Below are positions 1-64,000 of a DNA stretch of 64,000 bases, piece after piece (the first letter of the stretch is position 1; every line of letters starts with the position of its first letter). The notes beneath the pieces were generated by a model. That model was not told where the DNA came from and ran no database searches. It saw nothing but the letters and a program-made list of their open reading frames with translations. Source of the DNA: Persephonella hydrogeniphila (lineage in GTDB: Bacteria > Aquificota > Aquificia > Aquificales > Hydrogenothermaceae). Made by a program: the position numbers and the translations under genes. The stretch lies in assembly GCF_900215515.1 (NCBI RefSeq), contig NZ_OBEI01000001.1, positions 62,001 to 126,000 on the forward strand, given 5' to 3'.

Positions 1-715
1 GATCTAAATTTTCAATTGAACAGATAATAACGCAGTTATCATTTTTATCTCTCATCACTTCCATCTCAAACTCTTTCCAGCCTATAACAGACTCTTCCAA
101 CAGAACTTCATGAACAGGAGATGCCTCAAGGCCAGCCTTTACTTTAGGATAGAACTCATCAATATTGTAAGCTATAGATCCACCTGTTCCACCTAAGGTA
201 AAAGAAGGTCTTATTATGACTGGAAATCCTATCCAGTTTATTATTTCCATAGCTTCGGCAACAGATTTTACAACAGCACTTTTAGGCATTTTTAGACCGA
301 TTTTTTCCATAGCCTCTTTAAACAGTTCCCTGTCTTCTGCTTTTTTTATTGCATCATAATTAGCTCCTATCATTTTTACATTGTATCTGTCTAAAACTCC
401 TTTTTCATAAAGATCTACAGCGAGATTCAGGGCTGTCTGTCCACCAAGTGTAGGGAGAAGAGCATCAGGGCGTTCTTTTTCTATAATCTTTTCTATGACA
501 GGAGGTATGAGAGGCTCTATGTATGTTTTGTCTGCTATCTCTGGATCCGTCATTATTGTGGCTGGGTTTGAGTTTACAAGTATTACCTCGTACCCTTCTT
601 CTTTAAGAGCTTTTGCCCCTTGAGTACCTGAGTAATCAAACTCTGCAGCCTGACCTATAACAATTGGACCTGAACCGATTAATAGAATTCTACCGATATC
701 TGTTCTTTTTGGCAT
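1..715 (-). CDS. carB: Carbamoyl-phosphate synthase large subunit, N-terminal part (cut by window edge)
   Basis: This is the ATP-grasp subunit that makes carbamoyl phosphate from bicarbonate, glutamine-derived ammonia and two ATP, feeding pyrimidine and arginine synthesis. About 238 residues are visible before the left edge. I read the family's N-terminal dinucleotide-like segment [17 protein letters not shown] (about 14-30), [10 protein letters not shown] (49-58), a LGGQTALN segment, and the start of the first ATP-grasp domain from about residue 130 with the [11 protein letters not shown] loop. The ATG at 713-715 follows GAGAGGT on the minus strand. The gene diverges from amrS. In Aquifex the protein is split into two genes; whether that holds here cannot be seen. 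Users of its product (pyrC, pyrB, argF) lie elsewhere in the window. Confidence 0.95.
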
Positions 716-789
716 TCACATACCTCTCAGTATGAATTTTAAATATTTTACTACATATATACAGAGTAATTCCGGCAAAAATTTTAGTG

Positions 790-817
790 TTGCATTATCA
801 GATTTTGTAGATATATT
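790..817 (+). promoter_or_regulatory. Probable sigma-70-type promoter for amrS
   Basis: TTGCAT (790-795), a 16-bp spacer, and TATATT (812-817) lie 35 bp before the amrS start in the carB-amrS divergent gap. Both hexamers are close to consensus and the spacing is normal. No experimental support; AT-rich DNA gives false positives. Confidence 0.5.
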
Positions 818-851
818 TACCTGTGAAGATAGATAACAGGAGGTTTTTAAG

Positions 852-1877
852 ATGGAAACTCTTGCATGGATGTCAAAAAAAAGAGAAGATGGGAAGGTTT
901 TATGTACTGCCTGCAGTCAAAGATGTGTTTTGGAAAAGGGAGAGTTAGGAAAATGTGGAATTAGAAAAGTAGGAGAAGATGGAAATCTATACCTTACGGT
1001 TTACGGTCTGGCTGCATCATACAATGTTGATCCTGTAGAGAAAAAACCTTTATTCCATTTCTTACCATCAACACCTATTTTTTCTGTAGGAACTGTAGGA
1101 TGTAATTTTTGCTGTAAATTTTGCCAGAACTGGGAAATCTCACAACATCCGCAAACCCATAACGGTGAAGTGTTTGGAGTTCCTTTAATGCCAGAGACAA
1201 TTGTAAATATATGTAAAACAAATAATATCCCTTCTATCGCCTACACATACAATGAGCCTGTTGTCTTCTTTGAGTACGCATACGACACTATGAAACTTGC
1301 AAAGGAAAACGGACTGAGAAATGTATTTGTTTCAAGTGGTTATGAAACAAAAGAAGCTCTGGAAACATTAGCTCCTTATCTTGATGCTATGAATATTGAT
1401 CTTAAAGCGTTTAACGATGATTTCTATAGAAATATATCTTGTGCAAGACTTAAACCAGTTCTTAAAACTATAGAACACGCAAAAGAATTAGGGATATGGG
1501 TTGAGCTTACAACTTTGATAATTCCAGGATACAACGATAATGAAACAGAACTAAAGGAAGCTGCAAAATGGATTGCATCTCTGGACAAGAATATACCATG
1601 GCATATATCTCGATTCTTTCCTGCCTATAAGATGATGGATGTTCCTCCTACACCTATTGAAACCCTGAAAAAAGCATACGAAATAGGTAAAGAAGCAGGA
1701 CTGAACTACGTTTATGTAGGAAATCTTGATGATGAGGATAGAGAATCTACATACTGTCCAAAGTGTGGATACAGAGTAATAGACAGGAGAGGTCATATAG
1801 GTCAGTTTGTAAAAAATTATCTTAAAGACGGCAAATGCCCTAAATGTGAAACAGAAATCGCAGGAGTTTGGAAGTAA
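852..1877 (+). CDS. amrS: AmmeMemoRadiSam-type radical SAM protein
   Basis: A 341-residue radical SAM enzyme of the AmrS family, which older annotations call pyruvate formate-lyase activating enzyme homologs. The cluster motif CX3CX2C is C84, C88 and C91 inside GCNFCCKFCQNW. Extra cysteines at the N-terminus (C18, C21, C25, C35) and two CPKC pairs at the C-terminus (C302/C305, C329/C332) probably bind metal and are typical of this family rather than of true PFL activases. The substrate is unknown for the family, whose usual partners are AmmeMemoRadiSam A and B proteins; neither is adjacent here. Start chosen at 852 because CAGGAGGT lies 8 bp upstream. Likely a single-gene transcript. Confidence 0.85.
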   Translation: METLAWMSKKREDGKVLCTACSQRCVLEKGELGKCGIRKVGEDGNLYLTVYGLAASYNVDPVEKKPLFHFLPSTPIFSVGTVGCNFCCKFCQNWEISQHPQTHNGEVFGVPLMPETIVNICKTNNIPSIAYTYNEPVVFFEYAYDTMKLAKENGLRNVFVSSGYETKEALETLAPYLDAMNIDLKAFNDDFYRNISCARLKPVLKTIEHAKELGIWVELTTLIIPGYNDNETELKEAAKWIASLDKNIPWHISRFFPAYKMMDVPPTPIETLKKAYEIGKEAGLNYVYVGNLDDEDRESTYCPKCGYRVIDRRGHIGQFVKNYLKDGKCPKCETEIAGVWK

Positions 1878-1900
1878 AAACCTAAAACCGCAGGAGTTTG
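1859..1900. repeat. 12-bp direct repeat at the amrS stop codon
   Basis: CGCAGGAGTTTG occurs at 1859-1870, inside the last codons of amrS, and again at 1889-1900, immediately upstream of the gltB promoter. The 30-bp offset suggests a small imperfect tandem duplication around the stop codon. Function unknown. Confidence 0.6.
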
Positions 1901-1927
1901 TAATACAAGCTATTTCGGTTGTATAAT
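1898..1927 (+). promoter_or_regulatory. Probable promoter for gltB
   Basis: TTGTAA (1898-1903), 18 bp, then a perfect TATAAT (1922-1927), 40 bp before the gltB ATG. The -10 is consensus; the -35 matches four of six positions. Confidence 0.6.
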
Positions 1928-1967
1928 AAGTATTTACACTCTTAAAATAAATTCAAGGAGTTTAAGT

Positions 1968-4900
1968 ATGCAGAAGACCTTTGAAAGAGACTCCTGCGGG
2001 GTTGGTTTCATTGTAAATATCAAAGGAATCAGATCCCATAAAATCGTTTCTGATGCACTTACATCCCTCGCAAATCTTGATCATAGAGGGGCTGTAAGTG
2101 CAGATGGAAAAACAGGAGATGGAGCTGGAATACTAACGCATATTCCTTATAAATTTTTTGAAAAAGAGTTATCAAAACTTAACATAGATATTCCTCAACC
2201 TGAAGATTTTGCAGTAGGTGTTTTCTTTTTTCCTGCAGGAAAAACAGAAGTCCTACAAAAAGAGATAGAAAAAATAGTTAATGAGAAATTCAAATTCCTT
2301 GGCTGGAGAAAAGTTCCTATTGTCGAAGAGGAACTGGGAATAATAGCAAAATCAAATATGCCTGAAATATGGCAGGGTTTTATATCAAAAGAGGGGATTG
2401 AGTCAGAAAATTTTGAGAAAGAACTGTTTATACTGAGAAAAAGATTAGAAAGATTATCAAGAATAGAAGAGTACAAAGATTTTTATATTCCTTCCTTATC
2501 CAACAGAACAATAGTTTACAAAGGAATGGTAACAGCCCCAAGGCTAAAATATTTCTATCCTGACCTGCAGGATGAAGATTATGAGAGCGGGCTTGCGCTG
2601 TTTCATCAGAGATTTTCAACAAATACCTTTCCCCAGTGGAAACTTGCCCAGCCATTCAGAATGCTTGCTCATAACGGGGAAATCAACACAATATCAGCGA
2701 ACAGAAACTGGATTAATGCAAAAGCAGAAGATGTAAGGGAGATATGGGGAGATCTGGCAGAAGATATACTTCCCATTGTCAGATACGATGATTCAGATTC
2801 TGCATCATTAGATAATGCCCTTGAGTTCCTTGTTATGTCAGGAAAAGATCCTATGGTCGCAATAAACGCTCTGATCCCAAGAGCATGGGAGAATGACGAC
2901 AGGTTAACACCTACAGAAAAGGCTTTTTATGAGTATTTTTCATGTATATTTGAGGCATGGGATGGTCCTGCCGCAATAGCATTTACAGATGGTAATGTTG
3001 TAATAGGAAAGTTAGACAGAAATGGACTGAGACCTGCAAGATTTGTTATAACAGAAGATACTGTTATACTTGCCTCAGAGGTCGGAACTGTAGATATACC
3101 GGAAGAGAAAATCCTGAAAAAAGGTAGATTGGGGCCTGGAGATAAGATAGCAGTAGATACGAGAGAAGGAAAGATATATTTTTCCAAAGATGTTATACAT
3201 AAGGTTGCTGAAGGAAAACCATACAGAGAATGGGTAGAAGAAAATCTAAAGGAGTTTATTCCTGTTAAAGACTATCCTGAGGTTGAAAAGAAAGATATAA
3301 CCAGAGAGCTTGTTGCCTTCGGTTATAGTAAAGACCAGATAAATATGTTGATAAAGCCTATGGCAGAAAAAGGAGCTGATCCTGTATACTCAATGGGAAA
3401 TGATACTCCTCTTTCTGTACTATCGAAGAAACCCAAACTACTTTCCACTTATTTCAAACAGAGGTTTGCTCAGGTAACAAATCCTCCGATCGACCCTATC
3501 AGGGAAAAGAAAGTTATGTCTCTCAATGTTTATGTAGGTAAAAAAGAGAACTTTTTAACAGAAACTCCAGAACATGCAAAACAACTACTCTTCAAATCCC
3601 CTGTAATATTTGATAATGAAATGGAAGAGCTGATAAAGCTCTACGGAGAAAAAGTTGAAATTATACCGGCTATATTCCCTCCTTATGACGATGCCTTAGA
3701 ACCTGCACTTGATGATATATGTAAAAGAGTAGAAGATGCAGTAGATAGTGGAAAAGAACTTGTAGTACTGACAGATAGAGATATATCCATAGAAGGAGCT
3801 CCTATACCTATAGGTCTTGCGGTTGCAGCTGTAAACAGCTACATGGGAAGAAAGGGAAAAAGAAGCAAATTTTCTCTTGTTGTAGATACAGCAGAGGTAA
3901 GAGATACACACTCATTTGCTTTTCTTATAGGCTATGGGGCAACTCTTATCAATCCTTATATGGTCGTTCAGATAATAAGAAATATGGTAGAAGAGGATAA
4001 AAAATTCTCTCTCTCTTTTGAAGAGGCTCTTGACAATTACAGAAAGGCTGTGAATGAGGGCCTTTTAAAAATAATGTCAAAAATGGGAATAGCTACAATA
4101 AAAAGCTACAGAGGTTCAGGTCTTTTCGAAGCCCTTGGAATAGGAAAAGAAGTTATAGATAAATACTTTCCCGGAACACCTTCTCAGCTTGGAGGAATCG
4201 GAGTAAAACAGATAGCTCAGGAAACACTTATTAGATTTAATGAAGCGTTTGCATCAGAAAAAGTTGAACTTCCTACAGGAGGTGAGTTTAGGCACAGAAG
4301 AGACGGGGAGTTCCACTCATGGAATCCAAATGCAGTAAGAGATTTACACAAAGCTGTGAGAGGAGAAAGCTGGGAAGAGTATCTAAAGTTTACAGAAGAC
4401 ACATGGAAAGAGAAGCCTATAACAATAAGAGACCTTTTTGAGATACAGTCAGATAGACCTCCTATACCTGTTGAGGAAGTAGAACCGGCAGAAGAGATTG
4501 TAAAAAGATTTGTTGGTGCTGCTATGTCAATAGGGGCTCTATCAAAAGAAGCCCATGAGACAATAGCGGAAGCTATGAACAGAGTTGGAGCAAAATCAAA
4601 CTCAGGTGAAGGTGGTGAAGATCCTGCAAGATACGGGACTATAAAAAACTCCAAGATAAAACAGGTGGCATCAGGTAGATTTGGTGTTACACCTGAGTAC
4701 CTGAACTCTGCTGAAGAGATAGAGATCAAAATAGCACAGGGAGCAAAGCCAGGAGAAGGAGGACAGCTTCCTGGTAAAAAAGTAAATGCTTACATAGCAT
4801 TCCTGAGAAGAGCAAGACCGGGAACGACTCTTATATCACCACCTCCACACCACGATATCTACTCTATTGAAGATTTAGCCCAGCTGATATATGACCTTAA

Positions 4901-6371
4901 GATGATCAATCCTAAAGCAAAAGTTATAGTAAAGCTTGTTTCAGAAACAGGAATTGGGACAATCGCATCAGGTGTTGCAAAAGCATTTGCAGATATTATC
5001 CATATCTCGGGACATGATGGAGGAACAGGAGCTTCTCCTCTTGTTTCTATAAAACATGCAGGTACAGCATGGGAGTTAGGACTGTCAGAAGTCCAGAGAG
5101 TACTTATAGATAACGATCTTAGAGGAAGAGTGAGACTAAGAGTGGATGGTCAGATAAAAACAGGAAGGGACGTCATTGTAGGAGCCCTTTTAGGTGCTGA
5201 GGAGTTTGGTCTGGGTACTTCTCTAATGGTTGCTGAAGGTTGTGTTATGGCAAGACAGTGCCACCTTAACACATGTCCTGTAGGAGTTGCAACACAGGAT
5301 GAAAGACTGAGAGAGAAATTCCCAGGTCAGCCGGAACATGTGATCAGATATCTGATGTTCCTTGCCCAGGATGTAAGAAGATGGCTCGCAGATATGGGAT
5401 ATAAGCATCTTGACGATATAATTGGAAGAGTTGACCTTATAAAACCAAAAATACCTGCAGATCATTACAAAGCCAAATTTGTTGATATAGGGTATATTAT
5501 CGAAAAACCCGATATGTCAAAACCTATAAGATGCATTCAGGATAGAAATGATCCTCCTAAAAAACCATTTGATGAAGAAATACTGAAAGATATTCTTCCA
5601 TATATAGAAAGACAGGAAAATTATGCAGGATTTTACGTTATAAGGAATACGTACAGATCTGTAGGTGCAAGAATAGCTCATGAAATTGTTAAAAGATACG
5701 GAGATAAAGGCCTGAGACTATCAAAAATAGAACTGAATCTAAGAGGAACAGGGGGACAGTCATTTGGAGCTTTCTGTGTTCCCGGATTGAATCTTATACT
5801 GACAGGAGATGCTAATGATTATGTAGGAAAGGGAATGACAGGAGGCCTGATTGTTATAAAACCACCTAAAGAGTTTAAAGGACATTCCCACGAAAATGTG
5901 ATAATGGGCAATACCTGTCTGTACGGAGCAACAGGAGGACACCTTTTTGCTGCAGGAATAGCAGGAGAAAGATTTGCTGTTAGAAATTCAGGAGCTGTTG
6001 CTGTTGTTGAGGGAGCAGGAGATCACTGCTGTGAATATATGACAAATGGAACTGTTGTTGTGTTAGGTAAAACAGGTGTCAATTTTGGGGCAGGAATGAC
6101 AGGTGGAGTGGCATATGTTTATGATCCAGAAGGATTAATGGAAAGGAACATAAACAAATCGTATGTGTTTATAGATGAGATGGATAAAGAAGATATAGAA
6201 GAGATAAAAAGACTTATAACAAAGCACAAAGGGTATACCGACAGTGAGCTGGCAGGAAAAATACTGGAAAATTTTGAAGAAGAGATAAACAACTTTGTGA
6301 AAATATCTCCTGTGGAAATCAAAAAACCAGCAACAGAAACTGATGAAGCAAAACCTGAAGAAAGAAAATAA
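1968..6371 (+). CDS. gltB: Glutamate synthase large (alpha) subunit
   Basis: Cytoplasmic GOGAT large subunit, 1467 residues, the usual full length. It hydrolyses glutamine and transfers the ammonia to 2-oxoglutarate, making glutamate. Cys10 in DSCGVGF is the expected N-terminal nucleophile after removal of a nine-residue leader. Domains in order are a class II glutaminase (about 10-415), a central domain (about 440-740), an FMN-binding TIM barrel (about 770-1160) and a C-terminal beta-helix (about 1220-1440). C1092, C1098 and C1103 give the CX5CX4C pattern of the 3Fe-4S cluster. AAGGAG precedes the start. A gltD-like gene lies 13 kb away rather than next door, so the electron donor (NADPH via GltD, or ferredoxin) is not settled by position. 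Confidence 0.96.
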   Translation: MQKTFERDSCGVGFIVNIKGIRSHKIVSDALTSLANLDHRGAVSADGKTGDGAGILTHIPYKFFEKELSKLNIDIPQPEDFAVGVFFFPAGKTEVLQKEIEKIVNEKFKFLGWRKVPIVEEELGIIAKSNMPEIWQGFISKEGIESENFEKELFILRKRLERLSRIEEYKDFYIPSLSNRTIVYKGMVTAPRLKYFYPDLQDEDYESGLALFHQRFSTNTFPQWKLAQPFRMLAHNGEINTISANRNWINAKAEDVREIWGDLAEDILPIVRYDDSDSASLDNALEFLVMSGKDPMVAINALIPRAWENDDRLTPTEKAFYEYFSCIFEAWDGPAAIAFTDGNVVIGKLDRNGLRPARFVITEDTVILASEVGTVDIPEEKILKKGRLGPGDKIAVDTREGKIYFSKDVIHKVAEGKPYREWVEENLKEFIPVKDYPEVEKKDITRELVAFGYSKDQINMLIKPMAEKGADPVYSMGNDTPLSVLSKKPKLLSTYFKQRFAQVTNPPIDPIREKKVMSLNVYVGKKENFLTETPEHAKQLLFKSPVIFDNEMEELIKLYGEKVEIIPAIFPPYDDALEPALDDICKRVEDAVDSGKELVVLTDRDISIEGAPIPIGLAVAAVNSYMGRKGKRSKFSLVVDTAEVRDTHSFAFLIGYGATLINPYMVVQIIRNMVEEDKKFSLSFEEALDNYRKAVNEGLLKIMSKMGIATIKSYRGSGLFEALGIGKEVIDKYFPGTPSQLGGIGVKQIAQETLIRFNEAFASEKVELPTGGEFRHRRDGEFHSWNPNAVRDLHKAVRGESWEEYLKFTEDTWKEKPITIRDLFEIQSDRPPIPVEEVEPAEEIVKRFVGAAMSIGALSKEAHETIAEAMNRVGAKSNSGEGGEDPARYGTIKNSKIKQVASGRFGVTPEYLNSAEEIEIKIAQGAKPGEGGQLPGKKVNAYIAFLRRARPGTTLISPPPHHDIYSIEDLAQLIYDLKMINPKAKVIVKLVSETGIGTIASGVAKAFADIIHISGHDGGTGASPLVSIKHAGTAWELGLSEVQRVLIDNDLRGRVRLRVDGQIKTGRDVIVGALLGAEEFGLGTSLMVAEGCVMARQCHLNTCPVGVATQDERLREKFPGQPEHVIRYLMFLAQDVRRWLADMGYKHLDDIIGRVDLIKPKIPADHYKAKFVDIGYIIEKPDMSKPIRCIQDRNDPPKKPFDEEILKDILPYIERQENYAGFYVIRNTYRSVGARIAHEIVKRYGDKGLRLSKIELNLRGTGGQSFGAFCVPGLNLILTGDANDYVGKGMTGGLIVIKPPKEFKGHSHENVIMGNTCLYGATGGHLFAAGIAGERFAVRNSGAVAVVEGAGDHCCEYMTNGTVVVLGKTGVNFGAGMTGGVAYVYDPEGLMERNINKSYVFIDEMDKEDIEEIKRLITKHKGYTDSELAGKILENFEEEINNFVKISPVEIKKPATETDEAKPEERK

Positions 6372-6380
6372 GGAGGAGTT

Positions 6381-6881
6381 ATGAAAAAAGTTGCTGTTTT
6401 TATGGGAAGTAAGTCAGACCTTGAGATAATGGAAAGCTGTTTTGATACATTAAAAAAGTTTGAGATACCTTTTGATGTCTTTATTCTGTCAGCACACAGA
6501 ACACCTGATGAAGTTGCTCAGGTCTGTAAAACAGCAGAGGAAAATTACGGAGTAATAATAGCTGCTGCAGGATTTGCTGCTCATCTTGCCGGAACGATAG
6601 CAGGAAAAGTATCTATACCTGTGATAGGCATACCTGTTGATAACTCCTCTTTCAAGGGATTAGATTCTCTACTTTCCACAGTGATGATGCCTCCTGGAGT
6701 ACCGGTTGCTACTGTAACAACAGGTAAAGCTGGAGCTGTAAACGCTGCAGTTCTTGCAGCTCAGATACTAAGTATCGCTTATCCAGAGATAAGAAAGAAA
6801 CTTCATAATTACAAAAAAGAGATGAAAGAAAAAGTTCTTAAAGCAAATGAAGAGGCTAAAAAGTACAGCTATGAGGGTTAA
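6381..6881 (+). CDS. purE: N5-carboxyaminoimidazole ribonucleotide mutase
   Basis: Class I PurE of 166 residues, converting N5-CAIR to CAIR in purine synthesis. The N-terminal phosphate-binding VFMGSKSDLEIM segment and SAHRTPDE (from residue 37, with the conserved His39) identify it, together with the AAAGFAAHLAGTIAG and GIPVDNSS loops. AAGGAGGAGTT sits directly before the ATG, nine bases after gltB, so the two are probably cotranscribed. purK is not adjacent. The 3' end overlaps the next gene by 11 bp. Confidence 0.95.
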   Translation: MKKVAVFMGSKSDLEIMESCFDTLKKFEIPFDVFILSAHRTPDEVAQVCKTAEENYGVIIAAAGFAAHLAGTIAGKVSIPVIGIPVDNSSFKGLDSLLSTVMMPPGVPVATVTTGKAGAVNAAVLAAQILSIAYPEIRKKLHNYKKEMKEKVLKANEEAKKYSYEG

Positions 6882-7437
6882 GATATTTTTTCTCTTTTTA
6901 TTTGCCTTTTTTAGCCTGTCTTATGCATCAGAGAAATGGAAACCTCCCCGCGATTTTGTAAAGGCAAAAGTTTTGAGGGTTGTAGATGGGGATACAATTG
7001 TTATTTCTATCAAAAAAACAACATTTAATAACAGAAAAACATTAAAAAATCTAAAATTTACAGTGAGACTGATCGGTATAGATACTCCTGAAAGTAAACC
7101 TAATAGAAGGGCTAAACTTCAATCAAGAGAGACAGATAAAGATGTAAAAACGATAGTAAGATTAGGGAAAAGGGCAAAACTGTTTACAGAAAGTTTACTT
7201 TCAAAAGGAAAAAGAAAATACAGTTATGTTTTTTTAGAGTTTGATATACAGCCTCAGGATAGATATGGAAGACTTCTCGCTTATGTATGGCTTCCAGACG
7301 GAAGAATGCTAAATAAAGAGATAATATGTGGTGGGTATGCATATCCATTAACCATACCGCCAAATGTGAAATATGAGAAAGAGTTCTTAAGATGCTTCAG
7401 ATACGCACGGGAAAATAAACTCGGATTGTGGAGGTAG
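6871..7437 (+). CDS. Secreted thermonuclease-like (SNase domain) protein
   Basis: A nuclease of the staphylococcal nuclease fold, 188 residues from the chosen start. Residues 1-19 (MRVKIFFLFLFAFFSLSYA) form a signal peptide, so the mature protein probably acts in the periplasm or outside. VVDGDTIVI (DGDT at 39-42), LIGIDTPES and DRYGRLLAYVWLPDG are the calcium- and phosphate-binding core motifs of the family. An in-frame ATG at 6847 would add eight polar residues in front of the signal peptide, so 6871 is preferred; it overlaps the purE stop and is probably translationally coupled. The real substrate (DNA or RNA) cannot be told. Confidence 0.85.
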   Translation: MRVKIFFLFLFAFFSLSYASEKWKPPRDFVKAKVLRVVDGDTIVISIKKTTFNNRKTLKNLKFTVRLIGIDTPESKPNRRAKLQSRETDKDVKTIVRLGKRAKLFTESLLSKGKRKYSYVFLEFDIQPQDRYGRLLAYVWLPDGRMLNKEIICGGYAYPLTIPPNVKYEKEFLRCFRYARENKLGLWR

Positions 7438-7447
7438 ACAGATATAA

Positions 7448-8146
7448 ATGGCACAGAAAAAAACAGCAAAGGATATAGCCAAAACAATTATTTTCATCGT
7501 TGTTGTTGTATCTTTAATCAGGATATTTTTAGCACAGGCATTTAACATACCTTCCGGTTCTATGAAACCAACTCTTCTGGTAGGAGATTTTATACTCGTC
7601 AATAAACTTGTTTATGGAGACTGGAGTATCGGAATACCTTTTTCCGGTATTGATTTTTATAGCTACCAAAACAGACTGGCAAAACCAGATAGAGGAGATG
7701 TTATAGTTTTCAAATACCCAGAAAATCCAAAAATAGATTTTATAAAAAGAATAATAGGGCTTCCGGGAGATGTAGTAGAGGTAAAGGATGATATTGTTTA
7801 TATAAATGGGAAACCTTTAAAAAGGGAAAAAGTTGGATATTTTACAGAAAAAAACGCAAGAGCTGTCAAATACATAGAAACAATTCCAAGAAAATACAGT
7901 GGAAAAGAGCATTCCTACACAGTAATAGAGATATTTGATAAAGAAGGGAAAGATTTTGGTCCTGTCGAAGTTCCAGAAGGTCATTATTTTGTACTTGGAG
8001 ATAACAGAGATAATTCCAGAGATAGCAGATTCTGGGGGTTTGTTCCTGATAGTTATATAATAGGACAGGCATTTGTTATTTACTTTTCTATAGACACCCA
8101 GTCCCCAGGTATTAGATTTAATAGAATAGGAAAGGTTATCCAGTAA
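7448..8146 (+). CDS. lepB: Signal peptidase I
   Basis: Membrane-bound serine protease that removes signal peptides, 232 residues. One N-terminal membrane anchor (about 13-32) is followed by the catalytic Ser38 in PSGSMKPTL and the general-base Lys100 in FIKRIIGLPGD. The C-terminal GDNRDNSRDSRFWGFVP box is also intact. The ribosome site GGAGGTAG overlaps the end of the nuclease gene, eleven bases upstream. It could process the neighbouring secreted nuclease, cytochromes and lipoproteins, but this is general housekeeping. Confidence 0.95.
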   Translation: MAQKKTAKDIAKTIIFIVVVVSLIRIFLAQAFNIPSGSMKPTLLVGDFILVNKLVYGDWSIGIPFSGIDFYSYQNRLAKPDRGDVIVFKYPENPKIDFIKRIIGLPGDVVEVKDDIVYINGKPLKREKVGYFTEKNARAVKYIETIPRKYSGKEHSYTVIEIFDKEGKDFGPVEVPEGHYFVLGDNRDNSRDSRFWGFVPDSYIIGQAFVIYFSIDTQSPGIRFNRIGKVIQ

Positions 8147-8157
8147 GGAGGCAGGCT

Positions 8158-9435
8158 TTGAGTCTGATTGTTATAAAAAATGGACATATAGTAGACCCTT
8201 CAAACAATCTGAATAAAAGCTCAGATATACTGATTGAAAAGGGAAAGATAATAAAAATAGAAGATAACATCAGCCCACCACCGGGGGCAGAGGTCATCGA
8301 TGCAAAAGGTATGGTTATCTGTCCTTCATTTACAGATATACACGTTCATTTCAGAGATCCGGGGCAGACATACAAAGAAGACATATTTACAGGAAGTAAA
8401 GCGGCTGTTGCCGGTGGATATACTACTGTTGTATGTATGCCAAATACGTTTCCTGCAATTGATGAACCATCAATAGTGAGATACGTTATTGAGAAGGGAG
8501 AAGAGGCAGATCTGTGTAGGGTATTACCTGCTGCAGCGGTAACAAAAGGGAGAAAAGGAAAAGAACTGACAGAGTTTTCACTTCTAAAGGATGCAGGAGC
8601 TGTTTATTTCACAGACGATGGATCTCCTGTAATAGACTCCCATGTAATGAGAAAAGCCATGGAATATGCAGGTTCTATAGGAAGTTTTGTTGCTGATCAC
8701 TGTGAGGATCTCAGTTTGTCTCAGGATGGCGTAGCCCATGAAGGAGAAATAGCCGCTGCGCTTGGTCTTCCTCCATTGCCTCCGGAAGCTGAAGACACTA
8801 TGGTGGCAAGGGATTGTGTTCTTTCTATGCATACCGGTATGCCTGTCCATATATGTCACCTCTCCACAAAAGTAGGAGTTGAGATAATAACATGGGCAAA
8901 GGCTATGGGAGCAAAAGTAACAGCAGAAGTAACCCCACACCACCTTTATCTCACAGATGAAGAATGGCTTGATTTCGACTGTAAGGCAAAAGTCTCACCT
9001 CCCCTAAGGGAACACGAAGATATAGAAGCTCTGAGATGGGCTTTAGCCTCAGGGATAATAGACATCGTAGCAACAGACCATGCTCCCCATGCCCATCAGG
9101 AAAAAATGCAAGAGCACCAGCACTGTCCTCCCGGTATGATAGGTCTCCAGTTTGCACTTCCTATACTTCTTGAGCTTGTTAGAAAGGATTATTTTGATAT
9201 AAACAGACTTGTTGAAGTGATGTCTATCAATCCAGCCAAGAAAATAGGTCTTCAACCTCCACAGATAAAGGTAGGAGAAACAGCAGAACTTACAGTTTTT
9301 GACCCTTCAGAAAGCTGGGAAGTAAACGAAGAAACAATACTTTCAAAAAGTAAAAACACTCCCCTTATAGGAAGAAAACTGATAGGAAAAGTAAAGTACA
9401 CATTTTTTGAAGGCAAGATTGTTTATAGAGGATGA
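8158..9435 (+). CDS. pyrC: Dihydroorotase
   Basis: Zinc amidohydrolase of pyrimidine synthesis, 425 residues, class I type. It interconverts carbamoyl aspartate and dihydroorotate. His62 and His64 in DIHVHFRDPG, the substrate loop CMPNT, DHCED, HICHLST and the catalytic Asp307 in ATDHAPH are all readable. The start is TTG at 8158, eight bases after AAGGAGG; no better ATG exists in frame. In Aquifex dihydroorotase forms a complex with aspartate carbamoyltransferase; pyrB lies 8 kb downstream here, so a similar complex is possible but only inferred. Confidence 0.95.
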   Translation: MSLIVIKNGHIVDPSNNLNKSSDILIEKGKIIKIEDNISPPPGAEVIDAKGMVICPSFTDIHVHFRDPGQTYKEDIFTGSKAAVAGGYTTVVCMPNTFPAIDEPSIVRYVIEKGEEADLCRVLPAAAVTKGRKGKELTEFSLLKDAGAVYFTDDGSPVIDSHVMRKAMEYAGSIGSFVADHCEDLSLSQDGVAHEGEIAAALGLPPLPPEAEDTMVARDCVLSMHTGMPVHICHLSTKVGVEIITWAKAMGAKVTAEVTPHHLYLTDEEWLDFDCKAKVSPPLREHEDIEALRWALASGIIDIVATDHAPHAHQEKMQEHQHCPPGMIGLQFALPILLELVRKDYFDINRLVEVMSINPAKKIGLQPPQIKVGETAELTVFDPSESWEVNEETILSKSKNTPLIGRKLIGKVKYTFFEGKIVYRG

Positions 9436-9436
9436 C

Positions 9437-9748
9437 ATGACAGAGATAGATATTATAAATGCTTTGAAAGATGTTTATGATCCGGAAATCCCTTTGAATA
9501 TAGTAGATTTAGGTCTTATAAGAAAAATAGATCTAAATGATAAAAAACTAAAGGTAACAATGACACTTACAACTCCCCAGTGTCCTCTGGAAAAATACAT
9601 TCTCAGGACAGTAATAAAAACCCTTCACAGACATTTCCCACAGCTTGATGAGATATCAGTAAATTTTGATTTTAGTGAGCCGTGGAATACAGAAAAGATA
9701 TCAGCTGAAGGTAAAGAAAAACTGAGGAAGCTTGGCTGGAATATCTAA
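9437..9748 (+). CDS. MIP18/PaaD-family (DUF59) protein
   Basis: A 103-residue single-domain protein of the MIP18 family, members of which (SufT, PaaD-like, the N-terminus of Mrp/ApbC) help iron-sulfur cluster assembly or maturation. The hallmark DVYDPEIPLNIVDLGLI and the TLTTPQCPLEKYI segment with its conserved cysteine are present. The start at 9437 is preferred over an upstream frame inside pyrC because AGAGGA lies just before it. Its last 48 bp overlap the convergent lipid kinase-like gene. The exact client protein is unknown. Confidence 0.8.
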   Translation: MTEIDIINALKDVYDPEIPLNIVDLGLIRKIDLNDKKLKVTMTLTTPQCPLEKYILRTVIKTLHRHFPQLDEISVNFDFSEPWNTEKISAEGKEKLRKLGWNI

Positions 9749-10324
9749 AACTGTACAGAATATACCTACGCCAATAGGTATAAGCAAGTTATCATCAAGA
9801 TACCATTTTTTACTGTCGGAGATATTTTCAATAACAGATGTAAAGAACGATACCAACAGACTGTAAAAAAGGTCTGTAAATGGAAGGAGAAAGACTGTAT
9901 TAAGTACTACTCCAGCGATACTTCCCTCAACAGATTTTCCATTTGGAAGTCTGTGTTTTCCCCACAGTAAACCTACTATTGTTGCAACTCCGTCATAAAC
10001 AGCTGTTGATACGATACATATCTGCAGTATTTTTACATCAAATATCACAGAAGATATAAACATACCGGTAGCAAGGGAAAAAGCCTGTCTTGCAGGAAGT
10101 TTTTTGATATTCTCTTCCCTCTCAACAAGCTGTATTATCTTCCAGTACCACGAAGTCAAAGAGTTTTTTATCTTGAGATAGGAGACAGGGAGGAGAAACA
10201 GAACCATTAAACCCATCAAAACCGAAATTGAAAATTTCCCAAACAGATAAAGTGGTATCAAAAGGGACAGGATAGAAAGTATATGAAACAGTTTTCTTGG
10301 TATCTCAACTCTTAAATTTCTCAT
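9701..10324 (-). CDS. CTP-dependent polyprenol/diacylglycerol kinase-like membrane protein
   Basis: An integral membrane protein of 207 residues with about six hydrophobic segments. The signature GKHRLPNGKSVEGSIAG (about 122-138) matches the conserved GK-x-SxEGS box of the SEC59/DGK1/VTE5 family, CTP-dependent kinases of dolichol, diacylglycerol or phytol. A charged loop with a REENIKKLPARQ segment precedes it. AAAGGA sits eight bases before the ATG. The lipid substrate is not predictable. It converges on and overlaps the MIP18-family gene by 48 bp. CdsA is the main alternative family, but the signature fits the kinases better. Confidence 0.65.
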   Translation of the reverse strand: MRNLRVEIPRKLFHILSILSLLIPLYLFGKFSISVLMGLMVLFLLPVSYLKIKNSLTSWYWKIIQLVEREENIKKLPARQAFSLATGMFISSVIFDVKILQICIVSTAVYDGVATIVGLLWGKHRLPNGKSVEGSIAGVVLNTVFLLPFTDLFYSLLVSFFTSVIENISDSKKWYLDDNLLIPIGVGIFCTVLDIPAKLPQFFFTFS

Positions 10325-10384
10325 ATTTTTTTCCTTTAATGGTGTGCTAATATTTTAATTCGTAATAAACCTGGAGGTAAAAAA

Positions 10385-11062
10385 TTGGACAGTGTTAAAC
10401 TGATAGCACCCTCTATATTATCTGCCGATTTTTCGAAGCTTGGAGAGGAGATAAAGTCTGTTGAAAAAGGAGGTGCAGATATTATACATCTTGATATCAT
10501 GGATGGCAGATATGTACCAAACATAACTATTGGGATACCAGTTGTTGAGAGTTTGAGGAACACCACAGATCTCCCATTTGATGCCCACCTTATGATTGTA
10601 GAACCAGAAAAATATGTTCCCGATTTCATAAAAGCAGGATGCGATATGATCTCTTTCCATATGGATGCATGTATACACTCCCACAGACTTGTTGATTATA
10701 TAAAATCTCATGGAGTTAAAGCAGGAGTGGTATTGAACCCGGCAACCCCTGTCAATACATTGGAAGAGATTATACATTTTGTTGATTATGTTCTAATTAT
10801 GTCTGTGAATCCAGGGTTTGGAGGTCAAAAATTTATTCCCCAAACACTTGAGAAAGTAAAAAAGCTGAAAATTCTTATGGAAGAAACAGGAAGAACGGAT
10901 ATATTAATTGAGATTGATGGTGGAATTAAGGAGAGTAATATAGCAGAGGTCTCAGCAGCAGGAGTAAACATATTTGTTGCAGGAAGTTCGGTTTTCAAAG
11001 CTGAAGACCCTGCAGAAGCTGTAAGAAAATTAAAACAAAAAGCAAAATTTGTAGAGGTGTAA
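10385..11062 (+). CDS. rpe: Ribulose-phosphate 3-epimerase
   Basis: Pentose phosphate enzyme interconverting ribulose 5-phosphate and xylulose 5-phosphate; 225 residues, a TIM barrel. APSILSADF at the N-terminus, HLDIMDGRYVPNITIG with the metal-binding His and Asp, DAHLMI, MSVNPGFGGQKF and the IDGGI phosphate loop are intact. The start is TTG at 10385 after GGAGGTAAAAAA. It heads a tight rpe-def-lgt-folC run with 1 bp, 0 bp and -14 bp spacing. Confidence 0.95.
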   Translation: MDSVKLIAPSILSADFSKLGEEIKSVEKGGADIIHLDIMDGRYVPNITIGIPVVESLRNTTDLPFDAHLMIVEPEKYVPDFIKAGCDMISFHMDACIHSHRLVDYIKSHGVKAGVVLNPATPVNTLEEIIHFVDYVLIMSVNPGFGGQKFIPQTLEKVKKLKILMEETGRTDILIEIDGGIKESNIAEVSAAGVNIFVAGSSVFKAEDPAEAVRKLKQKAKFVEV

Positions 11063-11063
11063 G

Positions 11064-11606
11064 ATGGCTTACGAGATAAGATTATGGCCTGACAAGATAC
11101 TTAAACAAAAGATGAAAGAGGTTGATTTTTTCGGAACAGAAAAACTAAAAGATTATGTAGATACTATGTTCAGCAGAATGTATGAGTTAGAGGGAGTAGG
11201 TCTGGCTGCAAATCAGATAGGAATTCCTTATCAGATAATAGTCATAGACACATCTGTAAGGGAAGAAGAAAATGAAGGCATAGAGGAAGGTGTAAAAATA
11301 GCACTGGTAAACCCTAAAATAGTTCACAAAGAAGGTCAGATTGAATCTACAGAAGGATGTCTCAGTTTCCCCGGAGTTCAGATTACTATACCAAGGGCAA
11401 AAAGGGTGGTTGTCAAGGCAAAAGATATAGAAGGCAATGATATAGAACTTGATGCAGAAGACTTTCTTGCAGTTGTTCTCCAGCACGAGATAGATCATAT
11501 CAACGGGATACCTTTTATAAAATACCTGTCACCTGTTAAAAAGAAGATGGTTTTAGAAAAATACATGAAAAAAAGAAAAGAGCTTGCCAAAGCCGGAGGA
11601 CAGTAA
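11064..11606 (+). CDS. def: Peptide deformylase
   Basis: Metalloenzyme that removes the formyl group from nascent proteins; 180 residues. The three signature boxes are GVGLAANQIG, EGCLSFPG (Cys99 as metal ligand) and LQHEIDHINGIPF (His141 and His145, Glu142 catalytic). A short acidic insertion (EEENEGIEEG, about 73-82) lies between the first two. ATG is one base after the rpe stop. Confidence 0.95.
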   Translation: MAYEIRLWPDKILKQKMKEVDFFGTEKLKDYVDTMFSRMYELEGVGLAANQIGIPYQIIVIDTSVREEENEGIEEGVKIALVNPKIVHKEGQIESTEGCLSFPGVQITIPRAKRVVVKAKDIEGNDIELDAEDFLAVVLQHEIDHINGIPFIKYLSPVKKKMVLEKYMKKRKELAKAGGQ

Positions 11607-12392
11607 TTGTTTCCAGATTTAATCAAAATAGGAGATTTTACAGTACATACCTACGGAGTCCTTGTTGCAATCGGTCTTATCGCTTCATACCTTACTGCCC
11701 TTTATTTCGGGAAAAAAGAGGGAATAGACAGCAAAAAAATCGATAATCTTTTTACATTTACTATAATTGGTGGAATAATCGGAGCAAGAATAGCTTATAT
11801 AATAGAGCATAAAGAACAGTTTGAATCCTTTACAGACTATATAGCTGTCTGGAGAGGAGGAATAGACTGGTTTGGAGGATTTATAGGCGGAGCTATTGTC
11901 CTACTATATATGATTTACAGATATAAAATTCCGGTTTTAAAAGTTGGTGATATTGCAGGTATATCTGTTATAATCGGACACGGAATAGGAAGAATAGGAT
12001 GTACATGTGCAGGTTGCTGCTACGGAAAACCGGTTCCTCCAGACTCCCCTTTCAAAGATCTGGCTATCATTTTCCCAAAACATGAGCATACATCAGCTCC
12101 TGCTGGAATCCCCCTTTATCCTACGCAACCAGTAGAGGCTGTAGGAAATTTTCTTATATTTGGTATTCTATTTTTCCTTTACAGAAGGAAAAAATTCGAT
12201 GGAGAAATATTTTCCCTTTATCTGATTCTTTACGGTATAGAAAGGTTCCTTCTTGAGTTCTGGAGAGGAGTAACACCTCCTATCCCTGTTATAGGGATAA
12301 CCTGGAATCAAGTGGTAAGTATAGGGATGGTTTTTGTCGGAATACTGGTATTTCTATATGGATTGAAAAGAATAAAAAATGAAGCTGTATAA
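11607..12392 (+). CDS. lgt: Prolipoprotein diacylglyceryl transferase
   Basis: Inner-membrane enzyme that attaches diacylglycerol to lipobox cysteines; 261 residues and about seven membrane segments. The Lgt signature is visible as GARIAYIIEH, GGIDWFGGFIGG and HGIGRIGCTCAGCCYGKP, followed by PTQPVEAVGNF and YGIERFLLEFWRG. It starts at TTG 11607, directly after the def stop, and is probably translationally coupled. An in-frame upstream ATG is absent. The cysteine-rich segment CTCAGCCYG is common in thermophile Lgt proteins. Confidence 0.95.
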   Translation: MFPDLIKIGDFTVHTYGVLVAIGLIASYLTALYFGKKEGIDSKKIDNLFTFTIIGGIIGARIAYIIEHKEQFESFTDYIAVWRGGIDWFGGFIGGAIVLLYMIYRYKIPVLKVGDIAGISVIIGHGIGRIGCTCAGCCYGKPVPPDSPFKDLAIIFPKHEHTSAPAGIPLYPTQPVEAVGNFLIFGILFFLYRRKKFDGEIFSLYLILYGIERFLLEFWRGVTPPIPVIGITWNQVVSIGMVFVGILVFLYGLKRIKNEAV

Positions 12393-13593
12393 ACTTTTTA
12401 ATAAAAAGGTCTTTCATATAGAACCAGATTTAGAGAGAGTCAAGAAAGCCCTTAAAGAGCTATCTAATCCCCATAACGATTACCCTTCTATACTGATATC
12501 AGGTACTAACGGGAAAGGCTCTACTGCAGCTTTTTTAGAAAGCATTCTAAGACGCCACAACCTGAAAACAGGACTTTTTACTTCTCCCCATGTAATCGAG
12601 GAAAACGAAAGATGGCGGATAAACAGGGAGAATATAAATGATGAAGAGCTTGAAGAGTATATAAAACTAATAAAACCGTTAATAAAAAAATATAACCTGA
12701 CATACTTTGAGGCTTCGGCAGTCCTTGCTTTTAAATATTTTTCAGATAAAAAAGTCGATATAGCTGTTTTGGAAGTAGGATTAGGTGGGAGATGGGATGC
12801 AACGAATGTTGTATATCCAGAAGTTTCAATAATAACAAATGTTTCACTTGATCATACACATATCTTAGGAGATACTACGTATAAGATAGCATCAGAAAAA
12901 ATAGGAATAGCAAGAAAAGACAGACCCCTTGTTATAGGTGAAGAACAGATGGAACTGATCACACAGGCTGTGTTGAAGGGAGTGAGAGAAATATACCATT
13001 ATCCAATAGGGTTTACATACCATGTTGAAAAAGACAAAATGAGATACACTTTTAAAGATCTAAAAATCTATGACCTAAAACCTTCCCTGTTAGGAAAAAG
13101 ACAATTTTCTAATACTGCAACGGCAATAACAGGATTTCTCCTATACTCTGAGAGAAAAGGAATAAAAGTAGAGACTGAAAAGATAAAAAAAGCCGTGTCT
13201 TCTACATTTCTACCAGCGAGGATGCAGATATTATCAGACAATCCGCCTGTTATATTAGATGGGGCACACAATGAGGATGCTATTATTAAAACATTGGAAG
13301 AAATAAAGCTGTTGTATCCTGAAAAAAAGATTATTTCTATATACGGTGGTATGAAAGATAAAGACTGGAAAAAGATATTCAGGATTATTGAGTACAACTC
13401 TAAAAAAGTCATAACTACTACAATTCCTGTATCAAGGGCTTTGAGCAGTTCAGATTTTCCCGAAGGTGTTACTTTCTTTGATAATGTAAAGGATGCTTTT
13501 TATCATGCAAAAAAAATATCTTCAAATGAAGACATTATTCTTATTACAGGTTCTCTTTACCTTGCAGGAGAGTTCCTAAAAATTGATAGTTAA
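12379..13593 (+). CDS. folC: Folylpolyglutamate synthase / dihydrofolate synthase
   Basis: Mur-ligase family protein of 404 residues that adds glutamate to folates and may also make dihydrofolate from dihydropteroate. The ATP loop is SGTNGKGSTAAF (about 42-53), followed by FTSPHV, EVGLGGRWDATN and SLDHTHILGDT, and a C-terminal domain with ILDGAHNEDA and YGGMKDKDW. It overlaps lgt by 14 bp. Whether both activities are present cannot be decided from sequence. Confidence 0.9.
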   Translation: MKLYKLFNKKVFHIEPDLERVKKALKELSNPHNDYPSILISGTNGKGSTAAFLESILRRHNLKTGLFTSPHVIEENERWRINRENINDEELEEYIKLIKPLIKKYNLTYFEASAVLAFKYFSDKKVDIAVLEVGLGGRWDATNVVYPEVSIITNVSLDHTHILGDTTYKIASEKIGIARKDRPLVIGEEQMELITQAVLKGVREIYHYPIGFTYHVEKDKMRYTFKDLKIYDLKPSLLGKRQFSNTATAITGFLLYSERKGIKVETEKIKKAVSSTFLPARMQILSDNPPVILDGAHNEDAIIKTLEEIKLLYPEKKIISIYGGMKDKDWKKIFRIIEYNSKKVITTTIPVSRALSSSDFPEGVTFFDNVKDAFYHAKKISSNEDIILITGSLYLAGEFLKIDS

Positions 13594-13610
13594 GCTCTAT
13601 CTGTTATACT
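13583..13610 (+). promoter_or_regulatory. Probable promoter upstream of the peroxidase remnant
   Basis: TTGATA (13583-13588), a 16-bp spacer, and TATACT (13605-13610). The -35 overlaps the last codons of folC. The transcript would begin about 25 bp before the peroxidase remnant and could continue into truB and the PAS-GGDEF-EAL gene, since no terminator is visible between them. Confidence 0.45.
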
Positions 13611-13643
13611 TCTGTATGTGTCATTTATATTAAGGGAGCAAAT

Positions 13644-14441
13644 ATGAGAAGAATATTTGTAATTACGATCTTAATAGCCTCTATTTCTTATGCAGATGAT
13701 GTTGAGCTTTTAAATGAGGCTAAAAAATACTTCGAACCTTTATCTGAGATTTTCCCTTCTGATATAAATAAAATAACCAAGGCAAAAGTAAAATTAGGGA
13801 AGATGCTTTTTTATGAGCCGAGGGTGTCTATAGATGGAGCAACATCCTGTGCAAAATGCCAACCTTTGACACTTTACGGTGCAGATGGTCTAAAGAAATC
13901 TCAAGGAAACAACGGAAAGATAAACCCAAGAAACGCACCTACTGTGCTAAACGCTGCAGGACAGATATCGCAGCACTGGAGAGGAGATAGAAAGGATGTT
14001 GAAGATCAGGCTAAAAAAGCCCTTTTAGGAAAAGGCTCCTTTGGTGCACCATCTTATAAATGGGTGGAAGAGAGATTAAGAGAAATTAAAGGCTATAGAG
14101 TACTGTTTAGGGAAGCTTTTCCACAGGATAAAAATCCGGTAAACGTCGACAGTTTTGCAAAAGCAGTCGGTGCATGGGAAAGGACGCTGTCAACATCTTC
14201 AAGATTTGACAGATTTCTGATGGGAGATATCGATGCCCTCTCATATAAAGAAAAAAAGGGATTGGAGAAATTTATAAAAAAAGGATGTGTATCCTGTCAT
14301 AATGAGGCTCTATTTGGTGGAAATATGTATGCAAAGTTTGGTATTGTAGAGCCTTACTGGAAGTATACACATTTACTTTCTCTTACAGGAAGGCTAAGCC
14401 GAGATATACGAACAATACCGGTTTTACCTCCAAAAAACTAA
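13644..14441 (+). pseudogene. Decayed di-heme cytochrome c peroxidase (MauG/CcpA family)
   Basis: A 265-codon reading frame with a signal peptide (about 1-17) and clear similarity to bacterial di-heme peroxidases: KLGKMLFYEPRVS, NAPTVLNAA, a HWRGDR segment, a FGAPSYKWVEERL segment and FGGNMYAKFG. Two defects suggest loss of function. The first heme motif is CAKCQ (69-73), with Gln in place of the proximal His, while the second, CVSCH (215-219), is intact. The frame also stops 46 residues after the second heme site, lacking the usual 60-80 residue tail with the PYFHDGS-type motif; the last 20 residues look unrelated or frameshifted. AAGGGAG precedes the ATG. truB follows at once, as if a deletion removed the 3' end. 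An expressed, altered heme protein cannot be excluded. Confidence 0.7.
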
Positions 14442-14458
14442 AACTGTGAAAGATGAAT

Positions 14459-15340
14459 ATGGACGGAATACTTCTTATAGATAAGCCTGTAAATATAACC
14501 TCAAATTATCTCGTACAGAAAATAAAAAAACATCTAAAAAAAATTACAGGGAAAGATATAAAAGTAGGGCATACAGGAACTTTAGACTATTTTGCTTCAG
14601 GTCTTATGGTTATAACTGTTGGGAAGGCTACAAGACTTACAGAGTACTTTCAAGGGCTTGACAAAGAATACATAGCTACCGGTGAACTGGGGAAAACTAC
14701 AGATACATACGATAGAGAAGGAAAAGTAATAGAAGAAAAAGAGTGTAGCATCACAGAAGAAAAACTAAAAGAAATAATACTCTCTTTTAAAAAAACATAC
14801 CCACAGATCCCTCCCCCTTACTCGGCAAAAAGAATAGGAGGAAAAAGGGCTTACCAGCTTGCAAAAAAAGGAGTTAAACCCCAGCTAAAACCTAAAATTG
14901 TAACGATTTACAGTATAGACATTATAGATATAAATCTTCCATTCTTTACTGTAAAAATTCACTGCAGTTCTGGAACATATATCAGAACAGTTATCAAAGA
15001 GATAGGAGATAAAGTTGGATGTGGAGCTTATGTAGTAGAACTCAGAAGAACAAAAGTGGGAAGATTTTCTATAGAAGAAGCTGTCAGACTGGAAGATTTT
15101 TTACAGATGACAAAAGAGGATATAGAAAATAAGTTAATAAGTATGAAAGATGCTCTGTATTTTTTACCGGAGATAGTACTTGATTATGGGTTTGACGAAA
15201 GATTTATGAAAGGACAGAGATTCAAGGTAAGGGCGGAGCAGAAGGGGATTGTAAAAGTGATAGATAGAGAAGGAAAATTATTAGGGATTGGGAATATAAA
15301 AGAGGACATGATATTACAACCAGTAAAAGTTCTGGTGTAA
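14459..15340 (+). CDS. truB: tRNA pseudouridine-55 synthase
   Basis: Makes pseudouridine 55 in the T-loop of tRNAs; 293 residues from the chosen start. DGILLIDKPVNITS opens the catalytic domain, GHTGTLDYFASG holds the catalytic Asp43, and IPPPYSAKRIGGKRAY and CSSGTYIRT are further family motifs. A C-terminal PUA-like domain occupies the last 60 residues or so. ATG 14453 is only one base from the GTGAAAG ribosome site; the second in-frame ATG at 14459 is better spaced and gives the common MDGILLIDKP start. Its transcription may now depend on the promoter of the decayed peroxidase. Confidence 0.93.
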   Translation: MDGILLIDKPVNITSNYLVQKIKKHLKKITGKDIKVGHTGTLDYFASGLMVITVGKATRLTEYFQGLDKEYIATGELGKTTDTYDREGKVIEEKECSITEEKLKEIILSFKKTYPQIPPPYSAKRIGGKRAYQLAKKGVKPQLKPKIVTIYSIDIIDINLPFFTVKIHCSSGTYIRTVIKEIGDKVGCGAYVVELRRTKVGRFSIEEAVRLEDFLQMTKEDIENKLISMKDALYFLPEIVLDYGFDERFMKGQRFKVRAEQKGIVKVIDREGKLLGIGNIKEDMILQPVKVLV

Positions 15341-15344
15341 AACT

Positions 15345-17309
15345 ATGGAAAGGATTATTATGAACTCTTTAAAAAACCCAGCAGCGTTGTTCAGTTTTGA
15401 TGGTAAGTACATTTTATCAAATGAACCATTTAAGAAAATTACAGGCTTGAATGAAAAACAGTTAAGAAATAAGAATATAGGTAGTATTTTTAAAGAAATT
15501 TTTATTGATAAAATCTTAAGAACTTTAGAGGAGAAAAAGTTTTCTTTTCACAGTATACAGATAAATAACATAAACTACTCATTATTTATCTTTCCTGTTA
15601 TTGAAAATCTCAAAGACAGACTTTTGGTTTTTTTGTTGGGGGAAGATCTTGAGTATGAAAAAGAGGAACTTCTTGAAGTTCTTATACAAAAAACTCCTGC
15701 AGGCACATTCATTTATAAAGATACTTTTATATTTTCAAACAGAACTTTTCAGGAGATAACCGGATATACAGAAGAAGAACTAAAAAAAATAAGACCTTAT
15801 GAGATAGTCCATGAAAGATACAGAAAAGAAGTAATTGAGATTATAAAGAAAAGATTATCAGGGGAGAAACTGGAGAAACATTACGATCTGCTAACAATAA
15901 TATCAAAGACTGGAAAGGAAAAACATTTAGAGCTTGTAACAGCCACAATAAAATATCAGGGAAGCTACGCAGGAATAGGTGTATGTGTAGATAGAACAGA
16001 AAAAGTTGAGCTTGAACAGAGACTTAACTATCTGTACACCCATGACGAAATAACTAATCTTCCAAACAGGAAAAAGTTTATTGAGTATCTCAGTAAATCC
16101 TTGAACTATGCTGTAAAAAACTCTCATCTTGTTGCAGTGATTCTTATAGATATAAAAGATATGAAACTGATAAATAAAGAGTATGGATATTCGGTAGGAG
16201 ATCAGCTTTTAAAAGAAATAGGTAAAAAACTGAAAAAAGTAGTAACCAATGTTGATTATGTCGCCAGAGTAGGGGATGATGAATTTGGTGTAATAATATA
16301 TGCATTTAAAAGTATGGGAAACCTATCAGAAAATATAGAAAAAATTCTGAAAGAAGTAGAAGATACATACCTTATAGATGGGTTTAAAATACCTGTTGAG
16401 GTAAAAATGGGAATCTCCATTTTTCCAAAAGACGGTAAAACTTCAGAAGAACTGTATAAAAACTCAGAGATAGCTCTTTTAAAAGCCAAAAAAACCATTG
16501 GAAAAAAGTTTGAGTTCTTTTCAGAAGATTCTTACAAAGAAATTTCAAAGATTTTATTCTTAAAGGGTAAAATCAGGGACGTTATACAGAAAAACAGTAT
16601 AAAAATGTTTTATCAGCCTATTGTTCAGCTGCAAAATAATAGCATTTTTGGATTAGAATCTCTTTTTCGACTGATTACAAGCAACGGTAAAATCATAATG
16701 CCTCAGGAAATTATTCCTGTAGCAGAAGAAACGGGACTTATTGTTGAGCTAGGTCAGAAAATTTTAGATTCAGTACTTGATTTTTCAAAAAAACTGCCAG
16801 AAAAAATTAAACTCTCTGTAAACATATCTCCTGTTCAATTTAATAAGACAGGATTTGATGATGAACTGATAAAAAATATAAAGGACAGAGATATAAACCC
16901 AGAAAAACTTATATTGGAAATAACAGAGAGTGCTATTATGAGTAATATATCGGACAAAATAAGGAGAATAAAAAAACTAAAAGATTTTGGTATACAGATA
17001 GCATTAGATGATTTTGGAACTGGATATTCTTCTCTTAATTATCTTAAAAGATTTCCTATAGATTATCTAAAAATAGATATTTCCTTTGTTTCTGGGATAG
17101 GAAAAGATAAGAGTGATGAGATGATTGTAAAAACAATAATATCTATGGCGAAAAATCTCAATATGATGACCATAGCCGAAGGAATAGAAAATGAGCAGCA
17201 GTTAAGGTTCTTAAGATATGAAGGATGCGATTTTGGACAGGGTTATTATTTTGGAAAACCTGCTTCCCATAATGAGATACTAAAACTGACAGATAAAAAC
17301 AGTTTATAA
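15345..17309 (+). CDS. PAS-PAS-GGDEF-EAL cyclic-di-GMP signalling protein
   Basis: A 654-residue cytoplasmic protein without clear membrane segments. Two PAS-like domains (about 5-115 and 115-225) precede a GGDEF domain (about 235-395) and an EAL domain (about 400-645). The cyclase motif reads GDDEF (310-314) rather than GGDEF, and no RxxD inhibitory site precedes it. The phosphodiesterase start motif is ESL (438-440), while NISPVQF, EITESAIM, DDFGTGYSS (about 555-563) and GCDFGQGYYFGKP are kept. This suggests a mainly phosphodiesterase protein with a GTP-sensing cyclase domain. ATG 15345 is four bases after truB; ATG 15360, with AAAGGA before it, is an alternative start. Confidence 0.88.
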   Translation: MERIIMNSLKNPAALFSFDGKYILSNEPFKKITGLNEKQLRNKNIGSIFKEIFIDKILRTLEEKKFSFHSIQINNINYSLFIFPVIENLKDRLLVFLLGEDLEYEKEELLEVLIQKTPAGTFIYKDTFIFSNRTFQEITGYTEEELKKIRPYEIVHERYRKEVIEIIKKRLSGEKLEKHYDLLTIISKTGKEKHLELVTATIKYQGSYAGIGVCVDRTEKVELEQRLNYLYTHDEITNLPNRKKFIEYLSKSLNYAVKNSHLVAVILIDIKDMKLINKEYGYSVGDQLLKEIGKKLKKVVTNVDYVARVGDDEFGVIIYAFKSMGNLSENIEKILKEVEDTYLIDGFKIPVEVKMGISIFPKDGKTSEELYKNSEIALLKAKKTIGKKFEFFSEDSYKEISKILFLKGKIRDVIQKNSIKMFYQPIVQLQNNSIFGLESLFRLITSNGKIIMPQEIIPVAEETGLIVELGQKILDSVLDFSKKLPEKIKLSVNISPVQFNKTGFDDELIKNIKDRDINPEKLILEITESAIMSNISDKIRRIKKLKDFGIQIALDDFGTGYSSLNYLKRFPIDYLKIDISFVSGIGKDKSDEMIVKTIISMAKNLNMMTIAEGIENEQQLRFLRYEGCDFGQGYYFGKPASHNEILKLTDKNSL

Positions 17310-17339
17310 TAGATTATATAAAAGGTGCAGGAGTAAGGG

Positions 17340-18248
17340 TTGAAAGATTTCATATCTGTAAAACAGTTAGACGAGGGAAGTTTTTATTATATATATGAGC
17401 TTTACAAAGATTACAGAGATAGATATAAAAACGGAGAAACAAAATTTTCAGACTTAAAGGGATATTCTGTTTTACTTCCGTTTTTTGAAAACTCTACAAG
17501 AACAAGAACATCTTTTGAGCTTGCAGGAAAAATCTTAGGTGCAGATACAATAAATATATCAGCCTCATCAAGTTCTGTAAAAAAAGGAGAAACCCTATAC
17601 GATACAATAAAAACTCTGGAAGCGATGCAGTCTGATTTTATAGTTCTCAGACATTATATGTCTGGAGCTGCACATATTGTAGCAAACAAAGTAAAGTCAA
17701 GGGTGATAAATGCAGGAGACGGTACACATGAACACCCATCTCAGGCTGTTTTAGATGCTATTACTATACTGGAGAACAAAGGCAGAATAAATGGTCTTAA
17801 AGTAGCTATAATCGGTGATATTCTTCACAGCAGAGTTGCAAGATCAGATATTATTCTTCTCCATATGCTTGGCGCAGAAATTACAGTATGCGGTCCTCAG
17901 ACAATGCTGCCAAGACATCTTGAGCAGTTTGATATTGATTTTGTAACTACAGATATTAACGAAGCGCTAAAGGACAAAGATGTTGCAATTTTCTTAAGAA
18001 TACAGCTTGAAAGACAAAAAAAAGTGTTTTTTTCAACACTAAATGAGTACTCCATAAAATACGGCCTCAATCAGGACAGAATAGATCTACTTAAAGAAGA
18101 TGCCTTGATTATGCATCCAGGACCTGTTAATAGAGGTGTTGAGATACAGAGTGAGCTGGTTTATGGCAATAGAAGCGTTATTCTACAGCAGGTCGAAAAT
18201 GGTCTTTTTACGAGAATGGCAATTTATAAATTCCTTTTAAATCAATAA
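17340..18248 (+). CDS. pyrB: Aspartate carbamoyltransferase catalytic subunit
   Basis: Joins carbamoyl phosphate and aspartate in pyrimidine synthesis; 302 residues. The carbamoyl-phosphate loop STRTRTSFE starts at residue 52, followed by SSVKKGETLYDTIKTLE with the mobile-loop Ser and Lys, HPSQAVLDA and HPGPVNRG. The start is TTG at 17340 after AGGAGTAAGGG; no ATG is better placed. No pyrI regulatory subunit is adjacent. Its neighbour argF is a paralog using the same carbamoyl phosphate, and the two are separated by argF's own promoter. Confidence 0.95.
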   Translation: MKDFISVKQLDEGSFYYIYELYKDYRDRYKNGETKFSDLKGYSVLLPFFENSTRTRTSFELAGKILGADTINISASSSSVKKGETLYDTIKTLEAMQSDFIVLRHYMSGAAHIVANKVKSRVINAGDGTHEHPSQAVLDAITILENKGRINGLKVAIIGDILHSRVARSDIILLHMLGAEITVCGPQTMLPRHLEQFDIDFVTTDINEALKDKDVAIFLRIQLERQKKVFFSTLNEYSIKYGLNQDRIDLLKEDALIMHPGPVNRGVEIQSELVYGNRSVILQQVENGLFTRMAIYKFLLNQ

Positions 18249-18266
18249 TTTCAGCACTGTCCTTTT

Positions 18267-18296
18267 CTTGAATAAAAAATCAAACAGTGTTATATT
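18267..18296 (+). promoter_or_regulatory. argF promoter overlapping an ARG-box-like operator
   Basis: TTGAAT (18268-18273), exactly 17 bp, and TATATT (18291-18296). The 18 bases at 18267-18284 match the Bacillus ARG-box consensus CATGAATAAAAATTCAAG at 15 positions, and contain the symmetric TTGA-N8-TCAA. CACTGT at 18255 and ACAGTG at 18284 also form an inverted pair. An arginine-responsive repressor site is an inference; no argR gene is in the window. Confidence 0.5.
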
Positions 18297-18324
18297 TTTA
18301 TTTCTATCTTAAGGAGGAAGAAAG

Positions 18325-19233
18325 TTGAAAAGGGATTTTTTGAACATCTCAGATCTTACAAAAGATGAGATATTACAGATTATAGAATACGGAGTCAAAC
18401 TGAAAAAAGATAAATTTTCTGACAGGACGTTAGAGGGAAAATCCATAGGACTTATATTTATGAAACCATCAACAAGAACAAGATTGTCCTTTGAAGTTGG
18501 AGTTCATCAAATGGGGGGACAGCCTCTATATATAACAGGTTCTTCTACTCAACTCAGTAGAGGAGAGGATATAAAAGATACAGGAAGAGTAATGGCAAGG
18601 TATTTAGATGGTCTTGTTGTAAGAACATACTCTCATAAAGAGTTAGAAGAGCTTGCCAGATATTTTGATAAACCTGTGATAAATGCACTTACAGATTACC
18701 TGCACCCGTGCCAGATTTTAGCAGATTTGCAAACTATATACGAAAGATTTGGGAAAGTTGAAGATATAAAAGTTGCTTTCGTAGGAGACGGAAACAATGT
18801 TGCGAATACATGGCTTATCGCAGGAGGAGTTGTAGGTTTCAATGTTTCTGTAGCTACACCTGAAGGGTATGAACCATCAGGAATGGCTGTATATGAAGCT
18901 TTAAAACTTGCAAAAAAAACAGGTGCAGAAATAGTTGTAACAAATGATCCTGTAGAAGCTGTAAAGGAAGCAGATGTTATCTATACAGATGTCTGGGTCA
19001 GTATGGGGCAGGAAGGAGAAGAAGAAAAAAAGAAAGATTTTGAAAGTTTCATAGTAAATAATGAGCTTATAAAACATGCGTCAAAAAACGCTCTTGTCAT
19101 GCACTGTCTTCCAGCACATAAAGGGGAAGAGATAACTGAAGAGGTTTTTGAAAAATTCGCAGATGTAATATTTGATCAGGCAGAAAACAGACTTCATGCA
19201 CAAAAATCATTAATGAATTTTCTATTCAAATAA
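18325..19233 (+). CDS. argF: Ornithine carbamoyltransferase
   Basis: Makes citrulline from ornithine and carbamoyl phosphate in arginine synthesis; 302 residues. STRTRLSFE (from 49), a TQLSRGED segment, HPCQILADL, the ornithine-binding DVWVSMGQE and the HCLPAHKG loop (HCLP at 260-263) distinguish it from PyrB. The start is TTG at 18325, with AAGGAGGA just upstream. It has its own promoter with an ARG-box-like site. The downstream gltD-like gene is 12 bp away and is probably cotranscribed, linking arginine and glutamate synthesis. Confidence 0.96.
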   Translation: MKRDFLNISDLTKDEILQIIEYGVKLKKDKFSDRTLEGKSIGLIFMKPSTRTRLSFEVGVHQMGGQPLYITGSSTQLSRGEDIKDTGRVMARYLDGLVVRTYSHKELEELARYFDKPVINALTDYLHPCQILADLQTIYERFGKVEDIKVAFVGDGNNVANTWLIAGGVVGFNVSVATPEGYEPSGMAVYEALKLAKKTGAEIVVTNDPVEAVKEADVIYTDVWVSMGQEGEEEKKKDFESFIVNNELIKHASKNALVMHCLPAHKGEEITEEVFEKFADVIFDQAENRLHAQKSLMNFLFK

Positions 19234-19245
19234 AAGGAGGTTAGT

Positions 19246-20700
19246 ATGGAAAGGAAAAAAATTGTCTACAGAAGGCATGACAGAAACGAGATACCTTTGC
19301 TACCACCTGAAGTGAGAAAGAAGACATTCAAAGAATATTCCCTTGGACTGGGACATACAGCAGCAAAAGATGAGTCTTACAGGTGTATCCTGTGTAAAAA
19401 ACCTCCATGTCAGGAATACAAAGGAGGATACGGATGTCCTGTTTTAGGTGACATAAATCTGTGGATAGAAGAGATACAAAACAATAATCTGATCGGAGCA
19501 TTAAGAATATTAAGAGAAAAAAATCCATTCCCTTCTATATGCGGTAGGGTTTGTCCTCAGGACAGACTGTGTGAAAGTACATGTGTTCTCACATTCAAAG
19601 ACAACGGACAGGCTGTTAATATCGGCGGTCTTGAAAGATTTGTAGGAGATTCAATAAGAATGAGCGGAATTGACTGGAAAGACCCTCAGGATCCTCCAAC
19701 AGGTAAAAAGGTTGCTGTTGTAGGTGCAGGTCCTGCAGGTCTATCTGCTGCTTACTTCCTTGCAAGAAAGGGTCATTCTGTAACAGTTTTTGAGGCTCTC
19801 CCCTTTACTGGAGGAGTTATGAGATATGGAATTCCTGCTCCAAGATTAGATAGAGAGGTATTAGACTGGGAGATATCACTGATAGAAAAATTAGGAGTTG
19901 AGATAAAAACAGGAGTTAAAGTCGGTAAGGATATATCTCTTGAAGAGCTGAGAAATCAGTTTGATGCTGTCTTCATAGGTGTAGGTTCTGGAAGAGGAAA
20001 GAAAATGGGCATTCCGGGAGAAGATCTGAAAGGTGTATACACAGCAATATCTTTTCTTATGAAGGTTAATGTTGATTATGTGGATGATATGCTCGCTCCG
20101 GAAACAGATATAGAAGTTCCGAAAAACAAAAAAGTTGCTGTGATAGGTGGTGGTTTTACCGCCGCAGACTGTGTGTACACATCTATAAGACTCGGAAATG
20201 AAACGCATCTGGTTTACAGGAGGACTAGGGAAACATCATCTGCAAGGCAGGAAGAATGGGATCATCTTGCAGATGAGGGGGCAGTTCTTCACTGGTTAAC
20301 ACAGCCTATAGAGGTTATAGGAAATGATAAAGGAGAAGTTGTCGGTCTAAAATGTGTAAGGATGGAACTTGTTCCTGATGAAAAAGGTGGAAGGCCAAGA
20401 CCTAAGCCTGTTGAAGGTTCCGAACATATAATTGAGTGTGACGCTGTTATAATGGCTGTAGGACAGGGAGATAATCCTCTGGCTTATAAAGATGTTCCCG
20501 GCTTAAAAATAGACAAATGGAACAACCTCTCAACAGTAGACAGTAAATACAGAACAAATGTTGAGGGTGTTTTCGCAGGTGGAGATGTTGTCAACGGTGG
20601 AGATACTGTTGTGGTGGCTGTAAGGCATGGAAGAGATGCGGCTGAAGCGATCCATGAATATCTAATGACAGGTGAATGGAAATACGAAAAGGAAGAGTAA
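19246..20700 (+). CDS. gltD: Glutamate synthase small subunit-like FAD/NADPH oxidoreductase
   Basis: A 484-residue iron-sulfur flavoprotein of the GltD/NfnB type. The N-terminal part carries two cysteine groups (CILCKKPPCQ...CPV, and CGRVCPQDRLCESTC) that bind 4Fe-4S clusters. A first dinucleotide fold (VVGAGPAGLSAA, about 157-168) binds FAD and a second (VIGGGFTAADC) binds NAD(P)H; a C-terminal GVFAGGDVVNGGDTVV segment closes the FAD site. It would pass electrons from NAD(P)H to GltB. Because it is 13 kb from gltB and follows argF, it could instead serve another partner, such as an NfnA-like ferredoxin reductase, though none is seen here. Confidence 0.85.
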   Translation: MERKKIVYRRHDRNEIPLLPPEVRKKTFKEYSLGLGHTAAKDESYRCILCKKPPCQEYKGGYGCPVLGDINLWIEEIQNNNLIGALRILREKNPFPSICGRVCPQDRLCESTCVLTFKDNGQAVNIGGLERFVGDSIRMSGIDWKDPQDPPTGKKVAVVGAGPAGLSAAYFLARKGHSVTVFEALPFTGGVMRYGIPAPRLDREVLDWEISLIEKLGVEIKTGVKVGKDISLEELRNQFDAVFIGVGSGRGKKMGIPGEDLKGVYTAISFLMKVNVDYVDDMLAPETDIEVPKNKKVAVIGGGFTAADCVYTSIRLGNETHLVYRRTRETSSARQEEWDHLADEGAVLHWLTQPIEVIGNDKGEVVGLKCVRMELVPDEKGGRPRPKPVEGSEHIIECDAVIMAVGQGDNPLAYKDVPGLKIDKWNNLSTVDSKYRTNVEGVFAGGDVVNGGDTVVVAVRHGRDAAEAIHEYLMTGEWKYEKEE

Positions 20701-20702
20701 AT

Positions 20703-20726
20703 AAAAGGGGCTATAAGCCCCTTTTT
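20703..20726 (+). terminator. Rho-independent terminator after gltD
   Basis: A 10-bp stem AAAAGGGGCT / AGCCCCTTTT with an ATA loop at 20703-20725, ending in a run of five T. It closes the argF-gltD transcript three bases after the stop codon. Confidence 0.85.
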
Positions 20727-20743
20727 AAAGGGTGGAGGGAATC

Positions 20744-21370
20744 ATGGATTTAAAAAAATTTATAGAAAAATCAGAAACATTATTTGTTTTAGACAGAGAT
20801 TCAGGAAAGGTTGTTTTCAGTATAGATGAAATACCGGTAGATCTCCAGAGAATAGTAAACTCTGTGAGTAAGATGAATTTTAAAGTAGTCCAGATTGAGA
20901 CAGAAGGATGGAATATTCTGACAAGTAAGTATCACCTTTATCCGGTTTCTATGATCGGGATGTCTTCAGAAAAATATACACTTCTACAGAATGATACAAC
21001 AACAGCTATAGTAAAACCTTCTGAAAGGTTAGACAGATTTTTTGAAAATATAAGAAAAAGATCTCTTGAAGATTTAGTACTCGGAAAGTTTATAGAAGTT
21101 GCAGGAACTATATCTCCCTGTGGGGAGGAGTACGATGTAAAAGGAGATTTAAACGAAGAGGAGATACGCCTGATAAACGGTATAATACATGCTAACGATA
21201 GTCTTGCTGCACTGATTGGCGAGATGATATCTCTCATATCTGGTATGATATGGTATCCATTGAAAGGATGGTTTATTGTAGGAGAAGAGCATACACTTGT
21301 TTCTATTTTTGGGAAATGGGTTATTATCCCGAGTAAGATTTTTGAAGAGATACTATTGGAAGGGGAATAA
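20744..21370 (+). CDS. Uncharacterised cytoplasmic protein
   Basis: I do not recognise this 208-residue protein. It has no signal peptide and no strong membrane segment; the C-terminal part alternates helix-like and strand-like stretches (NDSLAALIGEMISLISGMI, then GWFIVGEEHTLVSIFGKWVII), loosely like a small alpha/beta sensory fold such as Roadblock/LC7, which is only a shape impression. Start chosen at ATG 20744 because GGTGGAGGG lies five bases upstream; a GTG at 20732 would destroy that site. A terminator lies before it and a hairpin after it, so it looks like a single-gene unit, although its own promoter is not obvious. Confidence 0.75.
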   Translation: MDLKKFIEKSETLFVLDRDSGKVVFSIDEIPVDLQRIVNSVSKMNFKVVQIETEGWNILTSKYHLYPVSMIGMSSEKYTLLQNDTTTAIVKPSERLDRFFENIRKRSLEDLVLGKFIEVAGTISPCGEEYDVKGDLNEEEIRLINGIIHANDSLAALIGEMISLISGMIWYPLKGWFIVGEEHTLVSIFGKWVIIPSKIFEEILLEGE

Positions 21371-21379
21371 CCCCCTTCC
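21358..21379. terminator. Hairpin between convergent genes
   Basis: GGAAGGGG (21358-21365) pairs with CCCCTTCC (21372-21379) around a six-base loop. It overlaps the stop codon of the orphan gene and abuts the end of the convergent carboxyltransferase gene. The T run is short, so it is a moderate terminator at best, possibly used from both sides. Confidence 0.5.
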
Positions 21380-21380
21380 T

Positions 21381-23225
21381 TTATGGTACAACCCTCATTA
21401 AACATTCATCAGGATTTACCTGATCTCCTTCCCTTACATATACCTCTTCTACAACCCCGTCTATTGGAGAGTGTATCTCATTTTCCATCTTCATGGCTTC
21501 CACTATAAGCAGAACATCTCCTTTTTTGACTCTGTCACCTGGAGATACTTTGACAGATACAACTTTCCCTGGCATAGGAGAGCTTATATCTCCCACATCT
21601 ACAGCCTTAGGTCTTTTTCCGGCTGGAACACCCCCTTCGTAAGGAAGGGTTTCCATTTTTTCGCCTACTTCTATCTCCCTTATAGGCTGAACGATTGTTT
21701 CCTTAAGCCTACCATCTACTCTGACAAAATAAGGTGTTCCTCCCTCTACAGGGCTACCTACACCGGCAATCTGGATGTGATAGGTTTCTCCATGAAGTGT
21801 GATATTGAACTCAATTGGTGCTTTAGTGAGGCATGCTTCTTCTTCAGTTATCTCCTCGATTTCTGGAGGTAAAGCCTCTCCTTTTTCGTATTTTTCTCTC
21901 CATTCAAAGAACTCTTTTGCTACCTGAGGGAACAAGCAGTAAGAAAGTATGTCTTCCTCTGTTCTTGCTCCTACTTTTTGTGCTTCTACTGTGCATTTAT
22001 CTAATTCCGGCTCAAGGAGATCTGCAGGTCTAACTTCAATAGGTTTTTCATCTCCTATAATCTTCTCCATTATTTCAGGTTTTATAGGAGCAGGCGGTCT
22101 ACCGTAAAGACCCTTCACATAATCTTTTACTTCTTTTGTAACTACTTTGTATCTCTCTCCCTGTAGGACATTGAGAAGAGCTTGAGTCCCAACAATCTGG
22201 GAAGTTGGAGTAACGAGAGGAGGATACCCTAAATCTTCTCTGACCATAGCAACTTCTTTTTTGACTTCATCTAATTTATCAAGGGCATCATTCTCTTTAA
22301 GCTGAGCTATAAAGTTAGACATCATTCCTCCAGGTATCTGATGGATAAGAACCTGAGAGTCTGGCCATTTTTCAGCTGTATCGTATTTTTTGTATTTTTT
22401 CCTTACTTCTTTTAGATATTCTGCAACTTCTTCTACTATACCAAGGTCTATCTTTGTATCATACCCGAACTCTCTCAGAACATAAACCATAGTTTCATTA
22501 GGAGGATGGGCTGTAAGCCATGACCATGTTGAAACATCTGTATCTATTATGTCTGCCCCTGCCTCCACAGCTTTTAGGAGGGTCATTTCTGCCATAGCTG
22601 CAGTAGACTGGGCATGAAGATGAACAGGGAGCTTTATCTCCTCTTTCAGTCTTCCTACCAGCTCGTATGCTACCTTTGGTGATAGAATACCTGCCTGATC
22701 TTTTATTGATATGATATCTACACCTAAATCTTTTAGCTGTCTTGCAACTCCCACAAAATAATCAACTGTGTGAACAGGACTTATTGTATAAGACAGAACT
22801 CCTTTTACTATTTTTCCTTCCTCTTTTGCTACCGATATAGCAACCTCCATATTCCTTACATCGTTTAATGCATCAAATATCCTGAAGACATCTATTCCAT
22901 TTTCTGCTGCTTTTCTGACAAAGGCTTCCACAACATCATCTGGATAATGTCTGTAACCTACAATATTCTGTCCTCTAAGTAGCATCTCAAGCTTTGTATT
23001 TTTTGCGACATCTTTTATTTTCCTGAGTCTTTCCCATGGGTCTTCTTTAAGATACCTGAGACATACATCAAAGGTTGCACCGCCCCAGACTTCAAGAGAC
23101 CAGAAACCTGCTTTATCAAGTTTTTCTGCTGCAGGGAGCAGGTCTTCCGTTCTTACCCTCGTAGCCAGTAAGCTCTGCTGGCCGTCTCTCAGGGTAACAT
23201 CTGTAAACTCAATGGTTCTACCCAT
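21381..23225 (-). CDS. Biotin-dependent carboxyltransferase with biotin carrier domain (pyruvate carboxylase subunit B / oxaloacetate decarboxylase alpha type)
   Basis: A 614-residue protein: an HMGL-like TIM barrel (about 1-300; DVTLRDGQQSLLATR, FRIFDALND), a conserved carboxyltransferase domain (about 310-470), and a C-terminal biotinyl domain with Lys579 in EAMKMEN. In autotrophs with an rTCA cycle the usual role is carboxylation of pyruvate to oxaloacetate together with a separate biotin carboxylase subunit. The homologous CfiA of Hydrogenobacter carboxylates 2-oxoglutarate instead. The segment STWSWLTAHPPNET replaces the more common MGTSQPPTE-like stretch, so substrate choice is open. 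No sodium-pump subunits are nearby, arguing against a decarboxylase. AGGAG precedes the ATG. Confidence 0.85.
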   Translation of the reverse strand: MGRTIEFTDVTLRDGQQSLLATRVRTEDLLPAAEKLDKAGFWSLEVWGGATFDVCLRYLKEDPWERLRKIKDVAKNTKLEMLLRGQNIVGYRHYPDDVVEAFVRKAAENGIDVFRIFDALNDVRNMEVAISVAKEEGKIVKGVLSYTISPVHTVDYFVGVARQLKDLGVDIISIKDQAGILSPKVAYELVGRLKEEIKLPVHLHAQSTAAMAEMTLLKAVEAGADIIDTDVSTWSWLTAHPPNETMVYVLREFGYDTKIDLGIVEEVAEYLKEVRKKYKKYDTAEKWPDSQVLIHQIPGGMMSNFIAQLKENDALDKLDEVKKEVAMVREDLGYPPLVTPTSQIVGTQALLNVLQGERYKVVTKEVKDYVKGLYGRPPAPIKPEIMEKIIGDEKPIEVRPADLLEPELDKCTVEAQKVGARTEEDILSYCLFPQVAKEFFEWREKYEKGEALPPEIEEITEEEACLTKAPIEFNITLHGETYHIQIAGVGSPVEGGTPYFVRVDGRLKETIVQPIREIEVGEKMETLPYEGGVPAGKRPKAVDVGDISSPMPGKVVSVKVSPGDRVKKGDVLLIVEAMKMENEIHSPIDGVVEEVYVREGDQVNPDECLMRVVP

Positions 23226-23331
23226 CTTTTTCTCCTGATTACCATTTTTTTGTATGGACTGAATAATAAAAACTTCCTATATTATACAATAATTAAAACA
23301 ATAAGATTTTATCGGGGGAGAAATTTCTTAT
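23226..23331. promoter_or_regulatory. Divergent promoter region between the carboxyltransferase gene and murD
   Basis: A 106-bp AT-rich gap. On the minus strand a perfect TATAAT (forward 23281-23286) lies about 55 bp before the carboxyltransferase start; its -35 is weak. A murD promoter must also lie here or read in from nowhere else, since the gap separates divergent genes, but I cannot pick one hexamer pair for it. Confidence 0.4.
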
Positions 23332-24579
23332 ATGACTGTTCTGCTTTACGGTAAAGGCAAGACCGGAAAAGAGCTTTCACAGTTTATGGAAAAAAACAAT
23401 ATTCCCTATATCATTAGGGATGATACAGATTTCTGTGAGAAAGATTTAGAAAATGTAAAAACTATTGTTGTCTCTCCGGGAATTCCTTTTTATCATCATA
23501 TCTATAAGATTGCGAAAAAAAGAGATATAGAGATTATAGGAGACATTGAATATGCCTACAGATTGTTCCGTGGATGTATTATAGCTATAACAGGAACAGA
23601 TGGAAAAAGTACAACTACATCTTTTGTGGCGGAATTTTTGAAAAACAAAAAGCCCTTTGTAGGAGGTAATTACGGAACTCCTTTTATCAAAGCTGTCGAA
23701 GAGAGAAAAAAGTTGGCTATTTTAGAGCTCTCCTCATTCCAGATCTACTCTACAAAAACATTTAAGCCAAATATAGGAGTTCTGTTAAATATAGAAACAG
23801 ACCATCTTGACTGGCATAAGAGAAAAGCCCACTATCTTCTATCAAAATACAGAATGTTCAAAAGGATGGACAAAAAAGGTGTAGCTATCCTCAACTTTGA
23901 TCAGGAACTGACCAGAAAAGTAAAAATCCCTGCAAGAAAGCTGTTCTTTTCTGTTAACAGACTTCCTGAAGGGTACGAAGGTATATACTGTACAGGAAAC
24001 TCTCTATTTTATAAAACAGAAAAAACAGTCAACAGGATCGATATATCTGATTTTAAACTAAAGGGTATACATAATATTCAAAATCTGATGGCATCTGTTC
24101 TGGTGGCTATTGTTTCCGGCGTAACATTAGAAGAGATAGAGAGAAAGATACCTGAACTGAAATCCCTTCCGTACAGAGTTCAGTTTATAAGAGAAATCAA
24201 TGGAATTGAGTTTTACAATGACTCAAAATCAACAACTATACAGTCTGTAAGAAAAGCTGTTGAAAGTTTTCATAAAAGAAATGTGATACTTATAATTGGT
24301 GGTATGTACAAAGGGGGAGATTTTTCAGTTTTAGACAGTTATAAAAATATTAAGCAGATCTACATAATAGGAAAAGATAGAAGAAATATCAGAAGTATGA
24401 TAAAAAAACAGCCTGTTTTAATGAGACAGACATTAGAAAAAGCTGTTAAAGATGCTTATAAAAATGCCGAAAAAGGTGATGTAATACTATTTTCCCCTGG
24501 ATGCTCCAGTTTTGATATGTTTAAAAACTATATGGAAAGGGGAGAAAAATTCAACCAGATAGTGGAAAGCCTTGAATAG
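23332..24579 (+). CDS. murD: UDP-N-acetylmuramoylalanine--D-glutamate ligase
   Basis: Adds D-glutamate to the peptidoglycan precursor; 415 residues. The Mur-ligase ATP loop is ITGTDGKSTTTSF (GTDGKST at about 88-94), followed by ELSSFQI, NIETDHLDWH and, near the C-terminus, YNDSKSTTI and IIGGMYKGGDF. The short N-terminal Rossmann-like domain (about 1-80) is MurD-like. GGGGGAG lies about a dozen bases before the ATG. First gene of a cell-wall and division run in which the next genes are abutting or overlapping. Confidence 0.94.
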   Translation: MTVLLYGKGKTGKELSQFMEKNNIPYIIRDDTDFCEKDLENVKTIVVSPGIPFYHHIYKIAKKRDIEIIGDIEYAYRLFRGCIIAITGTDGKSTTTSFVAEFLKNKKPFVGGNYGTPFIKAVEERKKLAILELSSFQIYSTKTFKPNIGVLLNIETDHLDWHKRKAHYLLSKYRMFKRMDKKGVAILNFDQELTRKVKIPARKLFFSVNRLPEGYEGIYCTGNSLFYKTEKTVNRIDISDFKLKGIHNIQNLMASVLVAIVSGVTLEEIERKIPELKSLPYRVQFIREINGIEFYNDSKSTTIQSVRKAVESFHKRNVILIIGGMYKGGDFSVLDSYKNIKQIYIIGKDRRNIRSMIKKQPVLMRQTLEKAVKDAYKNAEKGDVILFSPGCSSFDMFKNYMERGEKFNQIVESLE

Positions 24580-25707
24580 ATGATAAGAAATTTTTATTTT
24601 GACAAACTGCTTGTACTCAGTTTCCTTATTCTGATAATTTTAGGTGTAGTTTTTGTATTCAGTGCAACATCTGTACCTTCCCTTCTGAACAACAAAGATC
24701 CATATTTTTATCTAAAAAGAGAGATTTTATGGGCTTTTTTAGCTGTAATCGTTATGTTTACAGTCTATCTTGTTCCTATTGAGTACCTGAAAAAACTTTC
24801 TTATCCACTGACAGCACTGACAGTAATTCTTCTGATTGTCGTTCTGGTTTCTCCAGCCCAGATATCTGGAAGCTCTGTAAAAAGGTGGCTTGATCTGGGG
24901 GTTATCAGGTTTCAACCTTCAGAACTGGCAAAACTATCAGTTATTCTCTTTCTTGCATATTTTATACACAGAAAGTCCCAGATGAAAGACTTTTTCGACA
25001 GGTGGAGTTCAATATTTGCAGCAATTTCTATCCCGTCTGTGATAATACTGCTTGTTCTTATTCAACCCCACAAAGGAGCTGCTGTTTTTATAAGCATACT
25101 TGTTGTTATGATTCTGTTTAGTGCAGGTTTTTCTTTGAGAAAGCTGATTTTTATTCCTGCTGTCTTTGTACCTCTGTTCATATTTTTTATAGTAAAGTCC
25201 GGATACGCAGAAAAAAGAATTGAAGCTCTGATCAATCCTATAGAAAACAGAACAGGTATCAGCTATCAGGTTTTTCAATCAATTCTGTCTTTTGTAAAAG
25301 GTGGTTTTGTAGGGGAAGGTATAGGTGCAGGAACACAAAAACTGAAATATTTACCTGAGATACATACCGATTATATATTTGCCCTTATAGGAGAAGAGTT
25401 GGGCTTTTTAGGGGCTATTTTTGTTATACTGCTGTTTCTTGTTATACTTTATAGAGGAATAAAAATAAGTCTCGATCTTGAGGACAGATTTTCTCAGGTT
25501 TTAGGTACAGGAATTACATATATGATAGTGGTACAGGCTTTGTTTCACATGGCTGTAAATGCCTCTTTATTCCCCCCTACAGGTTTTACTCTTCCCTTTA
25601 TAAGCTACGGAGGTTCTTCTCTTATTATAATGTCTATAGGAGCTGGAATTTTGCTTAGATTATCAAAAGAGCCGAAAAAAAGTATATACAGCAGGCAAAT
25701 AATATGA
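24580..25707 (+). CDS. ftsW: Septal peptidoglycan polymerase, SEDS family
   Basis: A 375-residue membrane protein with about ten hydrophobic segments, the lipid II glycosyltransferase of the division septum. GSSVKRWLDLGVIRFQPSELAK, TDYIFALIGEELGFLG and PPTGFTLPFISYGGSS are the SEDS signatures. It starts right after the murD stop and overlaps murG by four bases. Position in the mur/fts cluster supports FtsW rather than RodA. Confidence 0.93.
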   Translation: MIRNFYFDKLLVLSFLILIILGVVFVFSATSVPSLLNNKDPYFYLKREILWAFLAVIVMFTVYLVPIEYLKKLSYPLTALTVILLIVVLVSPAQISGSSVKRWLDLGVIRFQPSELAKLSVILFLAYFIHRKSQMKDFFDRWSSIFAAISIPSVIILLVLIQPHKGAAVFISILVVMILFSAGFSLRKLIFIPAVFVPLFIFFIVKSGYAEKRIEALINPIENRTGISYQVFQSILSFVKGGFVGEGIGAGTQKLKYLPEIHTDYIFALIGEELGFLGAIFVILLFLVILYRGIKISLDLEDRFSQVLGTGITYMIVVQALFHMAVNASLFPPTGFTLPFISYGGSSLIIMSIGAGILLRLSKEPKKSIYSRQII

Positions 25708-26753
25708 AGGTCTTTTTAGCCGGTGGCGGCACAGGAGGTCATTTTTATCCTGCTCTTTCTGTTGCAGATAAGCTAAAAGAAAAAGGATTTGAGATTTTTT
25801 ATTTCGGGACAGAAAAAGGAATAGAAGCAAAAAAAGATTTTCCTGCTGATAAAAAGTTTTTATACCCTATTACTGGGGTAAGGGGGAAAGATTTAATCAG
25901 TTCTGTAAGAGCCTCTGTAGGACTGATTAAAACATCATTAAAAATAGCAAAACTTATAAAAGATGAGAAACCAGATTTTTCATTATGCTTTGGAGGGTAT
26001 ACATCTTTACCCCTTGGAATAGCTTCCTTCTTAACTGGAACTCCCCTTTTTCTGCATGAGCAAAACTCTATACCTTCTTATACAAACAGAGTTCTATCAA
26101 AATTTGCCAGAAAAATCTTTATTACCTTTGAGCACTCAAGGCAGTTCTTTCCTGAAGAAAAAACCGTTCTGACAGGAATGCCTGTTAGAAAAATTATTTT
26201 GGATGATCTTTCTTTATCTCAACAGAAAGCGAGAGAATTACTGGGACTAAAAGATCAAAAAACCGTGCTCGTTTTCGGCGGTAGTCAGGGAGCGAGAAAA
26301 CTTTCTGAAGTAGGGATAAGGTTGGCAGAAAGGCTTTTAGATGTGCAGTTTATTATCATAGGAGGAAAGCATTTTAAAAAACCAGATAGACTACCGGAAA
26401 ATGTTATATTTTTTGATTACTATGATAGAATGGGAATACTGTATGCTGCATCAGATATAGTCATATCAAGATCAGGAGCAGCTTCTACCTATGAAATTTT
26501 ATCTGCTGGAAAGTTCGGGATTTTTATCCCTTATCCGTATGCAGCTTCAAACCACCAGTATTACAATGTAAGATGGCTTGAGGAAAAAGCAGTTTGCAAA
26601 ATTATAAGAGAGGAAAAATTAGATATAAACGAATTGGAAGATATAATACTCTCAGATATAAATATAGATACAGAAAATATAAAAAAACTTGTTAATAAAG
26701 ATGCTACTGGCATAATAGTTGACAGGATACTTGATGAGATACATAAAAAGTGA
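25704..26753 (+). CDS. murG: UDP-GlcNAc:lipid I N-acetylglucosaminyltransferase
   Basis: Peripheral membrane GT28 enzyme that makes lipid II; 349 residues. GGGTGGHFYPALSVA at the N-terminus, LFLHEQNSIPSYTNR, VFGGSQGARKL and SRSGAASTYEILSAGKFGIFIPYPYA are all conserved. The ATG overlaps the ftsW stop (ATGA). It overlaps murB by 20 bp at the 3' end. murC, which often sits between murG and murB, is missing here. Confidence 0.95.
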   Translation: MKVFLAGGGTGGHFYPALSVADKLKEKGFEIFYFGTEKGIEAKKDFPADKKFLYPITGVRGKDLISSVRASVGLIKTSLKIAKLIKDEKPDFSLCFGGYTSLPLGIASFLTGTPLFLHEQNSIPSYTNRVLSKFARKIFITFEHSRQFFPEEKTVLTGMPVRKIILDDLSLSQQKARELLGLKDQKTVLVFGGSQGARKLSEVGIRLAERLLDVQFIIIGGKHFKKPDRLPENVIFFDYYDRMGILYAASDIVISRSGAASTYEILSAGKFGIFIPYPYAASNHQYYNVRWLEEKAVCKIIREEKLDINELEDIILSDINIDTENIKKLVNKDATGIIVDRILDEIHKK

Positions 26754-27606
26754 ACAGTTTGTCGATCTTTCTAAGATGTGTACTATCAGGATAGGAGGAA
26801 AAGCCAAAAGGGTATACTTTCCAGACTCTCCAGAAAAGATTAAAATCCTTTTATCAGAATCTTTAGAAAGAAATAAAAGATTTTTTCCTGTTGGTATTGG
26901 AAGTAATACTGTTTTTTCAGACGGTGTTTTGGATCATATATTTGTATCCACAAAAGAGCTAAAAAAACTCAGTATAAAGAATGAAGGAGATCTGTTTTAT
27001 ATAGAAGCTGAAGCTGGTGTTAGCTTCAAAAGTATCGTCAGCATTGTAAAAAAATACAACCTTGAAGGCTTTGAAAATCTGTCTGGTATTCCTGCTACTG
27101 TTGGTGGTGCTACAGTTATGAATGCTGGAGCATTCGGAACGGAAATATCCGATATTATAGAAAAAGTCCACTGGATAAGCGACAGAGGAGAGTACTGTAT
27201 TCTGGAAAGACAGGATATTGATTTCTCATACAGAAAATCCCCATTTCAGAAAAAAGGATTTGTATACAAAGTTGTACTGAGACTAAAAAAATCACAGAAA
27301 GATATTCCATCTATCATAAAAAAACATCTTGAGGAAAGAAATAAAAAACAGCCCCTTGATTACCCAACATCAGGCTCTACATTCAAAAATCCCAGAGAAT
27401 ACCCTGCAGGTTATCTTTTGGAACAGGCAGGACTGAAAGGCTACAGAATAGGAAATGTAGCTTTTTCTGAAAAACATGCCAACTTTTTAATCAATACTGG
27501 TGGAGGAAAGTTTAAAGAGTTAAAGAAACTGATAGAAACTGCCGAAAGAAAAATTGGGGTATTGTACCGTATTAAACTTGAAAGGGAAATAGAAATTGTT
27601 GAGTGA
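26734..27606 (+). CDS. murB: UDP-N-acetylenolpyruvoylglucosamine reductase
   Basis: FAD enzyme that reduces the enolpyruvyl group to UDP-MurNAc; 290 residues from the chosen start. CTIRIGGKA, the FAD-binding GIGSNTV and ENLSGIPATVGGATVMNAGA segments, and GSTFKNP with the catalytic Ser are present. Length and the YRKSPFQ motif suggest a type II MurB. The start at ATG 26734 has AGGA six bases upstream; a TTG at 26719 is an alternative. Confidence 0.93.
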   Translation: MRYIKSEQFVDLSKMCTIRIGGKAKRVYFPDSPEKIKILLSESLERNKRFFPVGIGSNTVFSDGVLDHIFVSTKELKKLSIKNEGDLFYIEAEAGVSFKSIVSIVKKYNLEGFENLSGIPATVGGATVMNAGAFGTEISDIIEKVHWISDRGEYCILERQDIDFSYRKSPFQKKGFVYKVVLRLKKSQKDIPSIIKKHLEERNKKQPLDYPTSGSTFKNPREYPAGYLLEQAGLKGYRIGNVAFSEKHANFLINTGGGKFKELKKLIETAERKIGVLYRIKLEREIEIVE

Positions 27607-28501
27607 TCTAAAAATCGCATTGGTATATGGAGGTAAGTCTTCAGAAAGAGAGATATCAATAAAAAGCGGAAATGCCGTAAAAGAAGCTCTAAAAAGATTA
27701 AACTTAAAATTTGAGGTTTTTGACCCTGTAGACTCGATCGATTTTGTTAATAGATTGATAGAGTATAAGCCTGATCTTGTTTTTAATGTCCTTCACGGAA
27801 AATACGGAGAGGATGGCTCTATACAGGGATTGTTTGAAATTTTAGGTTACAGGTATACCGGATCACCTGTTAAAGCAAGTGCCATTGCTATGGATAAGGT
27901 ACTTTCAAAAGAGATAGCACAGATTACCGGTATACCTACCCCAGACTGGATTGTAGTGGAAAATATCAAAGAAACAGAAAAATGGAATGTATTTCCTGCT
28001 GTTGTAAAACCAAATGAAGAAGGTTCATCGATAGGTGTAGAGATTGTAAACGGCAGGGAAGAGCTTTGTAAAGCTGTGGAGAATGCTTCAAAACTAAACA
28101 GACAGGTTATTATTGAGGAATTTATTAACGGAAGAGAGATAACGATAGGTATACTAAATGGTAGGCCTCTTGAACCTATCGAAATAGTGGTAGAAGACGG
28201 TTTTTATGATTTTGAGAACAAATACATATCCGGAAAAACAGAGTATATCGTATCTCCTTATCTGGTGCAGGAAGAAAGAGAAAAATTAGAGAGTTACAGT
28301 CTTAAAATCTACAACAAAATTGGTTGTAAAGGAGCAGCGAGGATAGATTTTATACTGAAAGATGGAACTCCGTACTTTTTAGAGATAAATACTATTCCTG
28401 GAATGACAGATCACAGCCTTCTTCCAAAAGCAGCTAAAGCTGTAGGTATAGATTTTGACAATCTTGTTTTGGAAATAATAAGGGGAGCGTTGGATGGGTA
28501 A
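27596..28501 (+). CDS. ddl: D-alanine--D-alanine ligase
   Basis: ATP-grasp ligase that makes the D-Ala-D-Ala end of the peptidoglycan stem; 301 residues. VYGGKSSEREISIKSG, HGKYGEDGSIQGLFE, KPNEEGSSIG, EEFINGREIT and EINTIPGMTDHSLLPK are the family motifs. It begins with TTG at 27596 (a second TTG follows), overlapping the end of murB by 11 bp, with AAGGGA upstream. Confidence 0.95.
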   Translation: MLSDLKIALVYGGKSSEREISIKSGNAVKEALKRLNLKFEVFDPVDSIDFVNRLIEYKPDLVFNVLHGKYGEDGSIQGLFEILGYRYTGSPVKASAIAMDKVLSKEIAQITGIPTPDWIVVENIKETEKWNVFPAVVKPNEEGSSIGVEIVNGREELCKAVENASKLNRQVIIEEFINGREITIGILNGRPLEPIEIVVEDGFYDFENKYISGKTEYIVSPYLVQEEREKLESYSLKIYNKIGCKGAARIDFILKDGTPYFLEINTIPGMTDHSLLPKAAKAVGIDFDNLVLEIIRGALDG

Positions 28502-29174
28502 GAAACTAAAGATCATTCTGGCAGTTTTCTGGATATTTCTGTGTGCTTTACTTGGTTTATTCTCCCCATCAATCCCTTTTGTAAAAGAGTTGTTTGAGAT
28601 AAAAACGGTAAATGTAAAAGGAACCGATAAATTTACAGAACAGGATATAAGGAGAATCTTTGAGAAGGAAAACTGGTTTTTCCTCGACAAAAAAAAGATA
28701 AAAAGCCAGCTGAAAAAATTTAATTTTGTTAAAAATGTTGAGATTAATCGATTATTCGTAGGAAATTTAGATTTAATTGTGTTAGAAAGAAAACCATTTG
28801 CCTACATATACTACAAACGAAAAAGATATCTAATAGACGAAGAAGGAGTGGCTTTAAGTCCTAAATATTACAAAATAAATAAAAACCAAAAACTTCCTGT
28901 CTTGATATATAATGATAAATCTATAGACAAAAATAAACTAAAAAAGGTTGCTTTGATTAAAGAGAGTTTTAAAGATCTGCTTGATGTCAAGAAATTTTAT
29001 ATAAATAAAAGCCAGATAGCCTGCCTTACATCAGACAACAGAAATATTATCTTTAGTATCGAAGATATAGACAAAAGTATACAGAGGGCAAAAATTTTTA
29101 TCAAAAAGGTAGGAATAAAAAACTTTAAATATCTGAATTTTAGTTTTGAATCAATGGTAGTTGTGAGGAGATAA
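28494..29174 (+). CDS. ftsQ: Cell division protein FtsQ/DivIB
   Basis: A 226-residue bitopic membrane protein: short cytoplasmic start, one membrane segment (about 6-27), then a POTRA domain beginning at EIKTVNVKGTDKFTEQDI (about 35-52) and a beta domain. Sequence identity in this family is low, so the call rests on architecture, the LERKPFAYI segment and its place between ddl and ftsA, which is the standard order. It overlaps ddl by eight bases. Confidence 0.85.
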   Translation: MGKKLKIILAVFWIFLCALLGLFSPSIPFVKELFEIKTVNVKGTDKFTEQDIRRIFEKENWFFLDKKKIKSQLKKFNFVKNVEINRLFVGNLDLIVLERKPFAYIYYKRKRYLIDEEGVALSPKYYKINKNQKLPVLIYNDKSIDKNKLKKVALIKESFKDLLDVKKFYINKSQIACLTSDNRNIIFSIEDIDKSIQRAKIFIKKVGIKNFKYLNFSFESMVVVRR

Positions 29175-29175
29175 A

Positions 29176-30420
29176 ATGGGTAAAGAAAATGTTATTGTCG
29201 CACTTGATATTGGAACATCAAAAATAACAACACTTATCGGCGATATAGATGATTCTGGAAACCTTGTTGTTGCAGGGTTTGGTGAAGCTCCCTCAATGGG
29301 AATTGAAAAGGGAATTATAGTAAAACCTAATGATGTAATATCGGCAATAAGGAAATCTGTAGATGAGGCTGAGAGTACTGCAGGTTCAAAAATAAGTGGA
29401 GTTATAGCTAATGTAAGCGGTTATCATATTGAATGCAGAAATGATGCGGAGAAAATTGAGTTTAATACAAGCCAAAAGATAATAACCCAGATGGATATAA
29501 GCCAATTGATTGAGAAGGTGGCTTCAAAAATACAACCACAAAAGGAAAATCTCGAAGTTATCCATATAATTCCCAAAAAATATATATTAGATAATGAAGA
29601 TGAAGTAATAGACCCTATAGGACTTGTAGCATCAAAAATAGAAGGTAAATTTCATATAGTTTTAGACAAAATAAATGCATACACAAATCTAAAAAAAGTG
29701 ATTGAAAGCTCAGGTCTAAGGGTGATTGATTTTGTGGCAAATCCGATAGCATCGGCAACAGCAGTTTTATATCCCGAAGAAAAGGAGATGGGGATTGTAG
29801 TTCTTGATATTGGTGCAGGAACTACAGACATGGCTGTTTACAAAGATGGAAGTATCGAGTATATAAAATCATTTCCAGTAGGTGGAAATCAAGTAACGAT
29901 GGATATAGCCCACAGATTTAAAGTTTCAAAGGAAGAAGCAGAAAAATTAAAGACATCCTACGGGGCAGCAATTCCAGATTTTGAAGAAGGAGAAATTATA
30001 GAAGTTTATCCCAGAGGAAGTGAAGAGCCTATACATGTGGATCAGCTTGATCTGGTAGATACAATAGAAGCAAGGCTTTCAGAAATATTCGAGATAGCGA
30101 AAAGGGAGTTGGAAGAATTAGGATATCTCGGCAAGGTAAACGGAGGCGTCGTATTAACAGGTGGTGTTGCAAAAACGCCATACATAAAAGAGCTTGCAGA
30201 AAGTATATTTGGTCTTGACGTAAGAATAGGTAAGCCTAAGGCTTATACAGGATTTAGCGATAAAGTGGCGTTTCCTGAATATGCAACATCTATAGGAATG
30301 CTTCTGTTTGCAAAAAATAAAGTTTCCAGTATGAATACACAACCTGTATCAAACTCTTCAAGTTTTGATATATTAAAGATAGGAAAATCTCTTATAGAGA
30401 AAATAAAAAGTATTTTTTAA
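29176..30420 (+). CDS. ftsA: Cell division protein FtsA
   Basis: Actin-like ATPase that tethers FtsZ to the membrane; 414 residues. ALDIGTSKITTLIG is the phosphate-1 loop, VLDIGAGTTDMAVYKDG the phosphate-2 loop and VLTGGVAKTPYIKEL the adenosine loop. The 1C subdomain lies between about 85 and 165. The C-terminal KIGKSLIEKIKSIF is a plausible amphipathic membrane-binding helix. It starts two bases after ftsQ. Confidence 0.96.
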   Translation: MGKENVIVALDIGTSKITTLIGDIDDSGNLVVAGFGEAPSMGIEKGIIVKPNDVISAIRKSVDEAESTAGSKISGVIANVSGYHIECRNDAEKIEFNTSQKIITQMDISQLIEKVASKIQPQKENLEVIHIIPKKYILDNEDEVIDPIGLVASKIEGKFHIVLDKINAYTNLKKVIESSGLRVIDFVANPIASATAVLYPEEKEMGIVVLDIGAGTTDMAVYKDGSIEYIKSFPVGGNQVTMDIAHRFKVSKEEAEKLKTSYGAAIPDFEEGEIIEVYPRGSEEPIHVDQLDLVDTIEARLSEIFEIAKRELEELGYLGKVNGGVVLTGGVAKTPYIKELAESIFGLDVRIGKPKAYTGFSDKVAFPEYATSIGMLLFAKNKVSSMNTQPVSNSSSFDILKIGKSLIEKIKSIF

Positions 30421-30439
30421 ACCTTAGGAGGTTTTAGTT

Positions 30440-31585
30440 ATGGAGAATTTTAATTATGATGCAGAAAACCCATCAAGGATAAAAGTGTTCGGAGTTGGAG
30501 GCGGAGGAAGTAATGCAGTAGCAAGAATGATACAGGAAGGACTCCAGAATATAGAAATGTACATAGTAAATACAGATAAACAACATCTGGACTCTCTGGA
30601 GATTGTCCCAAACAGAATACATATTGGTGAGACTGTTACAAAAGGGCTTGGAGCCGGTGCGAAGCCAATAGTAGGAGAAGAAGCTGCCAAAGAGAATATT
30701 GATACTATAAAGCAGGCTATGGAAGGTGCAGATATGGTTTTTATAGCAGCAGGCCTTGGTGGTGGAACAGGCACAGGTGCTTCTCCTGTAATAGCACAGG
30801 CTGCAAAGGAGTTGGGAATTCTAACAGTTGCAGTTGTTACAAAGCCGTTTGATTTTGAAGGAGCTCAAAAGGCAAAAATAGCTGAAGAAGGCTTAAAAAA
30901 ACTAAAAGATGTTGTTGACACATACATTGTGATCCATAACCAGAAACTTGCCACAATAGCAGGAAAAAGATTTACATGGGGAGAAGCGTTCAAACTGGTA
31001 GACAGCATCCTCTACAAAGCAGTAAGAGGAATAACAGATCTTATTCTTGTTCCCGGATTGATAAACGTAGACTTTGCCGATGTTAAAACAATTATGGAAG
31101 GTGGAGGAAAAGCCCTTATAGGTGTAGGTTCCGGCAGAGGAGAAAATAAAATCGAAGAGGCTGTTATATCTGCAACAACATCCCCACTTCTTGAAGATGT
31201 GTCTATTCAGGGAGCAAAAAGGCTTCTGATAAACCTTGAAGTAAGCCCAGATATCTCCTATGCAGATGTTGAAGATGCAATAGCACAGATAAGAGAAGCA
31301 GCTCATCCAGAATCTCTTATAATATTTGGGGCATCACTGAACCAGAATATCGAAGATGAAATGAGAATAACAGTGGTCGCTACAGATTTTGAAAGTGAAA
31401 AAAAAGATGAAACAAAACCGAGAAAAACATTAGACAGAAGAATTCCTAAAAGACCTATTCCTCCAGTTGAAAAAGAAGAAATAAAAGAAGAACCTTCTGT
31501 CCCAGGAGGACTTATAAACGAGATTGAATATGAAGATTTAGACATCCCTGCATACATAAGGAAGAAAAGGGGTGACATTAATTGA
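30440..31585 (+). CDS. ftsZ: Cell division GTPase FtsZ
   Basis: Tubulin-like GTPase that forms the division ring; 381 residues. The nucleotide loop GGGTGTG is at 107-113, and VGGGGSNAV and NVDFADVKTIM (T7 loop) are intact. A charged linker rich in Lys, Glu and Pro starts about residue 315. The C-terminal tail, DLDIPAYIRKKRG, is the conserved peptide that binds FtsA. AGGAGG sits nine bases before the ATG. Its stop overlaps the pgsA start. Confidence 0.97.
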   Translation: MENFNYDAENPSRIKVFGVGGGGSNAVARMIQEGLQNIEMYIVNTDKQHLDSLEIVPNRIHIGETVTKGLGAGAKPIVGEEAAKENIDTIKQAMEGADMVFIAAGLGGGTGTGASPVIAQAAKELGILTVAVVTKPFDFEGAQKAKIAEEGLKKLKDVVDTYIVIHNQKLATIAGKRFTWGEAFKLVDSILYKAVRGITDLILVPGLINVDFADVKTIMEGGGKALIGVGSGRGENKIEEAVISATTSPLLEDVSIQGAKRLLINLEVSPDISYADVEDAIAQIREAAHPESLIIFGASLNQNIEDEMRITVVATDFESEKKDETKPRKTLDRRIPKRPIPPVEKEEIKEEPSVPGGLINEIEYEDLDIPAYIRKKRGDIN

Positions 31586-32148
31586 GTGTACAGCTGCAAA
31601 ATTCTAAATCAGAAGGAATATTGAAGAATTTGCAGCCTGTTAGCTTTGCTAATCTGCTAACTATATCGAGACTTATTATAACCCCTTTCCTTATTTACAC
31701 GATACTACATGACTACTATGTAGTATCAGGTATTCTTGTTGTTGTTGCTGTCTTATCAGACTGGTTGGACGGTATTATAGCGAGAAAAACAAATGATGTA
31801 ACAAAACATGGAGAACTTTTAGATCCTGCTGTTGACAAAATTTTTACCATATCAGTTCTTGTAGCATTTGTAGAGAAACATCTTATATCTACATTTATCG
31901 TTTTTCTTATAATTCTTAGAGAGATGATGGTTACATGGTTCAGAAGTGTTATGGTTAACAGAGGGGTAGTAGTTCCTGCATCTTTTTACGGAAAGGTAAA
32001 AACCACCCTTCAACTTATAGCAATATTCTTACTTTCTATCAATGTTACTGATCTTGGAGTGGTATTCCTCTGGCTCTCTATTATAGTGGCGTACTACTCC
32101 GGGATCGATTATCTTAAAATATTCATAAAGAAAAAAGTCTGGGAATAA
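31582..32148 (+). CDS. pgsA: CDP-diacylglycerol--glycerol-3-phosphate 3-phosphatidyltransferase
   Basis: Membrane enzyme making phosphatidylglycerol phosphate; 188 residues with about four to five membrane segments. The CDP-alcohol phosphotransferase signature DX2DGX2ARX8GX3DX3D reads DWLDGIIARK...HGELLDPAVDK (about 54-80). The start is TTG at 31582 overlapping the ftsZ stop, with AAGGGGTG upstream. A hydrophilic 20-residue N-terminal extension precedes the first membrane segment. Confidence 0.9.
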   Translation: MSVQLQNSKSEGILKNLQPVSFANLLTISRLIITPFLIYTILHDYYVVSGILVVVAVLSDWLDGIIARKTNDVTKHGELLDPAVDKIFTISVLVAFVEKHLISTFIVFLIILREMMVTWFRSVMVNRGVVVPASFYGKVKTTLQLIAIFLLSINVTDLGVVFLWLSIIVAYYSGIDYLKIFIKKKVWE

Positions 32149-32149
32149 T

Positions 32150-32734
32150 ATGAAAATTTTATATTTAACCCTCACTTACCTTATAGCATCAATCCCCTTC
32201 GGCTATATTATAGGAAAAATTTTTGGCAAAGACGTGACGAAAGAAGGTAGTGGGAATATAGGGGCGACAAATGTTGCCAGAACTATCGGTAAAAAGGCAG
32301 GTGTCTTGGTTCTGACTTTAGATATGTTAAAAGGTTTTATACCTGTTTTTTTAGCCAAAAACTACTTCTTTTTTGACGACAAATTCGTAGCTTTAGTCGC
32401 AATTACTGCTGTTGTTGGACATTGTTATTCTGTGTTTATGAAATTCAAAGGGGGAAAAGGTGTTGCAACAGGTATAGGCGTTCTTCTCGCTCTTTCTCCA
32501 AAGGTTGCTCTAATAGTAATTCTTTTGTGGGCAGGTATTTTTCTTACAACAGGATATGTTTCTCTCGCTTCTATTATATCTGCTTTTATGTCGTGGATAA
32601 TGATGAACTATATAGTAGAGAACTACTATTACACACTGGCAGCCTTGCTTGCATCTTTTATCATCATATACAAACATTCCTCTAATATAGAAAGGCTTAT
32701 AAAAGGTACAGAACACAGATTTATTTATAAATAG
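32150..32734 (+). CDS. plsY: Acyl-phosphate glycerol-3-phosphate acyltransferase
   Basis: Five-to-seven-segment membrane enzyme that starts phospholipid synthesis from acyl phosphate; 194 residues. The three PlsY boxes are SIPFGYIIGK, GSGNIGATNVART and KFKGGKGVATGIG. It begins one base after pgsA and ends exactly where the convergent rel gene ends, with no terminator between them. Confidence 0.95.
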   Translation: MKILYLTLTYLIASIPFGYIIGKIFGKDVTKEGSGNIGATNVARTIGKKAGVLVLTLDMLKGFIPVFLAKNYFFFDDKFVALVAITAVVGHCYSVFMKFKGGKGVATGIGVLLALSPKVALIVILLWAGIFLTTGYVSLASIISAFMSWIMMNYIVENYYYTLAALLASFIIIYKHSSNIERLIKGTEHRFIYK

Positions 32735-34888
32735 TTATCTTTTTTTGCAGATTCTTGACACAGAATCAACATCTTTAACAGAAGAAACCATTCTTATCAC
32801 CTTGTTCAGATGTTCCAGATTTCTTACAGATATTTTCATATCGATAATCGCTTTACCATCTCTTCTTGTTCTGACATTAGCACCTGATATGTTTGTTTTC
32901 GTAGATGCTATAGCTGTTGATACCTCAGCAAGTAATCCTGGTTTATCTTTTGTGATAATTCTAAGAAAAGCAGGGAATGTTGAAGATACATTTTGAACAT
33001 TCCATATTGCACTTATTGCCCTTTCAGGTTCTGTTTCCAGTATCTTTTTAACATTGGGGCATTCCCTGTGGTGTATAGATATACCTTTTCCTTTTACTAT
33101 CACTCCAACAATCTCATCTCCCGGGATTGGACAGCAACATTTTGCGATAGTAGAAAGAATATTTGATATACCATCAACCTCTATAACAAGATCTTTCTCC
33201 TGAGTAGATTTACCTGAACTTGGAGTTTTAGATTTTTCTGTATCACCCCGGAGAAATCTGTGTACTTTATTTGGAGATATTTTTCCTTCTCCTACGGCAA
33301 TTACAAAATCCTCAAAGGTTTTATAATTAAATCTTTCTAACAGTTTTTCTTTTTCTTCTTCTGTTAATTCAGAAGTCTTTTTACCTAATTTCCTGAGAAT
33401 TTTATCTAATAATCTTTCACCAAAATTTAAAAGTCTTTTCCTTTCTAATCTTGACAAATATTGCTTTATATTTGTTTTTGCCTTTGAAGTAACAACAAAA
33501 TTAAGCCAGTCTCTGCTGGGTTTGATACTTTTTCTGGTTATGATTTCTACAACATCCCCATTTTTCAATCTGGTATCAAGAGGAACGAGTTTTCCGTTAA
33601 CTTTTGCTCCTAAAGTTTTATGACCAACCTGTGTGTGTATGGCGTACGCAAAATCTACTGGGGTAGCTCCTACAGGAAGTTTAATCAGGTCACCCTTTGG
33701 AGTAAAAACAAATATTTCATCGCTTGATAAGTCTCCTTTAACAGAAGATAAAAGTTCTTCAGAGCTGTTTTCTTTTATAGAGTCTAATATATTTCTCAGC
33801 CATGTAAAAGATTTAAGATCTTTTTCTGATATGTACTTTCCTCCTTTGTACCTCCAGTGGGCAGCTATTCCCTCTTCTGCTATCTTGTGCATCTGTTTTG
33901 TTTTTATCTGTATCTCAACAAACTTTCCACCAGGTCCAACTACTGTCGTATGTAAAGCCTGATACATGTTTGATTTTGGAAGGGATATATAATCTTTAAA
34001 TCTCCCTGGAACAGGAGACCATGTAGAATGGATAAGACCGAGTGTAAGATAACAGTCTTTTATTGAGTCAACGATTATTCTTATCCCATATATATCGTAC
34101 ACATCACTCAGACTTATCCCTTTTCTTAAAGTTTTTTCGTAGATACTGTAAATATGTTTCGTTCTGTACTGTATCTCAGCTTTTATGCCGTGATTTTCCA
34201 GAATTTCCTGTATTTTGGGAACAATCTCTTCTCTTAAGAATTTCTCCTGCTTATCCTTTGATGCAGCTATATACGTTGTTATTTTTTTGTATTCTTCTGG
34301 ATTTAAGTACATAAATGACCTGTCTTCAAGCTCACTCTTTATTTTCCACAGTCCAAGTCTCGCTGCAAGAGGTGCATATATATCTAAAGTTTCCTTTGCT
34401 ATCCTTTTTCTTTTTTCTTCAGGAAGAGGTTCAAGTGTTCTTATGTTATGAAGTCTATCAGCAAGTTTAACCAGTATAACTCTCAGATCCTGAGCCATAG
34501 AAACTATCATTTTTCTAAAATTTTCTGCCTCTGCCTCTTCTTTACTCTGGAATCTGTACTTTCCTATCTTTGTGACACCATCTACAATCTTCGCTACAGT
34601 TTCTCCAAATTTTTCTTCTATTTCTTCCAGAGTTGTGTCTGTATCTTCAACAACGTCATGGAGGAGAGCTGCTATGATAGATGTCTTGTCTAATTTTAGC
34701 TCTGCAAGAGTTTTTGCTGCTTCTATAGGATGGATATAGTAAGGCTCACCTGATTTTCTAAACTGTCCTTCATGTTTTTTTATTATAAAATCAACAGTCT
34801 CTTTTATCTTATTAATATCCTCTTCATCAAGATAATCTAACTTCTGAATAAGCTCATCTGCAGGGTGTTTTTCTAAGGTTTTTACCAT
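32735..34888 (-). CDS. rel: Bifunctional (p)ppGpp synthetase/hydrolase
   Basis: Long RelA/SpoT homolog, 717 residues. The HD hydrolase domain (about 30-190) keeps HPIEAAKTLAEL and LLHDVVEDTD; the synthetase domain (about 220-350) keeps DVYDIYGIRIIVDS, GRFKDYISLPKSNMYQALHT and EIQIKTKQMHKIAEEGIAAHW. A TGS domain (about 395-455), a zinc-finger-like CCCPIPGDEIVG region and a C-terminal ACT domain (from about 645) follow. Both catalytic domains look active. It is probably last in a minus-strand unit with two uncharacterised genes. Confidence 0.95.
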   Translation of the reverse strand: MVKTLEKHPADELIQKLDYLDEEDINKIKETVDFIIKKHEGQFRKSGEPYYIHPIEAAKTLAELKLDKTSIIAALLHDVVEDTDTTLEEIEEKFGETVAKIVDGVTKIGKYRFQSKEEAEAENFRKMIVSMAQDLRVILVKLADRLHNIRTLEPLPEEKRKRIAKETLDIYAPLAARLGLWKIKSELEDRSFMYLNPEEYKKITTYIAASKDKQEKFLREEIVPKIQEILENHGIKAEIQYRTKHIYSIYEKTLRKGISLSDVYDIYGIRIIVDSIKDCYLTLGLIHSTWSPVPGRFKDYISLPKSNMYQALHTTVVGPGGKFVEIQIKTKQMHKIAEEGIAAHWRYKGGKYISEKDLKSFTWLRNILDSIKENSSEELLSSVKGDLSSDEIFVFTPKGDLIKLPVGATPVDFAYAIHTQVGHKTLGAKVNGKLVPLDTRLKNGDVVEIITRKSIKPSRDWLNFVVTSKAKTNIKQYLSRLERKRLLNFGERLLDKILRKLGKKTSELTEEEKEKLLERFNYKTFEDFVIAVGEGKISPNKVHRFLRGDTEKSKTPSSGKSTQEKDLVIEVDGISNILSTIAKCCCPIPGDEIVGVIVKGKGISIHHRECPNVKKILETEPERAISAIWNVQNVSSTFPAFLRIITKDKPGLLAEVSTAIASTKTNISGANVRTRRDGKAIIDMKISVRNLEHLNKVIRMVSSVKDVDSVSRICKKR

Positions 34889-34949
34889 CTTATCACTCTA
34901 AATCAGTATTAATTACTAATAATAAGGAATAACATTATAATTTCAAGGG

Positions 34950-35243
34950 TTAAATCACAGCTTCAAGCCAGTTATCTCCTAAATCGCCAATAATCTCAAG
35001 TGTAGGATCGTAATTTTTTTTAATATCATCAAGTATCAAATAGAGATCATCTATGTAATCTGGAGAGGTTAAAAAGTCTAAAATTCCCTTTTTCCCACTT
35101 CTTGTTCTCGGAAGAGCTATTCTACCATGCCCATCTACAACCATAGATATAAAATTTAGCTTTTTAGGATCAACCTTAACAACCAGATTTATACTTTTTC
35201 TGGGAGGATTATTTAATTTTTCTTTTAGCTTTTCGGTTATCAT
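34950..35243 (-). CDS. Small conserved protein, DUF4911-like
   Basis: A 97-residue soluble protein. VKVDPKKLNFISMVVDGHGRIALPRTRSGKKGILDFL resembles DUF4911 proteins, which have a VDP-x-DI-x-FI-x-EGYDG-like start and no known function; this match is from memory of the pattern and is tentative. AGAGGT precedes the ATG. It lies nine bases after the secreted protein gene and 61 bases before rel, so all three may be cotranscribed. Confidence 0.6.
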   Translation of the reverse strand: MITEKLKEKLNNPPRKSINLVVKVDPKKLNFISMVVDGHGRIALPRTRSGKKGILDFLTSPDYIDDLYLILDDIKKNYDPTLEIIGDLGDNWLEAVI

Positions 35244-35252
35244 TCTTTACCT

Positions 35253-36140
35253 CTAAATCTTGTTTATAAGATTAATAATATCTTCAAAATCTTCATTTGT
35301 AATAGAATAACTATCATATTTTTTTATATAAAAATTTAGTTTATCCTTAAGCTCTTTTATTACCTTTTGATTTTCTTCAGAAGAGACAAGATAAGCTTTA
35401 TTTATGTTGTATACTGCTGAGCTCATATACCTTTTGGACATATCGGGAGATATTTTATACGTGAAATTTGCCTTTACTATATACTCTTTTGCAAGAGCTA
35501 TATAAAGATTTTCCCTTGATGATATCTTTATGAGAGGAGTAAGAGCTAACTCTAACGCCTGTCTGGACTTTTTGTACTCTTTCGCTTTTAAATGATCTTT
35601 TGCTATCACTATAAGATTTCTTGCCTCAGAGATAGGATTATCTATTAATGGTATATTTATCTTACCTCTGATTTTTTCAAGTTTTTCTTGAAGTGTTTCA
35701 TTATTTCTTTTAACGGCAATCTCTCTGAGGTCTTCAAGTTCTTTTCTTATTATTTCATAGCTGTTTAGAAGACCTGATATCTCTTCTGTATGGACTATTA
35801 GAACTCTTATATCTGTTGAATAATTTTCTTCTGGATAAAACTTTATTCTTTTGATTAATGCTTCAATCTCTCTTTTTATAAGGTAAGTTGGTGAGTACTG
35901 GTAGGCTTCATTCAGGAAAAATAGTGAACCGTCAAGATAAGCATAGCTTTCTTTTTTTATAATACGTTTTTTGTTTAATGATGAGTATGCATCAAGTACA
36001 AGATTTAAAGCTCGTGTAGTGTAGAGTCTTATGTTGTAAACCTGATTCTCTGTCAAACCTTCATTCAGGTAGTTTTCCTGAGGCTTTGCAAAAAACAGGA
36101 ATCCTGTAAGTAAAAATAGAAAAAAGATCGATCTATACAT
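35253..36140 (-). CDS. Secreted helical protein of unknown function
   Basis: 295 residues with a clear signal peptide (about 1-18, MYRSIFFLFLLTGFLFFA) and an otherwise almost wholly helical, Lys/Glu-rich sequence. Residues about 165-235 (PISEARNLIVIAKDHLKAKE, then KSRQALELALTPLIKIS) have a TPR-like or YfdX-like spacing of Ala and Leu, but I would not assign a family. It is probably periplasmic. AAGGAGGT sits four bases before the ATG. It diverges from icd over a 150-bp gap. Confidence 0.65.
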   Translation of the reverse strand: MYRSIFFLFLLTGFLFFAKPQENYLNEGLTENQVYNIRLYTTRALNLVLDAYSSLNKKRIIKKESYAYLDGSLFFLNEAYQYSPTYLIKREIEALIKRIKFYPEENYSTDIRVLIVHTEEISGLLNSYEIIRKELEDLREIAVKRNNETLQEKLEKIRGKINIPLIDNPISEARNLIVIAKDHLKAKEYKKSRQALELALTPLIKISSRENLYIALAKEYIVKANFTYKISPDMSKRYMSSAVYNINKAYLVSSEENQKVIKELKDKLNFYIKKYDSYSITNEDFEDIINLINKI

Positions 36141-36206
36141 GATACCTCCTTGACCTATAAAATCATTATAACATCAAGTCAACACCTTATCTCAGAAAAA
36201 AATAAA

Positions 36207-36242
36207 ACACTGTTTGATTTTTTTTCTCACTTTGTTTATAAT
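36207..36242 (+). promoter_or_regulatory. icd promoter with a 17-mer shared with argF
   Basis: TTGATT (36214-36219), 17 bp, and a perfect TATAAT (36237-36242) give a strong promoter 49 bp before the icd ATG. ACACTGTTTGATTTTTT (36207-36223) is the exact reverse complement of the argF promoter spacer (18274-18290). The shared element overlaps the -35 here, so a common regulator is possible but unproven. Confidence 0.6.
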
Positions 36243-36290
36243 TTTTCCTCACAGATAATAAAAAACTATTAAAACTAAAGGAGGAAGACT

Positions 36291-38537
36291 ATGGCAAAAG
36301 CCACTATCGTTTGGACAAAAATTGATGAGGCTCCTGCTCTTGCAACATACTCTCTACTACCAATAATGAGGGCTTTTACAAAAGATGCCGATGTTGAAAT
36401 CGAACTGAGGGATATTTCTCTTGCAGGAAGAATACTTGCTCAATTTCCTGATATACTTCCAGAAGACAAAAGAGTTCCTGATGAACTTTCTTATCTGGGA
36501 GAGCTTGTCTGGAAACCTGAAGCAAATATAATGAAGCTTCCTAACATTTCAGCTTCTGTCCCTCAGCTGAAAGAGGCTATCAAGGAATTACAGGAGCAGG
36601 GATATCCGCTTCCTGACTATCCTGAAAACCCTCAGACAGAAGAGGAGGAAAAAATAAAAGAAAGATATGACAGATGTGTAGGTTCTGTTGTTAACCCGGT
36701 ACTCAGACAGGGTAACTCTGATAGAAGACTTGCAAAAGTAGTTAAAGAATATGCAAAAAAACACCCACACAGACTCAAAGAGGTTTCTCCTCACTCCAAA
36801 TCGCATGTAGCTCATATGAAGGATGGAGACTTTTATCAGCATGAACAGTCTGTTATCATCGAAAAAGACACAAAAATCAAATATGTTTTTGAAGACAAAG
36901 ATGGAAATCAGACAGTTCTCAAAGAAGTTGAAGTAGGAAAAGGAGATGTTGTTGATGGAACATTTATGAACAGAAAAAAACTCAGAGAGTACTTTGCCGA
37001 AGTAATAGACAGAGCAAAAGAAGATGACATACTCTTCTCCCTCCACGTTAAAGCTACTATGATGAGGGTTTCTGACCCTGTTATATTTGGAGATGCTATC
37101 AGAGTTTACTATTCTAAGCTCTTTGAGAGACATTCAGATATCATAGAAAAACTTGGATGGAAACCTGAGTTTGGTATGCAAGAGCTTGAGAACAGATTGG
37201 AGCAGCTTTCAGAGGAAGAAAGAGAAGCTGTTAAGAAGACAATTGAAGAGATTTACAAAGAAAGACCAAGAATGTATATGGTTGATTCTGATAAAGGGAT
37301 TACAAATCTCCACATGCCTAACGACGTTATAATTGATGCTTCTGTTCCTGCAGTAATAAAGAACGGTCTTCAGGGATGGGGTCCTGATGGAGAAACAGAC
37401 GATACAGTTCTCTGTATACCAGATAGATCGTACGCAACGATGTACAAAGAGATTGTTGAAGACATAAAGGCAAGAGGACAGTTTGATCCTACAAAAATAG
37501 GAACTGTTCAGAATGTAGGTCTTATGGCTATGAAAGCTGAAGAGTACGGTTCCCATGATAAAACATTCTTCCCACCAGCTGATGGTAAGATGAAAGTTGT
37601 TGATGAAGATGGAAACGTACTGATAGAACACTGTGTAAATGAAGGAGATATATGGAGATCATGCATAACAAAAGATATAGCTATAAGAGACTGGGTGAAA
37701 CTTGCTGTTAACAGAGCAAAAGATTCTGGATTCCCTATAGTATTCTGGCTTGACGAGTACAGAGCCCACGACAGAAATCTTATAGAAAAAGTAAAAGAAG
37801 AGCTACCAAAATATGATCTTTCCGATGTTGACTGGTACATAAAAGCTCCTCAGGATGCGATGAAATTTACACTTGCAAGATTCAGAAACGGTGAAGATAC
37901 CATATCTGTTACAGGAAACGTTCTCAGGGATTATCTTACTGACCTGTTCCCTATTATTGAAGTTGGAACTTCTGCAAGATCTCTCTCTATAGTCCCACTC
38001 ATCGCAGGTGGTGGTGTGTTTGAAACAGGTGCAGGTGGTTCTGCTCCAAAGCATGTTGAGCAGTTCCTGAAAGAAAGCCACCTTAGATGGGACTCTCTTG
38101 GGGAATTCCTTGCATTCGTTGAATCTCTAAAACTCGCCTACAAACAACTAAAGACGCTTCACCAGAAAGATAATCCAAGAATCCTTGTTATCGCAGATGC
38201 TCTCTCAAAAGCTGTTGGAAAATATCTGGAAAATGATAAGACACCAAAAAGAAAGGTGGGGCAGTTAGATACAAGAGGTTCTCACTTCTACCTTGCACTT
38301 TACTGGGCAGAAGCTCTTGCTTCTCAAACTGAAGACAAAGAGCTTGCAGAAAAGTTTGAAAAGGTATTTGCAGAACTGAAGGAAAATGAAGAGAAAATAT
38401 TGTCTGAGATAGCAGCAACAGAAGGTAAACCGGCAGATATTGGAGGATGGTATCACCCTGATGATGAAAAAGCAGAAAAAGCAATGAGACCAAGTGAAAC
38501 ATTTAACAAAATAATTGACTCTTTGCTGGAATCGTAG
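36291..38537 (+). CDS. icd: NADP-dependent isocitrate dehydrogenase, monomeric type
   Basis: A 748-residue monomeric IDH (IDH-II), far longer than the 330-420 residue dimeric enzymes. In an rTCA organism it would carboxylate 2-oxoglutarate reductively to isocitrate. Family segments include the N-terminal IVWTKIDEAPALATYSLLPI, VVNPVLRQGNSDRR, SPHSKSHVAHMKDGDF, LHVKATMMRVSDP, STRS-equivalent FLDEYRAHD region and QLDTRGSHFYLALYWAEAL. AAGGAGGA precedes the ATG. It has its own promoter and terminator but lies just upstream of aclBA, so citrate cleavage and isocitrate formation are genetically clustered. Confidence 0.95.
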   Translation: MAKATIVWTKIDEAPALATYSLLPIMRAFTKDADVEIELRDISLAGRILAQFPDILPEDKRVPDELSYLGELVWKPEANIMKLPNISASVPQLKEAIKELQEQGYPLPDYPENPQTEEEEKIKERYDRCVGSVVNPVLRQGNSDRRLAKVVKEYAKKHPHRLKEVSPHSKSHVAHMKDGDFYQHEQSVIIEKDTKIKYVFEDKDGNQTVLKEVEVGKGDVVDGTFMNRKKLREYFAEVIDRAKEDDILFSLHVKATMMRVSDPVIFGDAIRVYYSKLFERHSDIIEKLGWKPEFGMQELENRLEQLSEEEREAVKKTIEEIYKERPRMYMVDSDKGITNLHMPNDVIIDASVPAVIKNGLQGWGPDGETDDTVLCIPDRSYATMYKEIVEDIKARGQFDPTKIGTVQNVGLMAMKAEEYGSHDKTFFPPADGKMKVVDEDGNVLIEHCVNEGDIWRSCITKDIAIRDWVKLAVNRAKDSGFPIVFWLDEYRAHDRNLIEKVKEELPKYDLSDVDWYIKAPQDAMKFTLARFRNGEDTISVTGNVLRDYLTDLFPIIEVGTSARSLSIVPLIAGGGVFETGAGGSAPKHVEQFLKESHLRWDSLGEFLAFVESLKLAYKQLKTLHQKDNPRILVIADALSKAVGKYLENDKTPKRKVGQLDTRGSHFYLALYWAEALASQTEDKELAEKFEKVFAELKENEEKILSEIAATEGKPADIGGWYHPDDEKAEKAMRPSETFNKIIDSLLES

Positions 38538-38578
38538 CTAAAGTTGGAAAGCAAAAACTGCATAAGAAACTTATTAAT

Positions 38579-38620
38579 AGGGGCGTTTCTCCACAGTAGG
38601 GGAGGCGTCCCTTTTTATTT
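38579..38620 (+). terminator. Rho-independent terminator after icd
   Basis: A 14-pair stem, AGGGGCGTTTCTCC against GGGGAGGCGTCCCT with several G-T pairs, and a short loop (38579-38612), then a T-rich run to 38620. It separates icd from aclBA transcription; TATAAT at 38623-38628 directly follows and may be the -10 of the aclB promoter. Confidence 0.8.
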
Positions 38621-38662
38621 GTTATAATTTTTTCTTTTGAAAAATAACTGAGGAGGATATAA

Positions 38663-39970
38663 ATGGCTCAACGAGGAATTAGAGAGTATGACGGAAAAAG
38701 AATTTTAGCCAAAAACTGGGATGAGTATTTTGATGGAGCATTCCAGTATGATTTCAAATCAATCCTTATTACTCCTGAAACAGACCTTGACAAAATCCCT
38801 GAAGAGTATCCATGGGTAAAAGAAACACCTCTTGTAGCAAAACCGGATATGCTTTTTGGTAAAAGAGGAAAATTAGGGTTGATTTTCTTCAAGAAAGAAA
38901 AACCCGGAGATGTTACATGGGAAGATGCAAAAGAATGGATTAAACAAAAAATGTCTGAAGAAGTAGAAATCAACGGTGTAAAAGGACATTTAACTCATTT
39001 TCTGGTAGAACCTTTTGTCCCTCATAAACCTGAAGAAGAGTACTATGTTGCAATCACGACAGACGAAGATGAAGATATTATTTATATGTCAGCTTTTGGT
39101 GGTATTGAAGTAGAAGAAAACTGGGACAAAGTTGTTGAAGTTAGAATTCCCATAACAGCATCTGATGAAGAAATAAAAAAACTGATAGAAAAAAATGTTC
39201 CTGCAGAAATAAAAGACAAAGAAAAATATGCGGACTTTGTTTACAGACTTTACAAGCTTTTTAAAGATCTGCATTTTACTTACCTTGAGATAAATCCTCT
39301 CGTGATGGTAGGGAACAAAGTCTACCCCCTTGATTTTGTTGGAAGAGTTGACGATACTGCACAGTTTGTCGCAGGTAGGAAATGGGGCGAGCTTGAATTT
39401 CCGGCAGGTTTTGGTAGAGATCTGACTCCAGAAGAAAAATATATAAAAGAGATGGATGAGAAATCAGGTGCATCTCTAAAACTGACAATTCTTAATCCTG
39501 AGGGCAGGATATGGACACTTGTTGCAGGTGGTGGAGCTTCAGTTGTTTACTCAGACACTGTGGCTGATCTGGGAGCGGTCGAAGAACTTGCAAATTACGG
39601 TGAGTACTCAGGTAATCCATCAAGGGCAGAGACAAGGGAGTATGTAAAAACTGTGTTTGATCTTATGACAAGAAAGAGACATCCAAAGGGAGACAAAATA
39701 CTCATAATAGGTGGTGCTATTGCTAACTTTACAGATGTTGCCAAAACATTTGAAGGTATCATAGATGCTATGAAAGAATACGCAGATAAACTCAAAGAAG
39801 TAGGAGTTAGGATTTATGTAAGGAGAGGTGGTCCAAATTACGAAATAGGGCTGAAAAAAATAAAAGAAGCAGCAGAAGAATTAGGTATTCCTATAGAAGT
39901 CTATGGACCAGAAACACATATGACAGAAATAGTTAAAAAAGCTATTGAAGAAAATAAAGTAACTGCTTAA
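38663..39970 (+). CDS. aclB: ATP-citrate lyase beta (small) subunit
   Basis: The ATP-grasp subunit of ATP-citrate lyase, 435 residues, matching the N-terminal part of the animal enzyme. With AclA it cleaves citrate using ATP and CoA to acetyl-CoA and oxaloacetate, the defining step of the rTCA cycle in this lineage. The succinyl-CoA synthetase beta-like fold shows in LVAKPDMLFGKRGKLGL, LEINPLVMVGNKVYPLDFVG and a GGGASVVYSDTVADLG segment followed by GEYSGNPSR. GAGGAGG precedes the ATG. Gene order aclB-aclA is the same as in Chlorobium. The two genes are 26 bp apart. Confidence 0.95.
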   Translation: MAQRGIREYDGKRILAKNWDEYFDGAFQYDFKSILITPETDLDKIPEEYPWVKETPLVAKPDMLFGKRGKLGLIFFKKEKPGDVTWEDAKEWIKQKMSEEVEINGVKGHLTHFLVEPFVPHKPEEEYYVAITTDEDEDIIYMSAFGGIEVEENWDKVVEVRIPITASDEEIKKLIEKNVPAEIKDKEKYADFVYRLYKLFKDLHFTYLEINPLVMVGNKVYPLDFVGRVDDTAQFVAGRKWGELEFPAGFGRDLTPEEKYIKEMDEKSGASLKLTILNPEGRIWTLVAGGGASVVYSDTVADLGAVEELANYGEYSGNPSRAETREYVKTVFDLMTRKRHPKGDKILIIGGAIANFTDVAKTFEGIIDAMKEYADKLKEVGVRIYVRRGGPNYEIGLKKIKEAAEELGIPIEVYGPETHMTEIVKKAIEENKVTA

Positions 39971-39996
39971 AAAAGATGAATAAGGAGGTTAACTAA

Positions 39997-41847
39997 ATGA
40001 GCAAGCCTGATTACTTACTGTTTGATAGAAACACAAAAGCTATTTTCTGGAACCTAAACAGAAATGCGATTCAAAGAATGCTTGATTATGATTATCTTGT
40101 AGGAAGAGACCCATCGGTTGTAGCTATAGTAGCTCCTACACAATCAAGAAAGTTTGATAAATTTTTCTACGGAACAAATGAGATTATGATACCTATTTAC
40201 AAATCAACAACAGAAGCTGCGAAAGATTTCCCTGAAGCAGATGTTCTGTTAAACTTTGCATCTTTCAGAACGGCATATGATGTTACTATGGAAGCTTTAG
40301 ATATACCAACAATCAGAACTATAGCCATCACAGCTGAAGGTATTCCCGAAAGGTTTGCCAGAACCATGAGAATAAAAGCAAAAGAGCTCGGAAAATGGAT
40401 TATAGGACCTGCAACAGTAGGTGGTATAGCTCCGGGAGCATTCAGAATTGCAAACACAGGAGGTACTATAGAGAATATAGTAAACTCTAAACTCCACAGA
40501 CCTGGTTCTGTTGGGCTTGTCACAAGATCTGGTGGTCTTTTTAATGAGCTTTCAAATGTAATTGCGAGAAACGCCAATGGTATAGCTGAAGGTATTGCTA
40601 TCGGTGGAGATAGATATCCGGGAACTGACTTTCTTGACCATATGCTCAGGTATGAGAAAAACCCACAGGTCAAGTTTATGGTTCTCCTTGGTGAAGTAGG
40701 AGGAACTCTTGAGCTGAGAGTCGCAGAGGCTATAAAAGACGGAAGAATAACAAAACCAGTTATTGCATGGTGTATTGGAACTATATCTAAATACTTTGGT
40801 GGAGAAGTTCAGTTCGGTCATGCAGGTGCAAAAGCAGGGGTAGAAACAGAAACAGCAGACGCCAAAAACGCTGCTTTAAAAGAAGCAGGTGCTTATGTAC
40901 CAAGGTCTTTCAATGAGCTTCCTGAACTTATAAGAGGAGTTTACGAAGAACTCCATGCAGAAGGTAAAATCCCAGAAATAAAAGAACCAGAAGTTCCACC
41001 TATACCGGAAGATTATGCGAAAGCCGTAAAAGAAGGAAAAGTAAGAAGACCTACGAACTTTATCTGTACTATATCAGATGATAGAGGGGAAGAAGCTACA
41101 TACTGTGGTGTTCCTATATCAGAGGTTGTAGAAAAGGGATATTCTATCGCTGATGTTATCGGTCTTCTCTGGTTTAAAAAGAAATTCCCAGATTGGGCAT
41201 CACAGTTTCTTGATATGGTAATAAAAGTTGTTGCAGATCATGGTCCTGCAGTTTCTGGAGCTCACAACACAAAAGTAACAGCAAGAGCAGGAAAAGACCT
41301 TATGTCTTCTATCGTAACAGGTATACTTACAATTGGACCGAGATTTGGTGGTGCCATAGATGGAGCAGCAAAATACTTCAAAATGGCAAAAGAAAAAGGA
41401 ATGGATCCTGTAGAGTTTGTTGATTATATGAAAAAAGTTGAAAAAATACCGATACCCGGTATCGGACACAGAATAAAATCAACAAAAAATCCAGATAAAA
41501 GGGTTGAACTGCTCAAAGATTTCGCTAAAAAGAACTTCCCAAGTACAGAGTTACTTGAGTATGCATTAGAAGTTGAGAAAGTAACAACCTCTAAGAAGGA
41601 AAATCTCATACTTAATGTCGATGGAACAATAGGTGTTCTCCTTGTAGACATGTTTAGAGCTCTCGGTTATAAAGATGAAGAAATAGACGAACTGATAAAC
41701 GCCGGTGCTTTCAATGCTTTCTTTGTTTTAGGTAGAACTATAGGATTTATCGGACATTATCTTGATGAGAAAAGACTTGATATGCCTTTATACAGACATC
41801 CAACAGATGATATTCTGTACGATGTTAAAAGACCGGAGGGGGCATAA
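39997..41847 (+). CDS. aclA: ATP-citrate lyase alpha (large, catalytic) subunit
   Basis: 616 residues. The N-terminal half is a succinyl-CoA synthetase alpha-like domain with the CoA fold and the phosphohistidine His275 in QFGHAGAKAG. The C-terminal half (about 350-610) is a citrate synthase-like domain with FICTISDDRGEEATYCG, ADHGPAVSGAHNTKV, GPRFGGAIDGA and PIPGIGHRIKSTKNPD. It forms citryl-CoA and cleaves it. AAGGAGG precedes the ATG, and a terminator follows 7 bp after the stop. Aquificaceae use separate citryl-CoA synthetase and lyase instead, so this fused form supports the Hydrogenothermaceae assignment. Confidence 0.96.
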   Translation: MSKPDYLLFDRNTKAIFWNLNRNAIQRMLDYDYLVGRDPSVVAIVAPTQSRKFDKFFYGTNEIMIPIYKSTTEAAKDFPEADVLLNFASFRTAYDVTMEALDIPTIRTIAITAEGIPERFARTMRIKAKELGKWIIGPATVGGIAPGAFRIANTGGTIENIVNSKLHRPGSVGLVTRSGGLFNELSNVIARNANGIAEGIAIGGDRYPGTDFLDHMLRYEKNPQVKFMVLLGEVGGTLELRVAEAIKDGRITKPVIAWCIGTISKYFGGEVQFGHAGAKAGVETETADAKNAALKEAGAYVPRSFNELPELIRGVYEELHAEGKIPEIKEPEVPPIPEDYAKAVKEGKVRRPTNFICTISDDRGEEATYCGVPISEVVEKGYSIADVIGLLWFKKKFPDWASQFLDMVIKVVADHGPAVSGAHNTKVTARAGKDLMSSIVTGILTIGPRFGGAIDGAAKYFKMAKEKGMDPVEFVDYMKKVEKIPIPGIGHRIKSTKNPDKRVELLKDFAKKNFPSTELLEYALEVEKVTTSKKENLILNVDGTIGVLLVDMFRALGYKDEEIDELINAGAFNAFFVLGRTIGFIGHYLDEKRLDMPLYRHPTDDILYDVKRPEGA

Positions 41848-41854
41848 TATATCT

Positions 41855-41875
41855 GGGGCTTTGAAGCCCCTTTTT
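41855..41875 (+). terminator. Rho-independent terminator after aclBA
   Basis: GGGGCT (41855-41860), loop TTGA, AGCCCC (41865-41870), then five T. It ends the acl transcript and abuts the convergent small membrane protein gene. Confidence 0.85.
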
Positions 41876-42086
41876 ATCTTAGTTTTTTTAGGTCTTCTTT
41901 GATTCTATCACGGTAATACATCTTTTCTAACTCTTTTTTTGCTTTCCAGTTAAGATAAAGTGCAAATGGTATTGTAATCGATATGATCAAAAGAACAGCA
42001 AGAAATACAAACATAGAAATGAAAAATGAAATAATCAAAACAGTGGCTAACACGAAATAAAACCATATTTTTGTTAGAACACCCAT
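41874..42086 (-). CDS. Small membrane protein
   Basis: 70 residues with one long or two short hydrophobic segments (about 8-46) and a strongly basic C-terminal tail (KAKKELEKMYYRDRIKEDLKK), which would lie in the cytoplasm. I do not recognise a family. GAGAGGT six bases before the ATG and the isolated position support a real gene. It is transcribed away from the CRISPR leader. Confidence 0.65.
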   Translation of the reverse strand: MGVLTKIWFYFVLATVLIISFFISMFVFLAVLLIISITIPFALYLNWKAKKELEKMYYRDRIKEDLKKLR

Positions 42087-42484
42087 CTTTTACCTCTCTA
42101 AATATATATCTTTAAATATAGTCAAGACTTAGTAAATTCACAATGATTTAGTTAATTGAGATTCTTTATATTGATTTTGTCTCTTAAATGAGACAAGATT
42201 TTGCACAATTTTTATTCACTCTTAGAAAATAAATAGACATATCAAATATTTGTCGATCTCAAAAAATAAGGCTTTTTCTAGATTCATTCTCATTGAGATT
42301 TTCTCTGTTTTTTCCATCCAAGCTTAGATTTTCAATGGTTTGTCGATCCCCGGGAGTTTTTGCAGGATTGGAGGTCGACTGAAAATTAACTCAATTTGAC
42401 AGCTTTCTGTTTTTTCTTTATATTTAAAATCAATAAGATATATCAATGGTTTCTTGGAAACGGAATAAGAAAGCAGTTGAAGGG
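42087..42484 (+). promoter_or_regulatory. CRISPR leader and intergenic region
   Basis: A 398-bp AT-rich stretch without an ORF between the small membrane protein gene and the first CRISPR repeat. It holds an imperfect inverted repeat at 42342-42379 (GTCGATCCCC against GGAGGTCGAC), a further GTCGATC copy at 42252, a seven-base inverted repeat TTGTCTC/GAGACAA at 42177-42196, and repeated short words (TCAATGGTTT at 42332 and 42443; ATTGAGATT at 42155 and 42292). The GTCGA-type inverted element resembles leader motifs in several thermophile arrays. The promoter of the minus-strand gene must lie at its left end. Confidence 0.7.
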
Positions 42485-42990
42485 GTTTTTAGAGTGCCTA
42501 TAAGGAATTGAAACTTTGTTCTGCTGTGTTTAGATCCTGGGTTTTCTCCAGTTTTTAGAGTGCCTATAAGGAATTGAAACGAGACCTCTAAAAATTGAGA
42601 TAAATCTTGTATACTCCAGTTTTTAGAGTGCCTATAAGGAATTGAAACTATATTTATAAAGTAAATGATTTAGAAACATTTAAAAAATGTTTTTAGAGTG
42701 CCTATAAGGAATTGAAACTAAAAAACCTGTTGTTGATAAAAATCTTTTGTTCAAGTTTGTTTTTAGAGTGCCTATAAGGAATTGAAACCGAAAAAGCGAT
42801 AGAGCTATTTGGTGGCACTTTTGCAGGTTTTTAGAGTGCCTATAAGGAATTGAAACTCCATTTGTCCTTGTTTTTCAGTTCGCTGTCTAAATGTTTTTAG
42901 AGTGCCTATAAGGAATTGAAACGATAGCTTTTCTAATGCTTCCTCTAAATATTCTCCTGCGTTTTTAGAGTGCCTATAAGGAATTGAAAT
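42485..42990 (+). CRISPR. CRISPR array, 8 repeats of 30 bp and 7 spacers
   Basis: Repeats begin GTTTTTAGAG and end GGAATTGAAAC, at 42485, 42551, 42619, 42689, 42759, 42827, 42893 and 42961, 30 bp each. The first seven are identical; the last ends in T instead of C, placing the leader on the left. The seven spacers are 36, 38, 40, 40, 38, 36 and 38 bp and all differ. The ATTGAAAC 3' end is typical of type I-A/I-B and type III systems and forms the crRNA 5' handle. No cas gene is in the window, so the effector must be elsewhere if the array is active. Confidence 0.97.
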
Positions 42991-43010
42991 AGAAAGGGAT
43001 TAAAAGAGTG

Positions 43011-44135
43011 TTATTGCAGATCCTCTAAAAATTTCTTTATTCTTTCTATTCCCTCTTTCATATGTTGAATATCCCGTGTGTATGCAAATCTTATATATTT
43101 TTCTGTATTATTTTTGCCGAAATCTATTCCCGGAGTAACAGCAACACCTGCTTTTTCTAAAAGATCCTGTGCAAACTTAAAGGAGTTACCACAGTATTTT
43201 TCTACATTTGCCCATATATAAAATGCTCCCTGCGGTTTGGCATCAATATCAAATATTTTTTTTAGCTGGTCAAAAAGAAAATCTCTTCTTTCTTTAAATA
43301 TCAATCTGTTTTTTTCAAGATGCTCATAATCAAAAGCTCCGAGAGCAGCATACTGGCTTACAGTGGGTGGCGATATAAAAACATTTTGCATAACTATTTC
43401 TGCTTTTCTCATTAGTTCTTCAGGAAGTATAATCCAACCAAGTCTGAAACCGGGCATACAGAAATATTTTGAAAATCCGTTTATGACTACAGCCTTATCA
43501 GAAAATTCCAGAGCTGTATGCTCTTTTCCTTCGTACACTAAGCCATGATAGATCTCGTCAGAAATAAAATAAACTTCCTTTTCATCACAGTATTCTGTAA
43601 GGCTTTTTAAATTTTCTTCTGAATAGATATTCCCTACAGGGTTAGATGGAGACGATATGTGAACAGCTTTTATATCTGAATGCTTTTCTAATTGCTCAGG
43701 TCTTAGTTGATATTCAGTTTCTTTCCCTGTGGGAATCAAGACAGGACTAATATCGAGCAGATGAGCAAAATTTTTATAACATGGATAGGAAGGGTCTGTT
43801 AATGCCACCTTTTCTCCCGCATTAAGCAGTATAGAATATGCTACTAAAAAAGCCCCTGATGTACCAACAGTAAGGGCTATTCTTTCAGGATTAATGTCTA
43901 CATTATATTTTCTGTAGTAAAACTCTGCTATTTTTTCTCTCAGTTTTAAGAGACCTAAACTTTCTGTGTAATGGTTTTGTCTTTCTTTTATAGCTTTTTC
44001 TGCAAGTTCCCATACGGCAGGAGGAGGTTGCAGGTCTGGTTCACCGATCTCAAAATGGATAGCATTTTTTATCTGGGAAGCTTTTTTAACAATGTCCATA
44101 ACGATAAATGGTTTTATCTGTGAGAGCCTATTCAT
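43011..44135 (-). CDS. PLP-dependent aminotransferase, class I/II
   Basis: 374 residues, fold type I, aspartate-aminotransferase family. FEIGEPDLQPP, the cofactor-contact YTESLGLLKLREKIA region, SSPSNPVGNIY, SDEIYHGLVYEG, the Schiff-base lysine in NGFSKYFCMPGFRLGW and a C-terminal YIRFAYTRD arginine are visible. Substrate is not clear; aspartate, alanine or an aromatic acid are possible. Its start overlaps the end of the thiO-like gene by eight bases and has no good ribosome site, so it is probably translationally coupled. The 3' end is 20 bp from the last CRISPR repeat. Confidence 0.88.
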   Translation of the reverse strand: MNRLSQIKPFIVMDIVKKASQIKNAIHFEIGEPDLQPPPAVWELAEKAIKERQNHYTESLGLLKLREKIAEFYYRKYNVDINPERIALTVGTSGAFLVAYSILLNAGEKVALTDPSYPCYKNFAHLLDISPVLIPTGKETEYQLRPEQLEKHSDIKAVHISSPSNPVGNIYSEENLKSLTEYCDEKEVYFISDEIYHGLVYEGKEHTALEFSDKAVVINGFSKYFCMPGFRLGWIILPEELMRKAEIVMQNVFISPPTVSQYAALGAFDYEHLEKNRLIFKERRDFLFDQLKKIFDIDAKPQGAFYIWANVEKYCGNSFKFAQDLLEKAGVAVTPGIDFGKNNTEKYIRFAYTRDIQHMKEGIERIKKFLEDLQ

Positions 44136-45228
44136 TTTTGTTTGCCTTAAATCTATTTAATGAAAATTCTTTTATATAATGATTTTCTATACCTTTATCA
44201 ATAAGATCAAACATAACTCTGGCAGTAATCGGCGCAAGAAGTATCCCATTCCGATAGTGACCGGTAGCTATGTACAGGTTCTCTATCTCTGTTTTTCCCA
44301 AAACCGGTAGTAAATCAGGAGTAGCAGGTCTATACCCAAACCATGTTTCCTGAATTGTGTTGTTTATCAGATTTGGGAGTGTATCTTTTAAACCGTTAAA
44401 TAGCTGGAGAATACCTTTTACTGTATTGCCGTCTTTAAATCCAACCATCTCTTCTGTTGCTCCGATTACCAGCCTTTTATAATCTTTTCTCGGTATAAGA
44501 TATGCCTTTGAACCAAATATAACTCTGTCTATATCTTGAGGGGATATATCTATAGCTGCCATTTCTCCTTTTATAGGGAAAACATGACATTTTATAAAGT
44601 GTTCAGACCATGCTCCTGCTGCTATTACACAGAAATCACCTTCAACAATACCTTTTGATGTTCTTACAGCTTCAAATTTACCATTTTCTTCTATTATTTC
44701 TGAAGCTTCTGTAAACTCAAGAAGTTGTATTCCCCTTGATCTTGCATATTTTTCCAGAGCCGTCATCAATAATCTATTGTCTACCTGAGCATCATCAGGA
44801 AATAGAGCTCCTCCTCTTATTTCCTCTCCTAATGATCTGTAGCGTCCCTCAAGGGCTTCTCTATCAATCCATTTTCCTGTCAAACCAAGCTCTGAATAAA
44901 CCTGTATACGTTTCTTCAGTTCTTTTTCTTCCTCTTCTGAAAATGCAGGACACAGAATTCCACACTTCCAGTATCCGACATCTATATCAGTTTCTCTTTC
45001 CAGAGTTTTAACGAAAGTCTCATACATTTCTCTGCTTTCGATACAAAAATCTAAAAATGTTCCCGGTTCCAAACCTTCAGCTTGAGGAGCAAGCATACCA
45101 CCGGCAGTCCATGAAGCTCCTCTTCCTACTCTTAACAGTTCTATAACTGTAACATCGTAGCCGTTTTTATTAAGTTCTCTTGCCAGAGAAAGACCAATTA
45201 TACCGCCGCCTATTATAATACCTTTCAT
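44128..45228 (-). CDS. thiO: Glycine oxidase ThiO-like FAD enzyme
   Basis: A 366-residue amine/amino-acid oxidase of the DadA family. The N-terminal FAD fold is IIGGGIIGLSLARELNKNG, then GRGASWTAGGMLAPQAEG, PIKGEMAAI and the C-terminal GYRPATPDLLPVLGKTEIENLYIATGHYRNG... segment with its Arg and His. Best match is glycine oxidase, which makes dehydroglycine for thiazole synthesis in thiamine production. No other thi gene is adjacent, so a general amino acid or amine oxidase remains possible. GAGGGAG precedes the ATG. Confidence 0.75.
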   Translation of the reverse strand: MKGIIIGGGIIGLSLARELNKNGYDVTVIELLRVGRGASWTAGGMLAPQAEGLEPGTFLDFCIESREMYETFVKTLERETDIDVGYWKCGILCPAFSEEEEKELKKRIQVYSELGLTGKWIDREALEGRYRSLGEEIRGGALFPDDAQVDNRLLMTALEKYARSRGIQLLEFTEASEIIEENGKFEAVRTSKGIVEGDFCVIAAGAWSEHFIKCHVFPIKGEMAAIDISPQDIDRVIFGSKAYLIPRKDYKRLVIGATEEMVGFKDGNTVKGILQLFNGLKDTLPNLINNTIQETWFGYRPATPDLLPVLGKTEIENLYIATGHYRNGILLAPITARVMFDLIDKGIENHYIKEFSLNRFKANKNE

Positions 45229-45239
45229 TATTTCTCCCT

Positions 45240-46007
45240 CTAAAAATTAAGCCTCATACCATCATACGCTGCTAAAACTTTAACCCCTGTTTTTCTCGAC
45301 ATTCTTGCTGCGATTTTCTCAGGGTCTGCTTTTAGCATAGCCACACTAAAATGTGTTATTACAGCTATTTTTGGTTTGTATCTTTCTATCATCTTTTCAA
45401 CATCTTCAGCAGATAGATGGTAATATCCTTCTACTTTTTTAGGAAATGTTGTGTTAAATATCATCACATCTGCATTTTCTGAGTATCCTTCTAACATTTT
45501 TTCATAAAACTTCCCACAGGGTACATAAATAACTTTCTTATTTTCCGAGTGAAATTCAAGTCCGTATGTATCTGCACCTTCATGGATATGTTTTATTGTT
45601 CCTATTATCTGGATGTTTTTGTAAGGTATGGTTTTATTTTCTTCTACAGGTACATACTCCTTTATCGCTTTTCTCAGATATTTCAAAAGTATAGGATCAT
45701 CTCCTTCAACAACATCTAAAGGTGCGATGAGAAGGTCTTTAGGTTTTTTTGTGCTTTCCGATGCAGACTCTATAACAGAATTTAAGTCTGCACTATGGTC
45801 AAGGTGTCTGTGGGAAACAACGATAATATCTATATCCCGTGTATCAAAACCTTTTTCAAATATTCTGACAAGACTTCCTGGCCCCGGGTCAATAAGAACA
45901 TTTGTACCTTCCAGATTTAGCCAGATGCCCCCTGAGTGTCTTATCTGCCTGAAAACTACTACCCTTCCTCCTCCTGTGCCTAAAAATGTAATACTGTTTT
46001 TTAACAA
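45240..46007 (-). CDS. MBL-fold metallo-hydrolase
   Basis: 255 residues, metallo-beta-lactamase fold. The metal motif SHRHLDHSAD (HxHxDH) and further His in KHIHEG and ITHFSV are present, with LIDPGPGSLVR before the motif. It resembles the RNase Z/PhnP-like branch; the substrate is unknown. The start is TTG at 46007, after GGAGGAAGATTAAT, overlapping the end of the SDR gene by seven bases. Confidence 0.8.
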   Translation of the reverse strand: MLKNSITFLGTGGGRVVVFRQIRHSGGIWLNLEGTNVLIDPGPGSLVRIFEKGFDTRDIDIIVVSHRHLDHSADLNSVIESASESTKKPKDLLIAPLDVVEGDDPILLKYLRKAIKEYVPVEENKTIPYKNIQIIGTIKHIHEGADTYGLEFHSENKKVIYVPCGKFYEKMLEGYSENADVMIFNTTFPKKVEGYYHLSAEDVEKMIERYKPKIAVITHFSVAMLKADPEKIAARMSRKTGVKVLAAYDGMRLNF

Positions 46008-46726
46008 ATTAATCTTCCTCCTTCGACAGGAATAAAAGCTCCAGTAGTAAAATCAGTTTCTATTAAATATTTTACAGCTTTATAGACCTCTTTTTCTCCT
46101 CCCCATTTTTTCAGCAAGGTTTTTTCAAGAGGTTTTTGTGTATCTTCAACTCCTTCAGCCGGTATTATAGGTCCTGGAAGAACTGCATTAACAAGGACAT
46201 GAGGGGCAAATTCTTTCGCCAGAGCTCTTGTCATTGTGAGTAGTCCTCCTTTTGAAACAGCATAAGGGGAAAAATTCTTGTAAGGTCTTAACGGACTGTA
46301 ATCTACTATATTTATTATTCTTCCTTGCTTATTTTTTAACATAGATTGTCCTATTATCTGGGATAGTATAAAAGGAGCTTTTATATGTACATTGTAAAAC
46401 CTATCAAGATCTTCTTCCTTAACTTTTTCGATAGGAGTAGGGTAGTATATTGATGCATTGTTTATCAGTACATCTATCCTTCCCATTTCCTTTAGGCTGT
46501 TTTCTGCCAGTTTCCTTATTTCATCTGATTTTTCTAAATCTGCTTTTATCATTACAGCTTTAATGTTTTTTTTACGGAGCTCTTCTAAAAGTTTTTCAGC
46601 TTCTTCTTTTGAACTTCTATAATGGATTACAATATTTGCTCCTTCCTCTGCAAGAGAAAGAGCCATGTATCTACCTATCCTTTTTGCACAGCCTGTTATC
46701 AATACATTTTTACCTTTAATATCCAT
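46001..46726 (-). CDS. Short-chain dehydrogenase/reductase
   Basis: 241 residues, NAD(P)-binding Rossmann fold. LITGCAKRIGRYMALSLAEEG is the cofactor loop with an Arg typical of NADPH binding, LINNASIYYP the NNAS-type motif and YAVSKGG the catalytic Tyr and Lys. The catalytic Ser region reads NIVDYSPLRPY, so the usual Ser position looks like Asp with Ser two residues on, a pattern also seen in pteridine reductase/FolM-like proteins. That suggests a pterin or folate substrate, tentatively. GAGAGGTT precedes the ATG. First gene of the four-gene minus unit ending at the CRISPR array. Confidence 0.82.
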   Translation of the reverse strand: MDIKGKNVLITGCAKRIGRYMALSLAEEGANIVIHYRSSKEEAEKLLEELRKKNIKAVMIKADLEKSDEIRKLAENSLKEMGRIDVLINNASIYYPTPIEKVKEEDLDRFYNVHIKAPFILSQIIGQSMLKNKQGRIINIVDYSPLRPYKNFSPYAVSKGGLLTMTRALAKEFAPHVLVNAVLPGPIIPAEGVEDTQKPLEKTLLKKWGGEKEVYKAVKYLIETDFTTGAFIPVEGGRLIC

Positions 46727-46788
46727 GGCAACCTCTCGAATTAATTTTACTATATAATTATTTTTTCAGTATTTCTTGAGGAGATTCT

Positions 46789-47949
46789 ATGCTTTCAGAC
46801 ATATACGGGCAGGATAAGAGGGATAAGTATCTGCTTATTTATAACCTTTTAAAAGATAGAAATATATTTGGTATTGTATATGGAAAGAGAGGGATAGGAA
46901 AAAGATTTATCATTAACAAGGCAATCAGATCTATTTCCACACCTGAAGATAGAGTCGTGTTTTTGGAAGCAGGAGATAATATTTATACCTCTATACTTAG
47001 AGAGTTAGGTATTTATGAACATGAAATATACACAAAAGAGGACTTTCTTATTTATTTTATTGACTTTGTAGAAAAGTTTAAGGGGAGAATTTTTATAGTA
47101 ATAAATAATGCTCAGAAATTCACAGAGAAAGAACTATCAGAAATATTCCATCTCCTCAGTCTAAAGGAAAGGGTATCTACTATTCTAATTGGCGATGAAA
47201 CCCTGAAAGAAAAGTTAAACCCTTTTAAGATTGGAAAGATGGAAGCGGCAGTAAATTTTGTGTTTGAGATTAATCCTCCTGAGTTTGAAGAGTTTAAAAG
47301 ATATTTTGATGAAAAATACGGAGGAAAGATTGAAAAAAAAGCCTTAAAAAAACTTTATCAGATTTCAGGAGGTTCTCTTTCAGATGCAGAGAATATAATT
47401 ATCCAGTTAGGAAAATTTCCTATTAAAGCTTCAGATCTAAAAACAAAAGATAAAAATCTGCCTGTTATGATATCTGTTTTACTTTTGACGATTGCTATTA
47501 CAGTTGTTATCTCTTATATGATTTTGAAGCCTGAGGAAGAAAAAAAAGAGATTAAAAAGATAACAGTGATAGATAAAAAGCTACCTGAAGAAGGTTCTGT
47601 CATAAACGAACTTCCTGTAAAACCTAAAAAGAAAAAAGGATTTGATTCTGATAGACTTATTAAAGAAGTTTTAGAGGAATTATCAAAAATTCAGCTTCAG
47701 GATGTTCCAGAGCTCAGATTTTATGAAAAACCTAAAAAGTATATCATCCAGATAGCATCTTTTAAAAACGAGCAGTATGCATTAGAACTGAAAGAGAGAT
47801 TGAGTAAAAAATTTTTAGCAGAGATAATCACAAGAAAAAACGGCATAAAATCTGTTATTGTTTTTGCATCTAACAAAAAAGAAGTTGATAATATTATCAA
47901 TGAACTTAATAAGATGGGATTTAAACCTCTTGTCAGAAAGGTAAAATAA
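46789..47949 (+). CDS. Degenerate AAA-type protein with membrane anchor and SPOR domain
   Basis: 386 residues in three parts. A cytoplasmic AAA-like domain (about 1-210) has a damaged nucleotide site: the Walker A region reads GKRGIGKR (32-39), with Arg instead of Ser/Thr, and the Walker B end reads FIVINNAQ, with Asn106-Asn107 where the sister protein has Asp-Glu. A membrane segment (about 224-246) follows, then a charged linker and a C-terminal SPOR domain (about 316-384; YIIQIASFKNEQYA), which in other proteins binds denuded peptidoglycan. The layout is like DamX/ExeA-type proteins. AGGAG lies before the ATG. Its stop and the next ATG overlap (TAATG). Likely an envelope protein; exact role unknown. 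Confidence 0.75.
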   Translation: MLSDIYGQDKRDKYLLIYNLLKDRNIFGIVYGKRGIGKRFIINKAIRSISTPEDRVVFLEAGDNIYTSILRELGIYEHEIYTKEDFLIYFIDFVEKFKGRIFIVINNAQKFTEKELSEIFHLLSLKERVSTILIGDETLKEKLNPFKIGKMEAAVNFVFEINPPEFEEFKRYFDEKYGGKIEKKALKKLYQISGGSLSDAENIIIQLGKFPIKASDLKTKDKNLPVMISVLLLTIAITVVISYMILKPEEEKKEIKKITVIDKKLPEEGSVINELPVKPKKKKGFDSDRLIKEVLEELSKIQLQDVPELRFYEKPKKYIIQIASFKNEQYALELKERLSKKFLAEIITRKNGIKSVIVFASNKKEVDNIINELNKMGFKPLVRKVK

Positions 47950-49085
47950 TGGCTGATTATATCGAATTTTTTGGATTTAATGATAACCCATTCAGGATAA
48001 CACCGGATATAGATTTCTTCTTTATGTCCTCTGTTCATCAAGAGGCTCTTGCTTCTTTGGAATTTCTGTTAGAGAGCGAAGAAGGTTTTGCTGTTATTAT
48101 AGGTGAACCGGGAACAGGAAAGACTATTACGATTAGAAAATTTATAAGCCAACTTCCTGAGAATGTTGAGTATGCATACATTTTGTTTCCAAATCTTTCT
48201 CCTGAGGAGATGTTCAGAGCTGTTCTTGAGGACTTTGGGATAAAAATCCCTGATAATGCAACAAAAAACAAACTTTTTTCTCTGCTCAGAGAGTTTCTTA
48301 TCAAGAAAAAAAATGAAGGCAAAAAAATATTCATTGTTGTAGACGAAGCACAGAATCTTCCTGTGGAAACACTTGAGGAGCTTAGAATACTATCTAACCT
48401 CGAAACAGAAAAAGAAAAACTACTTCAGATAATACTTTTAGGTCAGCCTGAACTTGAAAAAAAGCTAAACTCCCCAGAGCTCAGACAACTGAGACAGAGA
48501 ATAACAGTACTGACACATCTGAGAAATCTTTCTAAAAATGAGATGATCGATTATATTAACTACAGACTTGCAAAAGCCGGTAACTCGACTATAAGAATAT
48601 CTCCTTCAGCTTACAATCTTATCTATAAGTACTCAGAAGGCAACGTAAGGCTTATAAATCTTATAATGGAAAGGGCTCTTATGTCTGCGTTCGTTAAAAA
48701 CAGGCATTCAGTAGATAAAGAAAATATCAAGGAGGCTGTGAATAGCCTCAATATAGAAAAAAAGCAAAGAAAGATTTATCCTGTTGTAGTGGCTGTTTTT
48801 TTAGTTTTTCTGATTGCTTTTGGAACTTCAGGTTATTATCTGTTTTCCGAAAGAATAGACAGCCCAAATCAGATAAAAAAACAAGAAAAAAAAGCCACTG
48901 TAACTGCAAATAAGCTTAATGTGAGAATTTTACCTGATAAAAATTCTGATATTGTATACGTTTTGAGTAAAGGAGATGAGTTAAAAATTCTTGGAGAAAA
49001 GGACGAATGGTACAGAATAAAGTATAAAAATGTAGAAGGTTGGGTGAAAAAAGATTTTGTAAGGAAAAGTAATGAACAGAAATGA
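47949..49085 (+). CDS. ExeA/GspA-like AAA ATPase with membrane anchor and SH3-type domain
   Basis: 378 residues with the same topology as the preceding gene. The cytoplasmic ATPase starts with FFGFNDNPFRITPD, typical of ExeA/MshM proteins, and is intact: Walker A GEPGTGKT (52-59), Walker B IFIVVDEAQN (Asp132-Glu133), sensor-like LLGQPELEKKL and LRQRITVL. A membrane segment lies at about 277-300 and a bacterial SH3 domain at about 312-373 (ANKLNVRILPDKNSD, GWVKKDFV), a likely peptidoglycan binder. ExeA couples ATP use to secretin assembly across the cell wall; no secretion or pilus gene is adjacent, so the process served is unknown. Confidence 0.85.
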   Translation: MADYIEFFGFNDNPFRITPDIDFFFMSSVHQEALASLEFLLESEEGFAVIIGEPGTGKTITIRKFISQLPENVEYAYILFPNLSPEEMFRAVLEDFGIKIPDNATKNKLFSLLREFLIKKKNEGKKIFIVVDEAQNLPVETLEELRILSNLETEKEKLLQIILLGQPELEKKLNSPELRQLRQRITVLTHLRNLSKNEMIDYINYRLAKAGNSTIRISPSAYNLIYKYSEGNVRLINLIMERALMSAFVKNRHSVDKENIKEAVNSLNIEKKQRKIYPVVVAVFLVFLIAFGTSGYYLFSERIDSPNQIKKQEKKATVTANKLNVRILPDKNSDIVYVLSKGDELKILGEKDEWYRIKYKNVEGWVKKDFVRKSNEQK

Positions 49086-49431
49086 GCTCAATGAGATTTT
49101 AGACAAGCCTATTAAACATGCAGAGGCTATTTTTGTCTATGAAGGCGGTATACCTACAGCATATAAATTTGCACCTTATATCCCTGATAATCCAGATACT
49201 TTTTTTATGTATGTTTCCCAGATAGACAGAATTTATCAGCATCTAAAAAATATCAGCTTTAATAAGCTGTACCATCATAAAGTAAGAGTAGGTAATAAAG
49301 AAATGTATATGTTTGTATACAGAATTACAGATGATGTTTATGTTTTTGTTTTTTCTGATAGCTTGGATATTGAACTGGGGCCAATACTGTTTAAGCAGGT
49401 AATTAAACCAATTATCAATCATTTTAAATGA
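49072..49431 (+). CDS. Small protein of the ATPase operon, unknown function
   Basis: 119 residues, soluble, no signal peptide. The predicted pattern of helix, two strands, helix, then strands (MYMFVYRI, DVYVFVFSD) and a final helix resembles the Roadblock/longin type of small regulatory fold, but this is only a shape guess and I do not recognise the family. It overlaps the ExeA-like gene by 14 bp, indicating cotranslation and probably joint function. Its 3' end overlaps convergent lipA by 13 bp. Confidence 0.7.
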   Translation: MNRNELNEILDKPIKHAEAIFVYEGGIPTAYKFAPYIPDNPDTFFMYVSQIDRIYQHLKNISFNKLYHHKVRVGNKEMYMFVYRITDDVYVFVFSDSLDIELGPILFKQVIKPIINHFK

Positions 49432-50258
49432 TTATACACCTCATCTGCATGGAATGAACTTCTCACAAGAATTCCGCTAAAAACGTGTTTAAATCCCATT
49501 TTTGTCCCTATTTCCTCAAACTCTTTAAACTCATCCTCTGTGTAGTATTTTATAACTGGGTGGTGGTTTTTTGAAGGTCGTAAGTACTGTCCCACAGTAA
49601 GTATTTCGCAATTTACAGAACGTAAGTCTTCCATTACTTTTATTACTTCCTCTTTTTTCTCTCCCAGACCAACCATTATTCCTGATTTTGATATTATTCT
49701 GCTGTCTAACTCCTTTATCCACTTTATTATATTCAGTGATCTTCTGTAATCTCCTCTATGCCTGACAACAGGAAACAGTCTTGGAACAGTTTCTATGTTG
49801 TGGTTTATGACTTCTGGATTTGATTTTACTACTATCTCAAGAGCTTTTATATCTCCTAAAAAATCGGGAATGAGAACCTCTACAGAACAGTCAGGATTTT
49901 GCTCCTTTACAGTCTGAACAGTTTTGGCAAAATGTGAAGCACCTCCATCAGGAAGATCATCCCTATTAACAGATGTAATGACAACATACTGCAGTCCAAG
50001 CATCTTTACTGCCTTTGCTATGTTATAAGGCTCAGAAGGATCTAAAGGGAGAGGTCTATCATGGGATACATCGCAGTATGTACATCTTCTGGTACATCTA
50101 TCTCCCATTATCATGAAAGTGGCAGTTTTTCTGCCAAAACAATCTCCTATATTTGGACATGAAGCTTCTTCACAGACTGTATGTAAATTAAGCATCCTGA
50201 GCATAGCTTTCATTTTTGTTACATCTTCAGTAAGAAAACTCTTAACTTTAGGTTTCAT
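49419..50258 (-). CDS. lipA: Lipoyl synthase
   Basis: Radical SAM enzyme inserting two sulfurs into octanoyl groups; 279 residues. The auxiliary cluster motif CEEASCPNIGDC (CX4CX5C) and the radical SAM motif CTRRCTYC (CX3CX2C) are intact, followed by DPSEPYNIAKAVK, YVVITSVNRDDLPDGGA and the C-terminal RSSFHADE serine motif. GAGGT precedes the ATG. The rest of the lipoate pathway is not in the window. Confidence 0.95.
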   Translation of the reverse strand: MKPKVKSFLTEDVTKMKAMLRMLNLHTVCEEASCPNIGDCFGRKTATFMIMGDRCTRRCTYCDVSHDRPLPLDPSEPYNIAKAVKMLGLQYVVITSVNRDDLPDGGASHFAKTVQTVKEQNPDCSVEVLIPDFLGDIKALEIVVKSNPEVINHNIETVPRLFPVVRHRGDYRRSLNIIKWIKELDSRIISKSGIMVGLGEKKEEVIKVMEDLRSVNCEILTVGQYLRPSKNHHPVIKYYTEDEFKEFEEIGTKMGFKHVFSGILVRSSFHADEVYNHLK

Positions 50259-50324
50259 CAGTTACCTCAGTACTTTTTGAGATAATCCTATGGTATCCTA
50301 TCAAAAAAAGCAAGGAGTATAAAG

Positions 50325-50741
50325 ATGACAAAGGCATATACAGAGTATCTCTGGTTTAATACAAAAAATAGACGGGAACTGATAAAAATAACAGAAAAGG
50401 TACAGGAAGCTGTTAAAAAATCAGGAATAAAAGAAGGCTTATGTCTTGTATCTGCGATGCATCTGACAGCTTCTGTTTTTATTCAGGATGATGAGGAGGG
50501 TTTACATGAAGATATATGGCAATGGCTTGAAAAGCTTGCACCTTTCAAGTCGGATTACAAGCACCATCTAACTGGAGAGGATAATGCAGATGCACATCTG
50601 AAAAATCTCCTGACCCATCTGCAGGTGGTTGTTCCTGTTACTGAAGGGAAATTAGATTTGGGTCCTTGGCAGGAAATTTTTTATGCTGAGTATGATGGAC
50701 AAAGACCTAAAAGGGTAGTAATAAAAATATTAGGTATCTAA
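50325..50741 (+). CDS. YjbQ-family (UPF0047) protein
   Basis: 138 residues, full length for the YjbQ/UPF0047 family of small trimeric proteins. Conserved segments are [21 protein letters not shown], the [17 protein letters not shown] stretch with several His, and [21 protein letters not shown]. Some members show weak thiamine-phosphate synthase or phosphatase activity; the true role is unsettled. CAAGGAG lies just before the ATG. Diverges from lipA. Confidence 0.88.
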
Positions 50742-50837
50742 TTACATTTTTCTAAAAGATTAAGAAAAAAATCTCATTAAAATCCTCCAGCCAATATGCT
50801 ATATTTAGAATATAATTATTTTTACCGGTAGGGAGAG

Positions 50838-51065
50838 ATGGATTATAAATTTTTAGTCTCAGAAAAGATAATAAATAAGCCCCTTGAACAGTGTGATCCT
50901 TATTCAGCTTTTGGTGTTTTTTGTAATGCCAGCGGTTTACTTGAAGGAATTTTTATAATAATAGGAGTTGCTTTTCTTGTTGGAGTAACTTTGTGGTTTG
51001 TGAAAAAAAATCAGGAAGAAAATGCTGAAAAACACAGAGAAAAGTACAAAAAGTATACTCAATGA
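50838..51065 (+). CDS. Small single-span membrane protein
   Basis: 75 residues. A 34-residue N-terminal part contains two cysteines (EQCDPYSAFGVFCNASG), followed by one membrane segment (about 35-55) and a charged Lys/Glu tail. No family recognised. TATAAT at 50811-50816 and GGTAGGGAGAG before the ATG support expression. It converges on a cytochrome c gene with a seven-base overlap. Confidence 0.65.
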   Translation: MDYKFLVSEKIINKPLEQCDPYSAFGVFCNASGLLEGIFIIIGVAFLVGVTLWFVKKNQEENAEKHREKYKKYTQ

Positions 51066-51433
51066 AACTGGGCATCTTCATCTAATATATCCTCAATACT
51101 TTCTTTTTTCTTCTCTTTTTTAATCTCTTTTAATGAGTCTATAAGGACATATCTGGCTAAAGCTTTTGCTTCTTCAAATGGGATATCAAATGGCGGCATA
51201 TAAGCCATTCCTGGCCAGTTCTCAGGCTTTGGTTTTATTATCAGTTTGGCTACTTTTTCTATAGCCCTTTCACTCTGGCCGTATCTCTTTGATATCTCTG
51301 AAAAAGATGGTCCTACAACTCTTCTATCAGGGGCATGACATGATGAACAGTTATATTTATGAAATAGCTCTTTACCGTCTAAAGAAAAAGATTTTAAAGA
51401 AAGTACAAGGAGAATTAATACAACGATTCTCAT
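51059..51433 (-). CDS. Mono-heme c-type cytochrome
   Basis: 124 residues with a signal peptide (about 1-18), one heme site CSSCH (29-33) and a Met-containing segment GMAYMPPF that would provide the sixth ligand. A Lys/Glu-rich tail of about 30 residues follows the cytochrome fold. Periplasmic electron carrier; partner unknown. It is the most divergent of the three neighbouring cytochromes and lies downstream of a terminator-like hairpin, so it may have its own promoter. Confidence 0.88.
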   Translation of the reverse strand: MRIVVLILLVLSLKSFSLDGKELFHKYNCSSCHAPDRRVVGPSFSEISKRYGQSERAIEKVAKLIIKPKPENWPGMAYMPPFDIPFEEAKALARYVLIDSLKEIKKEKKKESIEDILDEDAQFH

Positions 51434-51442
51434 CTTTTGAAA

Positions 51443-51458
51443 GCCCCCTAAAGGGGGC
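51443..51458 (-). terminator. Hairpin between cytochrome c genes
   Basis: GCCCCC (51443-51448), loop TAAA, GGGGGC (51453-51458), just after the stop of the 51465-51788 cytochrome. On the minus strand it is followed by TTTC rather than a long T run, so attenuation rather than full stop is possible. Confidence 0.55.
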
Positions 51459-51464
51459 GATTTA

Positions 51465-51788
51465 TTAGTGGCTTAACATAAATTCAGCCATTGCTTTTAG
51501 TTCATCATCAGACATAGCTTTTGTTGTATTGAGCTGTGGCTTCATTATTCCGAACTTAGCAGGGTCTACGATAGGCTTTGCTTCACCTTTAAGGAATTTA
51601 ACGAGATCTCCTTCTTTACCTTTGTAAGCCTGTGCTATTTTCTTCAGAGATGGTCCTACAGTATCAACAGAAGCCTGGTGACACGCTGCGCATCCTTTTG
51701 ATTTAAATAACGCTCCACCATCTGCTGCCATAGCACCTGCAGCTGTAATAGCAAGACCAAGAACAGCAGCTGTCATGATTTTCTTCAT
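51465..51788 (-). CDS. Mono-heme c-type cytochrome (c552-like), paralog 1
   Basis: 107 residues: signal peptide (1-21, ending AMA), heme site CAACH (33-37) and distal-ligand region FGIMKPQL, the pattern of small cytochrome c552/c8-type carriers. Start set at ATG 51788 because GGAGGTTAGACAG lies directly upstream; an in-frame ATG 36 bases earlier would add 12 polar residues ahead of the signal peptide. Paralogous to the next gene, with a 68-bp block of identical DNA. A good minus-strand promoter lies at 51826-51854. Confidence 0.92.
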   Translation of the reverse strand: MKKIMTAAVLGLAITAAGAMAADGGALFKSKGCAACHQASVDTVGPSLKKIAQAYKGKEGDLVKFLKGEAKPIVDPAKFGIMKPQLNTTKAMSDDELKAMAEFMLSH

Positions 51789-51825
51789 CTGTCTAACCTC
51801 CGTTTTTAGTTGAGTGCTCATCAAT

Positions 51826-51854
51826 AATATATACTATGATTTGATTTTTAACAA
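51826..51854 (-). promoter_or_regulatory. Promoter for cytochrome c paralog 1
   Basis: On the minus strand TTGTTA (forward 51849-51854), 17 bp, and TATATT (forward 51826-51831), about 40 bp before the ATG. CGGAGGTTAGA occurs in opposite orientations at 51791-51801 (ribosome site) and 51869-51879, flanking the promoter. Confidence 0.55.
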
Positions 51855-51917
51855 CACTGATTATTATCGGAGGTTAGAAAAATAAACTTGAGTTTGAGAT
51901 TAAAGTTCAGTTTTACA

Positions 51918-51937
51918 AGCCCCCTTTAAAGGGGGCT
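51918..51937 (-). terminator. Hairpin after cytochrome c paralog 2
   Basis: AGCCCCC (51918-51924), TTTAAA, GGGGGCT (51931-51937), just past the stop of the 51944-52267 gene. Symmetric and GC-rich; no long T run on the minus strand. Confidence 0.55.
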
Positions 51938-51943
51938 CTGTGA

Positions 51944-52267
51944 TTAATGTTTTAAGATAAAGTCTGCAAGAGCTTTTAGTTCATCATCAGATAAAGCTTT
52001 TGTTTTTGAAAGCTGAGGTTTCATCATGCTGAACTTAGCAGGATCAACTATAGGCTTTGCTTCACCTTTAAGGAATTTAACGAGATCTCCTTCTTTACCT
52101 TTGTAAGCCTGTGCTATCTCTTTAAGAGATGGTCCCATGCTTTTTGAAGCAGGCTTGTGACAGGCAGAGCATCCTTTAGATTTAAAGATTGCCTCCCCGT
52201 CTGCTGCCATAGCACCTCCGGCAAAAATACCGAAACCTAAAACTGCCGCTAAAAGTTGTTTTCTCAT
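51944..52267 (-). CDS. Mono-heme c-type cytochrome (c552-like), paralog 2
   Basis: 107 residues, same length and layout as the neighbouring paralog: signal peptide (1-21), CSACH (33-37), FSMMKPQL distal region and the same C-terminal helix. A soluble periplasmic carrier that could pass electrons to a terminal oxidase; no oxidase gene is nearby. AGGAGGGTTGTAGTT precedes the ATG. Tandem duplication of one ancestor with the preceding gene is clear from the parallel motifs. Confidence 0.93.
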   Translation of the reverse strand: MRKQLLAAVLGFGIFAGGAMAADGEAIFKSKGCSACHKPASKSMGPSLKEIAQAYKGKEGDLVKFLKGEAKPIVDPAKFSMMKPQLSKTKALSDDELKALADFILKH

Positions 52268-52430
52268 AACTACAACCCTCCTGATTATTGGTATCGCGTA
52301 AAAATATATTTTTTATATTATTCATAGATATTAAAATTTATGATAGCATGTAAAAATATGAGAAATATCACAAAATAGATTAAAAAAACAGATGGATTTA
52401 TTTGATATAATTTTTCAAAAAGGAGGAAGT

Positions 52431-53471
52431 ATGAAAGATCTGAAAAATGACCTTTTTCTGAGAGCCTGCCATAGAGAACCTGTTGAGAGAACTCCTATCT
52501 GGCTTATGAGACAGGCAGGAAGATATATGCCTGAGTACAGGGCTTTAAGGGAAAAGGCAGGCGGATTTGTCGCTTTTTATAAGAATGTAGAACTTGCTGT
52601 TGAGGCAACAGTACTTCCAAGAAAAATATTAGGTGTTGACGCCTCTATAATATTTTCTGACATACTAACACCTTTAGAATCTATCGGTATGGATTTTGAG
52701 TTCAAAGAAGGAGAAGGGCCTGTTTTTTATAACCCGATAGAAAAACCTGAAGATATAAACAGATTAAAGCCTTTTGATAGGCAGGATGTTTATTATGTAG
52801 GTGAGATAATAAAGGGAGTAAACAGAGCATTGAACAGAGAAATACCCACAATCGGCTTTTGTGGAGCTCCTTTTACACTTGCTGCATACATGATCGAAGG
52901 GAGAACCTCAAAAGATTTCAAGAAGGCAAAAACATTCATGTACAACTATCCTGATGCCTTTAAAGAACTTCTTGACAGGCTTGCAGATATGCTTATAGAG
53001 TATCTGAACTTTCAGATTGAATCTGGAGCGGATGCAGTTCAGATATTTGACAGTTGGGGAGGATACCTTTCTCCAGATGATTACAGGGAGTTTGCACTTC
53101 CACCGATTAAAAAGATAATAAAAGGTCTGAAAAGAGATTATCAGCCTGTCATACATTTTACAAAAGGGGTGGCAGGATTTTTTGATGATATGATAACCTC
53201 AGGTGCAGATGTTTATGGGGTAGACTGGATGATTGATCTGTCAGAGGTAAAGGAAAAGCTGGATGGAAAAGCTGCTGCACAGGGGAATTTAGATCCTGTT
53301 GTCCTTTATGCTGAAAAGGATGTAATAAGAGAAAAAGCTGTGAGTATCTTGAGAAAGTGGGGAAAAGATACAGGTCATATATTTAATCTGGGACACGGTC
53401 TGATGCCAGATATGGAAGTGGAAAAAGTAAAGTATCTTGTAGATGTCGTTAAAAAAGAGAGTGTTCGATAA
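52431..53471 (+). CDS. hemE: Uroporphyrinogen decarboxylase
   Basis: Converts uroporphyrinogen III to coproporphyrinogen III in heme synthesis; 346 residues. The signature PIWLMRQAGRYMPEYR near the N-terminus, IIFSDILTPLESIGM with the catalytic Asp, GFCGAPFTLAAYMIEG, FDSWGG and NLGHGLMPD are intact. ATG 52431 follows AAAGGAGGAAGT; an in-frame ATG at 52392 would include this ribosome site in the gene and is rejected. Heme supply fits the adjacent cytochromes. TATAAT at 52405-52410 is a likely -10. Confidence 0.95.
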   Translation: MKDLKNDLFLRACHREPVERTPIWLMRQAGRYMPEYRALREKAGGFVAFYKNVELAVEATVLPRKILGVDASIIFSDILTPLESIGMDFEFKEGEGPVFYNPIEKPEDINRLKPFDRQDVYYVGEIIKGVNRALNREIPTIGFCGAPFTLAAYMIEGRTSKDFKKAKTFMYNYPDAFKELLDRLADMLIEYLNFQIESGADAVQIFDSWGGYLSPDDYREFALPPIKKIIKGLKRDYQPVIHFTKGVAGFFDDMITSGADVYGVDWMIDLSEVKEKLDGKAAAQGNLDPVVLYAEKDVIREKAVSILRKWGKDTGHIFNLGHGLMPDMEVEKVKYLVDVVKKESVR

Positions 53472-53483
53472 TAAGGATTAAAT

Positions 53484-53510
53484 TCGGGGAGTTCTAAGAA
53501 AGCTCCCCGA
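53484..53510. terminator. Hairpin between convergent hemE and diguanylate cyclase genes
   Basis: TCGGGGAGTT (53484-53493) pairs with AGCTCCCCGA (53501-53510), a 10-bp stem. It overlaps the last codons of the minus-strand gene. Neither side has a T run, so strength is uncertain. Confidence 0.45.
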
Positions 53511-54789
53511 TAATAACTCTGTTCTTACCTGATTTTTTAGCTTTATACATCAGTCTATCAGCTTCTTTTATAACTTCTGATAAAGGTTTTAGGATAGAAG
53601 ATTTTATGAGAACTCCTCCTATGCTTACTGTGAAACTGATCTCATCACCGTTTATCTTTATCTTTTCTTTTTGCACATTTGTTCTTATTTTTTCGAGGGT
53701 TTTCTCAAAACTTTTTTCAGTTGTTGCAGGAATAATAACGAGAAACTCTTCTCCACCGTATCTGAAAATATAATCTGATTTTCTCAACGATTTTTGTATT
53801 ATTTTTGATAATTTTTTCAGCACTTTATCCCCTACAGGATGTCCGTACATATCGTTAATTCTTTTGAAGTTGTCTATATCTATAAAGGCAACTCCGAAAG
53901 GTTCTCCTGTCAAAATAGAAAGCTCAGCTATCTTTAGGTAGATCTCTTCTAAAACCCTTCTTGTTAGTAATCCGGTTAAAGGATCTCTCTGTAGCTTAGA
54001 AACTTCCTCGGATATTATGAATGCGAGGATTCCTGATAAAAAAAGGAGACCTGTTTTCATAAAGTTGTTGTATTCATTTACAAGCAACAGGTATTTTTCT
54101 TCTTTTTTTAAAGAAACTATACTGACAGCTATATTATGGAGTTCATCATGCAGTTTTATTAAACCTTCTACAATTTTCGGATTGTCATTTCTGACATTTT
54201 CCAGCCATATTCCAAGCTCACAGTTTACAGGAGCTAAATCTACAGTTAGATTATTTTCGTTAATAAGGTAGTCAAGTATGTTTTCTTTCCACTGAATATG
54301 TCTGTACAGCATCTTTTTTATATCTAAAAATTTTTGCTGAAGATTAGCCTCTATGAAATTTCTCAGAAAGTATTTTTCTCGTTTTATGTATTCTTGCAGG
54401 TATCCTGCTGCAGTGTAATTTCTGACAACATCAAAAAAGAGAATATTTTCAAAAAAGAGCTTATCTATCTCCACATTTTTTGCCTTAAAGATCTCTTTCA
54501 TAAAGATAAGCTCAAATCTATTTATTGTCTCAACAAAAAGAGCAAAATCAATACCTATTTTTTCATGTAGTTTTCCAAGTTTTTTCAGTTCCTCATTTAG
54601 TTTTTCTTTATTTCCTGCTCTGTATAGATTGTAAAGGTATACAATTTTCTTCCTCTGCCGGATCTCCAACCTGTTAAGGTCAATATCACGGAGATATTTG
54701 TGGAAATACGGATTTGATACTATCTCTTTAAAAAAGTTCTGGTGGACTCTTTTTAGGATAGACAGTAAAATTTCGTCTTTGTTTTGCAT
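53494..54789 (-). CDS. Globin-like sensor, CZB zinc domain and GGDEF diguanylate cyclase
   Basis: 431 residues in three parts. Residues about 1-145 look like a globin-coupled sensor, with His75 in LHEKIGIDFALFVETINRF as probable proximal heme ligand. Residues about 160-225 match the CZB domain of DgcZ and chemoreceptors: His164, Cys190 in CELGIW, His214 and His218 (HDELH) are the four expected zinc ligands. The C-terminal GGDEF domain has GGEEF at 345-349 and an RxxD inhibitory site at 336-339, so it should make cyclic di-GMP and be product-inhibited. AGGAG precedes the ATG. Last gene of a long minus-strand run, one base after nfi. Confidence 0.85.
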   Translation of the reverse strand: MQNKDEILLSILKRVHQNFFKEIVSNPYFHKYLRDIDLNRLEIRQRKKIVYLYNLYRAGNKEKLNEELKKLGKLHEKIGIDFALFVETINRFELIFMKEIFKAKNVEIDKLFFENILFFDVVRNYTAAGYLQEYIKREKYFLRNFIEANLQQKFLDIKKMLYRHIQWKENILDYLINENNLTVDLAPVNCELGIWLENVRNDNPKIVEGLIKLHDELHNIAVSIVSLKKEEKYLLLVNEYNNFMKTGLLFLSGILAFIISEEVSKLQRDPLTGLLTRRVLEEIYLKIAELSILTGEPFGVAFIDIDNFKRINDMYGHPVGDKVLKKLSKIIQKSLRKSDYIFRYGGEEFLVIIPATTEKSFEKTLEKIRTNVQKEKIKINGDEISFTVSIGGVLIKSSILKPLSEVIKEADRLMYKAKKSGKNRVIIGELS

Positions 54790-54790
54790 A

Positions 54791-55471
54791 TTATCTCCTC
54801 TTTCTCCTGTACTCCTGTAAAAAAAGATGTGAAAGCCTTGTAGGTTCAGGCAGTTTGTAGTTTTTGACAGCTTTCATAACAAGTTTCAGACTACTCTCTA
54901 AAGATATGTTGTTTCCCGGTGAAACAAAAACCGGATTGGCATTTTTCTTTGTTCTTAAGATATATCCCCTTATCTCTCCATCGATAAAAACAGGCTCATA
55001 GGCAAATTTTTTGTTTTCTGGGATCTTGAAATCTCCTACCAGCTTAGATTTTCCACAACCTACAGAAATACTGTCTGTTATCACACCAAAATGGGCGGCA
55101 ATTCCCATCTTTCTTGGATGTATAATTCCCATCCCATCTAATATAAAAGCATCAGGAGTAGTGTTTAATTTTTTATAAGCTTCAAGTATAACAGGAAGTT
55201 CCCTGTATGCAAGAAATGTCGGTATATACGGAAAATCTACCTTTTTTTCTGCAAATACTTTCTCCAAGATTTTAAAGTTATCCAAATCTAATACCGTTAT
55301 ACATGCTATTCCTGTGGTTGGATTTTTCCAGATATCTGTAAATGTAACATCGATACCGGCGACAGTTTTTATCTGTTGGACAGGTATTCTGTCTTTCAGT
55401 TTGAGTTTTTTTGAAAGGCTTATCTGCTGTGCTTTGAGTTTTTCAATAAGCTGATTGTCAATATCCTCCAT
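54791..55471 (-). CDS. nfi: Endonuclease V (deoxyinosine-specific)
   Basis: DNA repair enzyme that nicks next to deoxyinosine; 226 residues. AGIDVTF carries the first catalytic Asp, YIPTFLAYRELPVI the conserved YIPG/YRE region (here with Thr after Pro), and FILDGMGIIHPRKMGIAAHFGV the second Asp and the His. GVGCGKSKLVG is also typical. ATG 55471 overlaps the proB stop (TGATG); GGTGG lies upstream. Deamination repair would be useful at high temperature. Confidence 0.92.
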   Translation of the reverse strand: MEDIDNQLIEKLKAQQISLSKKLKLKDRIPVQQIKTVAGIDVTFTDIWKNPTTGIACITVLDLDNFKILEKVFAEKKVDFPYIPTFLAYRELPVILEAYKKLNTTPDAFILDGMGIIHPRKMGIAAHFGVITDSISVGCGKSKLVGDFKIPENKKFAYEPVFIDGEIRGYILRTKKNANPVFVSPGNNISLESSLKLVMKAVKNYKLPEPTRLSHLFLQEYRRKRR

Positions 55472-56568
55472 CAAAACACCACCAGATTATCTCTGTGTAT
55501 TACCTCTGTGAATTTTCTTTTCAGGATTTTCTCAACTTCAGAGGATTTTTTGCCTTTTATTTTTTTCAACTCTTTATAACTAAAGTTTGTTATTCCTTTC
55601 CCTATAATTTTACCTTCTTCATTTAGTATGGCAACAACGTCGTTTTTATAGAATATACCTTCCACATTTTTTATACCTGCAGGTAGGAGACTTTTCCCAT
55701 CTTTTAAGGCTTTTTCAGCTCCTTTATCTACAGTTATCCTGCCTTTTGGGGCAGATAAAAGTTTCAGCCAGCTTTTTTTTCTGGAAAGTTTTTTTTGTTT
55801 TTCTGGATGTATAAAGCTCCCTGTCAGTTTTCCCTGCGATATATCTAACAGTATGTCTTCTTTTTTAGGAGCTATGATTACAGGTATCTGGTGTGATACA
55901 GCTATTTTTGCAGCCTCTAATTTACTTCTCATACCTCCTGTTCCAAATTTTGAGGTGGAGGCTCCAGCGTATTTTAATGCTTCTTCTATGCTTTTTATCT
56001 CTTTTATAAGGACGGAGCTTTCCGATTCTGGCTCTCCTGTGTAAACTCCACCTGCTGTTGAGAGTATTACAAGAAGATCTGCATTTGTAAGGATAGATAC
56101 ATGTGCTGCAAGAAAATCATTGTCTCCAAAAACAATCTCTTCTATGGCGATGGTATCGTTTTCATTTACAACAGGTATAACTTTCATGTCTATAAGCTTG
56201 TTTAATGTGTTCTGGGCAAGGATATATCTTTTTCTTTCTCTCAGTCCTTCAACAGTGAGGAGAATCTGACCTATTACAAGACCGTTTTCAGAGAATATCC
56301 TGTCGTATATCTGCATCAGATAAGCCTGTCCAACCGCAGCAACAGCCTGTTTTTCTGTAATTGATTTAGGTTTTTGCTTCAGATTGAGTTTTTTTACACC
56401 TGCTAAGATTGCCCCAGAGGACACTATAACAATTTCTTTATCCTTTAGCTTTTTGATATTTTCAGACAGATTTTTTATAAAGTCTGTATCTATAGAACCG
56501 TTTTTTTCAAGTAGTTGTGAACCTATTTTTATTACGATTCTTCTTGCATTTTTCAGGTAGTTTTCCAT
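55471..56568 (-). CDS. proB: Glutamate 5-kinase
   Basis: First enzyme of proline synthesis; 365 residues. The amino acid kinase domain (about 1-255) has RIVIKIGSQLLE, VSSGAILAG, VNENDTIA and the ATP region GTGGMRSKLEAAKIA; a PUA domain (about 275-355) follows. proA is not adjacent. The start has no clear ribosome site, 12 bases after trmI, so translational reinitiation is possible. An alternative start was not found. Confidence 0.95.
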   Translation of the reverse strand: MENYLKNARRIVIKIGSQLLEKNGSIDTDFIKNLSENIKKLKDKEIVIVSSGAILAGVKKLNLKQKPKSITEKQAVAAVGQAYLMQIYDRIFSENGLVIGQILLTVEGLRERKRYILAQNTLNKLIDMKVIPVVNENDTIAIEEIVFGDNDFLAAHVSILTNADLLVILSTAGGVYTGEPESESSVLIKEIKSIEEALKYAGASTSKFGTGGMRSKLEAAKIAVSHQIPVIIAPKKEDILLDISQGKLTGSFIHPEKQKKLSRKKSWLKLLSAPKGRITVDKGAEKALKDGKSLLPAGIKNVEGIFYKNDVVAILNEEGKIIGKGITNFSYKELKKIKGKKSSEVEKILKRKFTEVIHRDNLVVF

Positions 56569-56580
56569 ACAAATATTCTA

Positions 56581-57339
56581 TCAGCTATTTCTTCCAAAGA
56601 TAAGGTATCCTGTATGAGCTACCATCCTGTCTTCAGGTCTTAATCTCTCAGGGACAGGTTTGTAATGTCTTTCTAACAGTTCAACAACTTCTAAATCTAT
56701 AAATTTGTGTTTTTTTAGCGATTCTAAGGTGGAAGTAACCTGATTTGTTGTTGGAACGAGAAATCCTATAGGTGAACCTATTTTTAAAGACTGTTTTATA
56801 TTTTCTATATACAACCAGGGTTCTCTAACATCTATAAAACCTGCATCAAAGAAATTTTCCGGAAGGGGCTCTTCCAGACTTTGATGCTTTATTTCAACAT
56901 AATTCTCAAGACCTGCCAGTTTTATATTTTCGTAAGCATTTTTTATGTATTTTTCTTCCTTTTCAAAACAGTAAATCTTCCCAGAAGGTTTTACAGCATT
57001 TGCCATAACTATTGTAAGTCCTCCACTTCCTACACCTGACTCAAGTACCTTCATACCGTCTGTAATTCCTAATTTTAGTGTTATGTAGCTTGAATCTTTA
57101 GGGTATATAATCTGTGTTTTTCTTTTTATACCAAACATTATTATGTCGTGAAGGGTGGGACGGAGGATTACAAAGGTATGACCTTTGTGTGTCTTTACTT
57201 TTCCTCCAAATCCAGCTTTTATTATATCTTCGTGATTTATATTTCCTCTATGGGTTCCAAAAACTTCACCTTTCTTTACTTTTAAAAAAAATCTGTTTTT
57301 CCCGTCAGAAAGCTGTACTGTATCTCCTTCTTTTATCAT
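56581..57339 (-). CDS. trmI: tRNA (adenine-58-N1)-methyltransferase
   Basis: SAM-dependent enzyme making m1A58 in the T-loop of tRNAs, linked to thermal stability of tRNA in thermophiles; 252 residues. An N-terminal beta domain (about 1-75) with FGTHRGNINHEDII is followed by PKDSSYITLKLGI, the SAM loop VLESGVGSGGLTIVMA and DVREPW. The ATG overlaps the upstream gene's stop (ATGA), showing coupling. Together with truB and rluA it is one of three tRNA/rRNA modification genes in the window. Confidence 0.92.
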   Translation of the reverse strand: MIKEGDTVQLSDGKNRFFLKVKKGEVFGTHRGNINHEDIIKAGFGGKVKTHKGHTFVILRPTLHDIIMFGIKRKTQIIYPKDSSYITLKLGITDGMKVLESGVGSGGLTIVMANAVKPSGKIYCFEKEEKYIKNAYENIKLAGLENYVEIKHQSLEEPLPENFFDAGFIDVREPWLYIENIKQSLKIGSPIGFLVPTTNQVTSTLESLKKHKFIDLEVVELLERHYKPVPERLRPEDRMVAHTGYLIFGRNS

Positions 57340-57980
57340 CTTGTGAGCAGGTTTAATGACAGTTCTTTATTGTTGTACAGGTCTATAGAGTAGTTATCCC
57401 AGAAAACACATGTTCCTCCTGCTATAAATTTCCCTCCAGAGGGGTGTACATATTCTGCAAATAGTAGTACTTCTTCTCTGTTTGAAGCTTCTGCTGTATC
57501 TTCTCCGTGTATAAGTGGTCTTACTTCTGGTTTTCTTGTTGTCAGTGTATCGGTACAGGCAAGCATGACTTTTTTGATATTATCTGGAAGGTTGTAAAGA
57601 TCTGAAGTCACAATAAGAAGATTGTCATTTTCGTAGTTATTTATGTTGTCTATAACTATATCTCCATTAAAATGGATACCAAATCTTTCTGATAATGTAT
57701 TACATGTATCTGCAATCCTGTCCTCATTTTTATAATAACCGAATATACCAACAGTTTTTCCCTTTTTCACAAGATCTTCTATAAAGTCTGCCTCTTCTGG
57801 TGTAAAGGGTATTTCTGGATAGTTGAAAACTATACTATCGTATTCTGAGAACTTTTCTATCTGGTCAACCTCTTCTATATGTATTCCTGCTTCTTTTGCA
57901 TACCTCTGAAGTTTTGAAAAATAGTAATGATCAGATATGATAAACTCTTGATGGGCTACGCTCCAAGCGACCTTTCTCAT
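57336..57980 (-). CDS. Uncharacterised protein with GATase-like/DUF4350-like fold
   Basis: 214 residues, soluble. FSEYDSIVFNYPEIPFTPEE, then DLVKKGKTVGIFGYYK and a C-terminal GGKFIAGGTCVFWDNYSID segment have the layout of the DUF4350/GldG-type fold, in which a thin Rossmann-like domain ends with a G-x-DS-x-F-like stretch. Function unknown. AGGAGG precedes the ATG, and both ends overlap neighbours by four bases, so it is firmly embedded in the operon. Confidence 0.65.
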   Translation of the reverse strand: MRKVAWSVAHQEFIISDHYYFSKLQRYAKEAGIHIEEVDQIEKFSEYDSIVFNYPEIPFTPEEADFIEDLVKKGKTVGIFGYYKNEDRIADTCNTLSERFGIHFNGDIVIDNINNYENDNLLIVTSDLYNLPDNIKKVMLACTDTLTTRKPEVRPLIHGEDTAEASNREEVLLFAEYVHPSGGKFIAGGTCVFWDNYSIDLYNNKELSLNLLTR

Positions 57981-58849
57981 GTTTCCTCCTTAATATTTGC
58001 TATTTTTTTATATATTTCTAAGATTGCTGAAAAATCTTTATCTTCAAGACCATTAGCTCTTGCAGAATTTAAAAGATTAAATGTTTGTGTTGTCATAACG
58101 GCAGGATAGTTAAGCTCTTTAGCTATATCAAGGGCATAACATATATCTTTGTGTATCAGGGCTATAGAAAAATGGGTTGAGTAATCTTCTTTGAGAAGTT
58201 TTTCCTTTTTTGCATCTAAAATAGCAGAATTTCCTGCACCTGCAGATAATATTTCTAAAACTGTTTCTGGGTCTAAGCCGGCTTTTTTTCCGAATGCATA
58301 TGCTTCTGAAAGAACAGCCATAAAAGAACCTAATACAGTATTATTTACAAGTTTCATTGTAGATGCTTTCCCAAAATCTCCCATATAGAAAATATTTTTT
58401 CCGAGAACCTCAAATATTTTTCTACATTTCTCAAAAGTATCCCTGTCTCCACTTATGAGAATTGTTAATTTTCCTTCTTTTGCAGGCTTTACACTTCCCA
58501 AAACAGGAGCTTCGAGGAAATCTGCTCCATTTTTTATGACAAGCTCTGCAATCTTCTTTGCTGTTTCAGGATGGATGGTTGTCATATCTATAAAAATTTT
58601 TCCTGTAAGGTCAATTTTCAGAGTTGTAATCTGGTTGTATACCTGTTCAACAGAATCAGAACCAAACAGCATAGTTATTATTATATCTCTATCTTTTATA
58701 AGTTCCTCTATTTTTTCTTCGTAGGGAAGTCCACTTTCTTTTGCTTTTGATAATGTTCTGTTCCAGACTTTTATATCAAATCCTGCCTGTGATAGGTTCC
58801 ATGCCATAGGAACTCCCATATGTCCAAGACCGATCCAACCGATCTTCAT
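57977..58849 (-). CDS. 3-hydroxyisobutyrate dehydrogenase family oxidoreductase
   Basis: 290 residues, beta-hydroxyacid dehydrogenase family. The cofactor loop is IGWIGLGHMGVPMA with WNRTLSKAK following, then the substrate motif FLEAPVLGSVKPAKEGKLTI and the catalytic Lys in GKASTMKLVNN. The Arg in WNRT suggests NADPH. Plausible substrates are glyoxylate, succinic semialdehyde or a tartronate semialdehyde-like acid. Start set at ATG 58849, one base after the cimA stop, with AAGGATGGTG upstream; TTG 58870 and ATG 58861 would lie inside cimA. Confidence 0.85.
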   Translation of the reverse strand: MKIGWIGLGHMGVPMAWNLSQAGFDIKVWNRTLSKAKESGLPYEEKIEELIKDRDIIITMLFGSDSVEQVYNQITTLKIDLTGKIFIDMTTIHPETAKKIAELVIKNGADFLEAPVLGSVKPAKEGKLTILISGDRDTFEKCRKIFEVLGKNIFYMGDFGKASTMKLVNNTVLGSFMAVLSEAYAFGKKAGLDPETVLEILSAGAGNSAILDAKKEKLLKEDYSTHFSIALIHKDICYALDIAKELNYPAVMTTQTFNLLNSARANGLEDKDFSAILEIYKKIANIKEET

Positions 58850-58850
58850 A

Positions 58851-60422
58851 TCAGACACCATCCTTAACAAGCTTATATATAAAACTATCTACGACGGCCT
58901 GCCATGATGCTTCTATCACATTATCAGAAACACCTACTGTTCCCCATTTTTTCTCTTTATCTCTGCTTTCTACAAGAACTCTTATTTTTGCTGCTGTTCC
59001 TGCACTTTCATTTATTATTCTTACTTTGTAATCTATCAGTTCCACTTCAGACAGAGAAGGATATATCTCAACAAGAGCTTTTTTTAAAGCTCTATCTAAA
59101 GCATTTACGGGGCCATATCCCAGAGAGGCCGTATGTTCGTAATGATTGTCTATTTTTATTCTAACTGTGGCTTCAGAAACAGGTTCTTTATCTGTATATC
59201 TTCTTGCTATTAATACCCTGTATGCATCTAAATCGAAGTATTTTTTCAGCATGCCCAGATGTTTTCTTATAAGAAGTTCCAGAGAAGCTTCTGCAGCTTC
59301 AAAATGGTATCCGTAATTTTCTAATTTTTTTATTTCTTGAACAAGCTGGGCTATTCTCGGATCCTTTTCATCTATATCAAATCCTAATTCTCTTGCTTTG
59401 TAGATAATATTTGATTTTCCTGCAAGATCGGAAACAAGAATTTTTCTCTTATTTCCTACAAGCTCTGGATTGATGTGTTCATAGAGCTTTGGATTCTTGA
59501 GGACAGCAGATGCGTGAACACCTCCTTTATGTGCAAATGCACTATCGCCTACGTACGGCATATTTTTAGGAACAGGGAGATTTACGATATCTGCAACAAA
59601 GTTTGATATCTCTTTTAATTTTCTTATTTTTTCTTCCGGTATTGTTTCATATCCTAACTTTAGGGTTAGATTTGGGATTATTGAACATAGGTTTGCGTTA
59701 CCACACCTTTCTCCAAAACCGTTTATCGTTCCGTGAACCTGAACCGCCCCGTTAAGGACAGCTGTTATAGAATTCCAGACAGCTGTATCGCTGTCATTGT
59801 GGGCATGTATTCCGAGATTACCTTTAAGTCCTTTTTCTTTGACCTCTTTTATAATTTTTTCTATTTCGTTAGGAAGGGTACCTCCATTTGTATCTGCAAG
59901 GACAAGAAAATCAGCCCCTGCTTCTTCTGCTGTTTTCATCACAGCATAGGCGTAATCTGGATTTGATTTATATCCGTCAAAGAAATGCTCTCCTATGAAA
60001 ACAACCTCATCTGTGTTTTCTTTTAGATATTTTACTGTATCAAAAACCATCTCAAGATTATTCTCAAGGGTTGTTTTTAATGCTTCAGTTACGTGTATAT
60101 CCCATGCTTTACCAAATATCGTTATCACAGGTGTTTCAGCCTTGATAAGATTCTGTATGAGAGGGTCGTCTTCCACTCTAAGATAGGCTCTTCTTGTTGA
60201 GCCGAAGGCTGCTATTTTGGAGTTTTTAAGACTCAGATTTTTCACCTTTTTAAAGTATTCATCATCTTTTGGATTTGAACCTGGCCAGCCACCTTCAATA
60301 TAGTGGATTCCAAACTCATCAAGTTTTTCTGTTATTCTTAGCTTATCTTCTACAGATACGCTTACTCCTTCAGCCTGAGTACCATCTCTTAAGGTGGTAT
60401 CGTATATAAGTACTTTTTTCAT
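58851..60422 (-). CDS. cimA: (R)-citramalate synthase
   Basis: Condenses pyruvate and acetyl-CoA to citramalate, the pyruvate route to isoleucine; 523 residues. A DRE-TIM barrel (about 1-370; [37 protein letters not shown]) is followed by a LeuA-type allosteric domain (about 390-520), probably the isoleucine site. The [15 protein letters not shown] and KGGVHASAV segments fit CimA better than 2-isopropylmalate synthase. ATG 60422 has GAGGT upstream; TTG 60434 in frame would overlap that site. Confidence 0.92.
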
Positions 60423-60491
60423 TGTAGACCTCAAAGAGAGATTTATAGTTTAATAAATTTTAATATATGACTGTTTACTTTGTATGAGATT

Positions 60492-61250
60492 TTACAGTCT
60501 AACAGGAATATTTTTTTCCTTTAAAAATTCTTTTACTTCCTGTATTGTTAATTCTTTAAAATGGAAGAGTGATGCAGCCAATGCCGCGTCAGCTTTACCC
60601 TCTGAGAAAGCTTCATAAAAATGATATTTGTTTCCAGCACCACCTGAAGCTATTACAGGTATGGATACAGCTTCACTTATTGCTTTTGTCAGGGAAATAT
60701 CATATCCGCTTTTTGTACCGTCTCTGTCCATAGATGTTAGAAGTATTTCTCCTGCCCCAAGGTCTTCAACAGCCTTAGCCCATTGAATGGCGTCTATGCC
60801 TGTAGGTGTTCTTCCGCCGTGGATGTATACTTCCCACCTGTTTTTTCCTACCATTTTTGCGTCTATTGCAACGACAATAGTGGAAGAGCCAAATCTGATA
60901 GCTGCAGATTCTATCAGAGAAGGTTCCTTAACTGCTGCTGTATTTATCGAAACTTTATCTGCTCCGCTTTCCAAAAGTTTTCTTATATCTTCAAGTGTTC
61001 TTACCCCTCCACCAACGGTAAGAGGCATAAAAACTGTTTCTGCTGTCTGTTTAACGACATCAAGTATTATCTCTCTGTCCTCTGCTGAAGCGGTTATATC
61101 CAGAAAAACAAGCTCATCAGCTCCTGCTTCATCATAGGCTTTTGCGGCTTCTACAGGATCTCCTGCATCAATAAGATTTACAAAGTTTACCCCTTTTACT
61201 ACTCTTCCTTTGTTTACATCAAGACAGGGTATTATTCTCTTTGCTAACAT
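60492..61250 (-). CDS. hisF: Imidazole glycerol phosphate synthase cyclase subunit
   Basis: TIM-barrel subunit of histidine synthesis, 252 residues; with HisH it makes imidazole glycerol phosphate and [21 protein letters not shown] with the catalytic Asp, [24 protein letters not shown] with the second Asp, and IASGGAG are intact. ATG 61250 is chosen over GTG 61256 because AAGGAG is correctly spaced. It overlaps the Toprim gene by 32 bp. No other his gene is near, indicating a dispersed pathway. Confidence 0.95.
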
Positions 61251-61599
61251 CTTCACTCCTTACAGGAATATCTTCTATATGTTTGATTCCTATTTCTTTT
61301 AATTTTTCCCTAAATCTCCCTTCAACGGGAACTCCTTCTCTTTCCAATATAAAACTTAGCTTTTTGTACATCTTCTCTCCTTGTTTGTCAAGGTCTGTCA
61401 GAATTATAACAAGATGAGCATTTTCAAGGTCTTCAAGTATATCGTAAAATCGTTTTCCCTTTATAGGATATATATTTTTTACTCCTAATTCTTTGAGTTT
61501 GTTCAGATCCCTTTTACCTTCTACTAAGGTATAGACACCTTCTTTTTGTGAGGACTCTTTCAATTTTTGGAGCCATTCTTTTAGGGAGCTTAGTTCCAT
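61219..61599 (-). CDS. Small Toprim-domain protein
   Basis: 126 residues. The Toprim core is complete: [17 protein letters not shown] with Glu27, and [18 protein letters not shown] with Asp69 and Asp71. It resembles RNase M5 and archaeal small Toprim proteins; substrate unknown. RNase M5 (5S rRNA maturation) is one possibility, but the C-terminal RNA-binding part of that enzyme is not obvious. ATG directly follows the stop of the receiver-like gene, with AAGGAG upstream, so the two are translated together. Confidence 0.75.
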
Positions 61600-62082
61600 T
61601 TATCTCCTTGTAAATAAAGACTTTAGAAAGCTTATCAATTTGTTTATTAATGCTTTGAGAGCATTTCTGTCTACCTGTTCTTCTTCTAACTTTGATTTTA
61701 CATACTCTTCACCTTTAGTTCTTTTTAGCTGTTCTACTATAGCTGTAAAAACTTCGAGGGGATTAAACGGCTTTTCAAAAAAAGCGGTAACTCCTATATG
61801 TCTATAAAAATCCTTTTCATCTTCTGTTAGCGATTGGGATAAGATTATAAAGGGAATTTCTTTTATATTCTCGTTTTCTCTCATGTACTGTATTATTTCC
61901 CATGTAGGTTTACCTTTTAGTTTCTGTTCTGCAACAATACCGTCAATATCCGTGTTTTCCTTAAGGTATTCTTTTGCATTCTCTATATCGGTTATCTGTA
62001 TTATCTCAGAGCCACTGAGATTAGCAACTTCCTTCAAAACCTGATAAGTCGCTTTGTCTTCATCAAGGAGAATTATTTTCAT
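61600..62082 (-). CDS. Receiver-like protein with Glu at the phosphorylation site
   Basis: 160 residues: a response-regulator receiver fold (about 1-118) and a basic C-terminal helix region. The acidic pocket LLDEDKA (Asp7, Glu8, Asp9), Ser82 in ILSQS and Lys104 in FFEKPFNP are kept, but the phosphoacceptor position aligns with Glu52 (DGIVAEQ), so it should not be phosphorylated normally and may be locked in an active-like state. No DNA-binding or enzyme domain is present. Overlaps or abuts the Toprim gene without spacing. Partner unknown. Confidence 0.8.
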   Translation of the reverse strand: MKIILLDEDKATYQVLKEVANLSGSEIIQITDIENAKEYLKENTDIDGIVAEQKLKGKPTWEIIQYMRENENIKEIPFIILSQSLTEDEKDFYRHIGVTAFFEKPFNPLEVFTAIVEQLKRTKGEEYVKSKLEEEQVDRNALKALINKLISFLKSLFTRR

Positions 62083-62091
62083 CTTTACCCT

Positions 62092-62925
62092 TTAAACAAA
62101 CTTTATTTCTGGTAGTTCGTCAATAAAACCTTTTTCATAAGCTTCTTTCAGGAAAAGCTCTATAGCTTTCTTACCTCTTTCTCCGTAGTCTACTGTAAGC
62201 TCATTTACATACATTCCTATAAACCTGTCTGCCTTTTCTCTGGACATATCCCTTGCATATTTGAGTGCATAATCTACAGCCTCTTCTCTATGTTCAAGTG
62301 AATACTTGATACTCTCTCTTAAGATTTCAGATATCTCCTTCATAACTTCTTCCCCTAAATCTTTTCTTATAACATTTCCACCAAGGGGAAGAGGAAGACC
62401 TCCTGTTTTTTCATACCACCACTTTCCAAGATCAACGATACATACCAGACCTTCATCCTGATATGTAAGCTGACCTTCGTGGATGATCAGTCCTGCATCA
62501 ACTTTTCCCTCTTTAACAGCTTTTATTATCTGGTCGAAAGGTATTACTTCGTAATCGAAATCTTTTGTTCCCAGATAGAGTTCCAGTGCAAGAAACGCTG
62601 AGGTAAGTGTTCCTGGTACAGCTATTTTCTTGTTTTTCAGTTCAGATGGGTCGAAACTTTCCTTTGCTACTATCATTGGACCGTAGTTATCTCCCATACT
62701 TGCCCCGCTTGAGAGAAGGGCATATTTATCTGCAACATATGGGAAGGCATGGATTGATATCGCAGATACTTCGTACTCACCTTCAAGAGCTTTTCTGTTC
62801 AATGTTTCAATATCAGATAGCACATCAACAAACTCATAGCCCTTTGTATCTATTTTTTTGTGGTTGATGGCATAAAACATAAATGCATCATCTGAATCTG
62901 GGCTGTGGGCAACCCTGATCACCAT
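62092..62925 (-). CDS. mqnD: 1,4-dihydroxy-6-naphthoate synthase, futalosine pathway
   Basis: Menaquinone synthesis by the futalosine route; 277 residues from the chosen start, periplasmic-binding-protein fold. AHSPDSDDAFMFYAI is the MqnD hallmark, then SIHAFPYV, SSGASMGDNYGP, VPGTLTSAFLAL and IIHEGQLTYQDEGL. There is no signal peptide, so it is a cytoplasmic enzyme. ATG 62925 has GAAGGA upstream; TTG 62946, with GAGGT upstream, is an alternative that adds seven residues. Other mqn genes are not in the window. Confidence 0.88.
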   Translation of the reverse strand: MVIRVAHSPDSDDAFMFYAINHKKIDTKGYEFVDVLSDIETLNRKALEGEYEVSAISIHAFPYVADKYALLSSGASMGDNYGPMIVAKESFDPSELKNKKIAVPGTLTSAFLALELYLGTKDFDYEVIPFDQIIKAVKEGKVDAGLIIHEGQLTYQDEGLVCIVDLGKWWYEKTGGLPLPLGGNVIRKDLGEEVMKEISEILRESIKYSLEHREEAVDYALKYARDMSREKADRFIGMYVNELTVDYGERGKKAIELFLKEAYEKGFIDELPEIKFV

Positions 62926-62979
62926 TTTTCCTTCTTTTACTTCCAACTTTTCTACCTCATTTATAAAGTTTATAAAATT

Positions 62980-63801
62980 TTATAATAACCTTATACTTTT
63001 TCCAAAATTTTCAAAATCTTTAAATAGTTTTGCTTTAATCGTTATTTTTTTCTTTAAGAATGGATGGTAAAAAGAAATTATATATGAATGAAGCATGTGT
63101 CTTTTTACATTTTTTAAGATAGGGTTTGTTATGTTTTTTAGACCGTAGATTTTATCTCCTACTACAGGATGCCTGATTTTTGAGAGATGTATTCTTATCT
63201 GGTGTTTTCTTCCGGTAGGGATTTCTACTTTAAAAAGAGAAAATCCCATTGATGTTTTAAGGGTGTACACAAAACTTTTTGCTAATTTCCCATCTACAGG
63301 TATATTTATTACTTTCTTTTTGAAATCTGCTTCCTCGTGGGACAGGGCAAGGTACTGCTTGTGGATCTTTTTTTCCTGCCACAGTTTCTTAAATCTTTCA
63401 AAGATTTTGCTGTTTTTTGCAAAAAGTAAAACACCGGAAGTCTCCTTATCGAGCCGGTGTATAGCTCTTATTTTTCTGTCCTTTTTGTAAGATCTGAGTA
63501 AGTCCTCTACACTTCCCTTTTTGTTTTCGCTTTCTAAGAACGGAGGCTTATTTACAGCTATAATAAAATTGTCTTCGTAAAGTATATTTTTTTCTATGCT
63601 CCATTTTTCATCTTTTTCAAAAACTGGAAGCTCAACAATGTCTCCTGATTTTAATTGATGGGAGGCTATCCATACCCTTTTATTATTTACAAAAACTGTC
63701 CTGCTATCTATCAGTTCTTTGGCTCTATTTTTTGATACTCCAAGCTGTGAAGCTACAAAATCTTTCAGACTGGTCTCTTTTTTAACCTTTAATTTTTTCA
63801 T
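62980..63801 (-). CDS. RluA-family pseudouridine synthase
   Basis: 273 residues with an N-terminal S4 RNA-binding domain (about 10-60) and an RluA-type catalytic domain. HRLDKETSGVLLFAK contains the catalytic Asp118; GRKHQIRIHLSKIRHPVVGDKIYG is the second signature. RluC/RluD type (23S rRNA) or a tRNA-modifying relative; target not predictable. TGGAG precedes the ATG by four bases. It lies 55 bp upstream of the mqnD reading frame. Confidence 0.9.
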   Translation of the reverse strand: MKKLKVKKETSLKDFVASQLGVSKNRAKELIDSRTVFVNNKRVWIASHQLKSGDIVELPVFEKDEKWSIEKNILYEDNFIIAVNKPPFLESENKKGSVEDLLRSYKKDRKIRAIHRLDKETSGVLLFAKNSKIFERFKKLWQEKKIHKQYLALSHEEADFKKKVINIPVDGKLAKSFVYTLKTSMGFSLFKVEIPTGRKHQIRIHLSKIRHPVVGDKIYGLKNITNPILKNVKRHMLHSYIISFYHPFLKKKITIKAKLFKDFENFGKSIRLL

Positions 63802-63819
63802 GAAACTCCAGTTACAATA

Positions 63820-64000
63820 TTATTTCAGGAACTGTAAAATATACCCTTTTACTTTTTTTAGCAATACCACACCGTGTCCTTTACCTGACACTATCAAAAG
63901 TGTCCCATTGTTTGAGTTTTCCATGTAGTATTTAGAATATTTGTAACTACCGAGGGGATCATTGAGGGATGATATATACATAACAGGGTTCATGTAAGAG
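63820..64000 (-). CDS. C-terminal end of an alpha/beta hydrolase (cut by window edge)
   Basis: The last 60 codons of a gene that enters from the right edge, ending in TAA at 63820-63822. NPVMYISSLNDPLGSYKYSK resembles the acid-residue strand of alpha/beta hydrolases (P-x-L-x-I-x-G-x-x-D-P), and the SGKGHGVVLL segment carries the expected catalytic His, like the TAP-type C-terminal domain. Too little is visible for a firm family or substrate. Confidence 0.55.
   Translation of the reverse strand, partial: SYMNPVMYISSLNDPLGSYKYSKYYMENSNNGTLLIVSGKGHGVVLLKKVKGYILQFLK

What the first reader, a model, noticed from the sequence alone, without database searches (positions are those of the whole stretch)
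46789..49431. Pseudo-ATPase and active ATPase pair, each anchored and tipped with a peptidoglycan-binding domain, plus a third overlapping gene
Two adjacent proteins share one layout: cytoplasmic AAA domain, one membrane span, periplasmic wall-binding domain. In the first, Walker A ends GKR and Walker B reads Asn106-Asn107; in the second both are intact (GEPGTGKT, Asp132-Glu133). One carries SPOR, the other an SH3 domain. The stops and starts overlap (TAATG, then 14 bp), and a 119-residue soluble protein follows. ExeA-type ATPases normally sit with secretin or pilus genes; none is here. A heteromeric ATPase machine with a dead subunit that senses two kinds of cell-wall feature would be new.
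Basis: partly seen in the sequence, partly recalled or inferred. Interest (0 to 1): 0.68.

Follow-up and report, generated by a model that had tools for sequence, protein, structure and literature searches.

The report
Pilus-assembly ATPase with dead partner
Two overlapping genes make a working and an enzymatically dead version of a wall-anchored ATPase that probably helps push an MSHA-type pilus pore through the cell wall, in a genus where this pair lies apart from the rest of the pilus genes.

Summary
P2 (47949-49085) is a GspA/MshM-type AAA+ ATPase with an SH3 tip. Its gene lies 3-8 kb from an MSHA-type secretin (MshL) locus in sister genus g3, in g5 and in a second family. Across 136 genomes of the phylum it co-occurs with that secretin (30 both, 3 P2 only, 11 secretin only, 92 neither). 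The window's own genome has such a locus 112 kb away, lacking an MshM gene. So "no secretin genes here" reflects relocation, not a new machine. P1 (46789-47949) is a fast-evolving relative of P2. Its P-loop ends GK[KR] and its catalytic Glu is Asn in all 12 congeners, under purifying selection (omega about 0.1). Relatives in other genera keep intact Walker motifs; three further lineages lost them. P3 has a predicted roadblock fold and adjoins lipA even where it is apart from P1-P2. Best reading: a displaced MshM unit for secretin passage through peptidoglycan, plus a pseudo-ATPase partner. Whether P1 and P2 form one ring is untested; single-gene genomes argue against strict dependence.

The parts
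46789..47949 (+). P1: pseudo-ATPase; AAA_22 domain with GKRGIGKR and N106-N107, membrane span near 228-246, periplasmic SPOR domain (315-384)
46882..46905 (+). P1 degenerate Walker A (residues 32-39, GKRGIGKR; Ser/Thr replaced by Arg)
47104..47109 (+). P1 degenerate Walker B/catalytic position N106-N107 (Asp-Glu in P2)
47949..49085 (+). P2: GspA/MshM-type AAA+ ATPase, GEPGTGKT and D132-E133 intact, membrane span near 276-294, periplasmic SH3_3 domain (323-371)
49072..49431 (+). P3: soluble protein with predicted roadblock/longin fold (MglB/MglC-like); family found only in g1 and g3
47947..47951 (+). TAATG stop/start overlap P1-P2
49072..49085 (+). 14-bp overlap P2-P3
46001..46726 (-). SDR-type reductase gene, divergent neighbour; marks the syntenic site of P1 relatives in g1, g2, g3 and g6
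49419..50258 (-). LipA-like (lipoyl synthase) gene, convergent neighbour of P3; adjoins P3 also in g3, where P3 is apart from the pair

Best explanation
P2 is the MshM (GspA/ExeA-class) assembly ATPase of the MSHA-type pilus of this organism. Its cytoplasmic AAA+ part hydrolyses ATP, its SH3 tip grips peptidoglycan, and with the GspB-domain protein of the pilus locus (MshK-like) it lets the MshL-like secretin pass or assemble through the wall. P1 is a relative of the same ATPase clan that keeps a P-loop but has lost the Mg-binding Ser/Thr and the catalytic acids; its SPOR tip binds denuded (septal) glycan. It most likely acts as a non-hydrolysing partner or placement subunit of P2. In g3 and g5 the pair lies beside the pilus locus; in this genus it lies apart from it. 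Shown here: motifs, layout, relatedness of P1 and P2, linkage and co-occurrence of P2 with the MSHA-type secretin, purifying selection on P1. Inferred: the P1-P2 complex, wall-binding specificity, and the assembly role. P3 is probably an accessory, possibly unrelated gene.
For: MSHA-type locus in the own genome (C1:219.8-229.7 kb) with prepilins, MshN-like TPR, MshL-like secretin (TIGR02519, 230 bits, cut-off 250), T2SSB/GspB-domain protein, MshE-like and MshG-like, but no MshM. Pair or P2 3-8 kb from the MshL-like secretin in g3, g5 and g17. Co-occurrence 30/3/11/92, p = 1e-17; by genus p = 0.0045; within the family p = 2e-5, while the LPS-locus paralogue shows none there (p = 0.74). Relatives found outside the phylum lie in secretin-ATPase-MshE-MshG order (L167) or beside an MshG-like gene (L166). 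P1-P2 profile match E = 2e-19. P1 omega 0.09-0.16, Asn106-107 invariant in 10 species. ExeA/GspA precedent: PMC4098917, PMC9239104; mshM mandatory in the MSH model: PMC6668835.
Against: No interaction data. G003 keeps P1 without P2, P3 or the MSHA-type secretin, and G012 keeps P2 without P1 (both assemblies about 70-74% complete, but the locus is contiguous without N). In g17 P2 works, if at all, without P1. G025 (96% complete) has P2 but no detectable MSHA-type secretin. Five genera carry the secretin without a P2 of this type. In g2 and g6 the P1-like gene at the SDR site is not beside P2.
Confidence: 0.6

Rival explanations
1. P1 and P2 have separate jobs: P2 is MshM for the pilus, while P1 is a DamX-like septal wall protein that merely shares a transcript with it.
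For: SPOR domains go to septal glycan in known proteins (own knowledge; PMC7642682 seen as title and abstract only). G003 has P1 only and no MSHA-type secretin; G012 has P2 only. In g2 and g6 a P1-like gene stands alone at the SDR site. P1 evolves much faster than P2.
Against: P1 adjoins P2 in g1, g3 and g5, overlapping in nearly all, and in g5 the pair sits beside the pilus locus. E. coli DamX shows SPOR but no AAA_22 and no profile match to P1. The tip is not tied to one protein: P1-like genes of g2/g6 carry SH3-like repeats and P2 of g5 lacks SH3 and looks SPOR-like by eye.
Confidence: 0.25
2. A new heteromeric wall-sensing ATPase, independent of any secretin, built from P1, P2 and P3.
For: Conserved overlapping trio in the genus and no pilus gene in the window.
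Against: Linkage and co-occurrence of P2 with the MSHA-type secretin; trio confined to one genus; P3 apart from the pair in g3.
Confidence: 0.08
3. P2 serves another secretin of the same genome (type II GspD or PilQ) rather than the MSHA-type one.
For: GspA-class ATPases classically serve type II secretins (PMC4098917, PMC9239104); the genome has two further secretins.
Against: Other secretins are in nearly all genomes searched, including the many without P2; P2 genes lie next to the MSHA-type locus, not those.
Confidence: 0.07

Closest known systems
GspA/ExeA (type II secretion assembly ATPase, with GspB/ExeB)
   Same: AAA_22 cytoplasmic domain, one membrane span, periplasmic wall-binding tip (E. 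coli GspA: AAA_22 + C39-like + PG_binding_1); a GspB-type (T2SSB) protein is encoded in the pilus locus
   Different: Wall tip is SH3 or SPOR, not PG_binding_1; no C39-like part; the partner secretin is MSHA-type; BLAST similarity to E. coli GspA is weak; here with a second, dead copy
MshM of MSHA pilus loci
   Same: GspA-class ATPase that goes with mshL, mshE and mshG; mandatory in the MSH model (PMC6668835); a P2 relative sits in that order in L167
   Different: Not in the pilus locus of this genus; carries a wall-binding tip; direct comparison with Vibrio MshM not made
XrtA/PEP-CTERM system-associated ATPase (TIGR03015)
   Same: Best NCBIfam match of P2, 266 bits over the whole ATPase part
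   Different: Below the curated cut-off of 324.5 bits
DamX (SPOR division protein)
   Same: Bitopic protein with SPOR at the C-terminus
   Different: E. coli DamX shows no AAA_22 domain and no profile match to P1
Heteromeric Orc/RFC-type AAA+ rings
   Same: P1 model matches Orc/Cdc6/RFC/MuB folds; such rings include subunits without ATPase activity (own knowledge)
   Different: Membrane-anchored, wall-binding; no ring shown here

Membership tests
GspA/MshM-class assembly ATPase (P2) | AAA_22-type ATPase domain with intact Walker A and B | tested here: met
   AAA_22 7.7e-30; GEPGTGKT, D132-E133; K58, T59, D132 and E133 invariant in 13 aligned relatives
GspA/MshM-class assembly ATPase (P2) | Single membrane span and peptidoglycan-binding periplasmic domain | tested here: met
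   Hydrophobic span near 276; SH3_3 5e-13; wall binding itself not tested
GspA/MshM-class assembly ATPase (P2) | Genetic association with a cognate secretin | tested here: met
   Adjacent in g3, g5, g17; co-occurrence p = 1e-17; unlinked in g1
GspA/MshM-class assembly ATPase (P2) | Needed for secretin assembly | not testable with these tools
   Needs mutants
TIGR03015 XrtA/PEP-CTERM ATPase (P2) | Score over the curated cut-off (324.5 bits) | tested here: not met
   266 bits
Active AAA+ ATPase (P1) | GxxxxGK[ST] Walker A and acidic Walker B | tested here: not met
   GK[KR] in 12 of 12 congeners; second acidic position Asn in 12 of 12 and first Asn in 11 of 12
DamX (P1) | SPOR domain | tested here: met
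   PF05036 1.2e-8
DamX (P1) | Similarity outside SPOR to DamX | tested here: not met
   hhalign probability 0.1% against E. coli DamX, which has no AAA_22; other DamX proteins not tested
MSHA-type pilus locus (own genome) | mshA, E, G, L and M present | tested here: inconclusive
   A-, E-, G-, L-like present, MshL model 230 of 250 bits; no M in the locus, P2 proposed as M
Roadblock/LC7 (P3) | Fold of MglB/roadblock | tested here: met
   Model pLDDT 93; MglB Foldseek E 9e-4, probability 1.00; VIA-align Z 9.4, rmsd 3.2 over 111 (3t1r), top Z 12.7
Roadblock/LC7 (P3) | Sequence match to the Pfam family | tested here: not met
   No Pfam match at E up to 1

The most novel reading that the evidence does not exclude
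P1 and P2 form one mixed AAA+ ring in which a catalytically dead subunit, with its own wall-binding tip for a different glycan feature, decides where a secretin is pushed through the wall; a pseudo-ATPase in the GspA/MshM class that arose several times in parallel.
Probability: 0.35. Interest if true: 0.62.

Novelty: new variant of a known kind. Interest (0 to 1): 0.42.

Why it matters
How secretin pores get through an intact wall is open. A natural live/dead ATPase pair with exchangeable wall tips (SH3 or SPOR) gives a handle on whether hydrolysis and wall recognition are separable. It also points to an MSHA-type pilus system in a phylum that a broad survey did not list for MSH (it named Gamma- and Epsilon-proteobacteria and Chrysiogenetes; PMC6668835), and shows why gene neighbourhood in a single genome can mislead.

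Tried and rejected
Independence from secretins: rejected after the neighbourhood and co-occurrence survey. P1 as a decaying pseudogene: rejected (omega about 0.1, no stops). P1 as DamX orthologue: no similarity outside SPOR to E. coli DamX. Trio as an ancient unit: P3 is apart from the pair in g3 and absent elsewhere. The promoter scan found no more than shuffles (15 versus 12.5). Paper searches on ExeA/GspA, MshM and DamX did not bring up a GspA-class pseudo-ATPase, but only a few hits were read and the library is incomplete. The tree has long P1-side branches, so the order of P1 losses is uncertain. The mixed ring was not modelled: the structure tool takes single chains.

Full report
Observation. 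The three genes, their overlaps and motifs are as described. P1 and P2 have one layout: AAA_22 domain, one membrane span, wall-binding tip (SPOR in P1, SH3_3 in P2). P1 reads GKRGIGKR and Asn106-Asn107; P2 reads GEPGTGKT and Asp132-Glu133. No secretin and no MSHA-type component lies in the window.

P1 is a conserved pseudo-ATPase in this genus. In all 12 congeners with P1 the Walker A ends GK[KR] and the catalytic position is Asn; the first acidic residue is Asn in 11 and Asp in one (G003). In the ten species checked by codon alignment, P-loop glycines and lysine and Asn106-107 are invariant although mean identity is 52%, and omega is 0.09-0.16. The residues that mark it as dead are thus kept, which argues for a function without hydrolysis and perhaps with retained nucleotide or phosphate binding (inference). 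Relatives elsewhere are different: G030, G034 and G036 (g5) and the SDR-site genes of G014 and G018 have canonical Walker A, while g3, G017 and G029 have lost the P-loop altogether. Loss on the P1 side therefore probably happened several times; the tree puts P1 of g1, g3 and g5 in one group (97/94), opposite P2 with its close relatives (100/99), with long branches on the P1 side. P1 and P2 profiles match at E = 2e-19.

The pair belongs with an MSHA-type pilus. In g3 (G015) the pair stands at the same SDR site and is followed, after a GGDEF gene, by prepilin, MshN-like TPR, MshL-like secretin, MshK-like, MshJ-like and MshI-like genes. In g5 (G030, G017) the pair is beside the same set. In a second family (g17) P2 alone stands next to it. 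The own genome has this locus at C1:219.8-229.7 kb, 112 kb from the pair, with MshE- and MshG-like genes but no MshM-like one. Its secretin scores 230 bits for MshL (cut-off 250), and its MshK-like protein carries the GspB domain T2SSB just above cut-off. Over 136 genomes P2 (E up to 1e-95) and this secretin (E up to 1e-100) are together in 30, P2 alone in 3, secretin alone in 11, neither in 92 (p = 1e-17; by genus p = 0.0045, as genomes are not independent). Within the family the association holds (18/2/5/16, p = 2e-5), while the close paralogue between lptA-like and aroA-like genes shows none (p = 0.74). The thresholds were set by me after seeing that the hits fall into two classes. Outside the phylum the two closest contexts found were a secretin-ATPase-MshE-MshG row (L167) and an MshG-like neighbour (L166).

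Mechanism. ExeA needs its ATPase and its wall-binding domain to assemble the ExeD secretin with ExeB (PMC4098917), and GspA/GspB domain make-up varies among bacteria (PMC9239104). By analogy P2 is the motor for MshL-like secretin passage. P1 most likely binds or places P2, but this is inference; adjacency and near-universal overlap with P2 support it, and single-gene species (G003 with P1 only, G012 with P2 only, contiguous loci without N, incomplete genomes) speak against mutual need.

P3. Its model (pLDDT 93) has a roadblock/longin fold, with no Pfam match. The family occurs only in g1 and g3; in g3 it lies next to lipA, about 58 kb from the pair. Its place in the trio is probably recent, so a shared function is unproven.

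Names. MshX-like labels for the pilus locus rest on gene order, Pfam/NCBIfam matches for the secretin, TPR, T2SSB, T2SSE/MshEN, T2SSF and prepilin parts; the MshI- and MshJ-like labels rest on order and size only.

Noticed in passing
L035:8248-9174 (own genome C1 about 10.2-11.2 kb): A third GspA/MshM-like ATPase (308 aa, C-terminal membrane span, no wall tip) lies between lptC/lptA-like genes and an aroA-like gene, 52% identical to P2, and similar genes are widespread in the family; it may have an LPS-transport role.
   Followed up: partly
L035:173-1781: An MglA-like GTPase, a further protein and an MglB-type roadblock-like protein are clustered on the own chromosome (by eye); P3 could be a further partner.
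   Followed up: no
window 53494-54789 and L048:11130-12377: A GGDEF protein about 4 kb downstream of the trio is related (32% identity) to one that directly follows P2 in g3; the MshE-like ATPase has a c-di-GMP-binding N-terminal motif.
   Followed up: no
L123:14783-16288, L048:12381-14468, L050:3835-6087: The MSHA-type loci encode very large prepilin-like proteins (500-750 aa), one with a putative Ig domain, possibly tip adhesins.
   Followed up: no
L083:7210-9607, L085:2055-4621: In g2 and g6 another tandem pair of P2-type ATPases exists, away from the SDR site; in G018 both carry SH3_3 tips.
   Followed up: partly
L143:6106-7533, L144:1899-3140: g4 genomes carry an AAA-like protein without a P-loop and with SH3-like repeats, apparently another independent pseudo-ATPase of the P1 side.
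   Followed up: partly
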